Shown here: piece after piece, positions 1 through 64,000 of the stretch
How positions within the stretch are numbered: position 1 is the first letter of the stretch
How the letters are laid out: each line of letters begins with the position of its first letter
From: Bacteroidota bacterium
GTDB taxonomy: Bacteria > Bacteroidota > Ignavibacteria > Ignavibacteriales > Ignavibacteriaceae
Assembly: GCA_021815405.1 (NCBI GenBank)
Contig: JAKAGV010000007.1
Coordinates: 1-64,000, forward strand
Length of the DNA stretch: 64,000 nucleotides
Direction: 5' to 3'
The notes under the pieces: generated by a model
Seen by the model: the letters and a program-made list of their open reading frames with translations, nothing else
What the model was told of the DNA's origin: nothing
Databases searched by the model: none
Made by a program: the position numbers and the translations under genes

Positions 1-335
1 ACAGACTAAAGCAAATAGACAATGATGGAAACTTTAAGTACTCACAGATAGTAACAGTAACTTCACTCCCAACAAAGCTTGAGCTTTGGCAGAACTATCC
101 TAATCCATTTAACCCGACAACAACAATTCAATATGCAATTCCTAAAGCAGAACATGTAACATTAAAAGTTTATGATGAACTTGGTAAAGAGGTATCGACT
201 TTAGTAAATGAGAATAAAGAAGCAGGGCAATATTCTGTGACCTTCGACGGAAATGGTTTGGCAAGCGGTATATATCTTTATTCACTTCGTTGCGGAAATT
301 TCAGCCAAGTGAAAAAGCTATTGCTGCTAAAATAA
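1..335 (+). CDS. C-terminal end of a T9SS-secreted protein (5' truncated by window edge)
   Basis: The reading frame is open from the window edge to the TAA at 333-335 and encodes about 110 residues. It starts in the short beta-sandwich that usually precedes the sorting domain (RLKQIDNDGNFKYS). It continues into a type A T9SS C-terminal sorting domain beginning QNYPNPFNPTTTIQY and ending in the basic, hydrophobic tail KKLLLLK. By family knowledge, this tail directs export across the outer membrane by the Por machinery and is then removed. The DNA from about 90 to 225 is nearly identical to the ends of the next two genes. The catalytic or binding part lies outside the window, so its function cannot be given. 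Confidence 0.9.
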   Translation, partial: RLKQIDNDGNFKYSQIVTVTSLPTKLELWQNYPNPFNPTTTIQYAIPKAEHVTLKVYDELGKEVSTLVNENKEAGQYSVTFDGNGLASGIYLYSLRCGNFSQVKKLLLLK

Positions 336-407
336 ATTGATCTTTTATCATGTTTAGGTAAAGGCTAGAATCTTAAAAATTATTATCATCAAATTCTTGA
401 GGGTCTT

Positions 408-3400
408 ATGAACAAATTTTTATTAATCATTGCTTCAATTTATTTTGTTCTTATAATAGTCCTTAGCGGAGGCTTATTTTTTGTAAATGCTCAGACAAAA
501 AATGTTACTAATTTGGATAGGCTTGATAAAGAAGCCGAGCAGGCAAAACAGCACCAGGAATTCTTAATGCTTCGTGATCCAAAGACCAATGCAATACCGG
601 CACACATCAGGCAGCTTGAGTTGAAATATGCAAAGACCCTTCCCAGACGTCAAGAATACGTTATGATGAAAGGAAGATCTGTAAAAAATGTACAATCTTT
701 AACATGGACTGAGAGAGGACCGAATAATATTGGCGGAAGAACGCTTGCAATTGGGATTGATATAAAGGATACTTCGATTGTATTAGCTGGTTCGGCTTCC
801 GGAGGTATTTGGCGATCTACTAACAGCGGCGCATCCTGGACACTTGTAACTTCAGTATCATCTCCATTTGCAATTACTGCTCTCGTGCAGGATACAAGAT
901 CGGGCAAGGAAAGCACCTGGTATGCCGGTACCGGCGAATATTCAGGGACGGAATTTGACGACAAAGGGCAGACTAATAGATATATCGGTACCGGAATTTA
1001 TAAATCTACAGACGACGGACAATCGTGGTCTCTGCTTAGCAGCACTGCAGTAACGCAGCCGCAAGACCCAACTCAATCTTCATTCAGCTTTATTAACAGC
1101 ATGGCTATTGATCCATCTAATAATACTAACGACGTAGTATATGCAGCTACTTATAACGGAATATATAAAAGCACGGATGGAGGCTCTACCTGGAATGCAT
1201 CACTTCAGGATAATCAATATTATTCACCATATTCGGAAGTTGCGGTAACTTCAACCGGAATTGTATATGCGACAATTGGTGACAGTACGTTGTCGGCTGG
1301 AGGTATTTATACTTCAACCAATGCCGGGGGAACGTGGACAAAAATTACACCTTCGGGATTAACAAGCTATAATCGCATAGTTATAGGTATTTCTCCATCA
1401 AATGAAAACATAGTATATTTTTTCGGAGACACCCCGGGAGAGGGAAAATTAGGAAGGAGCGGGGATTATATGAGCTTATGGAAATATGATGCATCAACTA
1501 CTGGATGGACAGATTTAAGCTCTGCTTTACCTTCGGAATACGGCAATGTAGCCGGTTTAAATTCACAAGGCTCTTATAATATGTTTGTTACAGTAGCCCC
1601 AAATACCTCAAGCACCGTGATAATCGGAACGACGAATATTTACAGATCTACAAATGGCTTTGCTGATACTACTGCAACAACATGGATCGGAGGCTACTCA
1701 CCGGCAAATGATGTAAGTTCATACCCTAATCATCATCCGGATTGTCATTGCCTGGTTTTTCAGCCGGGAAGCAACGTTGACGCTTATTCCGGGCATGACG
1801 GAGGTATAAGCGTAACTTATGACATAACTGCCAGCAACGCCGGTACCTTTCCTGTAGCATGGAATGAACTTGATAATACCTACGATGTTACTCAACTTTA
1901 TTCCGTATCGCTTGCACCTGAAAGCGGAAGCAATGTAATTGCCGGCGGAGCCCAGGACAACGGCAATCTAGAGACCAGCAGCTCTGGACTTTCATCATGG
2001 ACTTCACTTCAAGGCGGTGGAGATGGTCAGTACGATGTTGTCGCTCCTTTATCAGATAATATAATTTATGCGGAAGTTCAAAATGGTGATATTTACTCTT
2101 TAGATAGATCAAATAATTATAATGGAGATTTAACCCCCATAACTAATGGTAATCAATTGTTTACAAATCCTTTTGCGCTTGATCCTAATAATTCAGCCTT
2201 ACTTTACTACGCAGCGGGAAATAGTACAAGTAATTCAGGTGTTTGGAGGAACACTGCTATAAACTCCGGTACATTCCCGAGCATAACCTGGACATTCCTA
2301 ACTTCTACTGAAATTACCGGCGCACAGGTAAGTGATATCGGCATATCAACTGCAAACAGTGCCAATGTTGTTTACTTTGGAACATCTGCAGGCAAGGCTT
2401 ACAGAATGGATGGTGCAAATACCGGATCGAATCCTACTGTTACCGACATTACAAGCTCAAACTTTCCAGCAGGTTACGTAAGCTGGATTGCAGTTGATCC
2501 TACTAATTCGAATAAGGCTATGCTCTTGTTTAGTAACTATAACGTAGAGCGGATATGGTACACAACAGACGGCGGTTATACCTGGGCTGATGAATCAGGT
2601 AATTTAAGTGCGGCTACGGCACCTTCGACAAGATCAGCTAAGATATTTAACATAAGCGGAACTACTTATTATTTCCTTGCAACCAGCACTGGTGTTTACT
2701 ATACATCTACATTAAACGGCGCATCCACGGTATGGACACAGGAAGCCACTACAACAGTTGGTAATGCAGTCTGTTCAATGCTTGATTATAGACCGGCGGA
2801 CAACACTCTTGCAGTGGCTACACACGGGCGCGGAGCGTTTACGGCTGTTGTTAATTCTGCACTTCCTGTAGAGCTTGTCTCTTTTGCAGGTACTGCCTCG
2901 GAAGGAAAAGTTAACCTGGTTTGGCAAACAGCAACTGAAGTTGATAATTACGGATTCGATATAGAAAGAAGTCAGAAGACAGAAGTCAGTAGTCAGAATC
3001 CGCAATGGGAGAATATTGGATTTGTAAAAGGTTCAGGTAACAGCAACATACCGGAGAGTTATTCCTTTGTAGATAATGATCCTCTGAACGGCAGTTCATC
3101 CGGGCAGATTGAATATAGACTCAAAATGATCAACAACGACGGGAGCTTTAAGTATTCCGACATCGTAGAAATTTCGTTTAACAATCCATTGACTTATAAA
3201 TTATTCCAAAATTATCCTAATCCATTTAATCCGACGACAACAATACAATATGCAATACCCAAAGCAGAGCATGTTACACTAAAAGTTTATGATGAATTAG
3301 GAAGAGAGGTAACAACATTAGTTAATGAAAATAAAGAAGCCGGGCAGTACAGAGTGAACTTCAATGGCTCAAACTTTGCGAGTGGAATATATTTTTATAG

Positions 3401-3452
3401 AATTACTGCCGGAAGTTTTAGTCAAGCTAAGAAGCTGATGCTTCTGAAGTGA
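408..3452 (+). CDS. T9SS-secreted sortilin-like BNR/Asp-box beta-propeller protein
   Basis: This 1014-residue protein is probably cell-surface or secreted. It has a hydrophobic signal peptide (residues 1 to about 29, ending VNAQ). Asp-box propeller repeats follow: GIWRSTNSGASW, GIYKSTDDGQSW, GIYKSTDGGSTW and GIYTSTNAGGTW, between about residues 125 and 310. This is the VPS10/sortilin-like fold found in exported glycosidases and adhesins. From about residue 835 a fibronectin-like sandwich (VELVSFAGTASEGKVNLVW) leads to a type A sorting domain (NYPNPFNPTTTIQY to KKLMLLK). No catalytic residues can be assigned. The sandwich carries a low-complexity insert (SQKTEVSSQN). It lies 72 bp after the preceding T9SS gene, in the same direction. 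Confidence 0.88.
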   Translation: MNKFLLIIASIYFVLIIVLSGGLFFVNAQTKNVTNLDRLDKEAEQAKQHQEFLMLRDPKTNAIPAHIRQLELKYAKTLPRRQEYVMMKGRSVKNVQSLTWTERGPNNIGGRTLAIGIDIKDTSIVLAGSASGGIWRSTNSGASWTLVTSVSSPFAITALVQDTRSGKESTWYAGTGEYSGTEFDDKGQTNRYIGTGIYKSTDDGQSWSLLSSTAVTQPQDPTQSSFSFINSMAIDPSNNTNDVVYAATYNGIYKSTDGGSTWNASLQDNQYYSPYSEVAVTSTGIVYATIGDSTLSAGGIYTSTNAGGTWTKITPSGLTSYNRIVIGISPSNENIVYFFGDTPGEGKLGRSGDYMSLWKYDASTTGWTDLSSALPSEYGNVAGLNSQGSYNMFVTVAPNTSSTVIIGTTNIYRSTNGFADTTATTWIGGYSPANDVSSYPNHHPDCHCLVFQPGSNVDAYSGHDGGISVTYDITASNAGTFPVAWNELDNTYDVTQLYSVSLAPESGSNVIAGGAQDNGNLETSSSGLSSWTSLQGGGDGQYDVVAPLSDNIIYAEVQNGDIYSLDRSNNYNGDLTPITNGNQLFTNPFALDPNNSALLYYAAGNSTSNSGVWRNTAINSGTFPSITWTFLTSTEITGAQVSDIGISTANSANVVYFGTSAGKAYRMDGANTGSNPTVTDITSSNFPAGYVSWIAVDPTNSNKAMLLFSNYNVERIWYTTDGGYTWADESGNLSAATAPSTRSAKIFNISGTTYYFLATSTGVYYTSTLNGASTVWTQEATTTVGNAVCSMLDYRPADNTLAVATHGRGAFTAVVNSALPVELVSFAGTASEGKVNLVWQTATEVDNYGFDIERSQKTEVSSQNPQWENIGFVKGSGNSNIPESYSFVDNDPLNGSSSGQIEYRLKMINNDGSFKYSDIVEISFNNPLTYKLFQNYPNPFNPTTTIQYAIPKAEHVTLKVYDELGREVTTLVNENKEAGQYRVNFNGSNFASGIYFYRITAGSFSQAKKLMLLK

Positions 3453-3656
3453 GACACAGATTTCACTGATTTCACAAAATAATTAAGAAATTAAAAGTCT
3501 TAAGGACATTGGATTTCTTTTCTGTGATATGTAGTAATCAAGGGAAAACATATCCTACATTTACATACAACATCCTTGTAAAAAATATAGGATAATAGTA
3601 AAATGCTTTTGCGGATTAATTTTAATTATACATTCAGAAAATCTACTTAAAATATT

Positions 3657-4880
3657 ATGGGAAAAAAATTCATTGAAAACTTAGATAGCAGGATGTTAAA
3701 ATATTCTATTGCCGCGGGTGCAGTATTACTTGGGACAAGTGAAGCTAATGCCCAAGTTTGGGGACAGAGTGTCAATCAATCAATTGCAAATTCGTCTTAT
3801 ACTATCAACTTTAATGGTAACAATAAATTTATAATCAATCAAAAATTTAATAAAATAATTAATCCTCCCAATATAATGAGAACTCCACTGGGCAATACTA
3901 TGAGGATTCCTGGAAGTTCTTTTACAACTAATACCGGCTTAATTAAGCCCCTCTCAAACAATGCCGGCTGGATAAAACCCAATACTAATACCAAACCTAA
4001 CGCATTGAGCAGCAATTATATTGTCGGCTCAGGCAAATCTTTCAAGATTCCTGGTAATACAAGTTCACTCAAATTTTTTCATTGGAAAAATATGAATGGG
4101 GCTAAGCAATCATCAAGTGGAGCGGATTTTATTGGTAAAGGAGACAAATATATTGGCGTAAAATTTCAATTAACAGATGGTACCCATTATGGATGGATAA
4201 AGATAAATGTAGCTAACCAAGGATCGTCCATACAAATTCTTAGTTATGCTTATGAACAGACAGCCGGAAACTCGATTACTGCGAATGGTACGTTGCCGGT
4301 AGAACTTACTACCTTTACTGCACATAAAGGGGGAGATAAAGTTGAATTGAATTGGGAAACTGCTACTGAAGTAAACAACTATGGCTTTGATATAGTAAGA
4401 AATAAATATCCTGATTTCAGTAATGGAAAGAAGCAGTCAGTTAGTCAATGGGAAAAGATAGGATTTGTTAAGGGTAACGGGAATAGTAATTCACTAAAGG
4501 AATATTCATATACAGATGGTACCCCGCCTAATGGACTTGTAATGTACAGATTAAAACAAATAGATAATAACGGCGGTTTCAAATATTCAAATATTATTAC
4601 AATAAATTTAACGCCTTCTAGATTTGAATTATTTCAGAACTATCCTAATCCATTTAATCCAACAACAACAATACAATATGCAATACCCAAAGCAGAGCAT
4701 GTAACATTAAAAGTATATGATGAACTAGGTAAAGAGGTATCGACTTTAGTAAATGAGAATAAGGAAGCAGGACAGTACAGAGTAAATTTCAACGGCTCTA
4801 ACTTTGCAAGCGGAATATATTATTATAGAATTACTGCGGGCGATTTTACGGAGGTAAAGAAGCTGATGCTCCTTCGCTAA
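3657..4880 (+). CDS. T9SS-secreted protein of unknown function with type A sorting domain
   Basis: This 407-residue exported protein has a signal peptide ending near SEANAQ (residue 33). An Asn/Thr/Pro-rich segment follows, then a compact domain around residues 160-210 (GDKYIGVKFQLTDGTHYGWI, ending SYAYEQTAGNSI). I recognise that domain only as a recurring module of Ignavibacterial secreted proteins. The same sandwich (VELTTFTAHKGGDKVELNW) and sorting domain as in its neighbours follow. The stop codon comes from a 30 bp insertion: the protein ends KKLMLLR, whereas the uninterrupted sequence would end KKLMLLK. No enzymatic motif is seen. It may be a surface adhesin or matrix protein, but that is a guess. 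Confidence 0.85.
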   Translation: MGKKFIENLDSRMLKYSIAAGAVLLGTSEANAQVWGQSVNQSIANSSYTINFNGNNKFIINQKFNKIINPPNIMRTPLGNTMRIPGSSFTTNTGLIKPLSNNAGWIKPNTNTKPNALSSNYIVGSGKSFKIPGNTSSLKFFHWKNMNGAKQSSSGADFIGKGDKYIGVKFQLTDGTHYGWIKINVANQGSSIQILSYAYEQTAGNSITANGTLPVELTTFTAHKGGDKVELNWETATEVNNYGFDIVRNKYPDFSNGKKQSVSQWEKIGFVKGNGNSNSLKEYSYTDGTPPNGLVMYRLKQIDNNGGFKYSNIITINLTPSRFELFQNYPNPFNPTTTIQYAIPKAEHVTLKVYDELGKEVSTLVNENKEAGQYRVNFNGSNFASGIYYYRITAGDFTEVKKLMLLR

Positions 4881-4900
4881 AGCTTCGGCGGACAAGTGCT
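4871..4900. repeat. 30 bp insertion containing a GC-rich short repeat at the 3' end of a T9SS gene
   Basis: Compared with the sibling gene ending at 3452, these 30 bases interrupt the final codons. The flanks 4861-4870 and 4901-4910 join to restore the expected Leu-Leu-Lys-stop. The trinucleotide GCT occurs both just before (4868-4870) and at the end (4898-4900), as a short target duplication would leave. The insert contains AGCTTCGGCGG, more GC-rich than its surroundings. No second copy was seen in this window. Confidence 0.6.
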
Positions 4901-5005
4901 GCTGAAGTAGGAAAAGGCTTGTTTGCATATCTAATGAATACATTTACATGCAGTCATGATATTTAATTAATATTTTCAATAGAGATTTTTAATATTTAAA
5001 TAATA

Positions 5006-5650
5006 ATGATACAAACCTGTATTATAACTCCGAAGCATCGAAGTGAAATAAAAAAACATGAATCAGCTTGTGTGTGGTTTACAGGATTATCGGGCAGCGG
5101 TAAATCAACTCTTGCTTCGGCTGCTGAATGCGAATTGAATAAGATGGGCGTTCATACTTTTCTGCTGGATGGTGATGCCGTTAGAAAAGGCTTGAATCAA
5201 GATTTAGGATTCAGCAAACAAGACAGAGCAGAGAATATCAGAAGGATAGGAGAAGTAACAAAATTATTTACCGATGCTGGAATTATTGTCATTGCTGCAT
5301 TTATTTCTCCTTTTGCGAAAGACCGCGAGTTTGCAAGATCGCTTCACGATAAAAATAAGTTTATTGAAGTTTATGTTGACTGCAGCTTAGAGGATTGCGA
5401 AGAAAGGGACATTAAAGGATTATACAAGAAGGCAAGAGCAGGAGAGATACCGGAATTCACAGGCATCTCCTCACCTTATGAAGTGCCGAACAAACCGGAA
5501 TTATGTATTAAAAACGGTAATAGCTCCAGCCTATATGAAAATATTAATTCAATAATTAATTACCTTGAGATTCGTGGTATAGTCCCGGAGCCCGTTATAA
5601 ATATTAATGCCGGACCGGAAAAAAGCTTTAATTTCAAAATGGAAAACTGA
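5006..5650 (+). CDS. cysC: Adenylylsulfate (APS) kinase
   Basis: This enzyme phosphorylates adenosine 5'-phosphosulfate to PAPS, the sulfate donor for sulfotransferases. The P-loop GLSGSGKST is at residues 27-35. It is followed by the APS-binding region LLDGDAVRKGLNQDLGFS (about 54-71), and the AFISPF motif is also present. At 214 residues it is slightly longer than the usual form of about 200 residues, with an extra C-terminal tail. It heads a tight operon that also holds a sulfotransferase, so its PAPS probably feeds sulfation rather than cysteine synthesis. No ATP sulfurylase or PAPS reductase gene is nearby, which supports this. Its stop overlaps the next start by one base. Confidence 0.93.
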   Translation: MIQTCIITPKHRSEIKKHESACVWFTGLSGSGKSTLASAAECELNKMGVHTFLLDGDAVRKGLNQDLGFSKQDRAENIRRIGEVTKLFTDAGIIVIAAFISPFAKDREFARSLHDKNKFIEVYVDCSLEDCEERDIKGLYKKARAGEIPEFTGISSPYEVPNKPELCIKNGNSSSLYENINSIINYLEIRGIVPEPVININAGPEKSFNFKMEN

Positions 5651-5832
5651 TGGAAGAACATAGTAAACACCAAAAACTTACAATCGAAAAGTATTCATCG
5701 TTCGATGAATTATATTCAACACTTACAAAAGAAGGCTCACTTGGTTTACTGGCTTTAGGTGCAAAGGGATTAATATTATGGAGGAAGAAGCGTACTGATA
5801 TTGAAAAAATAGAAAAAGAAAATAAGTCATAA
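5650..5832 (+). CDS. Small conserved-context protein of unknown function (60 aa)
   Basis: This 60-residue reading frame fits exactly between cysC and the phosphodiesterase gene, overlapping each by one base, which argues strongly that it is translated. It has a charged N-terminal half (SFDELYSTLTKEG), a short hydrophobic stretch (LGLLALGAKGLILW) and a very basic and acidic tail (RKKRTDIEKIEKENKS). The hydrophobic stretch could be an amphipathic or single membrane helix with a cytoplasmic charged tail. I recognise no family. Context suggests an accessory protein to the sulfation or surface glycan operon. Confidence 0.65.
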   Translation: MEEHSKHQKLTIEKYSSFDELYSTLTKEGSLGLLALGAKGLILWRKKRTDIEKIEKENKS

Positions 5833-7826
5833 TGAATAAAAGAAAAATATTATTTATCGGCTGGGATGCAGCAGACTGGAAAGTTATAAATCCTCTGCTC
5901 GATAATGGTATGATGCCGGCACTGGAGAGTATAATTAATAATGGTGTAATGGGGAATATTGCAACTTTAGATCCACCGCTTTCTCCAATGTTATGGACTT
6001 CTATTTCAACCGGGAAGCATGCAGACCAGCACGGCATACTTGGATTTACAGAACCTGCACCTGAAGGTAAAGGTGTAAGACCCGTAATGATTACTTCAAG
6101 AAAAATCAAAGCTATTTGGAATATCTTGACACAGTGCGGGTATAAAACAAATGTTGTAGGCTGGTGGCCCAGCCATCCCGCAGAACCTATTAACGGTATC
6201 AGCATTTCTAATTTTTATCAGAGAGCTACAAGTGAGTACGGTAAAGAATGGAAGATGGCTCCGGGTACTGTTCATCCCAAAAACTATGAAGAAATATTTA
6301 AGGAGCTAAGAGTACATCCAGGCGAATTGACTGAAGCTCATCTTTTGCCGTTTGTTCCTAATGCTGCAAAGATAGATCAGGAGAAAGATAAAAGGCTGGG
6401 AGCCATGGCAAAAATTATTGCCGAATGTTCTTCAATACATGCAGCCGGAACCTGGATACTTGAAAACACTGAATGGGATTTTACCGGAATATATTACGAT
6501 GCAATTGACCATTTCAGTCATGCTTTTATGAATTTCAATCCGCCGCGTCTTCCTTATATTCCCGAAGAGATGTATGAGATATACAAAGGAGTTGTCCAGG
6601 GCGGATATATTTATCATGATATGATGCTGGCAAGATTGCTTGAACTGATCGACGATGATACCACTGTAATCTTAACATCCGATCATGGATTTCATTCAGA
6701 CCATTTGCGACCGAAGGGAATACCTGATGAGCCGGCAGGACCTGCGTGGGAACATAGGAGCTACGGAATTTTCTGCATAAAAGGTCCGGGCATAAAAAAA
6801 GATGAAAGAATTTATGGTGCGAATCTGCTCGATATAGTTCCCACAATTTTAACGCTTATGAATTTACCAATCGGCAGGGATATGTCCGGTAAACCATTGC
6901 TGCAGGCATTTGAAGAAATACCTGAGGTTCAGTATGTAGATAGTTGGGAAGAGATTGAAGGTGAGTGCGGAATGCATCCTAAAGATTTGCAGCGCGATCC
7001 AATTGCAGAGCAGGCAGCTATGCAGCAGTTAATCGAATTAGGATATATCCAAAAGCCTGATGAAAATGTGGCAAAGAATATTGAGAGCACCGTTACAGAA
7101 TCAAAATTCTATCTTGCCCGCGTCTACATGAATAAAGATAATTTTACGGAAGCATTACCGATACTTGAAGAACTTTATTCGAAGTATCCGGAAAAGGTAA
7201 GGTTTGCTTTTAATTATGCCAAATGTCTGGACAGTATTGGAAAACCGGACGAAGCATTTCTTGTAGTTCAAAAAATTATTGAGAATGAAAAGAAAGAATA
7301 CCCGCAGTTGTTTCTGCTTCAAGGTACACTGGAATATGCAAGAAGGAATTACGAGCAGGCGTTGAAGTATTTATCCAAGGCTGAGAAAGCTGATTCAAAC
7401 CTTCCTCAGCTCTATCAGCAGATTGGATTCGTTTATTTGAACATGAGAAGACCGAAAGATGCAGAGGCAGCTTTCAACAAAGCACTTGAAAATGATCCGG
7501 AGAATGTTCATGCTCATTACGGACTTGCACTCGTTATGTTCAGGCTAAAGGATTATGAGCAGAGCGCCGAGTATTCACTTAATGCAGTAGGGCTCTTGTA
7601 TCATTTCCCCAAAGCTCACTTGAGTCTTGGAATGGCTTTAGCAAAGCTCGGAATGTATGACAGGGCAATAGAAGCTTTTGAATTATGTCTTAGAATGATG
7701 CCTGGATTAATAGCTGCGCATAAATATCTAAGCTACATTTATTTGTTAAAAATGAAAGATAAAGAAAAAGCCGATTACCATATTGAGGCGATAAAAAAAC
7801 TTAGAGAGAGGAATAAAGCAGCTTGA
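5832..7826 (+). CDS. Type I phosphodiesterase/alkaline phosphatase-superfamily protein with C-terminal TPR repeats
   Basis: Residues 1 to about 400 form an alkaline-phosphatase-superfamily hydrolase of the nucleotide pyrophosphatase/phosphodiesterase type. The first metal site is in GWDAADW (10-16). A probable Thr nucleophile lies in SPMLWTSISTG (51-61). Further metal ligands are in DAIDHFSH (about 224) and TSDHGFHSDH (about 282). Residues from about 410 to 660 are TPR helices (for example AEAAFNKALENDPENVHAHY), probably for protein binding. There is no signal peptide, so it is predicted to be cytoplasmic. Its position between cysC and a sulfotransferase suggests it removes PAP or another nucleotide by-product, or acts on a sulfated or phosphorylated lipid-linked intermediate. 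Both are inferences. Confidence 0.85.
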   Translation: MNKRKILFIGWDAADWKVINPLLDNGMMPALESIINNGVMGNIATLDPPLSPMLWTSISTGKHADQHGILGFTEPAPEGKGVRPVMITSRKIKAIWNILTQCGYKTNVVGWWPSHPAEPINGISISNFYQRATSEYGKEWKMAPGTVHPKNYEEIFKELRVHPGELTEAHLLPFVPNAAKIDQEKDKRLGAMAKIIAECSSIHAAGTWILENTEWDFTGIYYDAIDHFSHAFMNFNPPRLPYIPEEMYEIYKGVVQGGYIYHDMMLARLLELIDDDTTVILTSDHGFHSDHLRPKGIPDEPAGPAWEHRSYGIFCIKGPGIKKDERIYGANLLDIVPTILTLMNLPIGRDMSGKPLLQAFEEIPEVQYVDSWEEIEGECGMHPKDLQRDPIAEQAAMQQLIELGYIQKPDENVAKNIESTVTESKFYLARVYMNKDNFTEALPILEELYSKYPEKVRFAFNYAKCLDSIGKPDEAFLVVQKIIENEKKEYPQLFLLQGTLEYARRNYEQALKYLSKAEKADSNLPQLYQQIGFVYLNMRRPKDAEAAFNKALENDPENVHAHYGLALVMFRLKDYEQSAEYSLNAVGLLYHFPKAHLSLGMALAKLGMYDRAIEAFELCLRMMPGLIAAHKYLSYIYLLKMKDKEKADYHIEAIKKLRERNKAA

Positions 7827-8395
7827 TTACTATTGTTACCGGTCTTCCGCGCAGTGGCACATCTTTAATGATGCAGATTTTAAAAGCCGGCGGAATGTCA
7901 ATTCTGACAGATAATATTCGTTTGCCGGATATAAACAATCCGAAAGGTTATTTCGAATATGAAAGGGTAAAGTCTCTGCAAAAAGATAATACATGGTTGC
8001 ACGAAGCTGAAGGCAAAGTAATAAAGGTAATAGTACAATTGTTAACATACCTTCCGACAGAGAAGAAATATGCTGTAATTCTTATGGAAAGAAATCCAAA
8101 CGAAATTATTTTATCACAGAATAAGATGATAGAAAACCTTGGGGGCACTAAACAAAACATTTCAATGGATATTTTGAAAAATACGTTTGTGAATCAATAT
8201 GAAAAGGCGGAAAAATATTTGTCAGGCAATTTATCTTTTAATGTTTTTAAGGTGAATTATAATGAATTATTAACAGGTAAACTGGAAATTATCGGCGCAC
8301 TAAATAAAAAATTAAATCTTAATCTGGATTTCAGTCCATATGTCATCGGGAAGGTTATTGACACGACTCTTTACAGGAATAAAATAGTATTATAG
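7823..8395 (+). CDS. PAPS-dependent sulfotransferase family protein
   Basis: This protein probably transfers sulfate from PAPS to a carbohydrate or other acceptor. The 5'-phosphosulfate-binding loop GLPRSGTSLM is at residues 7-16. The 3'-phosphate site appears as RNPNEIILSQNKM (about 91-103), with the expected Arg and Ser. It is short (190 residues) but continuous. Translation is assigned to the TTG at 7823, which overlaps the upstream stop in a TTGA junction, so translational coupling is likely. With the APS kinase three genes upstream it makes a two-step sulfation module. The acceptor is unknown; the downstream sugar transferase points to a polysaccharide. Confidence 0.85.
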   Translation: MITIVTGLPRSGTSLMMQILKAGGMSILTDNIRLPDINNPKGYFEYERVKSLQKDNTWLHEAEGKVIKVIVQLLTYLPTEKKYAVILMERNPNEIILSQNKMIENLGGTKQNISMDILKNTFVNQYEKAEKYLSGNLSFNVFKVNYNELLTGKLEIIGALNKKLNLNLDFSPYVIGKVIDTTLYRNKIVL

Positions 8396-8404
8396 CCTGA
8401 TATA

Positions 8405-9093
8405 ATGAGCTACGGTATATCTAAAAAATATTTGATTTATCAGTATCGATAATACTGCTGTTATTATTATTACCGGCAATAGTATTAATTAGCATTATTA
8501 TTTTTCTTCAGACTGGTGAGCCTCCGATTTTTATTCAAGAAAGAGGAATATCGTTATCTAATAACAGATTCAGGATATATAAATTCAGAACAATGAGAAA
8601 AGGAATTAATCCTAATGTTACTGCTAAAATATATTCTTCCTTTTTATTAAAACCTCATCAAAAAAAATATGTATTTCCTTTTGGAAAATTTCTGCGAAAA
8701 ACCGGACTTGATGAAATGCCTCAGCTAATTAATGTTATTAAAGGCGAGATGAGTATTGTAGGACCTCGTCCATTAGCATTACAAGATCTTGAAAACATTA
8801 AAAAGTATTTTCCAAAATTATACATCGAAAGAGAAAATATAAATCTTTTACCCGGCATTACAGGATGTTGGCAGCTTAATAAAGATGAATCAGGAAGTAT
8901 AGAAAATTTAGTCCAATTGGATAAGTTTTATTCTCAACATAAATCTTTTATTTTGGATTTAAAACTTTTTATAATGAGCATACCCATAACCTTTACTGCC
9001 AAACATAAGGATTCAATACTTGCCTCCAAAGAAAATATTTACCCTGCATTGAGGGTTGAGAATAATAATGTAATAGGGATAATTGATAATTAA
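8405..9093 (+). CDS. Sugar transferase (monotopic phosphoglycosyl transferase), frameshifted near its start
   Basis: This family transfers a sugar phosphate from UDP-sugar to undecaprenyl phosphate to start capsule or exopolysaccharide assembly. Visible motifs are YKFRTM, the catalytic Asp-Glu in LRKTGLDEMPQLINVIKGEM, IVGPRP and LPGITGCWQLN. The only in-frame ATG of the motif-bearing part is at 8593, which would lose the membrane re-entrant helix and FKIYKFRTM-type segment. That segment is present upstream in the same frame (FDLSVSIILLLLLLPAIVL). The natural ATG at 8405 (MSYGISKK) lies in another frame. A single missing base in the A6 run at 8423-8428 separates the two. The gene is either broken, slippage-controlled or misassembled. 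It starts 9 bp after the sulfotransferase. Confidence 0.8.
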
Positions 9094-9168
9094 GCATTTT
9101 GTTCTCTGATTGGTTCTCTAATTTCATATCTTTTATTATATTGTCTTATAAAAATTTATAGGATTATA

Positions 9169-10536
9169 ATGAAGAAATATGTTGCACTATTTGTTATCTT
9201 TTTATCCGTAAGCCTTTTTGCCCAGTATTCTACTCCGTTTGAAAATGTACTTCATCCAGGGCAGGGGAATCTGGAAGGCGGTTTAGGATTAAATTGGATT
9301 GACGGTCAGCTTTATTACCGGTTCCATTTTATGCCGGAAGTTGCATTGGGTAATTTTGGTGTAGGATTGGATTTAAACATCGATGTAGATCAAAATGGAA
9401 ATATACGTAAAGAGGATTTTAATACGCTTTCAGATTATTTAAGCATAATACGATATGTCAGATACGGAGTGAAGCACGATCCGGTATATATTAAACTTGG
9501 CGCATTGGATTATTATAATCTTGGGCATGGAAGCATAATGTATCAATACAATAATAGTCCCTCTATTGATAACAGAAAGATAGGTTTGATAACCGATATT
9601 GATTTCGGCGACTTCGGCTTCGAGTCCATTTACAGCACCTTTGCGGAAGCCGGAGTTGTTGCTGTTCGAGGTTATGTAAGACCGCTGCGATTTACTTCGC
9701 TTGCTGATATTCCGATTATTAGCAATCTGGAAGTAGGCGGAACGTATGCCGCGGACTTTAATAAATATTCCGGCGTAGTTTTTAATAATGTCCTCGTACC
9801 TTCGGCATCACCTGTTCCTAGATATATTACTGAAGAAACAGATAAAGGAAGAATCCAGATAGTTGGCGCAGATTTAGGTTTGCCGATAATCAGATCCAGT
9901 ATGCTGAACGTTGAGCTTTATACTGATTACGCTAAGATTATAAATTATGGCAGCGGTGTTGCATCCGGTATTATGGTTGACTTAAACGGACTTGGAATTC
10001 TAAATGCATCCGCAAAACTTGAGAGGCGCTTTAATCAGGCGCATTACATCCCTTCCTATTTCAATTCGCTTTATGAAATTGAAAGGTATAAGATTGATAC
10101 AACTAACGGAACTTACTCAAGCAAAGCTACCATGCTTGCTAATTTGACAAATCCGGATAACGGTTATTTCGGAGAATTGGATTTGCATTTTGCTGGTTTG
10201 CTGGATGTTATAGGCAGCTATCAGCGGCTTGATAAAACACCGAACAGCGGAGAGCTTCACCTTGTTGCAAATGTTTCAACACAAGGAATGCCGATTGTTG
10301 TAAGAGGCGGATATGATAAAATAAATATCGGTTCGGAAACGCAGCTATTCAAAGTCGATAATAATTCATTCATGTATTTTGAACTCGGCTACAAACCGCT
10401 TCCGTACCTTGTTGTAGCCTTGGTTTACAATTGGACATTTACTCCTATCAGAGATTCAAACAATAATATAATTGATTATCAACCTCAAAAACGGATTGAA
10501 CCGAGAATTTCGTTTGAATATCCGCTTACGTTTTAA
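9169..10536 (+). CDS. Predicted outer-membrane beta-barrel protein of unknown function
   Basis: This 455-residue protein has a clear signal peptide (residues 1-18, ending LFAQ). The rest alternates polar and hydrophobic residues, rich in Tyr and Gly (LGLNWIDGQLYYRFHF, YMFFELGYKPLPYLVVALVYN-like strands). It ends in an aromatic terminal strand (ISFEYPLTF), the usual BAM recognition signal. Family knowledge only supports 'outer-membrane barrel'; no specific family is recognised. It follows the sulfation operon after 75 bp in the same direction, so it could be the porin or exporter of that system, but it may have its own promoter. An inverted repeat lies 24 bp after its stop. Confidence 0.7.
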   Translation: MKKYVALFVIFLSVSLFAQYSTPFENVLHPGQGNLEGGLGLNWIDGQLYYRFHFMPEVALGNFGVGLDLNIDVDQNGNIRKEDFNTLSDYLSIIRYVRYGVKHDPVYIKLGALDYYNLGHGSIMYQYNNSPSIDNRKIGLITDIDFGDFGFESIYSTFAEAGVVAVRGYVRPLRFTSLADIPIISNLEVGGTYAADFNKYSGVVFNNVLVPSASPVPRYITEETDKGRIQIVGADLGLPIIRSSMLNVELYTDYAKIINYGSGVASGIMVDLNGLGILNASAKLERRFNQAHYIPSYFNSLYEIERYKIDTTNGTYSSKATMLANLTNPDNGYFGELDLHFAGLLDVIGSYQRLDKTPNSGELHLVANVSTQGMPIVVRGGYDKINIGSETQLFKVDNNSFMYFELGYKPLPYLVVALVYNWTFTPIRDSNNNIIDYQPQKRIEPRISFEYPLTF

Positions 10537-10560
10537 CGTCAGATTTTAAGTTTTATTTAT

Positions 10561-10607
10561 TTGCTGCTGTGTTAATGATTATTAAAAGAATCAAGACACA
10601 GCGGCAA
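10561..10607. terminator. Inverted repeat between convergent genes, possible terminator
   Basis: TTGCTGCTGTGT (10561-10572) pairs with ACACAGCGGCAA (10596-10607) over 12 bases with one G-T pair, around a 23-base loop. It lies between convergent genes and could end transcription from either side. A clear U-run is missing, so it may instead be a repeat remnant. Confidence 0.4.
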
Positions 10608-10679
10608 ATATTTACACCTAAATATTAGACCAATTTTAAATATGAACTTTTTTTCTAATTTAACGATAAAGCAACTTAA

Positions 10680-10943
10680 TTATGTTGCGGCATTTTCAAC
10701 TTGTTCAGGTTTAAAGGGAAATTTAAAATAATAGTGGTTCTGGTCTTCAGAAATTATTTTATCTTTTGTAAGAAAGTATTTTTCCGTTTCTGTTGATTTG
10801 TTGTTAAAATAGGGGAGATAGAGCCCGTCTTCGAAATAGGTTTTCGGCAATCTTATTTTTTTATTCGATACAAGATAAGCCATATCAATTAATACTCTTC
10901 TTGTAAAATTTCCCTGATCTTTTCTAAGATAGATTGTTCTCAT
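10680..10943 (-). CDS. Small hypothetical protein (87 aa)
   Basis: This 87-residue leftward reading frame has a plausible soluble composition (many Lys, Tyr and Phe; ends FKFPFKPEQVENAAT). It occupies a gap between convergent neighbours without overlapping them. No domain, membrane segment or signal peptide is seen. The ATG at 10941-10943 has no strong ribosome-binding site. It could be a genuine lineage-specific gene; the lack of any recognised family keeps confidence moderate. Confidence 0.5.
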   Translation of the reverse strand: MRTIYLRKDQGNFTRRVLIDMAYLVSNKKIRLPKTYFEDGLYLPYFNNKSTETEKYFLTKDKIISEDQNHYYFKFPFKPEQVENAAT

Positions 10944-11042
10944 GTCGTTTAAAATTTTTATTATTAAGTAGCTAAAAATAGTGAAAAATGATTTTCATGA
11001 AAAATCCCGGAGTAAAACTTTTCGCGAAAATTCATTCATCCA

Positions 11043-11969
11043 TTAAAAAGTATAAGCGACATTGAACCCAATATTATTGTAGCCTAAGCTTGGTGCAATA
11101 ATGATTTTATGTGCTTCGCTGTTATCTTTTCCTTTTATTACATCTGTTTCCGGCGCAACAATATTGCCGATAGAATATCCGATGAAAAAGCCTAATGGCA
11201 AGTCGCTGTACCAATGCATCCCCTGGCTTACAAGGCTTACGCCTAACAAACCAAGTGCACAATATCCTACGGGTCTAATCCATGTGTATTGCGGGTAGTC
11301 GTTAGCAATTACAGTTAGCACTGCGGTCGCTGCTGCCATATGACCTGACGGAAAAGAATAATACTTCGGCTGGTCTTTTTGATATTCTTTAATGCTCGGG
11401 AAAAATTTCCAGTCTCCCAGTGTTTTATCTGAACCGGCGGGACTTTCTCTGCCGGTTATTCTTTTTAATATCTGAACTAGCAAGCCTGCAGATAGTTCAG
11501 CTTCAATAATATTGCTTGCGGTTTTTAATGCGGTAGGATCCTGTTCTATAAATCCGTAAGCAGCAAATAATCCGGATAAAATATAATGTGATGGACCATC
11601 TCCCCAAAAAACTAAAACATTACTTGTATTTCTAAATAGGAAAGAATTATGATAAAGTCCTTTCTCATATTTGTAGCCGGGCTTATCGTATCTCATTAAT
11701 GCACCGGTTAAAGCAGCCAAACCGACAAAAGTTGAAACCTTAGAAGCAGTAATATTATTCCTAAAAAATAAATAATCATCTCTAGGAATGTCTGTAATCA
11801 TTTGATACCAGGTTAATGAATTATCAGAATCATAGTCTTGAATTAACTTAATTTTGTTTTTAGCTGTCGTGGAATCTTTATCGGAATGATTGTTTATAGT
11901 AATTTGTGAAGCTACTAATTGCGAATTTGCAATAAAGCAAGTAATAAGAACTGCTATGTATTTAGTCAT
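11043..11969 (-). CDS. PAP2-family phosphatase with signal peptide
   Basis: This 308-residue PAP2 (phosphatidic acid phosphatase type 2) protein probably dephosphorylates an isoprenoid or lipid phosphate outside the cytoplasm. The tripartite active site is present: KRITGRESP, FPSGHMAAATA and SQGMHWYSDLPLG. The N-terminus is a signal peptide (residues 1 to about 21, ending LVASQ). Several hydrophobic helices lie between about 95 and 270. The final segment (IIIAPSLGYNNIGFNVAYTF) looks like an outer-membrane beta strand, so it may be anchored in the outer membrane. Possible substrates are undecaprenyl diphosphate or lipid A phosphate; the sequence does not choose between them. Confidence 0.85.
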   Translation of the reverse strand: MTKYIAVLITCFIANSQLVASQITINNHSDKDSTTAKNKIKLIQDYDSDNSLTWYQMITDIPRDDYLFFRNNITASKVSTFVGLAALTGALMRYDKPGYKYEKGLYHNSFLFRNTSNVLVFWGDGPSHYILSGLFAAYGFIEQDPTALKTASNIIEAELSAGLLVQILKRITGRESPAGSDKTLGDWKFFPSIKEYQKDQPKYYSFPSGHMAAATAVLTVIANDYPQYTWIRPVGYCALGLLGVSLVSQGMHWYSDLPLGFFIGYSIGNIVAPETDVIKGKDNSEAHKIIIAPSLGYNNIGFNVAYTF

Positions 11970-12201
11970 CTATATTTTGATGTAATGTGAATTCTGATTT
12001 TAGTTTTCGCAAACCGATATTTAAGTAGACATGGAAATCGGATGGCAAATATATGGAAGAAAAAAAGTTTTATAATATGATTTGGAGTACGAATTTTGTT
12101 TTTGGTAATAAGTGTTTGAAAATAAGCTGGAAAGTTCAATTTTGAGAGATAATCAATTGTTAAGATAATAAGGAGAGGATAATTAAAGAGGCTTTTTAGT
12201 G

Positions 12202-12275
12202 TGGGCGCTAGTGGATTCGAACCACTGACCTCCTGCGTGTGAAGCAAGCGCTCTAACCAACTGAGCCAAGCGCCC
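12202..12275 (-). tRNA. tRNA-Val (anticodon CAC)
   Basis: Read on the minus strand the sequence folds as a complete cloverleaf. The acceptor stem GGGCGCT pairs with AGCGCCC. The D arm is GCTCAGTTGGTTAGAGC. The anticodon stem CTTGC/GCAGG encloses the loop TTCACAC, giving anticodon CAC (valine, codon GUG). The T arm is AGTGG-TTCGAAT-CCACT. No CCA is encoded, so it must be added after transcription. It stands alone, not in a cluster. Confidence 0.95.
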
Positions 12276-12295
12276 AAAATTTATTTTCTTTAATT

Positions 12296-12326
12296 CAAAT
12301 ATTGTGGAACTATCTTAAAGTTGCAA
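12296..12326 (-). promoter_or_regulatory. Candidate Bacteroidota-type promoter for the tRNA-Val gene
   Basis: On the minus strand TTG (complement of 12324-12326) is followed after 20 bases by AATATTTG (complement of 12296-12303). This is one mismatch from the TAnnTTTG -7 element known in this group. The -7 box ends 20 bases before the tRNA 5' end. Assignment is by motif and spacing only. Confidence 0.33.
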
Positions 12327-12533
12327 GCACAAACAATAAATTGTGGTAATAATTCAATTTGGAAAATGGAGTAATGGAATATGGTACAAAAAAGGTTACT
12401 TTGTTGTTTATTCATTCCCATACTTTTTTTGTATAATGTGTCTTAATAATTATAATCCGATTAAATTTTTTCTATATTTCTTTTGTCTAATTTCCGAATT
12501 ATTATAAACAATTTACCGGAGGTAGAACTATAA

Positions 12534-13388
12534 ATGAGAGCTAAAAATTATTTCTTATGGCTTTCACTGGTTTTTGCGGCATTAGCGCTTACACTAACCG
12601 GCTGCGGAGATCAAAACATAAACAGCAAATGGCGGACTCAAAATTTAACAATAGACGGCAACGACAGCGATTGGGGTAATTCACTTATATTTTATGATAA
12701 ACTTAATGCACTTGTTGGCGTAGAGAATGATGATAAATTTCTTTATCTATGCCTTGTAACCACAGATCAGCAGCTACAAAGCAAAATATTGCGGATGGGT
12801 TTAACTGTTTGGTTTGATAAAACCGGAAACAATGAAAAGAAATTTGGTATCAAATTTCCAATCGGATTTAGTGGTATGAATAGACAGAACTTAACCGGAG
12901 AGAGACTCAATCCTGAACAGGGTCAACGTCCTAATCCACAGGAAATTAATGATAGGATTTTGAAAAACCAGACTGACATGGAGTTTGTTGGTGCAAATAA
13001 CGAAGAGGTGAGATTACCAATTGCACAGCTTAAAGGCGTTGAATTAAAGCTTGGTTTAAAGGACGGTCGTTTTGTTTACGAAATGAGAGTCCCTCTTTCA
13101 CATACGGGAGGATATGATTATGCAATTAGCGCGGATACAGGAAGCGTTGTAAGCGTTGGACTTGAAACTGGGAAAATGAATTTTGATAGAAGCAAAGACA
13201 GAGGATTTGGACGACCTAGAGGCGGCGAAGGCGGATTTGGCGGCGGTATGGAAGGCGGAGATGATTTCGGGGGCGGAATGGAAGGTGGACGCGAAGGTTA
13301 CGAGAGAGCAAGAAACTTTAATCCTTCAGCAATACAGCCATTAGATTTTTGGGCTGAAATTAAATTAGCATCATCGCCCGGAAACTAA
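12534..13388 (+). CDS. Lipoprotein with a CBM9/DOMON-like domain and Gly-rich tail
   Basis: This 284-residue predicted lipoprotein has an N-terminal signal with lipobox LTGC (Cys at about residue 24). The segment LTIDGNDSDWGN matches the opening of a CBM9/DOMON-like beta-sandwich found in surface carbohydrate- or heme-binding proteins. The predicted sandwich runs to about residue 215. Residues 222 to about 262 are a Gly/Glu/Arg-rich low-complexity segment (GGEGGFGGGMEGGDDFGGG). A last strand (PLDFWAEIKLA) closes the protein. A GGAGG ribosome-binding site lies at 12518-12522. Ligand unknown; no catalytic site visible. It is monocistronic, ending in a strong hairpin region before a convergent gene. 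Confidence 0.75.
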   Translation: MRAKNYFLWLSLVFAALALTLTGCGDQNINSKWRTQNLTIDGNDSDWGNSLIFYDKLNALVGVENDDKFLYLCLVTTDQQLQSKILRMGLTVWFDKTGNNEKKFGIKFPIGFSGMNRQNLTGERLNPEQGQRPNPQEINDRILKNQTDMEFVGANNEEVRLPIAQLKGVELKLGLKDGRFVYEMRVPLSHTGGYDYAISADTGSVVSVGLETGKMNFDRSKDRGFGRPRGGEGGFGGGMEGGDDFGGGMEGGREGYERARNFNPSAIQPLDFWAEIKLASSPGN

Positions 13389-13432
13389 AAATTTAGATGC
13401 TTGTTGTACTAGTTCCTGGAAATTAGATCTCG

Positions 13433-13479
13433 GATACTAGACACTGGATACTCGGTTTGAGTATTCGGGGTCTAGTATC
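13433..13479. terminator. Long hairpin between convergent genes, probable bidirectional terminator
   Basis: GATACTAGAC (13433-13442) is perfectly complementary to GTCTAGTATC (13470-13479). Inside it, GATACTC (13447-13453) pairs with GAGTATTC (13459-13466) with one bulge. A weaker outer pair is GATGCT (13396-13401) with AGCATC (13493-13498). It lies between the 12534-13388 gene and the convergent gene ending at 13503. Confidence 0.55.
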
Positions 13480-13502
13480 AGATTCTATTGCGAGCATCGA
13501 GC

Positions 13503-16500
13503 TTAAAATCCTTCAATCAGATCAAACTGCCATTCCCATCCAACACCTGGTCTGTTTAAAGGAAGAACATAATCTACTTCTCCAACTGCATAACCGAATA
13601 GATTTACTCTAAGTGCTGCACCTGTACTTGCAACAAGAGTTCTTGTGCCACCACGTATGAACCATGGCTTTTCATCATTTGTCCATGCCACGCCGGCGTC
13701 ATAAAAGAAAGCCATTTCAATTGGGAAGTATCCGTAAAATCCGGGTCCGATTCCGAAAACTCCGAGGAGAGGAAAACGTATTTCGGCATTACCGATCAGC
13801 ATTTTACTTCCGAATAAGTTATTAATACTATCATTAGAAGTTAAAGTCTGATATTCATAACCGCGAACTAAACCAGGATACCCGAGAAATTCCGGAGTAA
13901 GTCTTTGATCTTCTGCACCTGCGCCATATCTTCCGTAATGGAGAACTCTGAAAGCAAGTGTAAATGGACTTACCGGCATAAAGTATTGTCTGAAATCTAA
14001 TAAAACATTTGTCCAGGTAATTGAACCAATTACCGGTGAAGCTTCAATTCTATATCTTGTACCAAGCAAGGGACTGGTAGCACCGAAATAGCTATTGTCG
14101 AATACATAAGCAAGGCTAAAAGTACCAAGATTCAAATCAGGTGGAACTGGCAGTTGATCGGTACTGTTAACGAGCAGTGAACCATCTGTTAAAGAAAAAG
14201 CATGAGTAGTAACTTGCTGGGTATAACTAATATTCATGAAGCCTAATGACATTTCTAAACGGGTTGATTGATCGAATGGATAAGAGATCAATCCATCAAG
14301 TTCTCTATCAGTTTCCCTATATATGTATTGTTGTTCTATATAGGCAGGCTGATTATTTATAGTAGTATATCCGGCTGCATATCCGGTGTAGAAATAAGGA
14401 ATCTGCTGAATTACTCCGCCCCAATTTAATCTGCTTGCATAATTCATATATCCAACAAGTCCTGAAATATTTGTAATACCATCACCGGAAGAGACTTGCA
14501 ATGCAGTAGCAAGATTATAATTTCCAAGTATATCACTCCAGAAAAGTGCAACACCGCCTCCGAGATAAGTACCGAATGCATCTACTCCTGCAGCAAGCGA
14601 AGGTTGACCAACACCAACAAGTTTAAGTGACGGACTATAATTTGTAGATGTGTATTTGGTTGTATCTGATGGCAGTCCAAAATTCGGATTATTGAAATCA
14701 TCGACAAACCAGGGATGCGATTGTTTTTGCGGGGGCAAGGCGGCAGGATTTATATCTGCCAATAAAGGTTTAATATTTGTTCCTTCGAGAATTTTTGTCG
14801 AATCTATTGAATAAATATCATATTTATTATTATTAAAAACGGAATAAACCATTACGTTTGAATCTGCGGCAACAGACATTGCAGGACTTAAAGCAGTAAT
14901 ACCACTTACCCCGCCGTATAAATTTGTTATTTGATTAATCTTATTATCCGCAAGATCAAGCCTATAAATATTATCAATCCCGTTATGATCCGAGATGAAA
15001 TAAATACTCTTACCATCAGGGGACCACTGAGGATTTATGTTTTTACAATTATCAAAATTTTTAACTCTGGTAATTGCCCCGGTTTTAAAATTCATTAAAG
15101 CTATTTGATATTCGCCAAATTGATTGTTGCCAAAGTCAAGATTAGATAGATTAGTTGTAAATCTATCGGTAACATAAGCAATTTCATTTCCGTCAGGCGA
15201 CCATGCCGGCTGGAGTTCTGCATAAGCATCATCTGTCAACTGCCTGGAGGTTCCGGTTTGAAGATCATACAAGAAAAGATTGGAAAGACCATTGGCAAGC
15301 GCAGAGAAAACAATATACCTACCATTAGGAGACCATGATGGATTAAAAATCTGTGCAAGCTTTGGAAACCGGATTACTTGTTTTACGCTGGCATCATTTA
15401 CATCAAGGATTGTAAGAACCGGTCTTCCGCTTTCAATTGCTGCAAAGACAAACTTTTTACCTGTAGGATCCCATGCGCCTGATGAGCTTATGAATTCCAG
15501 ATTCTGCAAGTGGGTGCTGAATTCAGTTTTAAAAATATTTCTTTCAATCTTACCTGTCTTAGCATCAGCCAAAAAGAGATCGATTGAAAAAAGATCTTTT
15601 GAAGAAAAGAAGATAACATGTTTACCATCCGGGCTTAAAGCAGGTGATATATTCATATCGCCTCCGCCCTTCTTTTTAGAAATTAAGTCATTGCCGTAAA
15701 AGGAAGGTTTCATTGTTATTTTTGCCAGCGAATCATATTGAGCACGAATAGCTGCATGCCATTCTTTGGAAAGCGAATCTGGCGTAATGCCAAATGTAGT
15801 TAAAAAAGCTTCTTTCATATTTTGTTTGAATGCCCATTCTCTAAGCAATTCTCCGATTTTTTTATTGCCGTATTTCCCACCCATGAAGGCAAGAAGTGAC
15901 TGACCATATCTGTACGGAAAATATTTATAAGTATTTTCAAGATCGGAAATATCCGGCAGTTTTTTTAGAGCTGCTTCTCTCATCCACATCGCAGTATTAG
16001 GGTCTATAGGACCGATGGAACAATATTCTGCCATACCTTCAAGAAACCACAAAGGCATATTTACTGCTGCAGGCATTCCCTGTTTTGCTAGGTGGTTTTT
16101 ACTAGTAATATCGAACTGAAATGCATGCGTAAGCTCATGTCCGATTACGTGACTAGTCTCTTCAAGCGGTCCGGCAAAAGGAAGAACAATTCTTCGTTCA
16201 ACAGGTTCGGTAAAGCCGCCGGTTCCTTGACCAATCAATTCCTGAGAAACATTATTTTCGGCAAACTGAGGGAATCCATCGTACATAATCAGCGCCTGAG
16301 GACCATTAAGTGTATCATCAAACATTGCGACACGGTTTGCATACCATCTTTCAGCCAATCTTGCTGCATAATGCACCGCGTCTTTTTCTTCATCATAATA
16401 ATATATTCTAAAGTGCGGCGTTTTTAATACCTTAAAATTGAAGTCGTCGTAAACCACTTTATTCCTTCCAAAGTATTGTGCATTTGCTTTGAAGGAGAAG

Positions 16501-16559
16501 ATAGTAATGGAAAGGAAAATAGCGGTAATTATTACATAGCTATAATTAAATATTTTCAT
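13503..16559 (-). CDS. Gluzincin metalloprotease, PD40 beta-propeller and surface-antigen barrel fusion protein
   Basis: This 1018-residue envelope protein has a signal peptide (residues 1-28, ending ANAQ). A peptidase MA-like domain follows, with zinc motif HELTH at 141-145 and a likely third ligand Glu in WFLEGMAEY (about 174). Several TolB/PD40 propeller blades follow from about 290 to 600 (for example FNPSWSPNGRYIVFSA and LQPAWSPDGNEIAYVTDR). The C-terminal third is an Omp85/surface-antigen-type barrel (FLGYPGLVRGYEY, GYFPIEMAFFYDAGVAW). By family logic it is an outer-membrane barrel displaying a propeller and a protease domain. The active-site residues look intact. No partner gene is adjacent; it is transcribed alone. 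Confidence 0.85.
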   Translation of the reverse strand: MKIFNYSYVIITAIFLSITIFSFKANAQYFGRNKVVYDDFNFKVLKTPHFRIYYYDEEKDAVHYAARLAERWYANRVAMFDDTLNGPQALIMYDGFPQFAENNVSQELIGQGTGGFTEPVERRIVLPFAGPLEETSHVIGHELTHAFQFDITSKNHLAKQGMPAAVNMPLWFLEGMAEYCSIGPIDPNTAMWMREAALKKLPDISDLENTYKYFPYRYGQSLLAFMGGKYGNKKIGELLREWAFKQNMKEAFLTTFGITPDSLSKEWHAAIRAQYDSLAKITMKPSFYGNDLISKKKGGGDMNISPALSPDGKHVIFFSSKDLFSIDLFLADAKTGKIERNIFKTEFSTHLQNLEFISSSGAWDPTGKKFVFAAIESGRPVLTILDVNDASVKQVIRFPKLAQIFNPSWSPNGRYIVFSALANGLSNLFLYDLQTGTSRQLTDDAYAELQPAWSPDGNEIAYVTDRFTTNLSNLDFGNNQFGEYQIALMNFKTGAITRVKNFDNCKNINPQWSPDGKSIYFISDHNGIDNIYRLDLADNKINQITNLYGGVSGITALSPAMSVAADSNVMVYSVFNNNKYDIYSIDSTKILEGTNIKPLLADINPAALPPQKQSHPWFVDDFNNPNFGLPSDTTKYTSTNYSPSLKLVGVGQPSLAAGVDAFGTYLGGGVALFWSDILGNYNLATALQVSSGDGITNISGLVGYMNYASRLNWGGVIQQIPYFYTGYAAGYTTINNQPAYIEQQYIYRETDRELDGLISYPFDQSTRLEMSLGFMNISYTQQVTTHAFSLTDGSLLVNSTDQLPVPPDLNLGTFSLAYVFDNSYFGATSPLLGTRYRIEASPVIGSITWTNVLLDFRQYFMPVSPFTLAFRVLHYGRYGAGAEDQRLTPEFLGYPGLVRGYEYQTLTSNDSINNLFGSKMLIGNAEIRFPLLGVFGIGPGFYGYFPIEMAFFYDAGVAWTNDEKPWFIRGGTRTLVASTGAALRVNLFGYAVGEVDYVLPLNRPGVGWEWQFDLIEGF

Positions 16560-16730
16560 TGTCTTTTATAAAATAAATTTTATAATACCGGTAATTTAAT
16601 ACCGTTTTGATTATTTATTGTGCTGTCAAATAGAAATCAATAATATTTGGAACCCTCAAATAGATAAATTTCAAATATAGGGTCATTTATAAGTATCGTC
16701 ACAAAAAATTAAGACATACATTTTGAAATA
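16560..16730. other. Gene-free upstream region
   Basis: AT-rich sequence upstream of the leftward 1018-residue protein gene, presumably holding its promoter. I see no RNA gene or reading frame. It continues into the first inverted-repeat element at 16731; the gene-free gap totals 560 bp up to 17119. Confidence 0.5.
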
Positions 16731-16860
16731 ATAACTGAAGTTACGCAAAATAATATTTTTATCATTCCGAACTTGTTTCGGAATCCTCTCTTTGCACTGT
16801 TTTTTGATGCTGAAACAAGTTCAGCATGACATTTTAATGTTCTTGCGTTACTTCGGATAA
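16731..16860 (+). repeat. MITE-like element, copy 1 (about 130 bp, terminal inverted repeats)
   Basis: It begins ATAACTGAAGTTACGCAAAA and ends with the imperfect inverse TTGCGTTACTTCGGATAA. Inside are two palindromic motifs: TCATTCCGAACTTGTTTCGG, then GATGCTGAAACAAGTTCAGC. It has the same length and orientation as copy 2 at 17391. It has no coding capacity, as expected of a non-autonomous element or a structured intergenic repeat. Confidence 0.75.
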
Positions 16861-17119
16861 TAAGCAATTTTCTCCATAACTTTTTAGATGCTGCTTACTT
16901 AAGACAGATTTCTCTCATCGAAAGTTTAGTATTTTATTGTGACAAAGAATACTATTTCATTCCTGATGCGAATCAGTTACATTAGACATTGAGAAGTGAT
17001 TTTTAAATCCCGGTTTTAATTCAATTTGTGATTACTTAAATTTGAGTAGTAAAATTATTAATGTAGAGTTAAAAGAATTTTCAGTTAGTTTCGATTAACA
17101 ATAATGTAAATAATTTTTT

Positions 17120-17386
17120 ATGGAAAAGTTAAAACAGTCTCTCGAAAAACTTCATGAAGAATTGAAAAATGCCTCCAGCATTGATGACGAATCAAAAGAG
17201 ATGCTGCGGAAATTAATTAAGGAAATCAGGGTTGTCCTAGATAAGACTGAAGAGCCTTCCGGTAAAAAACATCAATCTCTTATTGAAGGGTTAAAAGAAG
17301 AAGCTCAGAAATTTGAACTGTCTCATCCTGATTTGGCAAGCTCCATAAATATTGTTATAAACGGTCTGCAGAGCCTTGGTATTTAA
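17120..17386 (+). CDS. DUF4404-like small protein
   Basis: This 88-residue, fully alpha-helical, charged protein resembles the DUF4404 family: KQSLEKLHEELKNASSIDDE, then a middle helix, then FELSHPDLASSINIVINGLQ, ending LGI. The function of the family is unknown. There is no signal peptide or membrane segment, so it is expected to be cytoplasmic. It sits alone between two same-orientation copies of the inverted-repeat element, the second starting only 5 bp after its stop. That element may supply its transcription end or stabilise the 3' end of its mRNA (inference). Confidence 0.7.
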   Translation: MEKLKQSLEKLHEELKNASSIDDESKEMLRKLIKEIRVVLDKTEEPSGKKHQSLIEGLKEEAQKFELSHPDLASSINIVINGLQSLGI

Positions 17387-17390
17387 TCTT

Positions 17391-17520
17391 ATAACTGAAG
17401 TTACGCAAAATGGAAGAAAAGGTTAATTTGTCATTCCGAACTAGTTTCGGAATCTTTATTTTTAAGCTGTTTTTAGATGCTGAAACAAGTTCAGCATGAC
17501 AATTGCGTAACTTCAGTTAT
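17391..17520 (+). repeat. MITE-like element, copy 2 (130 bp, near-perfect 18 bp terminal inverted repeats)
   Basis: ATAACTGAAGTTACGCAA (17391-17408) is the exact inverse of TTGCGTAACTTCAGTTAT (17503-17520). Pairing extends two more bases outward, giving about 20 bp. The interior has the same two palindromes as copy 1 (TCATTCCGAACTAGTTTCGG, GATGCTGAAACAAGTTCAGC). TA dinucleotides at both outer edges would fit a TA target duplication of the IS630/mariner type, but this is not proven. Confidence 0.8.
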
Positions 17521-17576
17521 AACTATTCTTTATAATCTTCTTAACATAAATTCCAAAAAAAAGATAAAGGACAAAA

Positions 17577-17945
17577 ATGAAAAAGTCTGTATCGGAAACC
17601 CGAAAATACCGGACTGATATGAATGAAAAAATATTAAACTCAGGATTTAGAGATTTCAATAAATTTTTTGCTCTTGATAATAAAGCATACATAAATGGTG
17701 CGCTTCCGGCAAAGACAAAAGAATTGATGGGACTAGTTGCTTCGATGGTCTTAAGATGCAACGATTGTATTTTCTACCATATAGACAGATCAATACAAGA
17801 AGGCGCAACAAAAGAAGAGCTTTATGAAAGTTTCAACATTGCACTGATTGTCGGCGGTTCGATTGTAATTCCTCACTTAAGATATGCCTTTGAAGTAACC
17901 GAAGAACTGTTAATTGATTCAAAAGTTCCCGGTACTGATGAATAA
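17577..17945 (+). CDS. Carboxymuconolactone decarboxylase/AhpD-like family protein
   Basis: This 122-residue helical protein belongs to the AhpD-like superfamily. The redox motif CNDCIFYH (CxxC followed by the conserved His) is at about residues 61-68, which favours a thiol-dependent peroxidase or disulfide reductase role over true decarboxylation. The tail (ATKEELYESFNIALIVGG) is typical of the fold. An AAAGGA ribosome-binding site precedes the ATG. Its end overlaps the start of the amidohydrolase gene by 8 bases, so the two are probably co-translated. Partner and substrate are unknown. Confidence 0.82.
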   Translation: MKKSVSETRKYRTDMNEKILNSGFRDFNKFFALDNKAYINGALPAKTKELMGLVASMVLRCNDCIFYHIDRSIQEGATKEELYESFNIALIVGGSIVIPHLRYAFEVTEELLIDSKVPGTDE

Positions 17946-19278
17946 AAAACTTATTATTCCGAAAAGGATTGTCTGTGCCGATAGTGAAAATAAAATCCTT
18001 GAAAGAAGCATAGTTGAAATAACCGGCGGCATAATTAGCGATATTCGAAAACATGATTCAGGTTTTATTTCAAGTTTTGACGGAGAGATAATTCATGCTG
18101 AGGGTTTAACGCTAATTCCCGGATTTGTGCAGACGCATATTCATCTTTGTCAGACTTTATTTAGAGGTCTGGCTGACGATCTTGAATTGCTGGATTGGCT
18201 GCAGAAAAAAATTTTCCCGCTTGAAAGTTCTCATGACAAAAATTCACTCCGCGCTTCTGCACGTTTAGGAATCTATGAACTGCTTACCAGTGGAACAACC
18301 ACTTTGATGGATATGGGAACTCTTAGACATCAAGAGGTTATTTTTGAAGAGCTGAAGAATTCCGGCATCCGTGCAATTGCGGGCAAATGCATGATTGATG
18401 AGAATCATCTTTATTCTGAGTTTAAATCTTCAAAGGAATATGAATTAAAATATACCGGTGAACTTGCATCAGCATTTCACAATACAGAGGATGGGAGAAT
18501 AAAGTACGGCTTTGCACCCAGGTTTGCTTTGTCGTGTTCAACCGAACTGCTTAAAGAAACGAAAGAGATGATGCACGATTTTCCGGGAAGTATTTTCCAT
18601 ACTCATTCTTCCGAAAATAAAAATGAATGTAACGAGATAAGAAAAAAGTTTGGCAAAGATAACGTAGAGTATTTTGATTCATTAGGCGTACTCGATCAGA
18701 ATTCTGTGCTGGCACATTGTGTCCATTTAAATGAGAATGAAACTGAAATACTTAAAAATAGAGAAGTGAGTGTTGCTCATTGTCCTTCGTCTAATTTGAA
18801 GCTGGGCTCAGGTATTGCTGATATGCCTGGACTCATAGAAAAAGGTATTAAAGTTTCGCTTGGTGCAGACGGAGCGCCTTGCAACAATACGTTGAGTATC
18901 TTTTCTGAAATGAAGATTGCATCATTAATCCAAAAGCCCGTTCACGGACCGACATCTATGGATGCTAAAACCATCTTCAGGCTTGCAACTATAGATGGTG
19001 CTAACGCCTTAAATATAGGAGATAAAACCGGAAGCATCGAAGTTGGTAAAAAAGCCGATCTAGTTTTGCTTAACCTGGATTCGCCGCTGTTGTCGTTATC
19101 AGACGAACAAGAAGATATTTATTCCAATATTGTTTATTCCGCTACAAGAGAAAATGTCATACATGTAATTATTGACGGAGATTGGATCGTTAAAGATAAA
19201 AATTCATTAATTTTTGATGAAGATGATTTGTTCGTAACAGGAAAATCAGAATTAAAAAAACTATTGAAAAAGATTTAA
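17938..19278 (+). CDS. Amidohydrolase, SAH/MTA deaminase-like (TrzN/MtaD family)
   Basis: This metal-dependent deaminase of the amidohydrolase superfamily probably acts on S-adenosylhomocysteine, methylthioadenosine or a related aromatic amine. The HxH motif is in QTHIHLCQTLFRGLADDLEL. Further metal and substrate residues lie in HTHSSEN, LAHCVHLN and LGADGAPCNNTLS. An ATG lies at 17914, but the start at 17938 (MNKKLIIPKRI) gives the normal short N-terminus and only an 8-base overlap with the upstream gene. At about 446 residues it matches the family. It is followed after 10 bp by rdgB, so a purine salvage or cleanup theme is plausible. Confidence 0.82.
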   Translation: MNKKLIIPKRIVCADSENKILERSIVEITGGIISDIRKHDSGFISSFDGEIIHAEGLTLIPGFVQTHIHLCQTLFRGLADDLELLDWLQKKIFPLESSHDKNSLRASARLGIYELLTSGTTTLMDMGTLRHQEVIFEELKNSGIRAIAGKCMIDENHLYSEFKSSKEYELKYTGELASAFHNTEDGRIKYGFAPRFALSCSTELLKETKEMMHDFPGSIFHTHSSENKNECNEIRKKFGKDNVEYFDSLGVLDQNSVLAHCVHLNENETEILKNREVSVAHCPSSNLKLGSGIADMPGLIEKGIKVSLGADGAPCNNTLSIFSEMKIASLIQKPVHGPTSMDAKTIFRLATIDGANALNIGDKTGSIEVGKKADLVLLNLDSPLLSLSDEQEDIYSNIVYSATRENVIHVIIDGDWIVKDKNSLIFDEDDLFVTGKSELKKLLKKI

Positions 19279-19288
19279 CGAATTACTA

Positions 19289-19885
19289 ATGGAAAAAATG
19301 ATATTTGCAACGCAGAACAAAGGAAAGGTCAAAGAAGTAAATCACATATTTAGGGATTTAAATGTTCAACTTATTTCGCTGCTTGAGCTCGAAAACGTTC
19401 CTGAGATAGTTGAAAGCGGCGATACATTCGAAGAGAATGCAAAAATAAAGGCAGAAATTATTTTTGATAAATACAATATTCCAGTTATTGCCGATGATTC
19501 CGGAATAGTAGTCGAGCAACTAGAAGGCAGACCGGGAGTATATTCGGCACGTTATGCCGGTGAGGATGCGACTGACGAGGAAAATAATGAAAAGCTTCTG
19601 TGTGAGCTAAAGAACTTTCCGGAACCTCACACTGCAAAGTTTGTTTGTTCGGCTGTATATTTTGATGGAGAAAAATTTTTGACTGCATACGGGGAGGTAA
19701 AAGGAAGGATAATAAAATCACCTAGAGGTAAAAACGGGTTTGGTTACGATCCTTTATTTCTGCCGGATGGTTTCGATAAAACCAGCGGCGAATTAGAACT
19801 TGATGAGAAAAATAAAATCAGTCATAGAGCGAAAGCTTTTAACGAATTAAAAACATTAATTATTAAATCATTGCCTAAGACTTGA
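19289..19885 (+). CDS. rdgB: XTP/dITP diphosphatase (HAM1/RdgB)
   Basis: This enzyme hydrolyses non-canonical purine nucleotides (XTP, dITP, ITP) to monophosphates and so keeps them out of DNA and RNA. Hallmarks are TQNKGKVKEV at the N-terminus, VIADDSGIVVEQLEGRPGVY (with ARYAGE next), and GKNGFGYDPLF near the C-terminus. At 198 residues it has family length. It is the third gene of a rightward run with the amidohydrolase and is followed closely by a lipoprotein gene. Confidence 0.95.
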   Translation: MEKMIFATQNKGKVKEVNHIFRDLNVQLISLLELENVPEIVESGDTFEENAKIKAEIIFDKYNIPVIADDSGIVVEQLEGRPGVYSARYAGEDATDEENNEKLLCELKNFPEPHTAKFVCSAVYFDGEKFLTAYGEVKGRIIKSPRGKNGFGYDPLFLPDGFDKTSGELELDEKNKISHRAKAFNELKTLIIKSLPKT

Positions 19886-19935
19886 ACGGAACAGTTAATT
19901 TCCGGCGGCAAGAGGCAAATAAATATGGAGAGTCT

Positions 19936-20733
19936 ATGAAAAAAATAAATTTTCTGTTTCTTAGTCTGATATCTTTAGCATTTTTGTTCAATGCTTGTAA
20001 AAGCAGTACAACATCACCTTCAAATCCAACATCAGGTCCGGGAAGCAGTTACTTTCCAAATGGCGATGGAACCACTTATAAATATGCTGTTACAAAAACA
20101 GATTCATCAGGTAACCAATCAGCCGGAACCCGTTCTACAACTTACAGCGGCACAACCACTTTAAACGGTGCAGTCTATCAGAATGAAATCGATACAATTT
20201 CATTCGGAGGATTTTCAATTGTTACATCCAGCTTGTTTGTCAAATCAAACAATAGTGTAAATTTTGCTATTGATACTTCCGGACTTTCCGCATCGATTCC
20301 TTCGCAATATCTGCAATACATAAAATTGAGCTCATCAATAACAGCATTTAAATTTCCATTGCAGCAAGGAAATCCATGGAATGCATTTAATATGACCTTG
20401 AGTTTAAGTGGTTTAACAGATACTCTTGTAAATGTTACCGGTACCTACATCGGAATGGAACAAGTACCGCTTACATTATCTACTGGTTCTACAACAATGA
20501 ACGCAGCAAAAATCCAATATATATTCAAGCTTCAAATTCCAAATCCGAGTAATCCATTCCAGTTTGATACGCGGAGTTACAGCGCATTTGCATGGATGGC
20601 TGATAATGTTGGTATGATAAAAATGGAAGGCAACGGCGCTATTCTAGATGCATTTACTGGAGGAGGAATTAATTTTGCCGACACGACAAGCACGATTTCT
20701 CAAAGCTTGATTTCTTACAACATTGCGAAATAA
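19936..20733 (+). CDS. Predicted lipoprotein of unknown function
   Basis: The open frame extends back to 19882, but the ATG at 19936 has a GGAG ribosome-binding site and begins a typical lipoprotein signal (KKINFLFLSLISLAFLFNAC, lipobox Cys about residue 21). That start gives 265 residues. A Ser/Thr/Pro-rich linker (SSTTSPSNPTSGPGS) follows, then a beta-rich domain (YFPNGDGTTYKYAVTKTDSS). No enzyme motif is seen. The stop codon directly abuts the stop of the convergent menG gene, with no spacer. Confidence 0.75.
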   Translation: MKKINFLFLSLISLAFLFNACKSSTTSPSNPTSGPGSSYFPNGDGTTYKYAVTKTDSSGNQSAGTRSTTYSGTTTLNGAVYQNEIDTISFGGFSIVTSSLFVKSNNSVNFAIDTSGLSASIPSQYLQYIKLSSSITAFKFPLQQGNPWNAFNMTLSLSGLTDTLVNVTGTYIGMEQVPLTLSTGSTTMNAAKIQYIFKLQIPNPSNPFQFDTRSYSAFAWMADNVGMIKMEGNGAILDAFTGGGINFADTTSTISQSLISYNIAK

Positions 20734-21429
20734 CTATTTAGCAGCAATAATAACTTGAACAATTCCAAATGTCAGGTTGTGCTGCTCAATTTTTTTGAAG
20801 CCGGAGCTTTTTAGAAGTTCCGGCAAATTTATTTTTTCATCAAACTCTTCAACAGAGCGGGGAAGATATTTGTAGGCTTCTTTATCTCCCGAAATTATTC
20901 CTCCGATTACCGGAAGTATCTTTTTGAAATAGAATTTGTATAATCTTTTGAAGAATGGATTTGACGGGAGTCTGAATTCAAGAATGGTTGCCTTACCGTT
21001 ATCTGACAATATTCTATAGAAAGAATTAAATCCTTCTTTTATATCATAGAAATTTCGAACTCCGAATGCTACGGTAATGTTTGTTACTGAGTTTTTTTTC
21101 ACCGGCATTTTTTCTGCAACAGTTTGGAAATTGAATCCGGTAATCCAATTGCTTTTCACTTTGAAAAGCTTAAGCATATTGAATGAGAAGTCAGCACCGA
21201 ATATTTTACTTACACCCATTTTTTTTGCAGCAATTGCAAAGTCGCCGGTACCACAGGCAACATCAAGTAAAACAGAATCTTTATTTACACCGGTTAATTT
21301 AAGAGCTTTCTTACGCCAATAAATATCGGTTCCAAAGCTGAGAAGATGATTCAGAAAATCATATCTAAATGCAATCGTTTCAAAAATATTTCTTACCTGA
21401 CTTTTCTTGTCCAAATTTTCGTTCTTCAA
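20734..21429 (-). CDS. menG: Demethylmenaquinone methyltransferase (UbiE/MenG)
   Basis: This SAM-dependent enzyme makes menaquinone in the last step of the pathway at the cytoplasmic membrane. It shows the SAM-binding motif LLDVACGTGDFAIA, the UbiE signature VAFGVRNFYDIKEGF and the C-terminal NLTFGIVQVIIAAK. At 231 residues it has family length. It is the last gene of a leftward group with a PAP2 protein (9 bp upstream) and rsmA. A menaquinone-based chain fits this phylum. Confidence 0.92.
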   Translation of the reverse strand: MKNENLDKKSQVRNIFETIAFRYDFLNHLLSFGTDIYWRKKALKLTGVNKDSVLLDVACGTGDFAIAAKKMGVSKIFGADFSFNMLKLFKVKSNWITGFNFQTVAEKMPVKKNSVTNITVAFGVRNFYDIKEGFNSFYRILSDNGKATILEFRLPSNPFFKRLYKFYFKKILPVIGGIISGDKEAYKYLPRSVEEFDEKINLPELLKSSGFKKIEQHNLTFGIVQVIIAAK

Positions 21430-21438
21430 TTTTTTAAC

Positions 21439-22389
21439 TTAGTATTTATGATAATCAAACTCTTCTTCACCTTGTATTCTTCTCCACCAATTGAAAATAT
21501 ATTTTCCGGACCACATTGTGAAAGCCATGAAAGCCGCTCCGGCAATAAGATCAATTACATAATGGTACCAAAGGTAAACCGTAGCGAATATTAATAGAGA
21601 ACCAACCGGAACGAAAAAATATCTCGAACGGCTTTTTAATCTAACTGCTAAATACATAACAATGAGAGTAATCATAGTATGTCCGCTGGGGAAAACATCT
21701 CGTTGGACATATTTTGCAGGGTTTGGGCAATTGCCTGGTATGGATTCTGCCCAGTTTAAAAAATCTCTAAGATAACTGGTAAAGTAAACTCCTGGAAGCT
21801 GTTCATTAAGTAAATTAAAATTATGAAGTGTAAAGCGCGGTCCAATCCCCGGCAGTGCAAAATAACCGAGGTAGGATAGATAAAAGCCATATATTATGCA
21901 GAACACAGCAAAGTCCAGTGCAACATACCTTTTGTCATGCAGCAAAGCCAGACCTAAAATGATGGGAAGAAGGTAGAAGATGCTATAAACTATTTGAAGT
22001 ACTTCTGTAAGAAGCGGGAATGATATTTTATAAAGCAGTGCAGTCGGATCAGTGCCAAACATCCAGTGATCGATTCTAATAAATAGCCAGTCGTAATCAT
22101 GCTGTCGTATAGGTTCAACTAAGAAATAAAGTTCTTTGTAAGTAATTAATATAAGTGGTGCAATATACCAATAATGAATAGATCTCCAAAACTTGTTATT
22201 ATACTTGTTTTCAAAAAAAGCAATTAGGAGACAGAAAAGAATTATGCCGATGTTAATCGAAGTCCATAAAAACCAATGTTCTATTTCATAATGAAAAATC
22301 AGGTTGGTAAGTGTTAGGAAAATATAAAAAACAACGACTACAAGATCGTAAGCTTTTAATTTAATAAGAAAAGTTCTAAATAATTCCAT
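21439..22389 (-). CDS. Multi-pass PAP2-superfamily membrane protein
   Basis: This 316-residue integral membrane protein has about six or more helices. PAP2 motifs include FPSGHTMITLIVMY and LWYHYVIDLIAGAAFMAF, with the PGIGPRFTLHN segment between helices. The arrangement resembles the inositolphosphorylceramide synthase/AUR1-like branch (PAP2_3), which transfers or hydrolyses lipid-linked phospho-headgroups. The first motif (KX6RP) is weak, so the exact reaction is uncertain. It lies between rsmA (28 bp) and menG (9 bp). Confidence 0.75.
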   Translation of the reverse strand: MELFRTFLIKLKAYDLVVVVFYIFLTLTNLIFHYEIEHWFLWTSINIGIILFCLLIAFFENKYNNKFWRSIHYWYIAPLILITYKELYFLVEPIRQHDYDWLFIRIDHWMFGTDPTALLYKISFPLLTEVLQIVYSIFYLLPIILGLALLHDKRYVALDFAVFCIIYGFYLSYLGYFALPGIGPRFTLHNFNLLNEQLPGVYFTSYLRDFLNWAESIPGNCPNPAKYVQRDVFPSGHTMITLIVMYLAVRLKSRSRYFFVPVGSLLIFATVYLWYHYVIDLIAGAAFMAFTMWSGKYIFNWWRRIQGEEEFDYHKY

Positions 22390-22417
22390 CCGGTGAATAG
22401 AAAGCTGCTAAAATAGT

Positions 22418-23224
22418 TTATGAATTTTTAAGTTCTTTGATGTTTGAATTCTCAATTAAATAATTTGTAAGTTCAACGAAATCATCAATATCCAATTGTT
22501 CTGCACGTTTGCTCAGGTCGACGTTCGATCCGCTAAAATTAACGCTTGCAAATATACTACTGCCGAGCGAATTTTTTAAAGTTTTTCTTCTTTTTCCAAA
22601 AGCAGCCTTAATTAAATGAACAAAAATTTTCTTTTTTTCACCCGCTAAAACATCATCTTTAAAGAACATATGCACAACTGCCGATTCGACTTTTGGTTTT
22701 GGATAAAAAACATTAGGTGAGACTTTGAAACATATTTTTGTTTGTGTGAAATGCGATAGCAGTACGGCAAGTATTCCATAATCCTTTGTCCCTTTTTTCG
22801 CAGTCATCCTTTTAGCTACTTCAAGTTGAACCATCAAAACAGCATCCTCTACAAACTGATTTGATTCTATCAGCTTAAAGACTATTGGCGAAGTAAGATT
22901 ATATGGAATGTTCCCGGCTATTCTTAGTTTTCTTTTAGATTGATTATAAAAATCTTGCAGGTCAAAATCTAAAAAGTCGGTTTGGATCAAGTTCAAATTC
23001 GGAAACTGCATAGTAAGTTCATCGATTACCCGTTTGTCAATTTCAACTGCAGTAAGATTTGTATTTTTTTCGATTAGATATTTTGTTAGTGCACCGTGTC
23101 CGGGACCTATTTCAATTATTTTATCTTCAGGCTTTGTCGAAATTTCTTCTGCAATTTTTTTTAGGATGTTGTTGTCTGTTAAATAATTTTGTCCGAATCT
23201 TTTTAATGGTCTTAAATTTTGCAT
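22418..23224 (-). CDS. rsmA: 16S rRNA (adenine1518-N6/adenine1519-N6)-dimethyltransferase
   Basis: This enzyme dimethylates two adjacent adenines near the 3' end of 16S rRNA during 30S maturation. Motifs are KRFGQNYLTDNNI at the start, IIEIGPGHGALTKYL for SAM binding and the catalytic GNIPYNLTSPIVFKL. The C-terminal domain includes KAAFGKRRKTLKNSL. At 268 residues it has family length. It is also known as ksgA. It is the first gene of the leftward rsmA-PAP2-menG group, divergent from the ROK kinase gene. Confidence 0.95.
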   Translation of the reverse strand: MQNLRPLKRFGQNYLTDNNILKKIAEEISTKPEDKIIEIGPGHGALTKYLIEKNTNLTAVEIDKRVIDELTMQFPNLNLIQTDFLDFDLQDFYNQSKRKLRIAGNIPYNLTSPIVFKLIESNQFVEDAVLMVQLEVAKRMTAKKGTKDYGILAVLLSHFTQTKICFKVSPNVFYPKPKVESAVVHMFFKDDVLAGEKKKIFVHLIKAAFGKRRKTLKNSLGSSIFASVNFSGSNVDLSKRAEQLDIDDFVELTNYLIENSNIKELKNS

Positions 23225-23395
23225 ATGGAAAATTATTCATAACATAGTTTACAAACAATTCTTTTAATGATAGAATTTCAAGCGTTTTGGAAAATCGAGA
23301 TCAAATTTTATATTGTATTTGGAATTTTTATTTCAAACAAATCATTACAAGCGAAATTTCAATTTTAGAGATACAATTCAAATCCGGAGGTTAAT

Positions 23396-24370
23396 CTGAG
23401 CAGGAATTATATAATTAGCATAGACATGGGGGGAACAAAAATTTTAGCCGGGGTAATTAATTCAAAGGAAGGAATAATTGCAAGAGTGAAAAAGCCGACG
23501 ATACCCGAAGGCGGCTCCAAAGAATATATAATTACTCTGTCGGAAATTGTAGAGAACCTTGTAAAGAAATCAAAGTTGAAACCTAAAAATATTAAAGCAG
23601 TGTGTTTGGGAATTCCCGGTTCATTAAATCCTTATACAGGCATTGTAGGTTTAGCACCAAATCTCGGTTTGAAAAATTTTAACGCAAAGCAGAGGCTAAA
23701 AAAGAAAATTCCATTTCCGGTTTTAATTGAGAACGATGTTAACTTAGGCGCTCTTGGAATACATAAATTTGGAGTAACTAAAAAAGCAAAAAACATTCTT
23801 GCAATATTTATTGGGACTGGAATTGGAGGTGCAATATTTATTGATGGTAAAATTTATCGTGGTTCCAATTATGCAGCAGGCGAAATAGGGCATATGAAAA
23901 TTGCCGATCAAGGGCCACTCTGTGGCTGTGGGAAGATAGGCTGTTTCGAAGCCTTTGCCAGTCGTGCTTCGATTGTAAAAGCAATTGAAGCTGATATAAC
24001 AGAGCATAAAAAAAGTATTATTATGAAGCTTGCCAAACCCGATAAACCCATAAAAAGCCGCATCCTCGCTCAGGCAGTAAAGCTGAATGACAAGTTAACG
24101 ATAAACCATATTTCTAAAGCTTGTGAGAGAATAGGATTGGCGCTTGCAAACATAACTAACGTAATGAATTTCGATATGATAGTTCTTGGCGGCGGTTTAG
24201 TAGAAGCATTGGATTATTTTATGCTTCCGAAAATCAAGGCTTCATTTGATAAAGTTATATTAAAAGATTCTTCGAAGGTAGTCAAAATTGTTATAAATAA
24301 TCTTGGAGACGACGCAGCGTTATACGGTGGAATAGCTTTAGCGGAAGAGTTTTTAGGAATTAAGGTATAA
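23396..24370 (+). CDS. ROK-family sugar kinase (glucokinase-like), probable CTG start
   Basis: This ROK-family protein probably phosphorylates glucose or another hexose with ATP. It shows the phosphate loop SIDMGGTKILAGV, IFIGTGIGGAIFIDGKI, GEIGHMKI and the zinc motif CGCGKIGCFEAFAS. The first in-frame ATG (23426) falls inside the DxGGTK loop and would delete the first beta strand and its Asp. Upstream in frame, CTG at 23396 sits 5 bases after a GGAGG site (23386-23390) and gives the expected N-terminus xSRNYIISIDMGGTK. I therefore place the start at CTG. There is no DNA-binding domain, so it is a kinase rather than a ROK repressor. Confidence 0.85.
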   Translation: MSRNYIISIDMGGTKILAGVINSKEGIIARVKKPTIPEGGSKEYIITLSEIVENLVKKSKLKPKNIKAVCLGIPGSLNPYTGIVGLAPNLGLKNFNAKQRLKKKIPFPVLIENDVNLGALGIHKFGVTKKAKNILAIFIGTGIGGAIFIDGKIYRGSNYAAGEIGHMKIADQGPLCGCGKIGCFEAFASRASIVKAIEADITEHKKSIIMKLAKPDKPIKSRILAQAVKLNDKLTINHISKACERIGLALANITNVMNFDMIVLGGGLVEALDYFMLPKIKASFDKVILKDSSKVVKIVINNLGDDAALYGGIALAEEFLGIKV

Positions 24371-24386
24371 AGCATTCAAAATGTAT

Positions 24387-26336
24387 TTATTTCTGATCAA
24401 ATTCTTTTTCTATCCCCAACAGTTCTTCAGATAATTTTTCCCATGCGGAGACTTTATTTTCAAGAGTTGATTTTAACTGATTTAGTTCTATTGTCAAATC
24501 TCTTGCTTTCATCGGTGAGTTATAAGTTTCCGGTTCAAGCAGGAGTTTTTCCAGCTCATCCTCTTTTAATTCAAGCCTTTCAATATCCACTTCAAGCTGT
24601 TTGATTTTTTTTGAAATATCTTTTGTAGCCTCGTATTTCTTCTGCCTTACTTCGGCTTCAAGTCTCTTTTGTTCTTTTCTTGAAACAGGTTCAGCAGCGG
24701 TTTGTCTTACTTTATTTTCTTCTTGAAGCAGATATTCCTGACGTTTAGTAAGGTAATAATCAATGCCACCTATATAAACTTTGAATTGGTTTTTCTTTAT
24801 CTCAACAACCTTATTTACAATCGGAGCTAGAAAGTCAATGTCATGAGACACCAGAACAAGCGAACCGTCAAATTCAATAAGCGCTTTTTGCAGGATTTCT
24901 TTTGAAGACATATCAAGGTGATTTGTCGGTTCATCCAAAATAATAAAATTTGATTTAGTAAGAAGAATTTTTGCAAGTGCAACTCTGCTTTTTTCTCCTC
25001 CTGAAAGCACGCCAACCTTTTTGAATACATCATCTCCGGAAAAAAGAAAAGAACCTAAGAGAGATCTTAGTTGACCAACTGTTTGGTTTTCGGAGACAGC
25101 CTCAATAGTTTCGAGAATATCGAGATCAGGAATTAAATTATCTGCAATATCCTGGGCGTAATATGAAATAATGGTATTATGACCGATTATCCTTTCACCT
25201 TTATCAAAACTGATAGCCCCGGCAATAATTTTTGCTAATGTTGATTTGCCAGCACCGTTTGGTCCGATAAACGCAATCTTATCACCACGATCGATTTGGA
25301 AATCCAAGCCTTCAAAAATTTTTTTATCACCATAGGATTTGAAAATAGATTTCAATTCCATATTTATTTTACCGCTTGGCGGCGGCGGTGGGAATTTAAC
25401 TAATATATCTTCTTTGAACTCAGGAAGTTCAACAAGTGAAATTTTTTCAAGCAGTTTTATTCTACTTTGAACTTGTTTTGATTTAGTTGCCTTGTAACGA
25501 AACCTTTCAATAAAACGTTCAGTATCTTTAATTTTCTTTTGTTGAAGAATATATTGTGCCGCTGCTTGTTTATCCCTTTCATCTTTATATTTTAGATATG
25601 CATCATAATCTCCGCTAAAAGTATTAAACTTTCCGAGATAGATTTCAAGAGTCTTTTTTGTTAAAGCATTTATAAAATGTTTATCGTGTGAAACTAATAA
25701 GAGAGCGCCTTTATATGCCTTTAGGAATGAGGTAAGCCATTCAAGAGAATCAAAGTCTAAATAATTTGTCGGTTCGTCCATCAACAAGAGATCGTTTTGC
25801 GATATTAGAATTTTTGCAAGTGCAATTCTCATCTGCCAGCCGCCGGAAAATTCATCTGTCAATTTTTCAAAATCATTTTCCTCGAATCCTAAGCCGAGCA
25901 AAATCTTTTCAACTCTTGAATTTGCACTATAGGAATCCAGTTCTTCAAGCCGATGGTGAACTTCACCTAAGCGATTCACAAGATCTTCACGCTCTTCATC
26001 GGTAATATTTTTTTCAGAAAGAGCATCAATCAGTTCCTTTTCTTTATCGTGAAGAATAATGATATCGGTAAGTGCAGACCGTGTTTCATCTATCAGTGTT
26101 TTTCCGCGAAGTATTATGTTTTCCTGCGGAAGATATCCTATGCTAATATCTTTTTGTTTTAAAACTTTACCAGATTCGGGCTGAAGTTCACCGGTTATTA
26201 TTTTTAGAAGAGAAGATTTACCTGTACCGTTAGCTCCGACAAGAGAAACCTTATCGCCGGAATTAATTCTAAAATTAACTTCTCGAAAAAGAAAGCTGCC
26301 GTTAAACTGTAAGGAGATATTTGAAAGATCGATCAT
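24387..26336 (-). CDS. ABC-F family ATPase (Uup/YdiF-like)
   Basis: This 649-residue soluble protein has two ABC domains and no membrane segments. Domain 1 has Walker A GANGTGKSS, signature SGGWQMRIALA and Walker B LLLMDEPTNYLD. Domain 2 has GPNGAGKST, SGGEKSRVALA and IILDEPTNHLD. The linker between them is long and basic, and residues from about 560 onward form a coiled coil, as in Uup-like proteins. ABC-F proteins act on ribosomes, at the E site. It is the last gene of the leftward operon that starts at the Crp/Fnr gene. Confidence 0.92.
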   Translation of the reverse strand: MIDLSNISLQFNGSFLFREVNFRINSGDKVSLVGANGTGKSSLLKIITGELQPESGKVLKQKDISIGYLPQENIILRGKTLIDETRSALTDIIILHDKEKELIDALSEKNITDEEREDLVNRLGEVHHRLEELDSYSANSRVEKILLGLGFEENDFEKLTDEFSGGWQMRIALAKILISQNDLLLMDEPTNYLDFDSLEWLTSFLKAYKGALLLVSHDKHFINALTKKTLEIYLGKFNTFSGDYDAYLKYKDERDKQAAAQYILQQKKIKDTERFIERFRYKATKSKQVQSRIKLLEKISLVELPEFKEDILVKFPPPPPSGKINMELKSIFKSYGDKKIFEGLDFQIDRGDKIAFIGPNGAGKSTLAKIIAGAISFDKGERIIGHNTIISYYAQDIADNLIPDLDILETIEAVSENQTVGQLRSLLGSFLFSGDDVFKKVGVLSGGEKSRVALAKILLTKSNFIILDEPTNHLDMSSKEILQKALIEFDGSLVLVSHDIDFLAPIVNKVVEIKKNQFKVYIGGIDYYLTKRQEYLLQEENKVRQTAAEPVSRKEQKRLEAEVRQKKYEATKDISKKIKQLEVDIERLELKEDELEKLLLEPETYNSPMKARDLTIELNQLKSTLENKVSAWEKLSEELLGIEKEFDQK

Positions 26337-26343
26337 TTAACTT

Positions 26344-28584
26344 TTACTGATGAATCACTGCAACTTTTCCCGTAAAAACGTTTGTTCCTTCCTTGTCAAA
26401 AGCAACTACCAGATAGATACCTGTGCTCACGAGATTTCCGTTTGAATCAGTGCCATCCCAGTATGCAATTCTTCCGCCCGGTGAAGAAAAATCTTTGATC
26501 AGTCTTCCGTTGATTGAGATTATTTTGATTTCGGAGTCTCTGATTAACCCATCAATCGTCAATCGGTTTGTCCCGTTTTTCAAAACAAATGGACTAGGAT
26601 AAACAAATAGTTTTGTAAAAGTTTCCTGCGGCTGAACAGCAGAGGTACTAAATGAGGTTAAACCTTGATCGGTTCCTACGTAAACGGTGCCAGTATTTTT
26701 GTTTATCGCAATGCTGGTAATATCATTACTCAGCAGCGGGCTATTTGATGTATTATAAGCCGCAAGTAATTCTGTCCCATCAGAGTTGACAAGAAGTAAT
26801 CCTTGATCAGTTCCAACCCATTTTTGATTTATTGGATCTACCGCAATACAGTTAACAGACTGTTCACGAAGAGTAAAAACGTTGGTTACACTAAGCTGAG
26901 GTACAGAGCCTGCGGCTATACTTTGCGTATTTGATATTATATTTACCCCAAGATTACTTCCAACCCAAACATCACCATTCTGATCCACCACTATCGAATT
27001 AATATTCGTGCTATTCAATCCGTTGTTTGTGGAAAGATATCCGTAAACGTCATCATTAGAATTTGTAAAAGTTTTATTCTCATTAAAATAGTATAAGCCT
27101 GCTTTGTCGCCGTCGGTAGTTGAAAACCATTTTGTATCAAATTGATCGATAGCGAGATGATCAAAGCTGAATAGATATTGAAAGCCTGTGGATGGCACGT
27201 AAAAATTATACCAAGTACTGTCGGGAGTAAGAACATTCAGAGTTTTAAGATTAACGCCTCCATAATTTAAAACCCATAAATCGTTTTGCGAATCTACTCC
27301 GAAACCGGTTATAACCAGGAACTGAGGAGTTTTTTGTATCCCTTGCATGCCGGTTCCGGTTGTATCATATTCTTTCATTACGCCATCTTTTATTCTTAAG
27401 AATCCTCCGCCCCAGCTTCCAAGGTAAACAGAATTATCTGGTGCAGCATAGGCAACGTAATATGCATTCGAAGGCAGAGAAGGAACTGTCTGCGTGTTAT
27501 AATTTGTCCACGTCTTTCCGTCAAATTTATAAAATCCTTTTAGGACAGCATCAGTTCCGCTTGCACACCATAAGTTTCCGTTGTTGTCAACCGCCATTGA
27601 TGAGAACTGGTTAGCTGCCGGACCGTTTGGTGCGATAATATTATTTTGATTTCCATAAACCTGAATTATACCATTATTACTTGCAGCCAACAAACCGGTA
27701 GATAAAGAATAATATAGTTTTGTCAAGTTATAATTGAAAGGAAGATATTTAATTATTGAGCCGTTGTAAAAAAAATATATGTTATTATTTGTTAAGAATA
27801 GGAGCGTATCTCCGATTACTGAAAGATCATTTATGTCGCTTTGATATTGTGGAAGAAAAGTACTCCAGCTATTTCCATTGAAAGATTGGAAACCGCTGCT
27901 TGTTGCAGCAATAAGTGAATCCTTATACATGACAATTTTATTTACTGCAATTGAATTACCGCCAGCGGGAGAAGGATAAACATTCCATGAGTCCGGTGCC
28001 GATAAATTTGTAGCGCCTGCTTTTTGAATTGCAGAACCTGCATCGGTAGAAACGTACAATAAACCGTTTACCAAAATATCACTTACAGAAGTATTTGAAG
28101 GAAGGTTTCCAAATTTTGTAGTGCTGCTGATGATATGAAAATCTTGAGCGTCAATAAGGGATATCCCAAAGCTCGTTGCGGCGTATATAGTATCACCGAT
28201 CGCCTGGAGCTCATTGATTTGTCTAATGGCTTTTTCTGAAAATTCCGATAAGCTGAAAATGCTTTTTATTGATTGATCAGCCGGATTATAAACATCAATT
28301 ATTCCTTCTGCGGAGCCAAACCAGATTTTACCGTATTTATCTACAGTCACGGCTGTCAGATTAATTCCGTTTAATCCATCAGCTTTATGAAGAGTAACAT
28401 AACTATTATAAGCAGGATTGTAAGAAAAACCTCCACCGCTTGTAGCTGCCCAAATTTCATTACCGCTCGAAGAAATAGCGGAAATGCTGTTCATGTTGGT
28501 GTAATTCTTCCAATTGGAAGCCTCCTGTGCAGCTGCAGAATATGAAATGCAAAGTATGAATAAGACACTTAAAAAATTTTTCAT
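26344..28584 (-). CDS. Two-propeller exported protein with T9SS-type C-terminus, PorZ-like
   Basis: This 746-residue exported protein has a signal peptide (residues 1-19, ending AAAQ). Two beta-propellers rich in short blades follow (KIWFGSAEGIIDVYNP, GDVWVGSNLGVNII, NTGTVYVGTDQGLTSF). The C-terminal domain is FlgD-like and T9SS type (FVYPSPFVLKNGTNRLTI to VAVIHQ). Its opening (NWKNYTNMNSISAISSSGNE) and domain order match PorZ, the T9SS attachment-complex subunit that handles A-LPS in Porphyromonas. It could also be a generic T9SS cargo; the length near 750 favours PorZ. It overlaps the upstream glycosyltransferase gene by 4 bases. Confidence 0.7.
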   Translation of the reverse strand: MKNFLSVLFILCISYSAAAQEASNWKNYTNMNSISAISSSGNEIWAATSGGGFSYNPAYNSYVTLHKADGLNGINLTAVTVDKYGKIWFGSAEGIIDVYNPADQSIKSIFSLSEFSEKAIRQINELQAIGDTIYAATSFGISLIDAQDFHIISSTTKFGNLPSNTSVSDILVNGLLYVSTDAGSAIQKAGATNLSAPDSWNVYPSPAGGNSIAVNKIVMYKDSLIAATSSGFQSFNGNSWSTFLPQYQSDINDLSVIGDTLLFLTNNNIYFFYNGSIIKYLPFNYNLTKLYYSLSTGLLAASNNGIIQVYGNQNNIIAPNGPAANQFSSMAVDNNGNLWCASGTDAVLKGFYKFDGKTWTNYNTQTVPSLPSNAYYVAYAAPDNSVYLGSWGGGFLRIKDGVMKEYDTTGTGMQGIQKTPQFLVITGFGVDSQNDLWVLNYGGVNLKTLNVLTPDSTWYNFYVPSTGFQYLFSFDHLAIDQFDTKWFSTTDGDKAGLYYFNENKTFTNSNDDVYGYLSTNNGLNSTNINSIVVDQNGDVWVGSNLGVNIISNTQSIAAGSVPQLSVTNVFTLREQSVNCIAVDPINQKWVGTDQGLLLVNSDGTELLAAYNTSNSPLLSNDITSIAINKNTGTVYVGTDQGLTSFSTSAVQPQETFTKLFVYPSPFVLKNGTNRLTIDGLIRDSEIKIISINGRLIKDFSSPGGRIAYWDGTDSNGNLVSTGIYLVVAFDKEGTNVFTGKVAVIHQ

Positions 28585-30146
28585 TTTATACCTGTTATTT
28601 TGTAAAACTTCCCATTTGAAAAAGTATAAAGTATCTTATTCTTCAACTCCGATTTTTTTAAGGTTAATGACTGGATATTATTATTCCGATTTTTGACTTG
28701 TGCAAAGTTAATATTTTTTCCGTTATTAAAAAGTATAAAATAATTGTTATCGACCTGCTTTAGTTCGATGTTGTTTCCTTTGCCGATCAGAAAAACCGGA
28801 TCTGAAAAGTCAGCCAGGTAACTTTTCGAATCCACCTTGACATTTATTTTTGAGCTGTCGTCAAAATAGAAATTAAACAGCTTATCAAATGCAAGTTGAA
28901 AAACTGGGATGTCATCAATCTTTGCCGGGATTGTCAAAAACTCGGCTTGTTTAGTTTTTTCTATTTCACTTTTATTTTTTTGAATAAACTCTTTCAGGGC
29001 AGTTATAGAATCGTTTGAGTATCTAACCCAGTTGATTTCTTCATGCAGCAAGGCAAATGAATAAATAACTAAAATCGATATTGAAATTATGAGGGGGAAT
29101 TTTAGTTGTTTAAAATTAGATGAAAATATTAAATAGGAAATCAGTCCTGTAAAACCAACTGAAGGAAGATAAAGATACCAGCGCAGCAGCAAACGGCTTG
29201 CAGGTGCGATAGTTAATATTACAAACAATATAAAAAAGAAATTGGTTGAATCCTTTTTCATTTTATGTAAGATCAAATATAAAACTCCTGATACAGCAAT
29301 AATTCCAATTGCTGCTATAATTAGCTTGTGCATGATTAAGAAGGCTTGTAATTCCCTTAGGAAGAAAGGGAAGACAAGCAGTCCGGAGAAGATGAAATAA
29401 TTTTTAACTACATCCATCAAGGTCCCGGCTGAATGAGCATCTTTGGCAGTGAAGACATTATTATTAAAAAGGATTATTCTAAGCAAAATAAAAACCGCCA
29501 TGATGATCAAATAAGGAAGAAGAGCATAAATACTTTGCTTAATTTTAAACTTCTTCTCACCAAAGTAATAATAAAGAAGCGCGATGATTAACGGGAAGCT
29601 GAATGCCATTTCTTTGGAGAGAAGAGACAATATAAAAAACAGCATGGAATAAATACCAGGCTTGAAGCGGTTCCTTATAAAAGCAATTAATCCTGCTAAA
29701 TAAAAAATAATCATCACTCTCTCAAATAAATCGGTAATCCAGATAACAGCATAATCATGAAGTGGAAAACCGGCAAAGAATAGCGCAGCGAAAAGAGCAA
29801 TTAAATTTTTTCTAGAATTTTCTTCCAGAAGTAGAAGGAAGAAAAAATAAACCAGCATCGAAGCGATTGCATGAAGCAAAATGTTAAAAACTCTGTAACA
29901 AGGAACATCATATTGGAATATCAAGGTAGAAATACCGGAAATAAAATTCGGCAGCGGTCTGTAATAAAATCCATCGTAGCTTTTCTTATTAAAGAGTGAA
30001 GGAGATTGTGCTATAGATGAAACCTGATTGCGCTGAATAAAATAGCTTTCATCTAGAATTAATGGAGAATTGATTGACGGAAAGTAAAGTATAACGGCAA
30101 AGAGAAATATAATAAGAGGATAAAGGAGTTTCTCAGCCTTAAGCAT
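28581..30146 (-). CDS. Multi-pass membrane glycosyltransferase-like protein (GT39/TMTC-like)
   Basis: This 521-residue protein has about 10 predicted membrane helices. After the first helix the loop carries acidic residues (LILDESYFIQRN) where polyprenol-dependent C-type glycosyltransferases place their catalytic Asp. The Arg/Tyr-rich FYYRPLPNF follows, as in related O-mannosyltransferase-like proteins. The C-terminal 120 residues are soluble. It is assigned to the superfamily only; donor and acceptor are unknown. Its 4-base overlap with the PorZ-like gene hints at a shared role in outer-surface glycolipid or glycoprotein biogenesis. Confidence 0.68.
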   Translation of the reverse strand: MLKAEKLLYPLIIFLFAVILYFPSINSPLILDESYFIQRNQVSSIAQSPSLFNKKSYDGFYYRPLPNFISGISTLIFQYDVPCYRVFNILLHAIASMLVYFFFLLLLEENSRKNLIALFAALFFAGFPLHDYAVIWITDLFERVMIIFYLAGLIAFIRNRFKPGIYSMLFFILSLLSKEMAFSFPLIIALLYYYFGEKKFKIKQSIYALLPYLIIMAVFILLRIILFNNNVFTAKDAHSAGTLMDVVKNYFIFSGLLVFPFFLRELQAFLIMHKLIIAAIGIIAVSGVLYLILHKMKKDSTNFFFILFVILTIAPASRLLLRWYLYLPSVGFTGLISYLIFSSNFKQLKFPLIISISILVIYSFALLHEEINWVRYSNDSITALKEFIQKNKSEIEKTKQAEFLTIPAKIDDIPVFQLAFDKLFNFYFDDSSKINVKVDSKSYLADFSDPVFLIGKGNNIELKQVDNNYFILFNNGKNINFAQVKNRNNNIQSLTLKKSELKNKILYTFSNGKFYKITGIK

Positions 30147-30150
30147 GGTA

Positions 30151-30612
30151 TTAAATTTTAGTCATTAGGTCAGCCATTTCGATAGCGGTAAGAGCAGCTT
30201 CCCAGCCTTTGTTTCCGGATTTAGAACCGGATCTTTCGATTGCCTGTTCAACATTATTTGTTGTAAGGACTCCAAAAGAAATAGGTATCTTGTACTTCAA
30301 GGATATTTTTAAAATTCCGCTGCTTGCGGCTCCTGCAACATAATCAAAATGAGGTGTAGCTCCTCTTATTACTGCGCCTAAACAAATTATTGCATTATAG
30401 ATATTCTTCTCAGCAAGTTTTTCAGCAGCTAATGGTATTTCATAAGCACCCGGAACTTTGATTACATCGATGTTTTCTTCAGGGCACTCATATTGTTTTA
30501 AGCAGTCAATAGCGCCATCGAGGAGCTTTTGCACTATGAAATCGTTATACTTACTTAATACGATTGCAAATTTATGGTTTGAACAGGAATAATTTCCTTC
30601 GATAATTTTCAT
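30151..30612 (-). CDS. ribH: 6,7-dimethyl-8-ribityllumazine synthase
   Basis: This enzyme condenses 5-amino-6-ribitylamino-uracil with a four-carbon phosphate in the next-to-last step of riboflavin synthesis. It is identified by VPGAYEIPLAAEKLA, LGAVIRGATPHFDYVAG (with the catalytic His) and FGVLTTNNVEQAIERSGSK. At 153 residues it has family length. The rest of the rib genes are elsewhere. It sits within the leftward run, 4 bp from the membrane glycosyltransferase and 14 bp from the PHP gene. No FMN riboswitch was seen. Confidence 0.96.
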   Translation of the reverse strand: MKIIEGNYSCSNHKFAIVLSKYNDFIVQKLLDGAIDCLKQYECPEENIDVIKVPGAYEIPLAAEKLAEKNIYNAIICLGAVIRGATPHFDYVAGAASSGILKISLKYKIPISFGVLTTNNVEQAIERSGSKSGNKGWEAALTAIEMADLMTKI

Positions 30613-30626
30613 TTTAATTCTTTTTC

Positions 30627-31457
30627 TTACGCAATGTTCCTTAAAAGCCTTTGCCTCATTGCGTCAATTACTGAGTAGTTGACTGTATATTTCCCGAGAT
30701 TATTTTCATCCTCTCTTTTACCGCCGTGAAAGTCAGAACCTCCGGATTCTAACAAGAAATATTCATTAACAATCCCTTTGTAAAACCTGATTAACTGCTG
30801 GGAATGCGATGGATGGATAACTTCAATACCATCAACACCAGCACTGATAAGATCTTTTAAGAGATTATCATTCATTGGCCCTGGATGTGCAATAAAACTT
30901 AAGCCGCCGGCATCGTTAATTATCTTAAATGCGCTTTGCGGTGATAAGTGAACTTTCTTTTCATAAGCCGGACAACCGTTGCCGATATATTTATTGAAGG
31001 CTTCAAAAAAGTTTGATATTAATCCCTTTTCATAAAGAACTTCTGCAATATGAGGTCTGCCTACTGCACGGTTCTTTGCTTTCTCAAGTACATCATCGAT
31101 AGAAATACTTAAACCGAGAGATTTTAATTTATCTACAATTCTGATTGCCCGCTTAAGTCTTTCTTCTCTAAAGAAGACCATGTACCTTTCAAGTTCTTTA
31201 TTATCGGGCTCAAAAAAGTATGCAAGGATATGAATCTCTTTGTCGTTTACATCCGTACTTATCTCAAGACCGGGAATTACCTCGACACCGATCTTTTTTC
31301 CTTCTTCGGTAGCCTCAATAATTCCCGCGAGATTGTCATGGTCTGTAATACTAATTGTATCTAGTCCGAGTTCTTTAGCCTTAGAAACAATTTCGACGGG
31401 AGAGTAAAAGCCATCCGAAAAAAATGTATGAATATGTAAATCTACTTTCCCGTTCAT
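30627..31457 (-). CDS. PHP-domain metal-dependent phosphoesterase (YciV/RNase AM-like)
   Basis: This 276-residue PHP-domain hydrolase probably removes phosphate or nucleotides. YciV relatives act on 3',5'-bisphosphates or as a 5'-3' exonuclease on short RNAs. Metal-binding motifs are DLHIHTFFSDGFYSP, SITDHDNLAG, IPGLEIS, IAHPGP and SGGSDFHGGK. Length and order match the family. PAP, the by-product of sulfotransfer, is a possible substrate of such enzymes and would fit this genome, but that is inference. Confidence 0.88.
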   Translation of the reverse strand: MNGKVDLHIHTFFSDGFYSPVEIVSKAKELGLDTISITDHDNLAGIIEATEEGKKIGVEVIPGLEISTDVNDKEIHILAYFFEPDNKELERYMVFFREERLKRAIRIVDKLKSLGLSISIDDVLEKAKNRAVGRPHIAEVLYEKGLISNFFEAFNKYIGNGCPAYEKKVHLSPQSAFKIINDAGGLSFIAHPGPMNDNLLKDLISAGVDGIEVIHPSHSQQLIRFYKGIVNEYFLLESGGSDFHGGKREDENNLGKYTVNYSVIDAMRQRLLRNIA

Positions 31458-31466
31458 TAAAAATTA

Positions 31467-32150
31467 TTAGCTAAACATTTCCTTAAATTTTTCGTAATCC
31501 AGAATTCTTAGCCGAGAGCCGTCGAGTTCTACCAATCCTTTTTTAGCAAAGGAATGAAGAGTGCGAGAAATTGTTTCTCTTGAAGTACCTGCCATGTTAG
31601 CAAGATCATGCTGATAAGGCAGCTTGTCTATTTCAACTGTGCCTTGTCTAATCTTGCCAAGATCGTCAGCGAGCTGCAATATAACAGTTGCCACTTTACC
31701 TTCGGCATCTTTAAGAGATAAAGATTTGATTTTCATGTCGGCAGCGCGAAGGCGTGAAGTAAGTTCCTGAAGCAAAGCTACAGCTATTTCGGGGTGACTG
31801 TGAAGCATATCTAAGAACTCGCTTCTTTGGATTATAAACAGCTCAGAGTCTTCCATTGCAGTAACATTTGCTGAACGTGACTGACCGTCAAGAATAGCCA
31901 TTTCACCAAAGAAATCCGATTCACCTAAAATGGTTAATATTACTTCTTTGCCGTCATCGCTTACTCTGGAAACTTTTACCTTACCGTTTATGATGACAAA
32001 AAGCGCAGATCCGGTTTCATGCTCAAATAGCACTACCGAATCCTTTATGAAACTCTTTCGAATTCCCAGTTTTGAAATCTGGTCTAAAGTACTGTCATCC
32101 AATTCTGAAAAGATTGGAACGTATTTTAGAAAATCGTTGTTTTCTTGCAT
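31467..32150 (-). CDS. Crp/Fnr-family transcriptional regulator
   Basis: This 227-residue regulator has an N-terminal cyclic-nucleotide-binding-type beta-roll (residues 15-130, with GESDFFGEMAILDGQSRSA, the phosphate-binding cassette pattern). The C-terminal winged helix-turn-helix has recognition helix AGTSRETISRTL. There are no clustered N-terminal cysteines, so it is not an oxygen-sensing Fe-S Fnr; a cAMP-like ligand is possible. It is the first gene of the leftward operon and diverges from a small secreted-protein gene. It may regulate the shared region 32151-32319. Confidence 0.9.
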   Translation of the reverse strand: MQENNDFLKYVPIFSELDDSTLDQISKLGIRKSFIKDSVVLFEHETGSALFVIINGKVKVSRVSDDGKEVILTILGESDFFGEMAILDGQSRSANVTAMEDSELFIIQRSEFLDMLHSHPEIAVALLQELTSRLRAADMKIKSLSLKDAEGKVATVILQLADDLGKIRQGTVEIDKLPYQHDLANMAGTSRETISRTLHSFAKKGLVELDGSRLRILDYEKFKEMFS

Positions 32151-32258
32151 TTAAGTCCCTCTTAAATTTATAAGTTTATTTGAAATATATACTTGAGCGG
32201 GAAAAAAGTCAACTGTGCGTTATCATCACATGAAAATATTCTTAAACAAAAATAATGA

Positions 32259-32285
32259 TTGTGATTTGAAATAGTTTTATTTTTG
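32259..32285 (+). promoter_or_regulatory. Candidate promoter (TTG-N16-TAnnTTTG) for the 158-residue protein gene
   Basis: TTG at 32259-32261 and TATTTTTG at 32278-32285 match the Bacteroidota -33/-7 consensus with a 16-base spacer, slightly short of the common 17-23. The downstream ATG is at 32320. The motif is degenerate in AT-rich DNA, so this is a candidate only. Confidence 0.4.
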
Positions 32286-32319
32286 TCATGCGATTGTCCA
32301 CTTTCGTTAAGGTCTTAAA

Positions 32320-32796
32320 ATGTTGGCGAGAAAAAAACTACTTCCAAGCTTGATCTTCTATGGCGCAATAATAATTGCGGTTGTTTTTCATCAAAATGTT
32401 TTTGCACAAAATGATTCTCGCTTCGAACTGAATAATAAAACTGATTCAGTAAAAGTTATTCAAGAAAAAATTTATAATCCGTTCTTATTTTCACCGCTAT
32501 CAACACAGTATGCGCCTTCAATCAATTATAATGATGAAGATTTTAATCTGATGCAAGCAAATCCTGAGAATGCATGGGGAATATCAATGGCAAGGATGAG
32601 GCAATCAAATTTTTTCCTTAATAATAATTCAAATGATATTAAAGCCGACCTTTATATGGGCAATTTTTTATTTAGAGAAAAAGGCTTAATGTCGGATGTC
32701 AGGTATATTCTTGGCTTAGCCAGCATGTCTGCAGCAGGTTATTTTGCATACAAGCATATTCAGAAATACGGTTTTCTAAAAGATAAAAGTAAATAA
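32320..32796 (+). CDS. Small exported or membrane-anchored protein of unknown function
   Basis: This 158-residue protein has an N-terminal signal or anchor helix (LPSLIFYGAIIIAVVFHQNV) followed by FAQ, a likely cleavage site. The rest is Asn/Ser/Phe-rich, and a hydrophobic stretch near the end (YILGLASMSAAGYFAYKHI) may be a second membrane segment. I recognise no family. It diverges from the Crp/Fnr gene and could be its target. A hairpin follows its stop by 12 bp. Confidence 0.6.
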   Translation: MLARKKLLPSLIFYGAIIIAVVFHQNVFAQNDSRFELNNKTDSVKVIQEKIYNPFLFSPLSTQYAPSINYNDEDFNLMQANPENAWGISMARMRQSNFFLNNNSNDIKADLYMGNFLFREKGLMSDVRYILGLASMSAAGYFAYKHIQKYGFLKDKSK

Positions 32797-32808
32797 AAAA
32801 TACACCTA

Positions 32809-32826
32809 CGCACTTTAGTCAGTGCG
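32809..32826. terminator. Small hairpin between convergent genes, possible terminator
   Basis: CGCACT-TTAGTC-AGTGCG forms a perfect 6 bp stem with a 6-base loop. On the minus strand it is followed within 10 bases by a T-rich run (TATTTTTTATTT). On the plus strand it is followed by A-runs, so termination from the right is more likely than from the left. Confidence 0.42.
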
Positions 32827-32866
32827 AAAAAAAATTAAAAAAATCACGCATGGACTGAAATCTATG

Positions 32867-33736
32867 TTACGGAATAACTCTTTTCAGTCTTGCTTTCATT
32901 GCCGGTGATTCAAATATAAAAGCTCTAATTGCAATAGCAGTAAGTATTATAATACCTCCAACAATCGCCATGAAAGACGGGACTTCACCGTACCCTAAAA
33001 ATACCCAAACCGGATTTAGTACTGGTTCAATCATCGAGATTAGTGAAGCTTCAATTGCATAAACACGCTTCAATCCATAGCTGAATATTGCGTATGCTAT
33101 CCCTATTTGAAATATTCCGAGATATGATACCATTAAGAAATTTGATGCTGTGAAGTTTGAAATTTCAGAAATGGAACTAAAGCAAATTATTGAAACCAAA
33201 ATATTCCCGTAGAATATAGAGCTGAACTGATATTCTTTTTTATTTTTGCGCATACCAAGAAGAAATGCTGCAAAAGCTACACCTGACAGCAAAGCTAAAA
33301 TATTTCCTCTTATATCGCCGAGCGAGAGTTTTCCCACAAAGAACAACACCATTCCAATGAAACAAAAAAGGATGGTTACTATGTTTATCTTCTCATATTT
33401 GATCTTATTAATCAATGGCTCGAATATCAAAACGTAAATTGGTGCCGTATATTGTAAAAAGATTGCATTGGCGGCGGTTGTCATCTTTGTTGCCATGACA
33501 AACAGTATTAAAATTCCGGAATATAAAACCGCATTTATAAAAGTAAACAGGTTGGCGTAGAAAACTTCTTTCTTAAAAATTACAAGAAAAACAAGTGCTG
33601 CAAAGAAACTTCTGAAAAAAGAAATTTGCATTGCATTAAACGGGACCAGTTTAATAAAAAGTCCTCCGGTACTCCATAATAGTCCGGCGGCAAATACGGC
33701 AAGTAATCCTTTCTGATGTTCGTGCAAGTGCTTCAT
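32867..33736 (-). CDS. EamA/DMT-superfamily transporter
   Basis: This 289-residue inner-membrane protein has about 10 helices in two EamA repeats (for example AVFAAGLLWSTGGLFIKLVP, LISMIEPVLNPVWVFLGYGE). Members export or import amino acids or metabolites by proton coupling. Substrate cannot be inferred. It is transcribed alone and leftward; about 1 kb of gene-free DNA with unusual repeats lies upstream of its start. Confidence 0.88.
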   Translation of the reverse strand: MKHLHEHQKGLLAVFAAGLLWSTGGLFIKLVPFNAMQISFFRSFFAALVFLVIFKKEVFYANLFTFINAVLYSGILILFVMATKMTTAANAIFLQYTAPIYVLIFEPLINKIKYEKINIVTILFCFIGMVLFFVGKLSLGDIRGNILALLSGVAFAAFLLGMRKNKKEYQFSSIFYGNILVSIICFSSISEISNFTASNFLMVSYLGIFQIGIAYAIFSYGLKRVYAIEASLISMIEPVLNPVWVFLGYGEVPSFMAIVGGIIILTAIAIRAFIFESPAMKARLKRVIP

Positions 33737-34045
33737 TAAAGTGTTTGCAAAATTAGATTACAAAATTACGAAAGCGAAACGACTTTAACAGAGTATATTA
33801 TGCTTCTTTCGTAATCTTGATCGTAACCTTGCTCTTAACCAGGTAACTTATGCGATTAAGATTATGGTTAAGAGAAAGATTAAGAATAAAATAGTTGTAA
33901 TAATTAGGTTATATAAAATTTTATTAATTTATTTAGAGTTTTGAGATACGCTATTTAATTTGGAAAGTAGCTGACTCGTAAATTATATAAATGAAATTAG
34001 AAGTCCGACTAACTATTTGATGACTGAATCATTTAGATTAGTAAT
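33737..34045. other. Gene-free region before the 21 bp array
   Basis: This is AT-rich DNA upstream of the leftward EamA gene. It holds the first hairpin repeat (33807-33891). The stretch from about 33900 to 34045 shows no reading frame or RNA structure that I can support, and its sequence does not clearly keep the 21 bp register seen downstream. Confidence 0.5.
33807..33891. repeat. Imperfect hairpin repeat, copy A (TAATC/GATTA-rich)
   Basis: CTCTTAACC (33832-33840) pairs exactly with GGTTAAGAG (33866-33874) around a 25-base loop. Flanks made of TAATCTT and AAGATTA-like words extend the pairing imperfectly. The related copy B lies at 34694-34772 and also has a 25-base loop. Confidence 0.6.
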
Positions 34046-34545
34046 GTAACCCGGCAAGTATAAGATGTAACCGGATGAGAATTTTTTCTAACCTTATAAT
34101 AAATAAACACAATTAGGTAAGAATCAAATGTAACCTTATAAAAATAAGCTATAACCAGGCTGTAATTCGTAATAACATTACAAGAAATAAAATAAATCCT
34201 GTGATAATTGAACCTGTTTTAATAAGAATTTAAATTGACCAATCAAGAATAAAACACAAACAATGTAGTGTAGAATGCAAGTAAGCATCAGTAAAATGCA
34301 AATTAAGCTTTGTAAAACAAAAATAAGACTATGTAAAATGTAAAATAGGTTCTGTAAAAAGCAAATAAGGTTCTGTAAAATGCAAACAAGGTTCTGTAAA
34401 AAGCAAACAAGGTTCTGTAAAAAGCAAATTAGGTTCTGTAAAAAGCAAATTAGGCTGTGTAAATCGCAAAAAAGGTAAAGTATAATGTAACTGCGTCAAT
34501 GTGGTAATTAAATGCGTCAAAATGACAATAGGATGGTAAAGTTTA
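34046..34545. repeat. Degenerate intergenic array with strict 21 bp period (array 1)
   Basis: A conserved head recurs every 21 bp with a variable tail. GTAAC-type heads start at 34046, 34067, 34088 (CTAACC), 34130, 34151 (ATAACC) and 34172 (ATAAC). After a phase shift, GTA-type heads start at 34249 (ATAAAAC), 34270, 34291, 34312, 34333, 34354, 34375, 34396, 34417, 34438, 34459 and 34480. The most regular part (34350-34475) has near-identical units such as TTCTGTAAAAAGCAAATTAG. About 24 unit lengths are covered. It does not code for protein; the leftward frame through it just repeats a heptapeptide. Confidence 0.85.
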
Positions 34546-34693
34546 GGCTGTTATTCCATTAAATAACTATAATATTCTTTTACTTCTTCCAGTTAGGAAT
34601 TTACGTAATGTTCAAATAATTCTAATTTAAATGAATTTAATTAGTTATTTTAGAAATGGCTTCTTTACTAAGGAACAAAGATGCTATCTCTTT

Positions 34694-34772
34694 ATAACTT
34701 GTAATCTTGTTCTTAATCGTACTCGTATTTAGAATCCGACTAAGACAAAGATTACGATTACGAATAAAACGC
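34694..34772. repeat. Imperfect hairpin repeat, copy B
   Basis: GTAATCTTGTTCTTA (34701-34715) pairs with TAAGACAAAGATTAC (34741-34755) with one mismatch over 15, around a 25-base loop. It ends 16 bp before the archease ATG, so in mRNA it could form a 5' leader structure. It resembles copy A in word content and loop length. Confidence 0.6.
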
Positions 34773-34788
34773 AAAATAATTTTTTCCA

Positions 34789-35220
34789 ATGACAGGCAAA
34801 TATAAATTCATAGACCACACAGCAGATATTGCGGCGGAAGTCTCTGCAGAAAATTATAATGATTTATTCATAGTTTCTGCTTATGTGTGGAAAGAGTCAG
34901 TTGTGGAAGATTTCTCTTCAGATAAGCTTGAAGAAAATAAAATTGAAATCAGCGACAGGTCGTTGGAAGAGTTGTTGGTTCATTTTCTTTCTGAGCTAAA
35001 TTATCTTTTGCTTGTGAAGGGATGGATTTTTTCTGAAGTAAAAGAAATTTCTGTTGAAGAAAGTGAAAATCAATTTGCAACTAAAATAAAAATTTTAGGT
35101 GAGCCGGTTGATGAAAAAAAACATGAACTCAAAATTGAAATCAAGGCTGTAACTTTTCATCAAATGAATATTAAGTATAGTGACGGGAAATATAAGACAA
35201 GGATTGTGTTTGATATTTAA
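34789..35220 (+). CDS. Archease (RtcB cofactor)
   Basis: This 143-residue archease promotes guanylylation and multiple turnover of the RNA ligase RtcB. Recognised from KYKFIDHTADIAAEV at the N-terminus (conserved His-Thr-Ala-Asp), a central SLEELLVHFLSELNYLLL helix, AVTFHQMNI and the C-terminal RIVFDI. It is 47 bp upstream of rtcB, the usual pairing. Two regulatory-looking repeats (a hairpin and the 21 bp array) lie immediately upstream. Confidence 0.93.
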   Translation: MTGKYKFIDHTADIAAEVSAENYNDLFIVSAYVWKESVVEDFSSDKLEENKIEISDRSLEELLVHFLSELNYLLLVKGWIFSEVKEISVEESENQFATKIKILGEPVDEKKHELKIEIKAVTFHQMNIKYSDGKYKTRIVFDI

Positions 35221-35267
35221 TTTTTAGATAAATAAAATTATCTGTGTAACAAAAGAAATATGAGATT

Positions 35268-36713
35268 ATGGAAATACAATTAAATAAGATACGAGAGAAT
35301 GTTTGGGAAATTCGTGCTCACGGTGGAATGCGTGTGCCGGGCAGAGTTTATATTTCCAAAGAAATGCTTGACCGCTCAATTCAAAATGAAGATGCGTTAA
35401 AGCAGGTTGTAAATGTTGCTCATCTTCCGGGAATACAAAAGTACAGCCTTGCGATGCCGGATATTCACTGGGGCTACGGATTTCCAATCGGCGGTGTTGC
35501 AGCAACAGATTTATCCGAAGGAGTAATTTCTCCCGGCGGAGTTGGATATGATATTAATTGCGGCGTAAGACTTGCAACAACGTCATTAGAATATGATTTG
35601 GTAAAAAATAAAATTGACTGGCTTATTTCAAATCTTTTCAAAAATATTCCAACCGGAGTTGGTGCAAAAGGTGCAATTAAAAAACTTTCCCATTCGGAGA
35701 TGAGAAAAATTTTAAGCAAAGGCTCGGTTTGGGCGCTTGAAAGCGGTTTCGGAAGACCTGAAGATATTGAGTTTACGGAAGAGAGCGGAACGTTGAAAAA
35801 TGCCGATCCGGATGTTGTAAGCGAGCGAGCAATAGAACGAGGAAACGACCAGGCAGGAACTTTAGGTTCCGGAAATCATTTTCTTGAAGTAGATATTGTT
35901 GAAGAAATTTTTCATCCTAAAGCGGCAGAGACTTTCGGATTATTCAAAAATCAGATTGCAGTTTTGATCCATACCGGCTCACGTGGATTGGGTTATCAAA
36001 TATGCGATGATTATCTAAAAGTCCTGCTTAAAGCAAGCGATGATTATGCAATTAATCTTCCTGACAGACAGCTTGCTTGTGCGCCTTTAAATTCCAAAGA
36101 AGGAAAAGATTATATTGCAGCAATGCAGGCAGCAGCAAACTTTGCATGGAACAACAGGCAGGTGATAATGCATCTTGCTAAAAAAAGTTTCATGTCCACC
36201 TTCGGAATGAAGGAATCCGAGCTTGAGTTTAATCTTGTTTACGATGTCTGCCACAATATTGCAAAAATTGAAGAGCACAAAATCGGAGAAGAGAAAAAGC
36301 AAGTTTGTGTGCATCGCAAAGGCGCCACCAGAGCATTTCCTCCCGGCAATGAAATGATTCCGAAGAAATATAAAGAAGTCGGTCAGCCGGTTTTAATACC
36401 CGGCGATATGGGAAGATATTCATACGTTGCAGTAGGAACAGAAAAGGCAATGGAAGAAACATTCGGAAGCTCTTGCCATGGTGCCGGAAGAAATCTCAGC
36501 AGAACCAAAGCAATGAAAGAAGCTAAAGGAAGAGACCTTGTACAGGAATTAAAAGACAAAGGAATAGTAATTCAGGCGAAGGGTTACAAAACGATTGCGG
36601 AAGAAATGTCCGGCGCATACAAAGACGTAGCGGATGTTGTTAACGTAATGCATGAAGAAGGTATTACAAAGAAAGTTGCTAAACTAAGACCGATTGGGGT
36701 AATAAAAGGTTGA
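35268..36713 (+). CDS. rtcB: RNA-splicing ligase RtcB
   Basis: GTP- and Mn-dependent ligase joining RNA 2',3'-cyclic phosphate or 3'-phosphate ends to 5'-OH ends. Motifs are MPDIHWGYGFPIGG, GVGYDINCGVRL (metal Cys), GSGNHFLEV, LIHTGSRGLG and SSCHGAGRNLSRTKA (the guanylated His region). At 481 residues it has family length. In bacteria it repairs broken tRNA or rRNA. Its stop overlaps the TTG start of the next gene, so it is translationally joined to a run of envelope genes. Confidence 0.97.
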   Translation: MEIQLNKIRENVWEIRAHGGMRVPGRVYISKEMLDRSIQNEDALKQVVNVAHLPGIQKYSLAMPDIHWGYGFPIGGVAATDLSEGVISPGGVGYDINCGVRLATTSLEYDLVKNKIDWLISNLFKNIPTGVGAKGAIKKLSHSEMRKILSKGSVWALESGFGRPEDIEFTEESGTLKNADPDVVSERAIERGNDQAGTLGSGNHFLEVDIVEEIFHPKAAETFGLFKNQIAVLIHTGSRGLGYQICDDYLKVLLKASDDYAINLPDRQLACAPLNSKEGKDYIAAMQAAANFAWNNRQVIMHLAKKSFMSTFGMKESELEFNLVYDVCHNIAKIEEHKIGEEKKQVCVHRKGATRAFPPGNEMIPKKYKEVGQPVLIPGDMGRYSYVAVGTEKAMEETFGSSCHGAGRNLSRTKAMKEAKGRDLVQELKDKGIVIQAKGYKTIAEEMSGAYKDVADVVNVMHEEGITKKVAKLRPIGVIKG

Positions 36714-37345
36714 AATACAGTTATAATCCACCCGCAGTTGTAAAGTCAATTTTTAAAGCATATAAATGGAATACAATCAACGGGAAAATTTTATTAACAT
36801 TTGATGACGGACCTCTGCTTGGAAATACAAGACCGATTCTAAACGCATTAGAGAGGCATGAAATTAAAGCAATGTTTTTTTGTGTCGGCAATAATATCAA
36901 GAAAGAACCGGAGCTTGTAAAAGAGATATTAAATGGCGGGCATGAAATAGGCAACCACACGTATAACCACAAAATAATAACCAAACTAACTGCGGCAGAA
37001 ATAGATGCAGAGATTGATCCGGTGAACAGGCTGATGGAAGATAAATTTAATTACAAGATAAAATATTTCAGACCCCCGCACGGAAAATTCGGGATTTCAA
37101 CAAAGAGAATATTAGCTGGTAAGAATTTAACAAACGTAATGTGGTCGCTTCTTACAAGAGATTATAATAATGATTTCAAAGTTGTTAAATTTGCTGTGAC
37201 AAAATATCTTGAACGTGACTCTATAATTGTTCTTCACGATAGTTTGAAATCAAAAGATATAATATTGGATTCGATAAATTTTATTGTTGATTATGCTAAT
37301 GATGCCGGCTTCGAATTCGGAGAACCTCTCGAATGCTTGAAATAA
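36710..37345 (+). CDS. Polysaccharide deacetylase (NodB homology)
   Basis: This 211-residue carbohydrate esterase family 4 protein probably N-deacetylates a GlcNAc-containing surface polymer or peptidoglycan. NodB motifs are LTFDDGPLLGNT (catalytic and metal Asp), HEIGNHTYNH (metal His), RPPHGKFG and IVLHDSL. There is no signal peptide, so it may be cytoplasmic or act near the membrane on lipid-linked sugars. It starts at TTG 36710, overlapping the rtcB stop by four bases, and overlaps the GT2 gene by 13 bases. Confidence 0.92.
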   Translation: MKYSYNPPAVVKSIFKAYKWNTINGKILLTFDDGPLLGNTRPILNALERHEIKAMFFCVGNNIKKEPELVKEILNGGHEIGNHTYNHKIITKLTAAEIDAEIDPVNRLMEDKFNYKIKYFRPPHGKFGISTKRILAGKNLTNVMWSLLTRDYNNDFKVVKFAVTKYLERDSIIVLHDSLKSKDIILDSINFIVDYANDAGFEFGEPLECLK

Positions 37346-38424
37346 TTTTTCTTATTGTACTAAGCGGATACTTTATTCAATCTGTAATATTTATAATCGG
37401 CACATCAAAAAAGTTTCCGAAGATAAATGAATCCGAACTGCCGACTGCCACTGTTATTGTAGCAGCAAGAAATGAGGAGAAAAATATACTGCGGTGTATG
37501 GAATCTTTAGATAATTTAATTTATCCTGAAGACAGACTCGAAATTATTTTAGTTGATGACAAATCTACAGATGCAACCGGGAAAATTATTGATAAATTCA
37601 TTTGCGACAAACCAAAGTTCAAGAAGATTATTACTAAAAAAGAAATAGGCATGCTGAAAGGGAAGACCAACGCACTTGCAAATGCGATTGAATTGGCAAA
37701 AGGCGAAATTATTTTAACAACAGATGCAGATTGTGAAGTAAATCCGCTTTGGGTTAAAACCACGGTTTCATATTATAAGGAAGATGTTGGAGCGGTAAAT
37801 GGTTTTACAACCCAAGTTGCAAAAGATGGTTTTGGCGGAATGCAGTCGCTTGATTTTATTTATCTTCTAACCGTCGCAGCCGGAACAATTAATTTAAATA
37901 AACCGATTAGCTGCATCGGCAACAACATGTCTTATAGAAAAAAAGCATACCAAGAAGTAGGCGGTTATGAAAATCTTCCATTTAGTGTTACGGAAGATTT
38001 TAATCTGCTGTGGTCTATTTATTGTCTCGGCAAATACAAAATAATTTTACCGATTGATAAAGATGCATTGATAACCTCAATACCGTGCGACAATATTAAA
38101 AGCTTGTATCGTCAGAAAAAGCGTTGGGCAGTAGGCGGAATTGAAGTACCTTTTCGTGGTTATATGGTAATGGCATGGGGATTTTTAACTAACCTTTGTG
38201 TGCTTCTTACTCCTTTATTTTTCTCACCGGTATGGTTATATTTGGCGGTCTTTAAATTAACTATTGATTTTTTTGTCCTCTACTTTGTACACAAGCAGCT
38301 TGGGCTTACTAAAAATCTAAAATACTTTTTACACTTTCAAATTTATTATTTGCTTTACGTGATAGCTTTGCCGTTTATTATAGGGATTAACAGAAAAGTA
38401 GTCTGGAAGGGAAGAGAATATTAA
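37333..38424 (+). CDS. Family 2 glycosyltransferase, membrane-anchored
   Basis: This 363-residue processive-type GT2 has one N-terminal helix. The GT-A domain (TATVIVAARNEEKNILRCME, the DxD-like TTDADCEVNP, VTEDFNLLWS, RQKKRWAVGG with the QxxRW-like motif) is followed by several C-terminal helices. This architecture matches chitin, hyaluronan or hopanoid/lipid glycosyltransferases. The adjacent deacetylase and radical SAM genes suggest a modified amino-sugar polymer or glycolipid. Confidence 0.9.
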   Translation: MLEIIFLIVLSGYFIQSVIFIIGTSKKFPKINESELPTATVIVAARNEEKNILRCMESLDNLIYPEDRLEIILVDDKSTDATGKIIDKFICDKPKFKKIITKKEIGMLKGKTNALANAIELAKGEIILTTDADCEVNPLWVKTTVSYYKEDVGAVNGFTTQVAKDGFGGMQSLDFIYLLTVAAGTINLNKPISCIGNNMSYRKKAYQEVGGYENLPFSVTEDFNLLWSIYCLGKYKIILPIDKDALITSIPCDNIKSLYRQKKRWAVGGIEVPFRGYMVMAWGFLTNLCVLLTPLFFSPVWLYLAVFKLTIDFFVLYFVHKQLGLTKNLKYFLHFQIYYLLYVIALPFIIGINRKVVWKGREY

Positions 38425-39419
38425 TGCTTCTCTTGTGCAACTATTACGTTACATACCGGTGCAATGCCTTCTGTGAGTTTTGCCATTTTGGTGTACATGA
38501 AAATTTTACAAACACGCCTTATGCAAAGCTTGAAGATTTTAAATCAAATGTTTCCCAACTTTCCGAGCTTGGAGTAAAATTTATTGATTTAACCGGCGGC
38601 GAACCGCTGCTTCATCAAGAGATTCATCTTATGGCGGAGTATGCACAAGAGCTTGGAATGCAGACAAGTATTACTACCAATTCGCTTCTTTATCCAAAGT
38701 TTGCCAAGAAGCTGGCGGGCAAGATCAATCTTCTTCATTTCTCACTCGATTCTCCTGATGAAGAAGAGCATAATAAAATAAGAAAAGTAAATTGCTACAA
38801 TCATGTTTTTAAAAGTATAGAAATTGCTAAATCTCTCGGCGAGTTTCCGGATATTTTATTTACAGTAACGAATGAGACATACAAAAAACTTCCGCGAATG
38901 CATGAGATTGCAACCAAACATGATTTGGTTCTCATAGTTAATCCGGTATTCTCATATTTCGGCAATCCCGGTTTAAGCGATGAAGCAATTGATTTTATTG
39001 ATGAATATGCCGATGGCAAATTAAATATTTATATGAACGATGCGTACTTAAAGCTGCGCCGCAACGGCGGCAATAATATTGAGAAGCCGCTTTGCAAAGC
39101 TGTTTCGCGTGTTATCGTAATTTCTCCGTACAATGAAATTATTTTACCGTGCTATCATTTCGGAAACGAGAGAGTACCGATTGACAGACCGATAAAAGAA
39201 ATCCGCGAGAGCGAAAAATTAAAATACTTTAAAAAGATGGAAGGCAGATTTGATTTCTGTCAGGGATGCACCGTTAACTGTTATTTTGAACCGTCATTTG
39301 CATTCCCAACTAATTCTTATGCGATTGCAAGCCTTCCGTCAAAATTTAAATACGGTTATAACAAACTGGTAAAACAGAAAATCAAGAAAAAAATATTGAC
39401 TAAATCGGAATTGAGATAA
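38424..39419 (+). CDS. Radical SAM protein with SPASM-like C-terminal cysteines
   Basis: This 331-residue radical SAM enzyme has the 4Fe-4S motif CNAFCEFC near residue 13-20 and the SAM-binding LTGGEPLLH. C-terminal Cys-rich elements (PLCKAV, LPCYHFG, CQGCTVNC) would ligate an auxiliary cluster. The overall form resembles the HpnH and peptide-modifying branches; no precursor peptide gene is seen beside it. Linked by one-base overlap to the GT2 gene and abutting the DUF1207 gene, it is probably part of one envelope lipid or glycolipid pathway. Confidence 0.88.
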   Translation: MLLLCNYYVTYRCNAFCEFCHFGVHENFTNTPYAKLEDFKSNVSQLSELGVKFIDLTGGEPLLHQEIHLMAEYAQELGMQTSITTNSLLYPKFAKKLAGKINLLHFSLDSPDEEEHNKIRKVNCYNHVFKSIEIAKSLGEFPDILFTVTNETYKKLPRMHEIATKHDLVLIVNPVFSYFGNPGLSDEAIDFIDEYADGKLNIYMNDAYLKLRRNGGNNIEKPLCKAVSRVIVISPYNEIILPCYHFGNERVPIDRPIKEIRESEKLKYFKKMEGRFDFCQGCTVNCYFEPSFAFPTNSYAIASLPSKFKYGYNKLVKQKIKKKILTKSELR

Positions 39420-40250
39420 ATGAGGAAATTTTTAGCTGGTCTTTTTATGCTGATATTAATTTCAGCTACCGGAATTTCACAAACAAAAACAGAGTGGTTT
39501 CCATCCGGATTAAACATAAAACCTTTTACAGCAAATATTCTTGAAGCTAGAGATGGTGTTTCATATTTAACTAATGCCGATAAGCTGCGGCTTGATATCG
39601 GGACATCGACCGATATTTATAGAATTAGTAATGATAACAGTGTACTTTCATTCGGCGCTGACCTTTTTACTTTTACAAGATTAAGAAGCGAAAACAATTT
39701 CCGCTTCCCGGTTGAAACAATAGATTACTTTTTCGGATTGAACAGCGGATATAAAATAATCGACGGAGATAATGAATACGGCTTTCGTTTTCGTTTCAGC
39801 CATATAAGCGCGCATCTGGTTGACGGCAGGTTTGACAAAAGCATTGGAGATTGGATGAACAATTATCCGCCGTTTGTTTACAGCCGGGAATTTTTTGAAC
39901 TGCTTCCGTTCTATCAGATTAATACTTTTCGTGTTTATGCAGGAATGACATATTTAATTCACGTTATCCCGGATGGAATCGGAAAAGAAATTTACCAGGC
40001 TGGTTTTGATTACTATTTCACTTTCTTCCCTGTAAAATCTATTGTACCTTTTGCCGCCGATGATTTTAAATTGTCGCAAATTGGCAGTTATTTTGGAAAC
40101 AATATTTTTATGGCGGGGATAAAATTCGGTACATATAACCGGAAAGGTTTTAAAATTTATTATTCTTATACATCCGGGAAAAGCATTCACGGTGAGCTTT
40201 ACAATTTATTTGAAAGTTATTCGTCAATCGGATTTAATTTTGATTTATAA
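39420..40250 (+). CDS. DUF1207-like outer-membrane protein
   Basis: This 276-residue exported protein has a signal peptide ending near ISQ (residue 20). The opening EWFPSGLNIKPFTANILEAR is characteristic of the DUF1207 family. The remainder is beta-rich with alternating aromatic strands (YGFRFRFSHISAHLVDG, KGFKIYYSYTSGKSIHG), ending in FNFDL, an outer-membrane-type terminal strand. The family function is unknown. It is tightly packed between a radical SAM gene and a site-2 protease gene. Confidence 0.8.
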   Translation: MRKFLAGLFMLILISATGISQTKTEWFPSGLNIKPFTANILEARDGVSYLTNADKLRLDIGTSTDIYRISNDNSVLSFGADLFTFTRLRSENNFRFPVETIDYFFGLNSGYKIIDGDNEYGFRFRFSHISAHLVDGRFDKSIGDWMNNYPPFVYSREFFELLPFYQINTFRVYAGMTYLIHVIPDGIGKEIYQAGFDYYFTFFPVKSIVPFAADDFKLSQIGSYFGNNIFMAGIKFGTYNRKGFKIYYSYTSGKSIHGELYNLFESYSSIGFNFDL

Positions 40251-41272
40251 TGCCTGAATATTACAGCGACATATCACAACGAGATTGGTTCGAACATCAG
40301 CAGAACGCAGTACCGAAGAAAAAAGATAAAAAAAATTATCTTCTTCATGCAGGCTTGTTTGTTTTTACTTTTATTACAACTACAATTGCCGGTGCACAAT
40401 GGATAAGCGGACAGCCGGGTCCATATCAATTATCTTTTTTGATGAAGGGGTTGCCGTATTCTGTTTCGATAATGTTTATAATTTCTTGTCATGAGTTCGG
40501 TCATTACTTTGCCGCAGTTTACCACAAAGTCAAAGCAACCTTGCCGTACTACATTCCGTTCCCGCCGATCTGGATTTTTATAAACTTTGGAACGATGGGC
40601 GCGGTAATCAGAACTAAGTCGCCGATTTATACCAAGAAGGCGATGTTCGATATAGGAGTTGCCGGACCGATTGCCGGATTTATTGCGTGCATTATTGTTT
40701 TAGTATACGGCTTCACTCATATGCCTGGGTTAAATTATCTGCTTGCAATTCATCCGGATTATTTTTCTCCGAGCTACGGCAAGAATGCTCTTGATCTTAC
40801 ATTCGGCAATACAATATTATTTTCTTTCTTAAAGATGATTTTCATTCACAACGGTCAATTCTTTCCGCCGATGTCGGAGGTATATCATTATCCATACTTA
40901 TGTGTTGGCTGGTTTGGTTTATTTGTAACAGCTATGAACATGATTCCGATCGGTCAGTTGGACGGCGGACATGTCTCATATACAATGTTCGGTGAAGAAA
41001 ATCATTTTAAGATTGCAGTAGTTTCTTTTGCGATTTTAATGGTTCTCGGATTGCTTGGATTAGTTGAAGGATTGCTTAATCTCAGTACTAATTTTGGATG
41101 GTCTGGCTGGCTTTTTTGGGCGCTGCTTTTATATTTCATAATTAAGTTGAAGCACCCCCCGGTACCGGATGACAGCGAACTGGATTCGAGAAGAAAACTT
41201 ATCGGATGGCTGAGCTTCGTTATTTTTATAATTTCGTTTTCGCCGACACCGTTTATGATTTCAATGGGATAA
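40250..41272 (+). CDS. Site-2 protease family (M50) membrane metalloprotease
   Basis: This 340-residue intramembrane zinc protease has HEFGH in the third helix region (ISCHEFGHYFAA) and the second ligand motif NMIPIGQLDGGH. About six to seven helices are predicted. There is no PDZ domain and no CBS domain, so it is the minimal form, unlike RseP. Substrates may be anti-sigma factors or signal peptides; none is seen nearby. It is the last gene of the compact run starting at archease, with a one-base overlap to DUF1207. Confidence 0.9.
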   Translation: MPEYYSDISQRDWFEHQQNAVPKKKDKKNYLLHAGLFVFTFITTTIAGAQWISGQPGPYQLSFLMKGLPYSVSIMFIISCHEFGHYFAAVYHKVKATLPYYIPFPPIWIFINFGTMGAVIRTKSPIYTKKAMFDIGVAGPIAGFIACIIVLVYGFTHMPGLNYLLAIHPDYFSPSYGKNALDLTFGNTILFSFLKMIFIHNGQFFPPMSEVYHYPYLCVGWFGLFVTAMNMIPIGQLDGGHVSYTMFGEENHFKIAVVSFAILMVLGLLGLVEGLLNLSTNFGWSGWLFWALLLYFIIKLKHPPVPDDSELDSRRKLIGWLSFVIFIISFSPTPFMISMG

Positions 41273-41334
41273 AAATCTTTAGTACACTTTTTTTTACCTT
41301 GAGCTAAGTGGTTTATAATTAAATATTTGGACAG

Positions 41335-42132
41335 ATGAAAAAATATATATATATACTTTTACCTTTCATCTTTTGGGGATGCCAAAAGGATTTTAACAGC
41401 GTGGTTGATTCCTCGCCGTCAAACTATCAAGTAAACAAAATTTTAGGTGCGGATTCCGTAATGTATTATCCGTCCGATTCCTTAATAACAATCAGCATCG
41501 GCTTTACATCTTCAACGGGCATTAGAACTGTATCTGCCAATGTAATTGATCCCAGTCAAAATCAAATTAACTTAGATCCGATTATCTTATTCGACAACGG
41601 AAACTTATCGGACAACGGAGATACTACAAAAGGTGATAATATTTATTCCAACAAATACCCGTTAAGTCGTTATTACGCAAACGGCAATTATCAAATTCAG
41701 TATTTTGTAACTGATTATTCTAATCAATCCAACCTTGCTGCAATTCGTTCGTTTAATTTTAACAACGGTCAGGCAAACGTTGCACCAGTTATTTCAAATC
41801 TCGTTTGCCCGGATACTGAAACTATTCAGCCTGTTACAATAAATATTTTTGTCTCTGTTTATGTTCATGATGATAACGGATTAAAAGATATAAAGTCGGT
41901 ATATTTCAATTCATACATACCGCCGGACGGACACCCATCTTCGCAAAATCCGATTATGATGTACGATGATGGAACTCATGGAGATGTAACGGCAGGCGAC
42001 GGAATATATTCTACTTATGTTGTTCTTCCATCAACCGGTGTACCGAAAGGAACTTTCCGATGGGAGTTTCAGGCAGAAGATAGAGGCGGGCTTCTAAGCA
42101 ATAAAATTATTCATTATCTGGTTATTAAATGA
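41335..42132 (+). CDS. Predicted lipoprotein with tandem Ig-like domains
   Basis: This 265-residue lipoprotein has a signal and lipobox around FWGC (Cys about residue 16). Two repeats share the pattern D-N-G-x-x-S-D-x-G-D-x-x-x-G-D-N-I-Y (for example FDNGNLSDNGDTTKGDNIYS, then MYDDGTHGDVTAGDGIYS). This acidic calcium-binding-looking pattern is common in secreted proteins of the choice-of-anchor X type. It overlaps the next T9SS gene by 4 bases. It may be an outer-surface partner of that protein; no enzyme motif. Confidence 0.75.
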   Translation: MKKYIYILLPFIFWGCQKDFNSVVDSSPSNYQVNKILGADSVMYYPSDSLITISIGFTSSTGIRTVSANVIDPSQNQINLDPIILFDNGNLSDNGDTTKGDNIYSNKYPLSRYYANGNYQIQYFVTDYSNQSNLAAIRSFNFNNGQANVAPVISNLVCPDTETIQPVTINIFVSVYVHDDNGLKDIKSVYFNSYIPPDGHPSSQNPIMMYDDGTHGDVTAGDGIYSTYVVLPSTGVPKGTFRWEFQAEDRGGLLSNKIIHYLVIK

Positions 42133-43712
42133 AAAAGAATTTATTAGTTACTCTTTCGATTATACTTTTTACAACTGAAATTCTTTTTCCTCAAATCAAG
42201 CCGGAATCTTTTTTCATCGGCAAAAAAAGCACGATGGATAAAACTGCTTTAAGCAGCACTCCGTCAAGCAACAGCATTACGGACATAATTGTTGTCGGCG
42301 ATACCGTGTGGCTTGGAATGGGAACCGGCGTAAGTCTTTCAACTGACCGCGGCGCAACATGGACGAACTTTGCCGGTACTCCTGCATTCGGAACTGAAAG
42401 TATTTCTGCAATCGGATATTATAAAGGAACTTTTTGGGCTGCGACCGCCCATGATGAAAATACTTCACAAGGAACTGTTCAAACCGGAAGCGGATTGAGA
42501 TACACAACTGATGCAGGTAAAACCTGGACGACAATCCCACAGCCGGTTGATCAAGAATCTGATTCGGTAATAACATATGGAATCAATAAACTCAGTGCTT
42601 TGCCTGTTACTGTTCCGGAACAAAATGTAATTTTTGATATGACCTTTACTCCGGGAACAATTTGGATTGCGTCGTTCGCTGCCGGTGTAAGGAGAAGTAC
42701 CGACATGGGAAAAACATGGCAGCGTGTTATTCTTCCGCCGGATAATCTTAATTCCATCAGCCCGAACGACACACTTAATTTTTATTATTCTCCCGTTGCC
42801 GGAAAAATGAGCGCTGTGAACAATTATAATCTGGAAGGCTTTTCAATTCTTGCTATAAATGATTCTACAATTTATGCAGGTACAGCAGGCGGAATAAACT
42901 TGACGACCGATGCGAACAGCCAATATCCTTCATGGACAAAATTTAATCATACAAATGAAAACAATCCTATCAGCGGAAACTGGGTTACTGCTCTTGGTTA
43001 CAATAATACAGATCATACAATTTGGGCAGGTTCATGGAAGGCAAACGGAGAAACTGAATTTTACGCGGTAAGCTATTCATCAGACGGCGGAGCGAACTGG
43101 CAAACTACACTTGCTCAGCAGAAAGTTTACAACTTCGGAATAAAAGATAACCAGGTTATCGCTGCTTCTGACGCAGGTGCCTTCAGAACGAGCGATAATG
43201 GCAAGGACTGGATTTTGCCTAATACCATCACAGATGCAAATACCAAAATTTCTATTCTTACACAATCATTTTATGCTGCCGCTTTTCAAGGCGGCAGCAT
43301 TTGGCTTGGCTCCGGCGATGGTCTTGCCCGTCTTGTTGAAACCGGCGGAATGTGGCAAGGAACCTGGAAAGTATATTTTGCATCGCAGCCATTAGCTTCT
43401 TCAAGCGATGCTTACGCTTATCCTAATCCTTTTAATCCGCGTACGGATGTTTTGAAAATAAAATATTCCACAAACGGTACTGAACCGGTTACAATAAGAA
43501 TTCTAAATTTCAGCATGCAGGTTGTTAAAACAATTATTCAAGATGCTAACCGAGGAAACCCAATCCACGTTGTCGATTCGCCTTCCGGTACAATAGATTA
43601 TTGGGACGGAACCGACCAGGCAGGAAACATTGTTCCCAACGGAGTATATTTCTATCGAATAGACGTCGGTTCGCAAAAACCGGTGTATGGAAAAATTTTG
43701 GTGCTACAATAA
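42129..43712 (+). CDS. T9SS-secreted beta-propeller protein with FlgD-like C-terminal domain
   Basis: This 527-residue exported protein has a signal peptide (ending near LFPQ). Asp-box-like propeller blades follow (GTGVSLSTDRGATWTNF, GLRYTTDAGKTWTTI, GVRRSTDMGKTWQRV, SYSSDGGANWQTT). The C-terminus is a FlgD Ig-like/T9SS sorting domain (YPNPFNPRTDVLKIKY to KILVLQ). It has no recognisable active site. Overlap with the lipoprotein gene and the two PorV-like barrel genes downstream suggest a secretion module. Confidence 0.85.
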   Translation: MKKNLLVTLSIILFTTEILFPQIKPESFFIGKKSTMDKTALSSTPSSNSITDIIVVGDTVWLGMGTGVSLSTDRGATWTNFAGTPAFGTESISAIGYYKGTFWAATAHDENTSQGTVQTGSGLRYTTDAGKTWTTIPQPVDQESDSVITYGINKLSALPVTVPEQNVIFDMTFTPGTIWIASFAAGVRRSTDMGKTWQRVILPPDNLNSISPNDTLNFYYSPVAGKMSAVNNYNLEGFSILAINDSTIYAGTAGGINLTTDANSQYPSWTKFNHTNENNPISGNWVTALGYNNTDHTIWAGSWKANGETEFYAVSYSSDGGANWQTTLAQQKVYNFGIKDNQVIAASDAGAFRTSDNGKDWILPNTITDANTKISILTQSFYAAAFQGGSIWLGSGDGLARLVETGGMWQGTWKVYFASQPLASSSDAYAYPNPFNPRTDVLKIKYSTNGTEPVTIRILNFSMQVVKTIIQDANRGNPIHVVDSPSGTIDYWDGTDQAGNIVPNGVYFYRIDVGSQKPVYGKILVLQ

Positions 43713-43739
43713 TTCATCGGGAATAAAAAGGAAAAATAG

Positions 43740-44738
43740 GTGAAGAAATATTTAATCTTAATTTTGTTTTTACCGGCAGTGCTTTTTGCGCAGCCAAAAG
43801 TAAGCCCGATCAGCAGCATGCCAGGCGCATTTTCGAGAATGGGGTTTGGTGCAAGAGGAATGGGAATGGGAAACGCAATGTCTTCTGTTACGGAAGGAAA
43901 TTTAGTTTCATATTACAACCCTGCATTGTCGGTATTCCAAAATGGAAATTCATTTCAAACTTCGTATTCATTTTTATCTCTCGACCGCTCTTTAAACTTT
44001 TTGAACTTCACGAGACGGTTTGATTTTTATTCGAATAGCGATTCGGCTAATCCTAATCGAGAGCCAAGGAATTCTGCGGGATTAAGCGTTGGAATAATTA
44101 ATTCCGGAGTTGGCAAAATTGACGGCAGAGATAATGACGGGAACAAGACAGGCTATCTTTCAACATCTGAAAATCAATTCTTTTTAGGATTGGCAAACAG
44201 GTTCTCAAGAAAATTTGCTCTCGGCATATCGATTAAATTTTATTATTACAAATTGTATGAGCAAATAAATTCAACCGGCTTCGGTTTAGATTTAGGCGCG
44301 CTTTACATAGTGAATGAGCATTGGAATGTATCTTTTGTTATTTCCGATTTGAACAGCCAGTACAAATGGGACACTTCTCCGATATATCAGGAGAACGGTA
44401 CAACATCTACAGATAAATTTCCGCTGTTAAAGAAAATTGGTGTAAGCTATTCAAATAAAAATATGGGAATTATTGCTTCCGCAGAATTTGAAAACAGCAA
44501 TGCCGGTACAAATATTTTGCGCGCCGGTGTTGAGTACAATATTTTTGAAGGTTTATTCATTCGCGGCGGAATTGATCAATTTAATTTGAGTAACTCGGAT
44601 TTTCCGGCAAATCCTTCGCTTGGATTTTCTTATTTTAGAAAGATAGCTGGAATTATTTTTGGCGTCGATTATGCTTTTGTGGTTGAACCTTATTCGCCAG
44701 AGGACAGGCATATTGTCGGATTAAATGTTAATTTTTAG
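43740..44738 (+). CDS. PorV/PorQ-family outer-membrane barrel protein (first copy)
   Basis: This 332-residue FadL-like barrel starts at GTG 43740 and has a signal peptide ending near LFAQ. The family signature GAFSRMGFGARGMGMGNAMS followed by YYNPAL marks PorV/PorQ proteins. PorV shuttles T9SS cargo from the translocon SprA to the PorU attachment complex. The terminal strand ends VGLNVNF. It lies 27 bp after a T9SS cargo gene and 20 bp before a second paralogue. Confidence 0.85.
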   Translation: MKKYLILILFLPAVLFAQPKVSPISSMPGAFSRMGFGARGMGMGNAMSSVTEGNLVSYYNPALSVFQNGNSFQTSYSFLSLDRSLNFLNFTRRFDFYSNSDSANPNREPRNSAGLSVGIINSGVGKIDGRDNDGNKTGYLSTSENQFFLGLANRFSRKFALGISIKFYYYKLYEQINSTGFGLDLGALYIVNEHWNVSFVISDLNSQYKWDTSPIYQENGTTSTDKFPLLKKIGVSYSNKNMGIIASAEFENSNAGTNILRAGVEYNIFEGLFIRGGIDQFNLSNSDFPANPSLGFSYFRKIAGIIFGVDYAFVVEPYSPEDRHIVGLNVNF

Positions 44739-44758
44739 GAAGAAAAAATTTAGTTAAA

Positions 44759-45658
44759 ATGCAAAAGACTTTTATTATCTTTTTATTATCAATTGCTTCT
44801 TTGCTCGCACAATCAGCAGGCAACAGCGGATTAGCTTTTCTTAAACTTGGTTTCGGTGCAAGGAATATTTCAATGGGCGATGTAAGCTCAGTATCTACCG
44901 GAGACGTTTCATCATTGTTTTATAACCCTGCCGGATTAGCCGGACTTTCAGGAAACCAAATTATGATAATGCATAATTCATGGATTCAAGGAACGTACAG
45001 CAATGTACTTGGAGTTCAAACAACAATGTGGAGCTTGCCATTGGCTTTTGGATTTAATGTAACAACTATCCCGGATATTCAAATAAGAACCAGAGCGACA
45101 TCACAGCCGGACGCAACTTTTGATGCAAATTATTTTTTCGGCTGCGTCTCAACCGGATTTAATGTTTACGATAATATTGCTTTCGGTGCTTCAATAAAAT
45201 ATTTATACGAAGGATTGTATTCCGAAGAAGCTACTGGCTGGGGATTTGACTTCGGATTGAATTATAAATCTCCCGTTAAAGGATTGAATGCCTCCGCAGT
45301 ATTAAAAAATTTAGGCTCAATGAACATTTTAAAGAATGAAAGCACAAAGCTTCCTACAGAATTTAGAATTGGTCCAGCTTATCAATTTAATTTGTTGAAT
45401 GATAAATTTGCAATAACAGCTGCAGCGGAGTTTCAAAAATATCTTCCAACAAACGACAGCCATTTTGATTTAGGATTGGAAATTCTTTACGATAATTTAA
45501 TAGCTTTAAGAGGCGGCTATCAATCCGGTTATGAATCTAAAAGCTACACCGGCGGTTTCGGTTTGATCTGGGGAAACTTTGACTTGGATTATGCGTTCCA
45601 GCCATTTATAGACGGGCTGGGAGATGCGAATATCTTTTCACTTAAATTTAGGTTCTGA
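44759..45658 (+). CDS. PorV/PorQ-family outer-membrane barrel protein (second copy)
   Basis: This 299-residue barrel is of the same family as its neighbour: signal peptide ending SLLAQ, then SGLAFLKLGFGARNISMGDV and SLFYNPAGLAGLSG, with the terminal strand IFSLKFRF. It is closer in opening sequence to typical PorV than the first copy. Two paralogues in tandem suggest separate client sets or a PorV plus PorQ pair; the sequence does not settle which. It ends 19 bp before the membrane glycosyltransferase gene. Confidence 0.87.
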   Translation: MQKTFIIFLLSIASLLAQSAGNSGLAFLKLGFGARNISMGDVSSVSTGDVSSLFYNPAGLAGLSGNQIMIMHNSWIQGTYSNVLGVQTTMWSLPLAFGFNVTTIPDIQIRTRATSQPDATFDANYFFGCVSTGFNVYDNIAFGASIKYLYEGLYSEEATGWGFDFGLNYKSPVKGLNASAVLKNLGSMNILKNESTKLPTEFRIGPAYQFNLLNDKFAITAAAEFQKYLPTNDSHFDLGLEILYDNLIALRGGYQSGYESKSYTGGFGLIWGNFDLDYAFQPFIDGLGDANIFSLKFRF

Positions 45659-45677
45659 AAGTATTCTGATGACTTGA

Positions 45678-46988
45678 ATGAAGAAGCTGCTGACATTTCT
45701 AGAATCGAACGCAACTAAAGTTGTAATCTTTTATTTTCTTCTTCAATTAATTCTTGTAATATTTTGGCATGAGCCTTTCAGAAGCGATTCACACTACTAT
45801 TTTAAACTTGCAGAACAGTGTATTGCAAACCACAGCTTCTATCCGGCAAAAATTCATCTTTATGAAGATTACCTTACTGCGCCGCTGTATGTAAATGTAC
45901 TTGTAGTTGTCTTATCAATTTGGAACTCTCAAATAGCGATCGGATTACTCAACATAATTCTGAATGCACTCCAGTTATTTTTTGTTTATCGAATTTCCAA
46001 AAAATTATTTGGCGAAATGAATGCCCGGTTGAGCGTATTGTTATATATTTTTTATTTGAATACTCTCGGCATGGTTCTAATGAATTTGACTGAATTTTTA
46101 TTTGGCACTCTTGTGCTTGCAAGTGTTTATTTCTTTTATAAGAATTCAAGAACATCGGATTTTATTGCAGGGCTTCTGGCAGCGGCTTCCATTACTGTCC
46201 GACCAATGGGGGCGGCACTGGCAGCCGCTTATTTAATCGCAATCGGATTCAGCAAAATAGAAAAGCAGCTTAAAATTAAAAGAGCGGTGATTATAATTTT
46301 TAGCTGCGGATTATTCATCTTAGCGTATGGGGAATTTACTCAAAGCTTTTTCGGAAGATTTATTTATACGGCAACCAGCGGACCGGTAAACATTTTAATC
46401 GGTGCGAACGACAACGCAACCGGCACCTACAACACAACTGTCTTTGAACAAGGCAAACTTGGTTACATGCCTGATGCGAAGCAAAAGACTTATATCGAAA
46501 AGGAAGCGGTCTGGAAAAAAGAAGCCCAACGTTGGATTCTTTCACATCCGATTAAGTGGATTAGTTTGTTCCCCGCAAAATTCGGCTTTATGATTTTAGT
46601 TGATGATTTTGCGGTTACAAATATTCTTCACGTTGATAACTGGTATTTGACGAAGGTAATTAAAGATGTAATCATAAAAAGGAACTTTAACTTTTTTGGT
46701 GATGCGCCTCTTTATTTGATAATATTTTACTTCGTAGTTCAAATTCTGAATTATATATATTATTTTTCACTTGTTATTATATTATTGGTTGGCGTCTGGA
46801 AGAAAAAAGTTTTCATTATTTTTTCAGAAAAGTTTCTCCCAATTACATTATTTGTTATTTTGGGACTTGCAATGACAGCAGTTGCATATGGAAGTGCAAG
46901 ATATAGATATCCGTATATGCTGTTTTTCTTTATCGCCGTTACGCCAATTATATCTGATTTTCTAAGACTAAAAATTCAAAATAAATGA
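45678..46988 (+). CDS. Multi-pass membrane glycosyltransferase-like protein (GT39-like)
   Basis: This 436-residue protein has about 10 membrane helices. The first external loop contains HEPFRSDSHYYFKLAEQC, where GT39/ArnT-like enzymes place acidic catalytic residues. The RPMGAALAAAYLIA and SARYRYPYMLFFF segments are typical of this superfamily. It probably transfers a sugar from a polyprenyl phosphate donor outside the cytoplasm. It opens a compact run with FemAB-like, GT and flippase genes, overlapping the next start by 4 bases. Confidence 0.75.
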   Translation: MKKLLTFLESNATKVVIFYFLLQLILVIFWHEPFRSDSHYYFKLAEQCIANHSFYPAKIHLYEDYLTAPLYVNVLVVVLSIWNSQIAIGLLNIILNALQLFFVYRISKKLFGEMNARLSVLLYIFYLNTLGMVLMNLTEFLFGTLVLASVYFFYKNSRTSDFIAGLLAAASITVRPMGAALAAAYLIAIGFSKIEKQLKIKRAVIIIFSCGLFILAYGEFTQSFFGRFIYTATSGPVNILIGANDNATGTYNTTVFEQGKLGYMPDAKQKTYIEKEAVWKKEAQRWILSHPIKWISLFPAKFGFMILVDDFAVTNILHVDNWYLTKVIKDVIIKRNFNFFGDAPLYLIIFYFVVQILNYIYYFSLVIILLVGVWKKKVFIIFSEKFLPITLFVILGLAMTAVAYGSARYRYPYMLFFFIAVTPIISDFLRLKIQNK

Positions 46989-47956
46989 TTGAATATTTTC
47001 CTTTAAAAAATTCCGGAATATCCTCTGAAGAGTGGGATTCTTTTGTTGATGGCTCAGACAGCGGGACAATGTTTCATAAAAGGTTATTTCTTTCCTATCA
47101 TCCTAAAGATCGATTTGAAGATGCATCGTTGGTTGTTAAGAAGGACGGTGAACTGCTTTCCATTTTTCCCGCGGCAATTATTAAACGGGACGGAAAGAAA
47201 ATTCTTACATCCCACAGCGGAGCTTCATACGGAGGATTTTGTTATAAACAAAACTTGAATTTGAAAGAAGCTTTTAATCTTGTCGAGAGCTTGATGAGCT
47301 ACGCCAAAGAAATGAAATGCGAAAGAATTCAGCTTACTCCTCCTCCAATGATTTATCAGACAAAATATTCAAACTACATTGACTTTGCTCTCGTGAAAAA
47401 TGATTTTAGCTATTTAAAGAGGGAAGTATCAAGTGTAGTCCAACTTGATGTTGCCAAAGAAGATTTACTCTCAACATACCGACCGGAGGCAAGAACAGCA
47501 GTTAAGAAAGCTGTCAAACAAGGCGTTGAAATTGCTGAATGTGAGCGCTTCGAAGATTATTATGAGATTCTAAAAAAGAATTTGAAGATGCGTCATAATG
47601 TTTCGCCAACTCATACACTTGAAGAGTTAATCAAATTGAAGAGAATTTTCCCTGGTAAAATTCGGCTTTGGGGCGCATTCCTGGGTGAGAAACTAATTGC
47701 CGGCGTTTGCAACTTTTCAACTAATCCAAGAGTAGTTTTAGCTTTTTATATAAGCCACAACGAAGATTACCAGGAATACAGAGCAGTCAATTTGCTTTTC
47801 TATGAAATAATGAAAAGATACAAAGAAGAAGGATTCAAGTTTTTGGATTTCGGTATTTTTACAGTAAACATGGATCCGAACTGGGGACTTGGAAGATTTA
47901 AAGAAAATTTTGGCGCCAGAGGAATCTTTAGAGATACGTTTTATAAAGATTTGTAA
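46985..47956 (+). CDS. FemAB/BioF2-like acyltransferase (GNAT fold)
   Basis: This 323-residue protein has two GNAT-like halves: SYHPKDRFEDASLVVKKDG at the start, TYRPEARTAVKKAVKQGVEI in the middle and FLDFGIFTVNMDPNWGLGRF near the end. This is the BioF2-like acetyltransferase family often found in polysaccharide clusters. It would acylate or aminoacylate a sugar or lipid-linked intermediate; the acyl donor is unknown. It is cytoplasmic, with no signal peptide. The gene is linked by overlaps to GT39-like and GT4 genes. Confidence 0.85.
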   Translation: MIEYFPLKNSGISSEEWDSFVDGSDSGTMFHKRLFLSYHPKDRFEDASLVVKKDGELLSIFPAAIIKRDGKKILTSHSGASYGGFCYKQNLNLKEAFNLVESLMSYAKEMKCERIQLTPPPMIYQTKYSNYIDFALVKNDFSYLKREVSSVVQLDVAKEDLLSTYRPEARTAVKKAVKQGVEIAECERFEDYYEILKKNLKMRHNVSPTHTLEELIKLKRIFPGKIRLWGAFLGEKLIAGVCNFSTNPRVVLAFYISHNEDYQEYRAVNLLFYEIMKRYKEEGFKFLDFGIFTVNMDPNWGLGRFKENFGARGIFRDTFYKDL

Positions 47957-49032
47957 TGCTTAAAATTCTACACTTAGCTCCGCAGAATTATGCCGGTGTT
48001 CCTTACAGCTTTTACAAGATGCATAATGCCTGCGGTGACTACTCAAGAATTATTACATACCATAAAAACCAATTGGAATTTTCGGAAGATATTTGTCTGG
48101 AACTTCCACTGCCGAATTTTTCTCTTGCCAAACTCTGGCGAAGAAAAAAAGTTTCTTCAAGAGAAACTAATCTAACCGAATCAGCTCCTTTTTTCAGACC
48201 TAAAAATGCGATTGAAAAATTTTACTTTGACTTTTCTGACTTTCAAAGAAGAAATAAAATATTCGGAATAATTAATGAATATAAGCTGGATGAATTTGAA
48301 ATTATTCATTACGATGCCGGGCTTGATTTTTTTAGAAATGCATCGCAGGCAAAAAAATGGAAAAAAGAAGGTAAGAAAATTGTCTGCTGCTATTACGGAA
48401 GCGATCTTAGGGTTAGAGGCATAATAAAAGAGCTTGATGAAATTTCTGACTTAAATATTACGTCCGAATATGATCACCTTAAGCTTAAAAAAGATTTGCA
48501 TTATCTATTTTATCCATATGATGCCTCGGAGCTTCCGCAAAAATCAAATAGAGGAAATGAATTTGTAACAATTATTCATTCTCCGACAAATAGAAAATAT
48601 AAAGGCACCGAACTGATCATTTCAGTAATTGAAAAAATTAAGAAAGAGAAAAAAATTAATTTTCTTTTGATCGAAAATATGAAACGGAGCGAACTGCTTA
48701 AGATAAAGAGCAGATGCGATATTTCGATTGATCAGGTCGGCGGAACAATGGGCGGAACCGGATATGGTAAAGCAGGGCTTGAAACACTTGCTATGGGAAT
48801 TCCAACAATTACAAACATGACACGTGACTATGAAATCTGGCTTCCGGAAAATCCTTTTGTGGTTGCAAACAATGCCGATGAGCTTTACAAAAAATTAAAT
48901 GAGCTTATTGAGGATAAATCTTTACGTGAAGATATTGGAATGAAAGGAAAGCTTTGGGTTGAAAAATATCATGGCTATAAACAAGTAGATAAAAAATTAA
49001 AAGAATTGTATAAACTTAAAAACATAATCTGA
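47956..49032 (+). CDS. Glycosyltransferase, GT4-like (GT-B fold)
   Basis: This 358-residue protein has the GT-B plan. An N-terminal acceptor half (KILHLAPQNYAGVPYSFYKM, YYGSDLRVRG) is followed by a donor half with VTIIHSPTNRKYKGTELI, then DQVGGTMGGTGYGKAGLETL and GIPTI, the E-x7-E-like nucleotide-sugar binding region. Sugar and acceptor are not predictable. It sits between the FemAB-like gene and the flippase gene, each sharing a one-base overlap, and so belongs to the surface polysaccharide assembly operon. Confidence 0.85.
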   Translation: MLKILHLAPQNYAGVPYSFYKMHNACGDYSRIITYHKNQLEFSEDICLELPLPNFSLAKLWRRKKVSSRETNLTESAPFFRPKNAIEKFYFDFSDFQRRNKIFGIINEYKLDEFEIIHYDAGLDFFRNASQAKKWKKEGKKIVCCYYGSDLRVRGIIKELDEISDLNITSEYDHLKLKKDLHYLFYPYDASELPQKSNRGNEFVTIIHSPTNRKYKGTELIISVIEKIKKEKKINFLLIENMKRSELLKIKSRCDISIDQVGGTMGGTGYGKAGLETLAMGIPTITNMTRDYEIWLPENPFVVANNADELYKKLNELIEDKSLREDIGMKGKLWVEKYHGYKQVDKKLKELYKLKNII

Positions 49033-50456
49033 TGGAAAAGAAAACAAGTCTTTCAACCTCAACCGCCTGGTACAGCGTTGGAAATTTTCTGATACGCTCC
49101 ATCAGCTTTTTACTTCTGCCGCTTTACACGAATGTTTTATCGACTGCTGATTATGGTAATTACGCACTTCTGCTGTCGGTCTATGCACTTGCTGCTGTAT
49201 TTTATCAATCCGGGATGCAGAGTGCGTTAACTAAATTTTATCTTGATGAATCCACGCTGGAAGGAAGGCGGAAAGTTTTTTCGTCTATCTTTAACTCTGC
49301 AGCTTTAATCGGAATAATTCTTACTGTGATAATAATTCTGTTCTCTGAATATGTTTCAAAAGTAATTTTGGGGACAACTCATCTTAGCATACTTATTGAC
49401 CTGGTATTTATTACTTTGTTATTTGATTCACTGTGTTATTATGGGCTGCAGCTCCTAAAGACGAAAGAAAAAGCGCGAAGGGTAGTTGCACTTTCCTTTG
49501 TTAATGCTGTGCTTAATTTTTCTCTGAACATTATCTTCGTTTATTATTTAAGAATGAATATCGAGGGTATTTTTTTTGCTCAACTTATTTCAGCTATTGT
49601 ATTCCTGATATTGTTAATACCAAACTTTTCGAATGAATATAAATTTTATATTAACAAGCAGACTATCAAACTGGTTACCATATTTTCCTTACCTCTAATT
49701 GTCAGCGGATTATTGTCTTCGGCAGTAGATGTAAGTGACCGCTTTATTTTAAATATTTATATCGGCAAAGCTGAGGTTGGCATTTACAGCCTATCATACA
49801 AAATGGCAATGTTGATGAATGTTTTCGTTCTCGCTTTCCGTACAGCATGGATTCCTCATGCAATCAAAGCTTATAAAGAAGGAAATTACTCAAAAGTGTT
49901 TGGGGAAACATTTAAAAAATTACTGACAGGCGGTTTCTTAATTCTTTTGGTTGTTGTTTTAATATCGCCATACTTTTTCGAGATTAAATTATTTAACAAG
50001 AACCTGCTTAATCCAAGTTATAAAGCTGGGACAATAATCTTGCCTTACATTTTGCTTGGCTATTTACTAAATGGTGTAGCATCCTTTTATTCCCTTTATC
50101 CTTTTATTAGTTCTAAGAGCATTTTATTTTTGATTTCGGATGCTTCAGCTTTTGTCATAAATATTTTATTGAATCTGATTTTTGTTCCGCGGTTAGGGAT
50201 GGTTGGTGCTGCTATTGCAACGACCTTAGCTTTTCTAGCCAGTGCATTCTATCTTTATGCAAAATCAAAAAAAGATATTAAAATATTGTACCCCGTTAAT
50301 CAAATTATATTTCTTAGTTTAACAATGATTATTTTTTTGATCATCGGTTTGTTAATTAAGAATTATTTTATCGATGGGATTCTGATTTTAATTTATTTAG
50401 CTTTATCCAGCCGGCAAACGAAATTTAATTTTAAAAACTTATTTTCTTTTAATTAG
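49032..50456 (+). CDS. Polysaccharide flippase, Wzx/MOP-family
   Basis: This 474-residue inner-membrane protein has about 12-14 helices (YSVGNFLIRSISFLLLPLYT at the start, SAVDVSDRFILNIYIGKAEV in the middle). It matches the oligosaccharide flippase branch of the MOP superfamily, which moves undecaprenyl-linked repeat units to the periplasmic face. It ends the rightward polysaccharide run. Its 3' end overlaps the 3' end of the convergent glycosyltransferase gene by 18 bases. No Wzy polymerase is clearly identified. Confidence 0.9.
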   Translation: MEKKTSLSTSTAWYSVGNFLIRSISFLLLPLYTNVLSTADYGNYALLLSVYALAAVFYQSGMQSALTKFYLDESTLEGRRKVFSSIFNSAALIGIILTVIIILFSEYVSKVILGTTHLSILIDLVFITLLFDSLCYYGLQLLKTKEKARRVVALSFVNAVLNFSLNIIFVYYLRMNIEGIFFAQLISAIVFLILLIPNFSNEYKFYINKQTIKLVTIFSLPLIVSGLLSSAVDVSDRFILNIYIGKAEVGIYSLSYKMAMLMNVFVLAFRTAWIPHAIKAYKEGNYSKVFGETFKKLLTGGFLILLVVVLISPYFFEIKLFNKNLLNPSYKAGTIILPYILLGYLLNGVASFYSLYPFISSKSILFLISDASAFVINILLNLIFVPRLGMVGAAIATTLAFLASAFYLYAKSKKDIKILYPVNQIIFLSLTMIIFLIIGLLIKNYFIDGILILIYLALSSRQTKFNFKNLFSFN

Positions 50457-51581
50457 ATTATCAATCAACTTCAAAAGCTTTTGGGATTCTACTTCCCAAT
50501 TCTTACCGCTTTCAATGATTCGTCTTCCATTTCTAGAATGCTGTTTCAATAATCGCGTATCAGATAAGTATAGTTCAATCTTATTTATTATTTCCTCAGT
50601 GTCGTTGGGATTAACCAGAAAGCCGCAATTTATTTCTCCAAGTTCTTTTCGAATCGGTTCGACATCAGAGAAAATAAATGGTTTACCGCAAGCCATATAT
50701 TCAAAAATTTTAATTGGAAGAGAGTGGTTGTAAATGAAATTTCTTTCTCTTAAATCGAAACAAATATCAACATCTCTAAGTAAGTTAGAGATATTTTTAT
50801 ATTCAGTCCATCCTGCTTTTTCGATTAAAATATTATTGACGCCGCAAGATAAGTTATCAAAGGTTTTTTCATCTTCTTCTGATTCAAATTTACCGACAAT
50901 CTTCAGCTTTATTTTAATATCGGGATGTCTTTCGGCAAGTTGTGAAGATATTTGGATAAGCTCTTTTATACCGCGCTTAAAGTTGATGAGTCCGGCATAA
51001 CATAAGACTAAAATCCTCCCATCATAAGGAGGATGATTACAATCGAAGAATTTGATTACCGGATAATAACCTATTATAATTTTTTTCTTAAATGGTGCAA
51101 AAAGTACATATCTTTTTAACTTTGTTGTTTCACCCACTAAAATAACGTTAGTCAAATTAGCTAATAAGAAATTCAGAATAAAAAGAAAAAAGTAAACTAA
51201 GATTTTCTTATTTCCTTTTATTTTGGAAACTATACCTTCGGGGTACCATTCGGTTACGTCATAAATAATTTTTGTACATCTTTTCCTTATGAATTTGAAT
51301 TTTAGCGCCGGGGCTAATGTTAAAGATTCACAGCAGATAATGATGTCGGGAGAAAAAGATACTAATGATTCAAAGAATTTTTTAATTTTTTGAATCCTAT
51401 TAAGACCTTTACTCTCAAATCCTAAGATTGAAATGTATTCTTGTTCGCTATTTATTTCTTCGGTCGAACAAATAATTCTGACTGAGTATTTATTTTGAGC
51501 TAGTGAAAGTCCAAATTTCCAAAAGATTCTTTCATCAAATGGAGGATGACCGGAAGTAATAATAGCAATTTTATTTTGCAT
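50439..51581 (-). CDS. Glycosyltransferase, GT4-like
   Basis: This 380-residue GT-B protein starts IAIITSGHPPFDERIFWKFG, with the usual N-terminal acceptor half. The donor half includes LVLCYAGLINFKRGIKELI, KIKLKIVGKFESEED and the nucleotide-sugar site NHSLPIKIFEYMACGKPFIF with the conserved Glu. It is transcribed leftward, convergent with the flippase gene, so it has its own promoter. It probably adds a sugar to the same surface polymer. Confidence 0.9.
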   Translation of the reverse strand: MQNKIAIITSGHPPFDERIFWKFGLSLAQNKYSVRIICSTEEINSEQEYISILGFESKGLNRIQKIKKFFESLVSFSPDIIICCESLTLAPALKFKFIRKRCTKIIYDVTEWYPEGIVSKIKGNKKILVYFFLFILNFLLANLTNVILVGETTKLKRYVLFAPFKKKIIIGYYPVIKFFDCNHPPYDGRILVLCYAGLINFKRGIKELIQISSQLAERHPDIKIKLKIVGKFESEEDEKTFDNLSCGVNNILIEKAGWTEYKNISNLLRDVDICFDLRERNFIYNHSLPIKIFEYMACGKPFIFSDVEPIRKELGEINCGFLVNPNDTEEIINKIELYLSDTRLLKQHSRNGRRIIESGKNWEVESQKLLKLIDNLIKRK

Positions 51582-51661
51582 TATCTAAATGGTTATTAAG
51601 AATAAAAAATTTTATAATATTTTTAATATTCTAAATTAATGATTTATTAAATTAATCTTAC

Positions 51662-52795
51662 ATGAAAAAGAAAATATTAATAGCACCTAACAGCTACAAA
51701 GAATGTGCTGATGCGGTTACTGTTTCAAATTATATTGAAGAGGAATTAGAAAAGTATAATTCTCCGGAAAAAATTATCTTGCCGTTATCCGATGGAGGAG
51801 ATGGATTTCTGGAGGTGTGTACAAAATACAAAAGCCTGAAGATTCTGGAATATTCTATTTCTACTCCGTATGACAAAACTACTTTTACATGCCAAGTTGG
51901 TTACGATAAAATAAATCAGATAATTTATATTGAATCTGCCAATGTATTAGGACTTAATTTAATTCCATCGGAGAAAAGACATCCGTTATTTTTAAGTTCG
52001 AAGGGCATGGGTAATTTATTCCAGAAATTATTAAAAGATGTTGAACAAAAAAAACTTGTGGTAAAAAAGATTATAATCGGAATAGGAGGGACTGGCACTA
52101 ATGATTTAGGACTTGGACTTCTTGAGGAATTCGGTCTTAAAATGAAAGATAAAGACGGAAAATTCTTAAAGATAATTCCGGCAAATTATGGTATGGTTGA
52201 ACAAATCTATTGGAGCAAATTTGAGCTGCCATTTGAGATTGAGATAATAAGCGATGTTGACAATCCGCTTCTTGGGAAAACCGGTGCAGCAAAGATTTTT
52301 GGAAAGCAAAAAGGACTTTCGGATGACGAAATTACAGCTTCCGAAATTGGGTTTAATAAAATTCTTAAGTCGCTCAAAAATAATAATTTAATCACTTCCT
52401 TTGATAATTTGCCGGGTGCCGGTGGAGGTCTTGCTGCTGGATTAAAAATTTTCTTTAATGCCAAAATCAAAGGCTCAAAAATATTCATTTCTGAAATTAT
52501 GGATTTCGTTAAAAAAGAGGATATTGACTTTGTTATAACCGGCGAGGGAGCATTTGATTTTCAAAGTATTAGCCAGAAAGCCACTGGTTATTTAATTGAT
52601 ATATTTACCGAATTGAAAAAAACAGTAATTGTATGCTGCGGTAAATTTGATGAAAATATCTTGGAAAAATTACCCAAGAATGTTTTCGTCATTGAGTTAA
52701 GAAAATATTTTCGAAGTGAAGAGGAATCAATAAAACAATTTCGTGTAGGGATTCGAATGGCAATTAAAGAAATTAATGAGCGCTTTTTAAACTGA
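51662..52795 (+). CDS. Glycerate kinase (GlxK/GarK type)
   Basis: Phosphorylates glycerate with ATP to phosphoglycerate. Identified by the family's opening KILIAPNSYKECADAVTV, the active-site region LPLSDGGDGFLEV, GIGGTGTNDLGLGLLEEFG, PGAGGGLAAGLKIFF and FVITGEGAFDFQS. At 377 residues it has family length. Class 1 members usually give 2-phosphoglycerate. It is alone between a convergent polysaccharide gene and thyA, so its pathway in this organism (serine, glyoxylate or sugar acid use) is not shown by context. Confidence 0.93.
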   Translation: MKKKILIAPNSYKECADAVTVSNYIEEELEKYNSPEKIILPLSDGGDGFLEVCTKYKSLKILEYSISTPYDKTTFTCQVGYDKINQIIYIESANVLGLNLIPSEKRHPLFLSSKGMGNLFQKLLKDVEQKKLVVKKIIIGIGGTGTNDLGLGLLEEFGLKMKDKDGKFLKIIPANYGMVEQIYWSKFELPFEIEIISDVDNPLLGKTGAAKIFGKQKGLSDDEITASEIGFNKILKSLKNNNLITSFDNLPGAGGGLAAGLKIFFNAKIKGSKIFISEIMDFVKKEDIDFVITGEGAFDFQSISQKATGYLIDIFTELKKTVIVCCGKFDENILEKLPKNVFVIELRKYFRSEEESIKQFRVGIRMAIKEINERFLN

Positions 52796-52872
52796 GTTTT
52801 ATAGCATCAAAAATTTTTATTAAATTGAAACTCAAATAATCACCAGTTAGTCTAAAATTAGTCGGAATAATA

Positions 52873-53712
52873 ATGAAAGAATATTTGGATTTGGTAAAAT
52901 TAGTTTTAAATGAAGGCGTTAGAAAACCGTCAAGAACAGGAGTAGACACAATCTCATACTTTGCTGCATTTTATAAGGTCGATCTATCCAAAGGTTTCCC
53001 TTTGCTGACGACCAAGAAAATGGAATGGAAGTCTCTTCTTCACGAAGTGTTATGGTATTTATCCGGCGAAAACCATATTCGGAATTTAAGACAGCATACA
53101 AAAATATGGGATGCATGGGCAGATGAAAACGGTAATCTCGAAACTGCCTACGGTTATTACTGGCGTCATTTTCCAAGCGCAGAGAAGGACGAAAACGGAA
53201 ACTGGAAAGTCACGGAAGTGGATCAAATTAAATATGTAATTGATGAAATAAAACGAAAACCATATAGCAGAAGACTTGTTGTTACCGCCTGGGAACCTGG
53301 CAACGCTACAAAAAGCAAGCTGCCACCTTGCCATTACAGCTTTGCTTTTAATGTTAGTGGAAATAAATTGAATTGTCATTTGACTCAAAGATCCGGCGAT
53401 ATTGCGTTGGGAATTCCCTTTAACCTTGCCGCTTATTCAATCTTAACCCAAATTATAGCGCAGGAAGTTGGATTAGAAGTTGGTTCTTTTGCTCATACAA
53501 TTATTGATGCTCATGTTTACGTTGCGGAAAAAGGCTCTCCGATGGAAAGGTATGATCATCGGAAAGGGCTTCTTGAGCAGTTAAAGCGTGAACCGCTGCC
53601 TCTTCCAAGATTGAAAATTGCAAAAAAGCCGATTGATGAATTGACATTTGAAGATTTTGAATTGTTAGATTATAAGTGTCACGACAAAATCCGATTTGAA
53701 GTTGCAGTGTAA
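52873..53712 (+). CDS. thyA: Thymidylate synthase
   Basis: Makes dTMP from dUMP using methylene-tetrahydrofolate. Conserved elements: PSRTGVDTISYFAAFYKVDL, SGENHIRNLRQHTKIWDAWA, the catalytic Cys in KLPPCHYSFAFNV, QRSGDIALGIPFNLAAYSIL and HTIIDAHVYV. At 279 residues it is slightly longer than the Escherichia enzyme. It is followed by folA, the enzyme that recycles its dihydrofolate product, and by mutL. No thyX is needed, and none was seen. Confidence 0.97.
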   Translation: MKEYLDLVKLVLNEGVRKPSRTGVDTISYFAAFYKVDLSKGFPLLTTKKMEWKSLLHEVLWYLSGENHIRNLRQHTKIWDAWADENGNLETAYGYYWRHFPSAEKDENGNWKVTEVDQIKYVIDEIKRKPYSRRLVVTAWEPGNATKSKLPPCHYSFAFNVSGNKLNCHLTQRSGDIALGIPFNLAAYSILTQIIAQEVGLEVGSFAHTIIDAHVYVAEKGSPMERYDHRKGLLEQLKREPLPLPRLKIAKKPIDELTFEDFELLDYKCHDKIRFEVAV

Positions 53713-53761
53713 AAAATTTTTTAGTCATTAAATCAATTAGAAATATTAAGGCTCCGGTTAT

Positions 53762-54262
53762 TTGAAAAAAATTATTATCTCTGCTGTTGCCAGGAATGGG
53801 GTTATCGGTAAATCGAACGGGGAAATGCCATGGCACTCAAAGGAAGAATTTCAGCATTTCAAAAGCACTACTTTCGGTTCTCCCATCATAATGGGAAGAG
53901 TAACTTTTGACACTCTGGGTAACCCTCTTAAAGGAAGATTAAACATTATAATCTCCAATAATAAAAATCTTAACTATAATTTTGAAAACGTTAAGATATT
54001 TAACAGCCTTAACGATGCTTTTGTGTTTTGCGAGAAAAATAATTACGAAAAAGTCTTTATTATTGGTGGAGCTAAAATTTATCAACAGGCAATGCAGTTT
54101 GCCGATGAAATGATAATTTCAATTATGAATTTTGAAGCTGACGGAGATGTTTTGTTCCCAAAAATTGATGATGATATTTGGGAAGTTGCATCACGGGAAA
54201 AAAGAAACGAATTTGAAATTTTTGTTTATGTAAGACGAAAAAGGAATGACAACAAAAATTAA
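53762..54262 (+). CDS. folA: Dihydrofolate reductase
   Basis: Reduces dihydrofolate to tetrahydrofolate with NADPH. Identified by KKIIISAVARNGVIGKSNGE, the active-site MPWHSKEEFQHFK, IIMGRVTFDTLG and KVFIIGGAKIYQQAM. At 166 residues it has family length. It starts at TTG 53762, since no ATG lies at the conserved position. It is 49 bp after thyA and overlaps mutL by 17 bases, so all three are probably one operon. Confidence 0.96.
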   Translation: MKKIIISAVARNGVIGKSNGEMPWHSKEEFQHFKSTTFGSPIIMGRVTFDTLGNPLKGRLNIIISNNKNLNYNFENVKIFNSLNDAFVFCEKNNYEKVFIIGGAKIYQQAMQFADEMIISIMNFEADGDVLFPKIDDDIWEVASREKRNEFEIFVYVRRKRNDNKN

Positions 54263-56105
54263 CATACTTCCTGAGAACATTGCCAGCAAGATTGCTGCAG
54301 GCGAAGTAGTCCAAAGACCTGAATCGGTTGTTAAAGAATTACTTGAAAACTCAATCGATGCCGGCGCTGATTCGATTGAGCTAATTGTAAAACGTGCAGG
54401 CAAATCTTTAATCCAGGTAATTGATGACGGGATTGGAATGACTGAGGAAGACGCCGTGCTTTGCGTTCAAAAGCATGCTACAAGTAAAATCTCCAGGCTC
54501 GAAGATCTTGATTCAATTTCCACTTTAGGATTTAGAGGCGAAGCGCTCAGCTCCATTGCCGCCGTAAGCCAGTTGGAAATAAAAACAGAGACAAAGGACG
54601 AAGAGCTTGGAACGATAATTAAAATTGATGATGGCAGTACAATCATCAAGGAAAAAGGCTCGTTTCCAAAAGGCACTTCGGTTGCCGTTAAAAATTTATT
54701 TTTTAATACTCCTGCAAGAAGAAACTTTCTAAAGACAGATGCAACCGAGTTGAAACACATTATAGATACATTTAATAAAACCGCTCTCGGACATCATGAA
54801 ATTAGCTTTAAGCTTTATAACGAGGATGAAGTTATTTTTGATTATCCTGCCGGAAAAGTTGAAGATAGAATCAGACAAGTTTTTGCTGATAACATGCTCG
54901 ATGCTCTAATTCCTGTCGATGAGCGAACCGACTTTATCAGCATTACCGGTTTTATAGGAAAGCCAGCGATGCTAAGAAAAAGCAAAGGCAGCCAGTTTGT
55001 ATTTTTGAATTGGCGGTATGTCATCAGCCGGCATATTAACCACGCTGTATTTTCTGCTTACGAAAATATCCTTGAGAAAGGAGATTATCCGTTCTTTATT
55101 CTTTTTATTGAACTTGACCCAAAGCGGATCGATGTAAACGTTCACCCTTCAAAACTTGAAGTAAGGTTTGACGACGAGAAAAGTGTGTATAATTTCATCC
55201 TTGCAGTTATAAAAAAAAGTCTCGGGACTCATGATCTTGTACCTAACATGGCATTTACTCAAACGACTGATGAAGGCGAAAAAATAAATTTTAATAATTT
55301 CACAAAAGTTGAAAAGAATGATTTCTCAGACAGACCGGTGTTCCAGGAAAAACAATCTTATGCCAAACGAGATTTTTCCGATAGAGATATTGATTTGATT
55401 TTCAGTACGATTCCGGATAAAGTGGTTCCCTCTGAAAATCAAGCTCCGCCTAAGCTTCCATTTGATAAAAACGAAAGCCGAGAAATATTTCATCAAGCCG
55501 AAAATACCGAAAGAAGAACAAGGGATGAAGTTGATACCCCGTTTATCGTGCAGCTTCAGAACAAATATATTTTATCTCAGATAAAAACCGGTTTGATGAT
55601 AATTGACCAGCATGTTGCGCATGAAAGAGTTTTATATGAAAAAGCTTTGAAGCGTTTCGAGGCTAATCTTCCTTTTTCGCAGCAGCTTCTTTTTCCAAAG
55701 ACAATTGAAATAGACCCGGCGCGGTTTGCAATCCTTAAAGAAATAAATCCGTACTTGACAAAGTTAGGATTTGCGATTAAGTTTTTCAGCAAAAATACGA
55801 TAGTTATTGAAGGTGTTCCGGAAGACGTAAAGAAAGGTTCCGAAGAAAAAGTAATTCTTGAATTATTGGAAGATTATTCGGTCAATCTTCGTGAGAAAAA
55901 ATTAGAAGAACGTGAATACCTTGCGAAAACTTATTCGTGCAAAGCGGCAATTAAAGCAGGTGACTATCTCTCCGAAAGAGAGATGCGTTTGCTGATTGAC
56001 CAATTGTTTGCAACTTCAATGCCGTATGTTTGCCCTCATGGCAGACCGGTGGTTGTAAAAATTTCTCTGGAAGAATTTGATAGAAGGTTTGGAAGAACTT
56101 CGTAA
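54246..56105 (+). CDS. mutL: DNA mismatch repair protein MutL (endonuclease type)
   Basis: This 619-residue mismatch repair protein has an N-terminal GHKL ATPase with IAAGEVVQRPESVVKELLEN, DDGIGMTEED and TLGFRGEALSSIAAV. A flexible Glu/Asp/Lys/Pro-rich linker (about residues 345-435) leads to a dimerisation and nicking domain. The nicking motif DQHVAHERVLYE (DQHAxxExxxxE type), SCKAAIKAGDYL and CPHGRP are all present, so this is an endonuclease-active MutL, as in bacteria lacking MutH. It overlaps the folA 3' end. Confidence 0.97.
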   Translation: MTTKINILPENIASKIAAGEVVQRPESVVKELLENSIDAGADSIELIVKRAGKSLIQVIDDGIGMTEEDAVLCVQKHATSKISRLEDLDSISTLGFRGEALSSIAAVSQLEIKTETKDEELGTIIKIDDGSTIIKEKGSFPKGTSVAVKNLFFNTPARRNFLKTDATELKHIIDTFNKTALGHHEISFKLYNEDEVIFDYPAGKVEDRIRQVFADNMLDALIPVDERTDFISITGFIGKPAMLRKSKGSQFVFLNWRYVISRHINHAVFSAYENILEKGDYPFFILFIELDPKRIDVNVHPSKLEVRFDDEKSVYNFILAVIKKSLGTHDLVPNMAFTQTTDEGEKINFNNFTKVEKNDFSDRPVFQEKQSYAKRDFSDRDIDLIFSTIPDKVVPSENQAPPKLPFDKNESREIFHQAENTERRTRDEVDTPFIVQLQNKYILSQIKTGLMIIDQHVAHERVLYEKALKRFEANLPFSQQLLFPKTIEIDPARFAILKEINPYLTKLGFAIKFFSKNTIVIEGVPEDVKKGSEEKVILELLEDYSVNLREKKLEEREYLAKTYSCKAAIKAGDYLSEREMRLLIDQLFATSMPYVCPHGRPVVVKISLEEFDRRFGRTS

Positions 56106-56249
56106 TTGAAAGTTGCTGGTAGGATATCGAAAGCAGGTTTTACAACTTTGCTAAATTGAAACAACAATCTTTCAATTGAACAAGATTTAAATATAGAATT
56201 GTCTCACCCAAAAGGCTTGAGGTAAAAAATTTAGTTTCAAAAAAAACTG

Positions 56250-57917
56250 ATGAGGACTGAAATGATTAGTGAAGAATATAAAAATAGGAAAAGTGCGTTC
56301 GAAGAAAAAAATAAGACTCTGCGGACTAACGGAATGAAATTTACATCTGTCAGCGGTGAAGACGTGAAAATCCTTTACGGACCCGATGACATTGAAAATA
56401 TAAATTTTTTATCAGAAATAGGTTTCCCCGGCGAATATCCTTACACGAGAGGAATTCATTCTAACGGATATCGCGGTAGAATCTGGACAATGCGTCAATT
56501 CGCCGGCTTCGGAACTCCGGAAGATACTAACCAGAGATTTCATTATTTACTTAACCACGGGCAAACAGGATTGTCGGTTGCATTTGATCTTCCAACTTTA
56601 ATGGGTTGGGATGCAGACGCTCCTTTGAGCGAAGGTGAAGTTGGAATCTGCGGAGTATCGATTTCTTCGCTTCAGGATATGGAAGTTTTATTCGATAAAA
56701 TTCCTCTTGACAAAGTTTCAACTTCGATGACAATAAATTCTCCGGCGGCAATGATTTTTGCTTTTTATCTTGCGGTAGCGCAGAAACAGAATGTCGATTT
56801 AAAAAATTTAAGAGGTACTCTTCAGAACGATATTTTAAAAGAGTACATTGCACAAAAGGAATATATTTATCCGCCGACTCCTTCAATGAGAATTATTGTT
56901 GATATGATCGAATACTGTACGAAGGAAGTTCCGCAGTGGAATCCGGTTTCCGTAAGCGGTTATCATATCCGCGAAGCCGGCTCTACAGCGGTGCAAGAAC
57001 TTGCCTACACACTTGCAGATGGATTTGCTTACATTGAAGCTTGTATAGAAAGAGGAATGGATGTAGATGAGTTTGCGCCGAGGATTTCTTTCTTCTTTAA
57101 TTCTCATCTGGATTTCTTTGAGGAGATAGCAAAGTACAGAGCGGCACGAAAAATTTATGCTAAGCGTATGAGAGAAAGGTATGGCGCGAAGAATCCGCGC
57201 TCGTGGTGGTTAAGATTTCATTCACAAACTGCCGGTTGTACTTTAACTGCTCAGCAGCCTGAGAATAATATTATAAGAACGGCGTTTCAGGCTCTTGCAG
57301 CAGTACTCGGCGGCACGCAATCGCTTCATACTAATTCAATGGATGAAACATTGGCACTTCCGAGCGAGAAGGCAGTAAAGATTGCTCTTCGTACACAGCA
57401 GTTGATTGCTTATGAGACCGGCGTTATAAATACGGTGGATCCGCTTGGCGGCAGTTATTATGTTGAGGCGCTGACAGATAAAATGGAAAAACAGGCTAAC
57501 GAAATTTTCGAGCAAATAGATTCTATCGGCGGAGTAATTCCAGCAATTGAAGCCGGGTATTTCCAAAAAGAAATTGCTGATTCTGCCTACCGCTATCAGA
57601 AAGAAGTTGAGCGGAAAGAAAAGTTTATCGTCGGTGTAAATGAATTTGTAGAGCAGGATGAGAAAATTGATATTCCCATTTTGTATATTTCGCCTGAAGT
57701 TGAGAAGAAACAAAAACAGCGAATGGCAGATTTACGTCAGAGCAGAAATGAAAAAGTCGTAAAAGAAAGTTTGAGAGAAATCCGTGAGGCTGCAATTGGA
57801 AATCAGAACTTAATGCCTGTGCTGATAAAAGCTGCTCATAATTATGTTACTCTTGGTGAGATGACAGGAGAATTAAAAGAAGTTTTCGGAATATACGAGG
57901 AGTCCGCCGTCTTTTGA
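56250..57917 (+). CDS. Methylmalonyl-CoA mutase-type large subunit (no B12-binding domain)
   Basis: This 555-residue acyl-CoA mutase catalytic subunit has the TIM-barrel hallmarks: [58 protein letters not shown] and [15 protein letters not shown]. It ends soon after the barrel (ALVIGNQN-like tail, [10 protein letters not shown]) and lacks the cobalamin-binding domain, which must come from a separate small subunit. Substrate could be methylmalonyl-CoA or isobutyryl-CoA; the sequence does not decide. No small subunit, epimerase or MeaB gene is adjacent. It overlaps the next start by four bases. Confidence 0.9.
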
Positions 57918-58786
57918 TATTTAAAAATTATTTTAAATTATTACGGGTACCACAATGGATAAAGAACTTTTTTGTCTTTGTCCCTTTAGTTTTTTCCCAA
58001 CATCTTTTTGAAAGGGATTTTTTCTTCGTTTCTTTGGGCGGATTCTTTCTTTTCTGTTTAACCTCAAGCCTGGTTTATGTTATTAACGATATTATCGATC
58101 TTGAAGCCGATAAAGCTCATCCCATAAAGAAGCTTCGCCCGCTGCCTTCCGGCGCTATTTCTAAAAGCAAAGCTGTTATGCTTGCGGTGGTATTGTTCAT
58201 AATAATTGCTGCTGCGCTTTCCGATTTTAATTTGACTTTTGCGGTTTCAATCTTCGCATATTTCCTATTGAATATTTTTTACTCGTTTTATCTGAAACAT
58301 ATTGTCCTACTCGATATTTTCAGTATAGCTGCCGGATTTATAATTAGAGTTGTTGCCGGTGCATTTATAATCAATGTGGAAATTTCAAGCTGGTTGCTTT
58401 TAACAACAATGTTTGTTTCACTTTTCCTTGCTGTTATGAAACGGCAGTCCGAGCTAAAACTTGTTCAGGAAGATTTGAATTCTGTAACGAGAAAAGTCCT
58501 TGCTTCCTATTCTCTTGATTTTACAAACCAGATGGCAACGGTTGCTTCGTCTGCGGTAATTATTTGCTATGCTCTATATACTGTATCGGCAAGAACAGTT
58601 TCCGTTTTCGGCAGTGAGAATTTAATTTACACCACACCCTTTGTCGTGTTTGGAATTTTCCGATACATGTTTTTAGTCCATATTAATAATAGAGGCGAGA
58701 ATACCACCGAGATTATGCTCACCGACCTTCCGATGATTTTAAACATTTTGTTATATATTTTAGTAACCACCTTGATTATTTATTAA
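57914..58786 (+). CDS. UbiA-family prenyltransferase, DPPR synthase-like
   Basis: This 290-residue integral membrane UbiA-family enzyme has about 8-9 helices. The first Asp-rich motif is [13 protein letters not shown] followed by KLRPLPSG, typical of decaprenyl-phosphate phosphoribosyltransferase (Rv3806c-like), which makes the precursor of arabinofuranosyl donors. The [18 protein letters not shown] start is also typical. A secreted GH127 arabinofuranosidase lies 2 kb downstream, so arabinose chemistry is plausible. It starts at TTG 57914, four bases within the mutase gene. Confidence 0.88.
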
Positions 58787-58835
58787 AAAAATTTCTTCGG
58801 AAAGACCATATAAATCTTCCCGAGAAATTAAATCT

Positions 58836-59321
58836 ATGGAAATTAAAAAGATAAAATATTATACAGCAGGCTTCCTTTTGATTTCATTTTTTGCTGTTGG
58901 CTGCAGCAGTCAAATTTCTAAAAATACCAAGATGAATTTAAAAGTAAAACTAAATGGCGAAAGTGCCTGGCTGAATTTGATGCCGGGAAATAATTCTACT
59001 TTTCATTTTTCTGGTAAGTTGAATATTGAGAATTCAGGAGAAGACACAGTTAAAAGTTTAGCTCTTGCGGAATTGGATATATATCGCGACAGTCTGCTTG
59101 TTTATAAGTTAAAACCTGTATTTATCAATACAGACAACACTGATGATTTTAATCTTCCGCCTCAGGCAGAAAAGCAATTTTCATTCGGTTTACCAAATAA
59201 GGTTAAGATAAAAAGTGAAATAAGCAATGATTTACCAATAAATGCCCGGTTTGTATTAACGTCCGAAGGGAAAGAATTTATTTTTCATATTGAAAATATT
59301 AAAGTTAAAAAAGTTTATTGA
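58836..59321 (+). CDS. Small predicted lipoprotein
   Basis: This 161-residue lipoprotein has a signal with lipobox AVGC (Cys about residue 23), then a single Ig-like beta-sandwich (STFHFSGKLNIENSGEDTVK, INARFVLTSEGKEFIFHI). No enzyme motif or known family is seen. It starts 49 bp after the UbiA-family gene and its stop overlaps the CNNM start. It may be a periplasmic partner of one of them, but nothing in the sequence shows this. Confidence 0.72.
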   Translation: MEIKKIKYYTAGFLLISFFAVGCSSQISKNTKMNLKVKLNGESAWLNLMPGNNSTFHFSGKLNIENSGEDTVKSLALAELDIYRDSLLVYKLKPVFINTDNTDDFNLPPQAEKQFSFGLPNKVKIKSEISNDLPINARFVLTSEGKEFIFHIENIKVKKVY

Positions 59322-60571
59322 TGCTGCTTGATGATTTATTAATACTGCTGATCTTATTGCTGTTTAGTGCTTTCTTTTCCGGTTCTGAAATTGCTTTTAT
59401 CGCTTCAAACAAACTCAAACTGGAAGTGAAAGCGAGGAAGAATAATCTTGCCGCAAAAAGCGCTCATTACTTTACACATAATCCGCATAATTTTTTCTCA
59501 ACAATATTACTCGGTAATAATATTGTCAATATAACTTTTGCATCAATCAGCGCAGTCTTCCTCTTTAAGCTATTCGGATTGAGTGATGTTGAGATAATGT
59601 TAATATCTACTTTCCTTATATTGATGTTCGGCGAGCTAATTCCTAAATACTTCTCTCGTGAGATGGCAGACCGCGTTGTTTTGATTACCGCACTACCTAT
59701 CAGATTTTTTTCCATAATACTTCTACCTTTTACAAAGATTATTTCTGCTATCTCTACATTCTTTACTCAATCATCCGGTGTAAAAGAAGAGAAATTTAAT
59801 TATCTCTTCAGCAAAGAAGATATTGAGCTTTTGGTTGAAGAAAGTTTAGAAGCCGGGGTAGTTAAAAAATCTGAGAGCGATGTTATATCTAAAGTGTTAG
59901 AACTCGGTGATCAGCGCGTTTACGAAGCCATGCGACCAAGGACAGAGATAATCGGGGTTGAAATAAATCAAAGCATCGATGAAGTAATTTCGGTGTTTAT
60001 TGATTCCGGATATTCAAAGCTTCCGGTTTATGAAGAAAACCTGGATAACATTAAAGGCGTTGTATTTGCTTATGATATTTTCAAATCGCCGCCGGATTTG
60101 AAAAGCATTATGCGGGAAATAATCTTTGTCCCTGAAGCAAAAAAAACATTCGATATGATGAATGAATTCTTAAACAGGCATGTATCTATTGCAATTGTAA
60201 TTGATGAGTTTGGAGGGACTGCAGGAATAATTACGATGGAAGATATCATGGAGGAGCTTTTCGGCGAGATTAGAGATGAATATGATATTGAAGAAAATAT
60301 TTGCAGAAAAGTTGGTGAGAGTTCATATTTAATCAGCGGAAAAGTTGAGATTGACTTTATAAATGAAAAATACTCTTTAAATATTCCAACCGGAGATTAT
60401 GAAACAATAGCAGGGTTTATTTCCAGCAGAATAGGTAGAATACCTGTGGAAGGTGAAAACTTAACCATAGATAATTTTAATATTGTAATTGCAAGGGCTT
60501 CCAATATAAAAATTGACCTTGTTAAATTAACTGTAACTTCCGGAATAGAAACTGAATTGAAGCCGATATAA
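59321..60571 (+). CDS. CNNM/CorC-family membrane protein (hemolysin C-like)
   Basis: This protein of about 416 residues has the three-domain CNNM plan: DUF21 membrane domain (LLILLILLLFSAFFSGSEIA), a pair of CBS domains (from about 200, MRPRTEIIGVEI and DEFGGTAGIITMEDIM) and a C-terminal CorC_HlyC domain. Relatives export magnesium or affect cation homeostasis. An alternative TTG at 59318 would add one residue; I chose the ATG at 59321, which shares one base with the preceding stop. Confidence 0.92.
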   Translation: MLLDDLLILLILLLFSAFFSGSEIAFIASNKLKLEVKARKNNLAAKSAHYFTHNPHNFFSTILLGNNIVNITFASISAVFLFKLFGLSDVEIMLISTFLILMFGELIPKYFSREMADRVVLITALPIRFFSIILLPFTKIISAISTFFTQSSGVKEEKFNYLFSKEDIELLVEESLEAGVVKKSESDVISKVLELGDQRVYEAMRPRTEIIGVEINQSIDEVISVFIDSGYSKLPVYEENLDNIKGVVFAYDIFKSPPDLKSIMREIIFVPEAKKTFDMMNEFLNRHVSIAIVIDEFGGTAGIITMEDIMEELFGEIRDEYDIEENICRKVGESSYLISGKVEIDFINEKYSLNIPTGDYETIAGFISSRIGRIPVEGENLTIDNFNIVIARASNIKIDLVKLTVTSGIETELKPI

Positions 60572-60662
60572 GTTTCTATTCCACTTAAGTTACATTCTTT
60601 TAATTCCGTTAAATAAACATCCGTAAGAAAATCCAAATATAGTTTTAGAGGAAGAAACAAGT

Positions 60663-63056
60663 ATGGAATATATTTACAGTAAAAGTTTAGCGTGCATAAA
60701 TAAAATATGTATTGGAAATATCTCGATACTATTTGCGATATTATTTGTCCCCTTGGTATTTGCCCAAACAAGATCAGGTGGAGATAAAGTTAAAAACAAA
60801 ATTAATATTATAGCTCATCCTTTTGATTTAAATGATGTTCGTCTTCTTGATAGTCCATTTAAACACGCAATGGAACTGGATGGAAAATATCTTTTAAGTC
60901 TTGATCCGGATAGACTTCTTTGCGATTATAGAAAAGATGCCGGATTAAAACCAAAAGGTGAATCATACGGCGGCTGGGAAAAGGAAGGAATTGCCGGACA
61001 CACACTCGGTCATTATTTATCCGCATGCTCAATGATGTATGCTTCCACCGATGATAAAAGATTTAAAGATCGCGTAGATTATATAATTGATGATCTGGAT
61101 ACATGCCAAAAGGCAAACGGCAATGGCTATGTAGCCGGAATTCCAAACGGTAAAAAAATATTTGCCGAAGTTGCCGAAGGTATTATTCATACGAAACCAT
61201 TTGACCTTAACGGCGGCTGGGTGCCGTGGTATAATTTGCATAAGCTGTTTGCGGGACTTCTCGATGCAAATCATTTCTGCAAAAATGAAATGGCATTGAA
61301 GATTGCAGAAAAGCTGGGCGACTGGACTTACAACGAAACAAAGAATTTGGATCATGCTCAAGTTCAACAAATGCTTGCATGCGAACAAGGAGGAATGAAC
61401 GAAGCGATGGCAGAGCTTTATGCAAGAACTGGCAATAAAAAATATTTGAAGCTTGCATATCTCTTCCATATGGATGCTGTGCTAAATCCGTTATCTGAGA
61501 GAAAAGATATTCTCAACGGAATTCATTCAAACACTCAGATTCCAAAGATAATTGGTCTGGCAAGAATTTATGAATTAACCGGCGATACATCTGCGCATAC
61601 GGCGGCGGAGTTTTTCTGGGATAGAGTTGTTAATCATCATTCTTATGTAATCGGCGGAAACGGAGATTATGAATATTTTGGTCCTTCGGATTCTCTTAGC
61701 GAATATCTGAATGACAATACTTGTGAAACTTGCTGCACTTATAATATGCTCAAACTTACCAAGCATCTTTTTTCATGGAATCCAACAGTAGAATTCGGCG
61801 ACTATTACGAACGCGCTTTATACAATGACATACTTGCATCCCAGAATCCGCAGGACGGAATGTTTTGCTATTATGTTTCTTTAAGACCCGGCTCGCATAG
61901 AACGTATTCGACGCCTTACAACAGCTTCTGGTGCTGCGTTGGTACGGGAATGGAAAATCATTCGAAGTACGGCAGCAGCATTTATTTTCATAATGAAGGC
62001 AGCATTTGGGTAAATTTATTTATTCCTTCTATATTAAACTGGAAAGACAAAGGAATTACATTAAAGCAGGAAACAAAATATCCGTATCAAGATTTTTCCG
62101 AATTCAAATTCATCTGCAAAAAGCCGGTTGAGCTTTCTATACTGTTCCGTTATCCTTCCTGGGCTAAAGAAGGAATGAGCATTCTTGTTAACGGAGTTGA
62201 GCAGCATCTTTCTTCGAAGCCGGGAAATTTTGTTGAAGTAAGAAGAGTCTGGAATTCCGGAGATGAGGTCGAAGTTAAGATTCCGATGTCGATTCATCTT
62301 GAATCTATGCCGGATAATCATAACAGAGTTGCGATACTTTACGGACCGATTGTACTTGCCGGCGATCTTGGACCGGATAATGATCCTAACGCAAAAAATT
62401 TTGGATACGTCCCGGTGATGATTACCGATAACAGACCGGTCGATAATTGGGTAAAGCTTGTTGATTTAGACAAACTTGAATTTAAAACCGAAGGCGTAGG
62501 AACTCCGCACGATGTAACATTATATCCTTTCTATAAATTATTTAATAATAGATATTCCGTTTACTGGGATATTTTTACAAAAGACCAATGGACAGAGAAG
62601 AAAGCCGAATATAAAGCCGAGCAGGAAAGAGAAAAGAAAATTGAAGCTGCCACAGTAGATTTTGTGCAGCCGGGAGATTCACTTTCGGAAAGTGAACATA
62701 ACCTGCATGGCAAGAACATGGATACCGGCGAAGCTTTTGACAGCAGTTGGCGGCATGCATATTCAGACGGCTGGTTTTCCTATGATATGAAAGTAGATCC
62801 TAACAAACCGGTGACTTTGTACTGTAAATATTGGGGCGGCGATAAAGGCGGTAGAACCTTTGACATACTTGTTGATTCTGTAAAAGTAGCAACGCAATCA
62901 TTAACCGGAAGCATGCCGGGAAGATTCTTTGATGAATTTTATAAAGTGCCGGAGAATCTTACAAAAGGAAAAGAGAAAGTAACAATAATGTTTCAGCCGC
63001 ATCCGGATAATATTGCAGGCGGAGTATTTGGTGTTAGGATACTCCGAACAAACTAG
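60663..63056 (+). CDS. Secreted glycoside hydrolase family 127 (beta-L-arabinofuranosidase-like)
   Basis: This 797-residue exported enzyme has a signal peptide (to about residue 36, VFAQ). The catalytic alpha/alpha barrel follows, with HPFDLNDVRLLDSPFKHAME, GWEKEGIAGHTLGHYLSAC, PWYNLHKLFAGLLDA and ACEQGGMNEAMAELY. The zinc-site residues are present in ETC (about 355) and CC (about 424). The C-terminal part is a beta-sandwich (KVTIMFQPHPDNIAGGVFGV). It lacks a T9SS tail, so it is probably periplasmic or secreted by another route. Likely substrate: arabinose-containing plant or surface glycans. It is monocistronic. Confidence 0.92.
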   Translation: MEYIYSKSLACINKICIGNISILFAILFVPLVFAQTRSGGDKVKNKINIIAHPFDLNDVRLLDSPFKHAMELDGKYLLSLDPDRLLCDYRKDAGLKPKGESYGGWEKEGIAGHTLGHYLSACSMMYASTDDKRFKDRVDYIIDDLDTCQKANGNGYVAGIPNGKKIFAEVAEGIIHTKPFDLNGGWVPWYNLHKLFAGLLDANHFCKNEMALKIAEKLGDWTYNETKNLDHAQVQQMLACEQGGMNEAMAELYARTGNKKYLKLAYLFHMDAVLNPLSERKDILNGIHSNTQIPKIIGLARIYELTGDTSAHTAAEFFWDRVVNHHSYVIGGNGDYEYFGPSDSLSEYLNDNTCETCCTYNMLKLTKHLFSWNPTVEFGDYYERALYNDILASQNPQDGMFCYYVSLRPGSHRTYSTPYNSFWCCVGTGMENHSKYGSSIYFHNEGSIWVNLFIPSILNWKDKGITLKQETKYPYQDFSEFKFICKKPVELSILFRYPSWAKEGMSILVNGVEQHLSSKPGNFVEVRRVWNSGDEVEVKIPMSIHLESMPDNHNRVAILYGPIVLAGDLGPDNDPNAKNFGYVPVMITDNRPVDNWVKLVDLDKLEFKTEGVGTPHDVTLYPFYKLFNNRYSVYWDIFTKDQWTEKKAEYKAEQEREKKIEAATVDFVQPGDSLSESEHNLHGKNMDTGEAFDSSWRHAYSDGWFSYDMKVDPNKPVTLYCKYWGGDKGGRTFDILVDSVKVATQSLTGSMPGRFFDEFYKVPENLTKGKEKVTIMFQPHPDNIAGGVFGVRILRTN

Positions 63057-63203
63057 ATGAAGAATTAAAGATCAAGGATGTAGAAGCAATTTGGTGAATG
63101 AATGCATGAAGAGCATAGATGCATGATTAACCTGAAGTTCTGAGTTGGATTTTGTAATGTGTAAATTGATTGATAAAAGTTTCATCCGGCATAATAGGCG
63201 ATT
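63057..63203. other. Gene-free region downstream of GH127
   Basis: AT-rich DNA with a palindromic stretch around ATGAATGCATGAAGAGCATA. No reading frame. It leads into the 21 bp array that starts near 63204. Confidence 0.45.
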
Positions 63204-63662
63204 CACATAGCAAATTTGATATTCAACATGATTGTTTTAAGTTTTTGCAATTCAATAAAAAGGATTCACATAGCATTCTGATAACTTCACATAGCTAAAT
63301 GAAAGCTTCACATTATGAAATATATGTGCAGCAATCACATCTAAAGTGACGCAGAATCAAATAAACAGCTCACATTACAAGTTGATTTCGTCACATAACG
63401 AAATGATAGTTTAACATTATGATGTATATGTGCAGCAATCACATTTCAAGTAGTGCAAAATCAAATTTACATCGCACATAGCTGAATGATCTTAGCACAT
63501 AACGGGAAAAAAGCTCAGCATAATCAAAATTAAAGCTCACAAATCACATTTGGAATTGTGCAGAATCAAATTATTTTTAGCATAATGAGTCGATTTAACA
63601 ACAATACTAAATGGATGCGGCACATAGTTGAAAAGACGAAGCGCAAAATACATTTCTTTTCA
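63204..63662. repeat. Degenerate intergenic array with 20-21 bp period (array 2)
   Basis: Units begin with a short head of the form NRCA(A/T), most often CACAT, and are followed by a variable tail of about 14-16 bp. Unit starts are 63204, 63225, 63246, 63267, 63288, 63309, 63330, 63351, 63371, 63392, 63413, 63434, 63455, 63475, 63496, 63517, 63538, 63559, 63579, 63600, 63621 and 63642; only three intervals are 20 instead of 21. A higher-order duplication of about 104 bp links 63309-63365 and 63413-63469, both holding ATGTGCAGCAATCACAT. No open reading frame spans it. Confidence 0.87.
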
Positions 63663-63698
63663 AATTTCAATGAATGATAAGTGCAAAACTCACATTAC

Positions 63699-63826
63699 TT
63701 ACTCACGTTACGCAGATGTCATGCTGAACTTGTTTCAGCATCCCCAAAATGCTGAAAAATGAGATTCCGAATCAAGTTTGGAATGACAAAGTAAATTAGA
63801 TCCTTAATTGTGCGTAACGTAAGTTA
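63699..63826 (-). repeat. MITE-like element, copy 3 (inverted relative to copies 1 and 2)
   Basis: TTACTCACGTTACGCA at the left end and TGCGTAACGTAAGTTA at the right end are imperfect inverse repeats. Inside, the same two palindromes occur in reverse order (GTCATGCTGAACTTGTTTCA, then GATTCCGAATCAAGTTTGGA), so this copy is flipped. It lies directly beyond array 2 and about 110 bp before the aminotransferase gene. It is more diverged than copies 1 and 2. Confidence 0.72.
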
Positions 63827-63936
63827 TTAAGTATAAAATTACATTTCCAATATAGAAACCTGCCTTCTTTCCATCATCAAAATTTATTATAATTCCAGCC
63901 AAATTTTTAAAAATAATTTAGATAAGAAGAAAAAAG

Positions 63937-64000
63937 ATGAAAGTATATTTTAACGGACAATATTTGGAACTTGATGAAGTAAGAATCTCACCGTTCGACC
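63937..64000 (+). CDS. Class IV aminotransferase, N-terminal fragment (cut by window end)
   Basis: Only 21 residues are inside the window, starting MKVYFNGQYLELDEVRISPF. This opening is typical of PLP-dependent class IV aminotransferases (D-amino acid or branched-chain type, or aminodeoxychorismate lyase), where the glycine-rich GxxFGDG loop normally follows. The exact activity cannot be told from this part. An A/G-rich stretch with AAGAAGA lies before the ATG. Confidence 0.7.
   Translation, partial: MKVYFNGQYLELDEVRISPFD

Follow-up and report, generated by a model that had tools for sequence, protein, structure and literature searches.

Introduction

Dedicated proteins bind several kinds of direct-repeat DNA, such as multi-site operators, iterons and centromere-like arrays. 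Intergenic tandem repeats of other kinds are familiar in bacteria as VNTRs and, in cyanobacteria, as short tandemly repeated repetitive sequences, which are heptamers. A further system is that of the TIGR arrays, which consist of two alternating repeats of 8-12 nt with spacers of 9-12 nt and are processed to 36-nt RNAs, the half-unit being 18 (PMC12045711).

The window analysed here is a stretch of 64,000 nucleotides (contig JAKAGV010000007.1) from a genome of the Ignavibacteriaceae (GCA_021815405.1, hereafter G000), in which one intergenic region carries a tandem array with a 21-bp step (array 1). Like operators and iterons, arrays of this type repeat a unit of about 20 bp directly and in helical phase, next to a gene that is presumably regulated and that is also the presumed source of the binder. 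They differ in that one genome has many such loci, with different motifs on a single step and 10-40 units each, and in that most of the linked proteins have no recognised DNA-binding domain. With the cyanobacterial heptamers and the VNTRs they share the intergenic tandem arrangement, and 21 is three heptamers; however, array 1 has no lag-7 signal, there is no 7-bp conservation and the linkage to genes is fixed, and heptamer repeats were rejected for want of a 7-bp period. A CRISPR array, with identical repeats of at least 25 bp and unique spacers, was likewise rejected, the unit being 21 bp and degenerate. The likeness to TIGR-Tas (PMC12045711) lies in the short locus-specific repeats combined with variable stretches, the alternating units of some arrays and the neighbouring protein gene, but the period is 21/42 instead of 18/36, 36-nt units were not found, and conservation here follows the helical phase of the DNA, with a peak at 10.5 bp. 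We recognised no description of such arrays in bacteria among the titles and abstracts of the open-access papers searched.

Array 1 and its surroundings

The coordinates of the features in the window are collected in Table 1. The initial annotation had placed a 21-bp array at 34046-34545, and this was borne out, with a lag-21 z of 13.5 (60% matches against 32% expected) accompanied by lags 42 (z 12.4) and 63 (z 10.5). Lags 7, 10, 11, 20 and 22 did not exceed z 1.1 (lag 7, z -0.6). Over the intergenic region as a whole the lag-21 z was 13.3, and none of 300 dinucleotide shuffles went beyond 4.9; TRF called periods of 21, 42 and 63, and the left stretch (34046-34245) taken by itself gave z 4.5. 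Of the heads that had been listed, 34088 reads CTAACC, and 34151 and 34172 begin with ATAAC. GTAAC and GTAAAA are not one head, contrary to what had been supposed: GTAAC (34046, 34067, 34130) and GTAAAA (from 34291 on) mark two different places within the same unit, offset by 14 bp in phase, and in the 34046 phase the later units start with GCAAA or GTAAA and have GTAAAA from position 15. Nor is there a break between 34172 and 34249, where the phase runs on as in a single array.

Table 1. Features of the window around array 1 and array 2.
Feature	Position	Strand	Remarks
EamA-family transporter gene, divergent neighbour	32867..33736	-	Pfam EamA 1.9e-27
Imperfect inverted repeat left of array 1	33809..33892	.	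arms 33814-33841/33865-33892, 79% complementary
Array 1	34046..34528 (end approximate)	+	21-bp step, one phase, about 23 units; unit in 34046 phase GYAAMN...GTTCTGTAAAA
Array 1, divergent left part	34046..34276	+	11 units, mean pairwise identity 0.48; shuffled units 0.32
Array 1, homogeneous block	34340..34465	+	six units, mean pairwise identity 0.84
Element right of array 1	34702..34757	.	arms 34704-34736, 34741-34757; imperfectly complementary to the left one
Archease gene, next + strand gene downstream of array 1	34789..35220	+	Pfam Archease 3.3e-33
rtcB-like gene	35268..36713	+	ORF; homologues in 27/41 genomes
Array 2	about 63197..63660	+	21-bp step with one-base slips; head TCACATA

The contrast that had been drawn between a diverged and a homogeneous end holds for the two parts, but the homogeneous block is not the end of the array, as degenerate in-phase units follow it at 34466, 34487 and 34508. 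The block is a recent local duplication, and the identity of neighbouring units (0.68, against 0.49 for distant ones) supports unit duplication as the probable way in which array 1 has grown. This part of the initial proposal extends to L144 and L146, and g257b too has neighbouring units more alike than distant ones, but it does not extend to many other arrays (L108, L110, L121, L137 and L140), where adjacent units resemble each other no more than remote ones do; duplication alone therefore does not explain the strict step.

Array 1 sits in a 1,052-bp gap, from which the EamA gene points to the left and the archease and rtcB-like genes to the right; the last of these is a putative rtcB, the RNA ligase partner of archease. 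No gene of the six array-linked families described below adjoins it, and no match to families A or B was found in the window. Its DNA had only short matches within its own genome, and a search of 59 genomes (its own included; E 0.001) returned its own genome and two partial matches of 35-50 bp. At the syntenic locus of G007, where RtcB is 93% identical, there is a gap of about 0.5 kb and no called array. Array 1 resembles other arrays weakly (z 4.1 for the best of 88; z 3.4 with L125 and 3.1 with L146 in a comparison of 33 arrays). Rfam gave nothing above the gathering score in 33700-34800, with two sub-threshold matches. The imperfect inverted repeats on both flanks of the array (33809-33892 and 34702-34757) have a GATTAAGA/TCTTAATC-like theme and are in part complementary to each other, and lag-6 repeats are also present 5' of rtcB in several relatives (L005, L013, L020).

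Array 2, to which the same period had been ascribed, does have the 21-bp step, but with slips of one base; the best lag is 104 (5x21-1; z 9.9), with z of at most 5.8 at lag 21, which is under the threshold of the genome census. Its motif resembles that of the array at L142:19194-19509 (z 6.4). A dispersed element, CTCACGTTACGCA..TCATGCTGAACTTG.TTCAGCATC, adjoins three 21-bp arrays (window 63700-63750, L134:13986-14027 and L121:13461-13502), and the CTCACGTTACG within it is similar to array 2's head.

The 21-bp step across genomes

It had been suggested that the arrays of this genome share the 21-bp step with locus-specific heads, and that unrelated periods elsewhere would reduce this to a coincidence. 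An unbiased lag scan was run for this purpose (lags 6-70, 168-bp windows, z above 6). After merging, 1.23 Mb of G000 yielded 25 stretches, of which 21 had a best lag of 21, 41, 42 or 63; once an array split by a fetch border was counted as one, this became 20 of 24. In 0.38 Mb of the congener G008 the same periods accounted for 14 of 19 stretches (corrected, 13 of 18), one of these 13 arrays, L258, falling within an ORF. The remaining repeat stretches of both genomes were mostly inside ORFs. A control scan of 80 loci from 80 other records of various phyla (1.18 Mb) gave 23 calls, three of them at lag 21. The motifs are specific to each locus, only 15 of 528 pairs among 33 arrays having z above 3. 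The shared step is no coincidence.

Outside the called arrays there was no lag-21 excess in G000 (z -1.2), and z was 2.4 in G008. The 77 loci among L154-L230, a mixed set from unrelated genomes, have a small lag-21 excess in intergenic DNA outside called arrays (0.72%, z 4.7), with no single intergenic stretch above z 3.3. Sampling has to be kept in mind when arrays are missing: 160 kb of G003 contained no 21-bp array, yet two family C genes of that genome (L348, L350) do carry one, so that absence from the sampled DNA does not mean absence from the genome. Some arrays are placed between convergent genes. Repeats of other lengths were seen as well. Related proteins with 16-residue repeats (48-bp arrays) are encoded near 21-bp arrays in G000 (L142:17487-18191) and G008 (L283:1-537), a stretch with a 65-66-bp period (L329:85-777) lies 5' of a 21-bp array at about 151.2-151.9 kb of G000:C17, and G013 has a 66-bp-period stretch, possibly a CRISPR (L243:11026-13692).

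Unit anatomy and helical phase

Among 32 arrays (L113 entering as two overlapping pieces) we counted 388 unit steps of 21 bp, eight of 20, one of 19 and none of 22, along with 12 double steps of 42 and four of 41, counts that lean towards 21 since detection at a fixed lag favours arrays without indels. Despite this strict step only about 45-75% of the bases are common to the units. Conservation falls on adjoining columns (Fisher p 4.5e-12) and follows no codon rhythm (Fisher p 0.98). Some arrays alternate two unit types, giving 42 bp, and others do not. Dyad symmetry or palindromes were found in 8 of the 32 arrays (p 0.02 or less) and in 2 of 8 HTH_26 arrays, these two being orthologues, and palindromic sites were accordingly rejected as a general rule.

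When conservation over the 21 columns was decomposed in 57 arrays, the largest component was that of 10.5 bp, with a share of 0.210 against 0.101 in the null (sd 0.011, z 10.0); it reached p<0.05 in 20 individual arrays, array 1 (p 0.20) not being among them. The 21-bp component came second (z 6.2; 11 of 57 arrays), there was no 7-bp component, and the 3-bp one was smaller than expected by chance (z -2.8). Autocorrelated, smooth noise of four strengths matched the excess of 10.5 over 21 in 3.5%, 1.5%, 0.7% and 0% of trials. Contacts made from one side of B-DNA would leave such a 10.5-bp rhythm.

Arrays precede particular gene families

Small proteins encoded next to the arrays, without a Pfam match and alike between genomes, were grouped as families A (about 235 aa, helical), B (about 243 aa), C (about 125 aa, with the C-terminal SDEYEqLGGtrkSdrKK) and D (a coil plus fn3). 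To these we added the HTH_26 regulator found as a neighbour (Pfam 8.8e-09) and the PQLLE family, of which the neighbour of g288 in G008 is a member (NCBIfam NF052641, 3.7e-31, 108.4 bits against a cut-off of 80 bits). NF052641 is the model of a protein family, and array 1 has no such neighbour. The word PQLLE was not found in the open-access papers searched; judging by the existence of an NCBIfam name, at least one of the linked families had already been noticed. The family B gene of G000 is broken and continues in another frame (L125:9571-10298), a true break or an assembly error, and the copies of three relatives read through.

Homologues were searched in 59 relatives (for PQLLE, in 296 Bacteroidota genomes, seven of which had matches) and 1.5 kb was inspected on each side, for 20 of the 37 family A matches (in nine genomes) and for every match of the other families. 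A 21-type array lay upstream at 64 of 72 loci and downstream, at these lags, at none. By family, the upstream arrays were 19/20 (A), 4/4 (B), 16/16 (C), 6/6 (D), 8/12 (HTH_26) and 11/14 (PQLLE), families C and D being scored from coordinates. Leaving out eight loci known beforehand the count is 56/64, and at three of the eight misses (L316, L332, L337) the 5' sequence is shorter than 500 bp. For genes of at least 150 aa in general, an array is upstream in 23 of 867 (G000) and 17 of 245 (G008) and downstream in 23 and 16, respectively, that is, in G000 as often on one side as on the other. The rtcB loci used as a control had an upstream array in 0 of 19 cases. Array-then-gene order was also seen in the GC-rich G143 (L328, L334). 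The linkage fades with distance: ten additional matches to family C, more remote ones within the phylum, included only two with an array, and the strong matches L366 (E 6.9e-34) and L369 (5.4e-16) are without one. At L296 an array of 35-bp period lies 3' of the gene (lag-21 z 14.0) and was excluded since its best lag is 35. Some arrays stop 30-100 bp 5' of the start codon. Between array and gene, promoter motifs were no more frequent than in shuffles (TAnnTTTG at 3 of 28 loci vs 2.95, TATAAT-like at 20 of 28 vs 20.2).

A more distant case is plasmid pA of the cyanobacterium Kovacikia minuta (L363, L378, L379), where a distant homologue of family C has a 42-bp array 5' of it but also, on its 3' side, a hairpin-like array of 41 bp. 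We give this case little weight, because it is one of two places in the record and the background is rich in repeats (23 calls in 100 kb, mostly of 7, 8 and 30 bp, two of 21).

The AlphaFold models of families A (all-helical, pLDDT 81.6, pTM 0.49) and C (helical, pLDDT 86.0, pTM 0.53) had no match in the PDB at E 0.001, nor in a viral fold search, and it was generic bundles that scored best with the aligner (Z up to 8.9). Family A is mostly acidic (pI below 7 in 17/20), which is not typical of DNA binders; among the linked proteins only the HTH_26 regulators are evidently of that kind. Carriage by viruses or plasmids was rejected, the family A protein of L309 having no match in phages or plasmids and the family C protein of L345 none in phages and one plasmid record.

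Array motifs within families and between orthologues

The array motif tends to follow the protein family, as far as can be judged from the motif comparisons. Motif z exceeded 3 in 13% of 344 within-family pairs vs 2.5% of 1087 between-family pairs (25 permutations a pair), with 38 such matches on the same strand and eight on opposite strands. Among 22 hand-picked within-family pairs, the motifs were alike in 20 (p below 0.05), in every case on the same strand. There are also homologous neighbours with unlike motifs (L341/L344, L295/L309, L125/g275 and L104/g290).

Orthologous arrays can be closely aligned: L341/L342 over 1.7 kb at 87% and L309/L314 at 88% over the array part. No indel was found inside the array in these two pairs or in L295/L296, L341/L343 has two 1-bp gaps and L315/L317 four gaps. 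We compared the eight most conserved columns of the unit (core) with the eight least conserved (tail), chosen on one sequence of each pair. In five pairs, two of which use L341, changes in core v tail were 16/120 v 27/120 (p 0.09), 6/112 v 20/112 (p 0.006), 19/99 v 46/97 (p 4e-5), 32/92 v 41/93 (p 0.23) and 42/100 v 43/97 (p 0.78), i.e., cores change significantly less than tails in two of the five.

Possible explanations

The arrays, with their exact step, their upstream position, their conservation in helical phase and, in part of the orthologous pairs, their constraint, may be explained in several ways. The one that we favour, at roughly even chances, is that they are cis-acting arrays of double-stranded binding sites, operator- or enhancer-like, that control the next gene. 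The fact that relatives keep them just upstream of small-protein families makes them look like control elements and not junk.

The main mechanistic rival is a role at the RNA level, in which the units would be transcribed, within the next gene's leader or as a separate RNA of 21/42-nt units, and bound by or guiding the helical neighbour in the manner of TIGR-Tas. We consider it unlikely. The resemblance to TIGR arrays set out above (PMC12045711) includes the 42-bp alternation of some arrays, and where arrays end so close to the start codon there is little room for a promoter in between. However, the folding z was above -2 in 9 of 12 stretches, the other three being L317 (-4.65), L309 (-2.56) and L303 (-2.00), for which RNA hairpins were rejected, and conservation has its peak at 10.5 bp. 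Moreover, the tails of the homogeneous arrays are not independent spacers, and the larger unit is 42 and not 36. In 19 members of family A the Pfam matches, taken up to E 1, included no Nop domain; Nop proteins were also not among the matches listed from the fold searches, which by itself excludes nothing. The period, the 10.5-bp rhythm and the undetected Nop domain tend to speak against membership of TIGR-Tas.

It is likewise unlikely that these are ordinary minisatellites, growing by slippage or unequal exchange and drifting without function. Such an origin would suit the four arrays in which neighbouring units are more alike than distant ones, the satellite-like higher-order units of 42 bp, and array 1 in particular, which is missing at the syntenic locus of G007 and, two short partial matches apart, from 58 other genomes. 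It does not suit a step fixed at 21 in unlike sequences (388 v 9 unit steps), a position tied to gene families, or the stronger conservation of cores between species in two pairs. Sequence and position free of constraint, as expected of neutral minisatellites, are not what the arrays of the six families have; array 1 lies outside that result.

Two further explanations fare worse. The arrays could be contingency loci that tune expression, the number of units setting the in-phase distance or the occupancy of an upstream site and changing expression stepwise. Units of two turns would preserve the phase, the arrays are upstream and array 1 was recently duplicated, but the closest orthologous arrays (L341/L342, L309/L314) are equal in length and free of indels, so unit number is not hypervariable there, and we regard this as improbable. 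That the arrays are pieces of coiled-coil genes with heptads of seven codons is disfavoured as very improbable: several overlap ORFs of 100-210 aa and g283 reads heptad-like, but a 21-bp period by itself keeps a frame open, many arrays have no long ORF, and period-3 conservation is absent by both tests given above.

A proposed binding platform upstream of small-protein genes

If the arrays are binding sites, a unit would correspond to two helical turns, and the conserved cores would therefore face the same side of the helix throughout, so that copies of a protein could bind side by side on one face, unit by unit. We infer from the arrays that such binding occurs, that it is cooperative, and that an array shortly upstream of a small-protein gene would control that gene. 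The likeliest binder would be the product of the adjoining gene or a dedicated partner; that it is the neighbouring gene's own product is our guess. Array 1 would be an array of this kind that arose in the present lineage, within the promoter region from which the EamA and archease-rtcB genes diverge, and that has recently grown by duplication of units; the gene under its control would be archease-rtcB or the transporter. It is best read as a lineage-specific copy without a neighbour of the family type, its function being putative.

A more far-reaching idea, which we put forward tentatively and as rather doubtful, is that array and small protein form a two-part, self-addressed nucleoprotein system, in which the proteins of several helical, fast-evolving families assemble on the array 5' of their own gene with family-specific recognition, and orphan arrays such as array 1 are docking sites acquired elsewhere. 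If this were true, the protein-DNA assemblies of one genome, each with its own address, would number in the dozens.

Should the arrays be binding platforms, a single spacing rule, that of two helical turns, would be in use at dozens of loci that differ in sequence and would be tied to several functionally uncharacterised protein families, and the arrays as well as the orphan proteins would gain a testable partner. They would also provide a natural set in which to follow the co-divergence of sites and proteins under a fixed geometry. An upstream 21-bp array is, besides, a handle for finding more members of the linked families.
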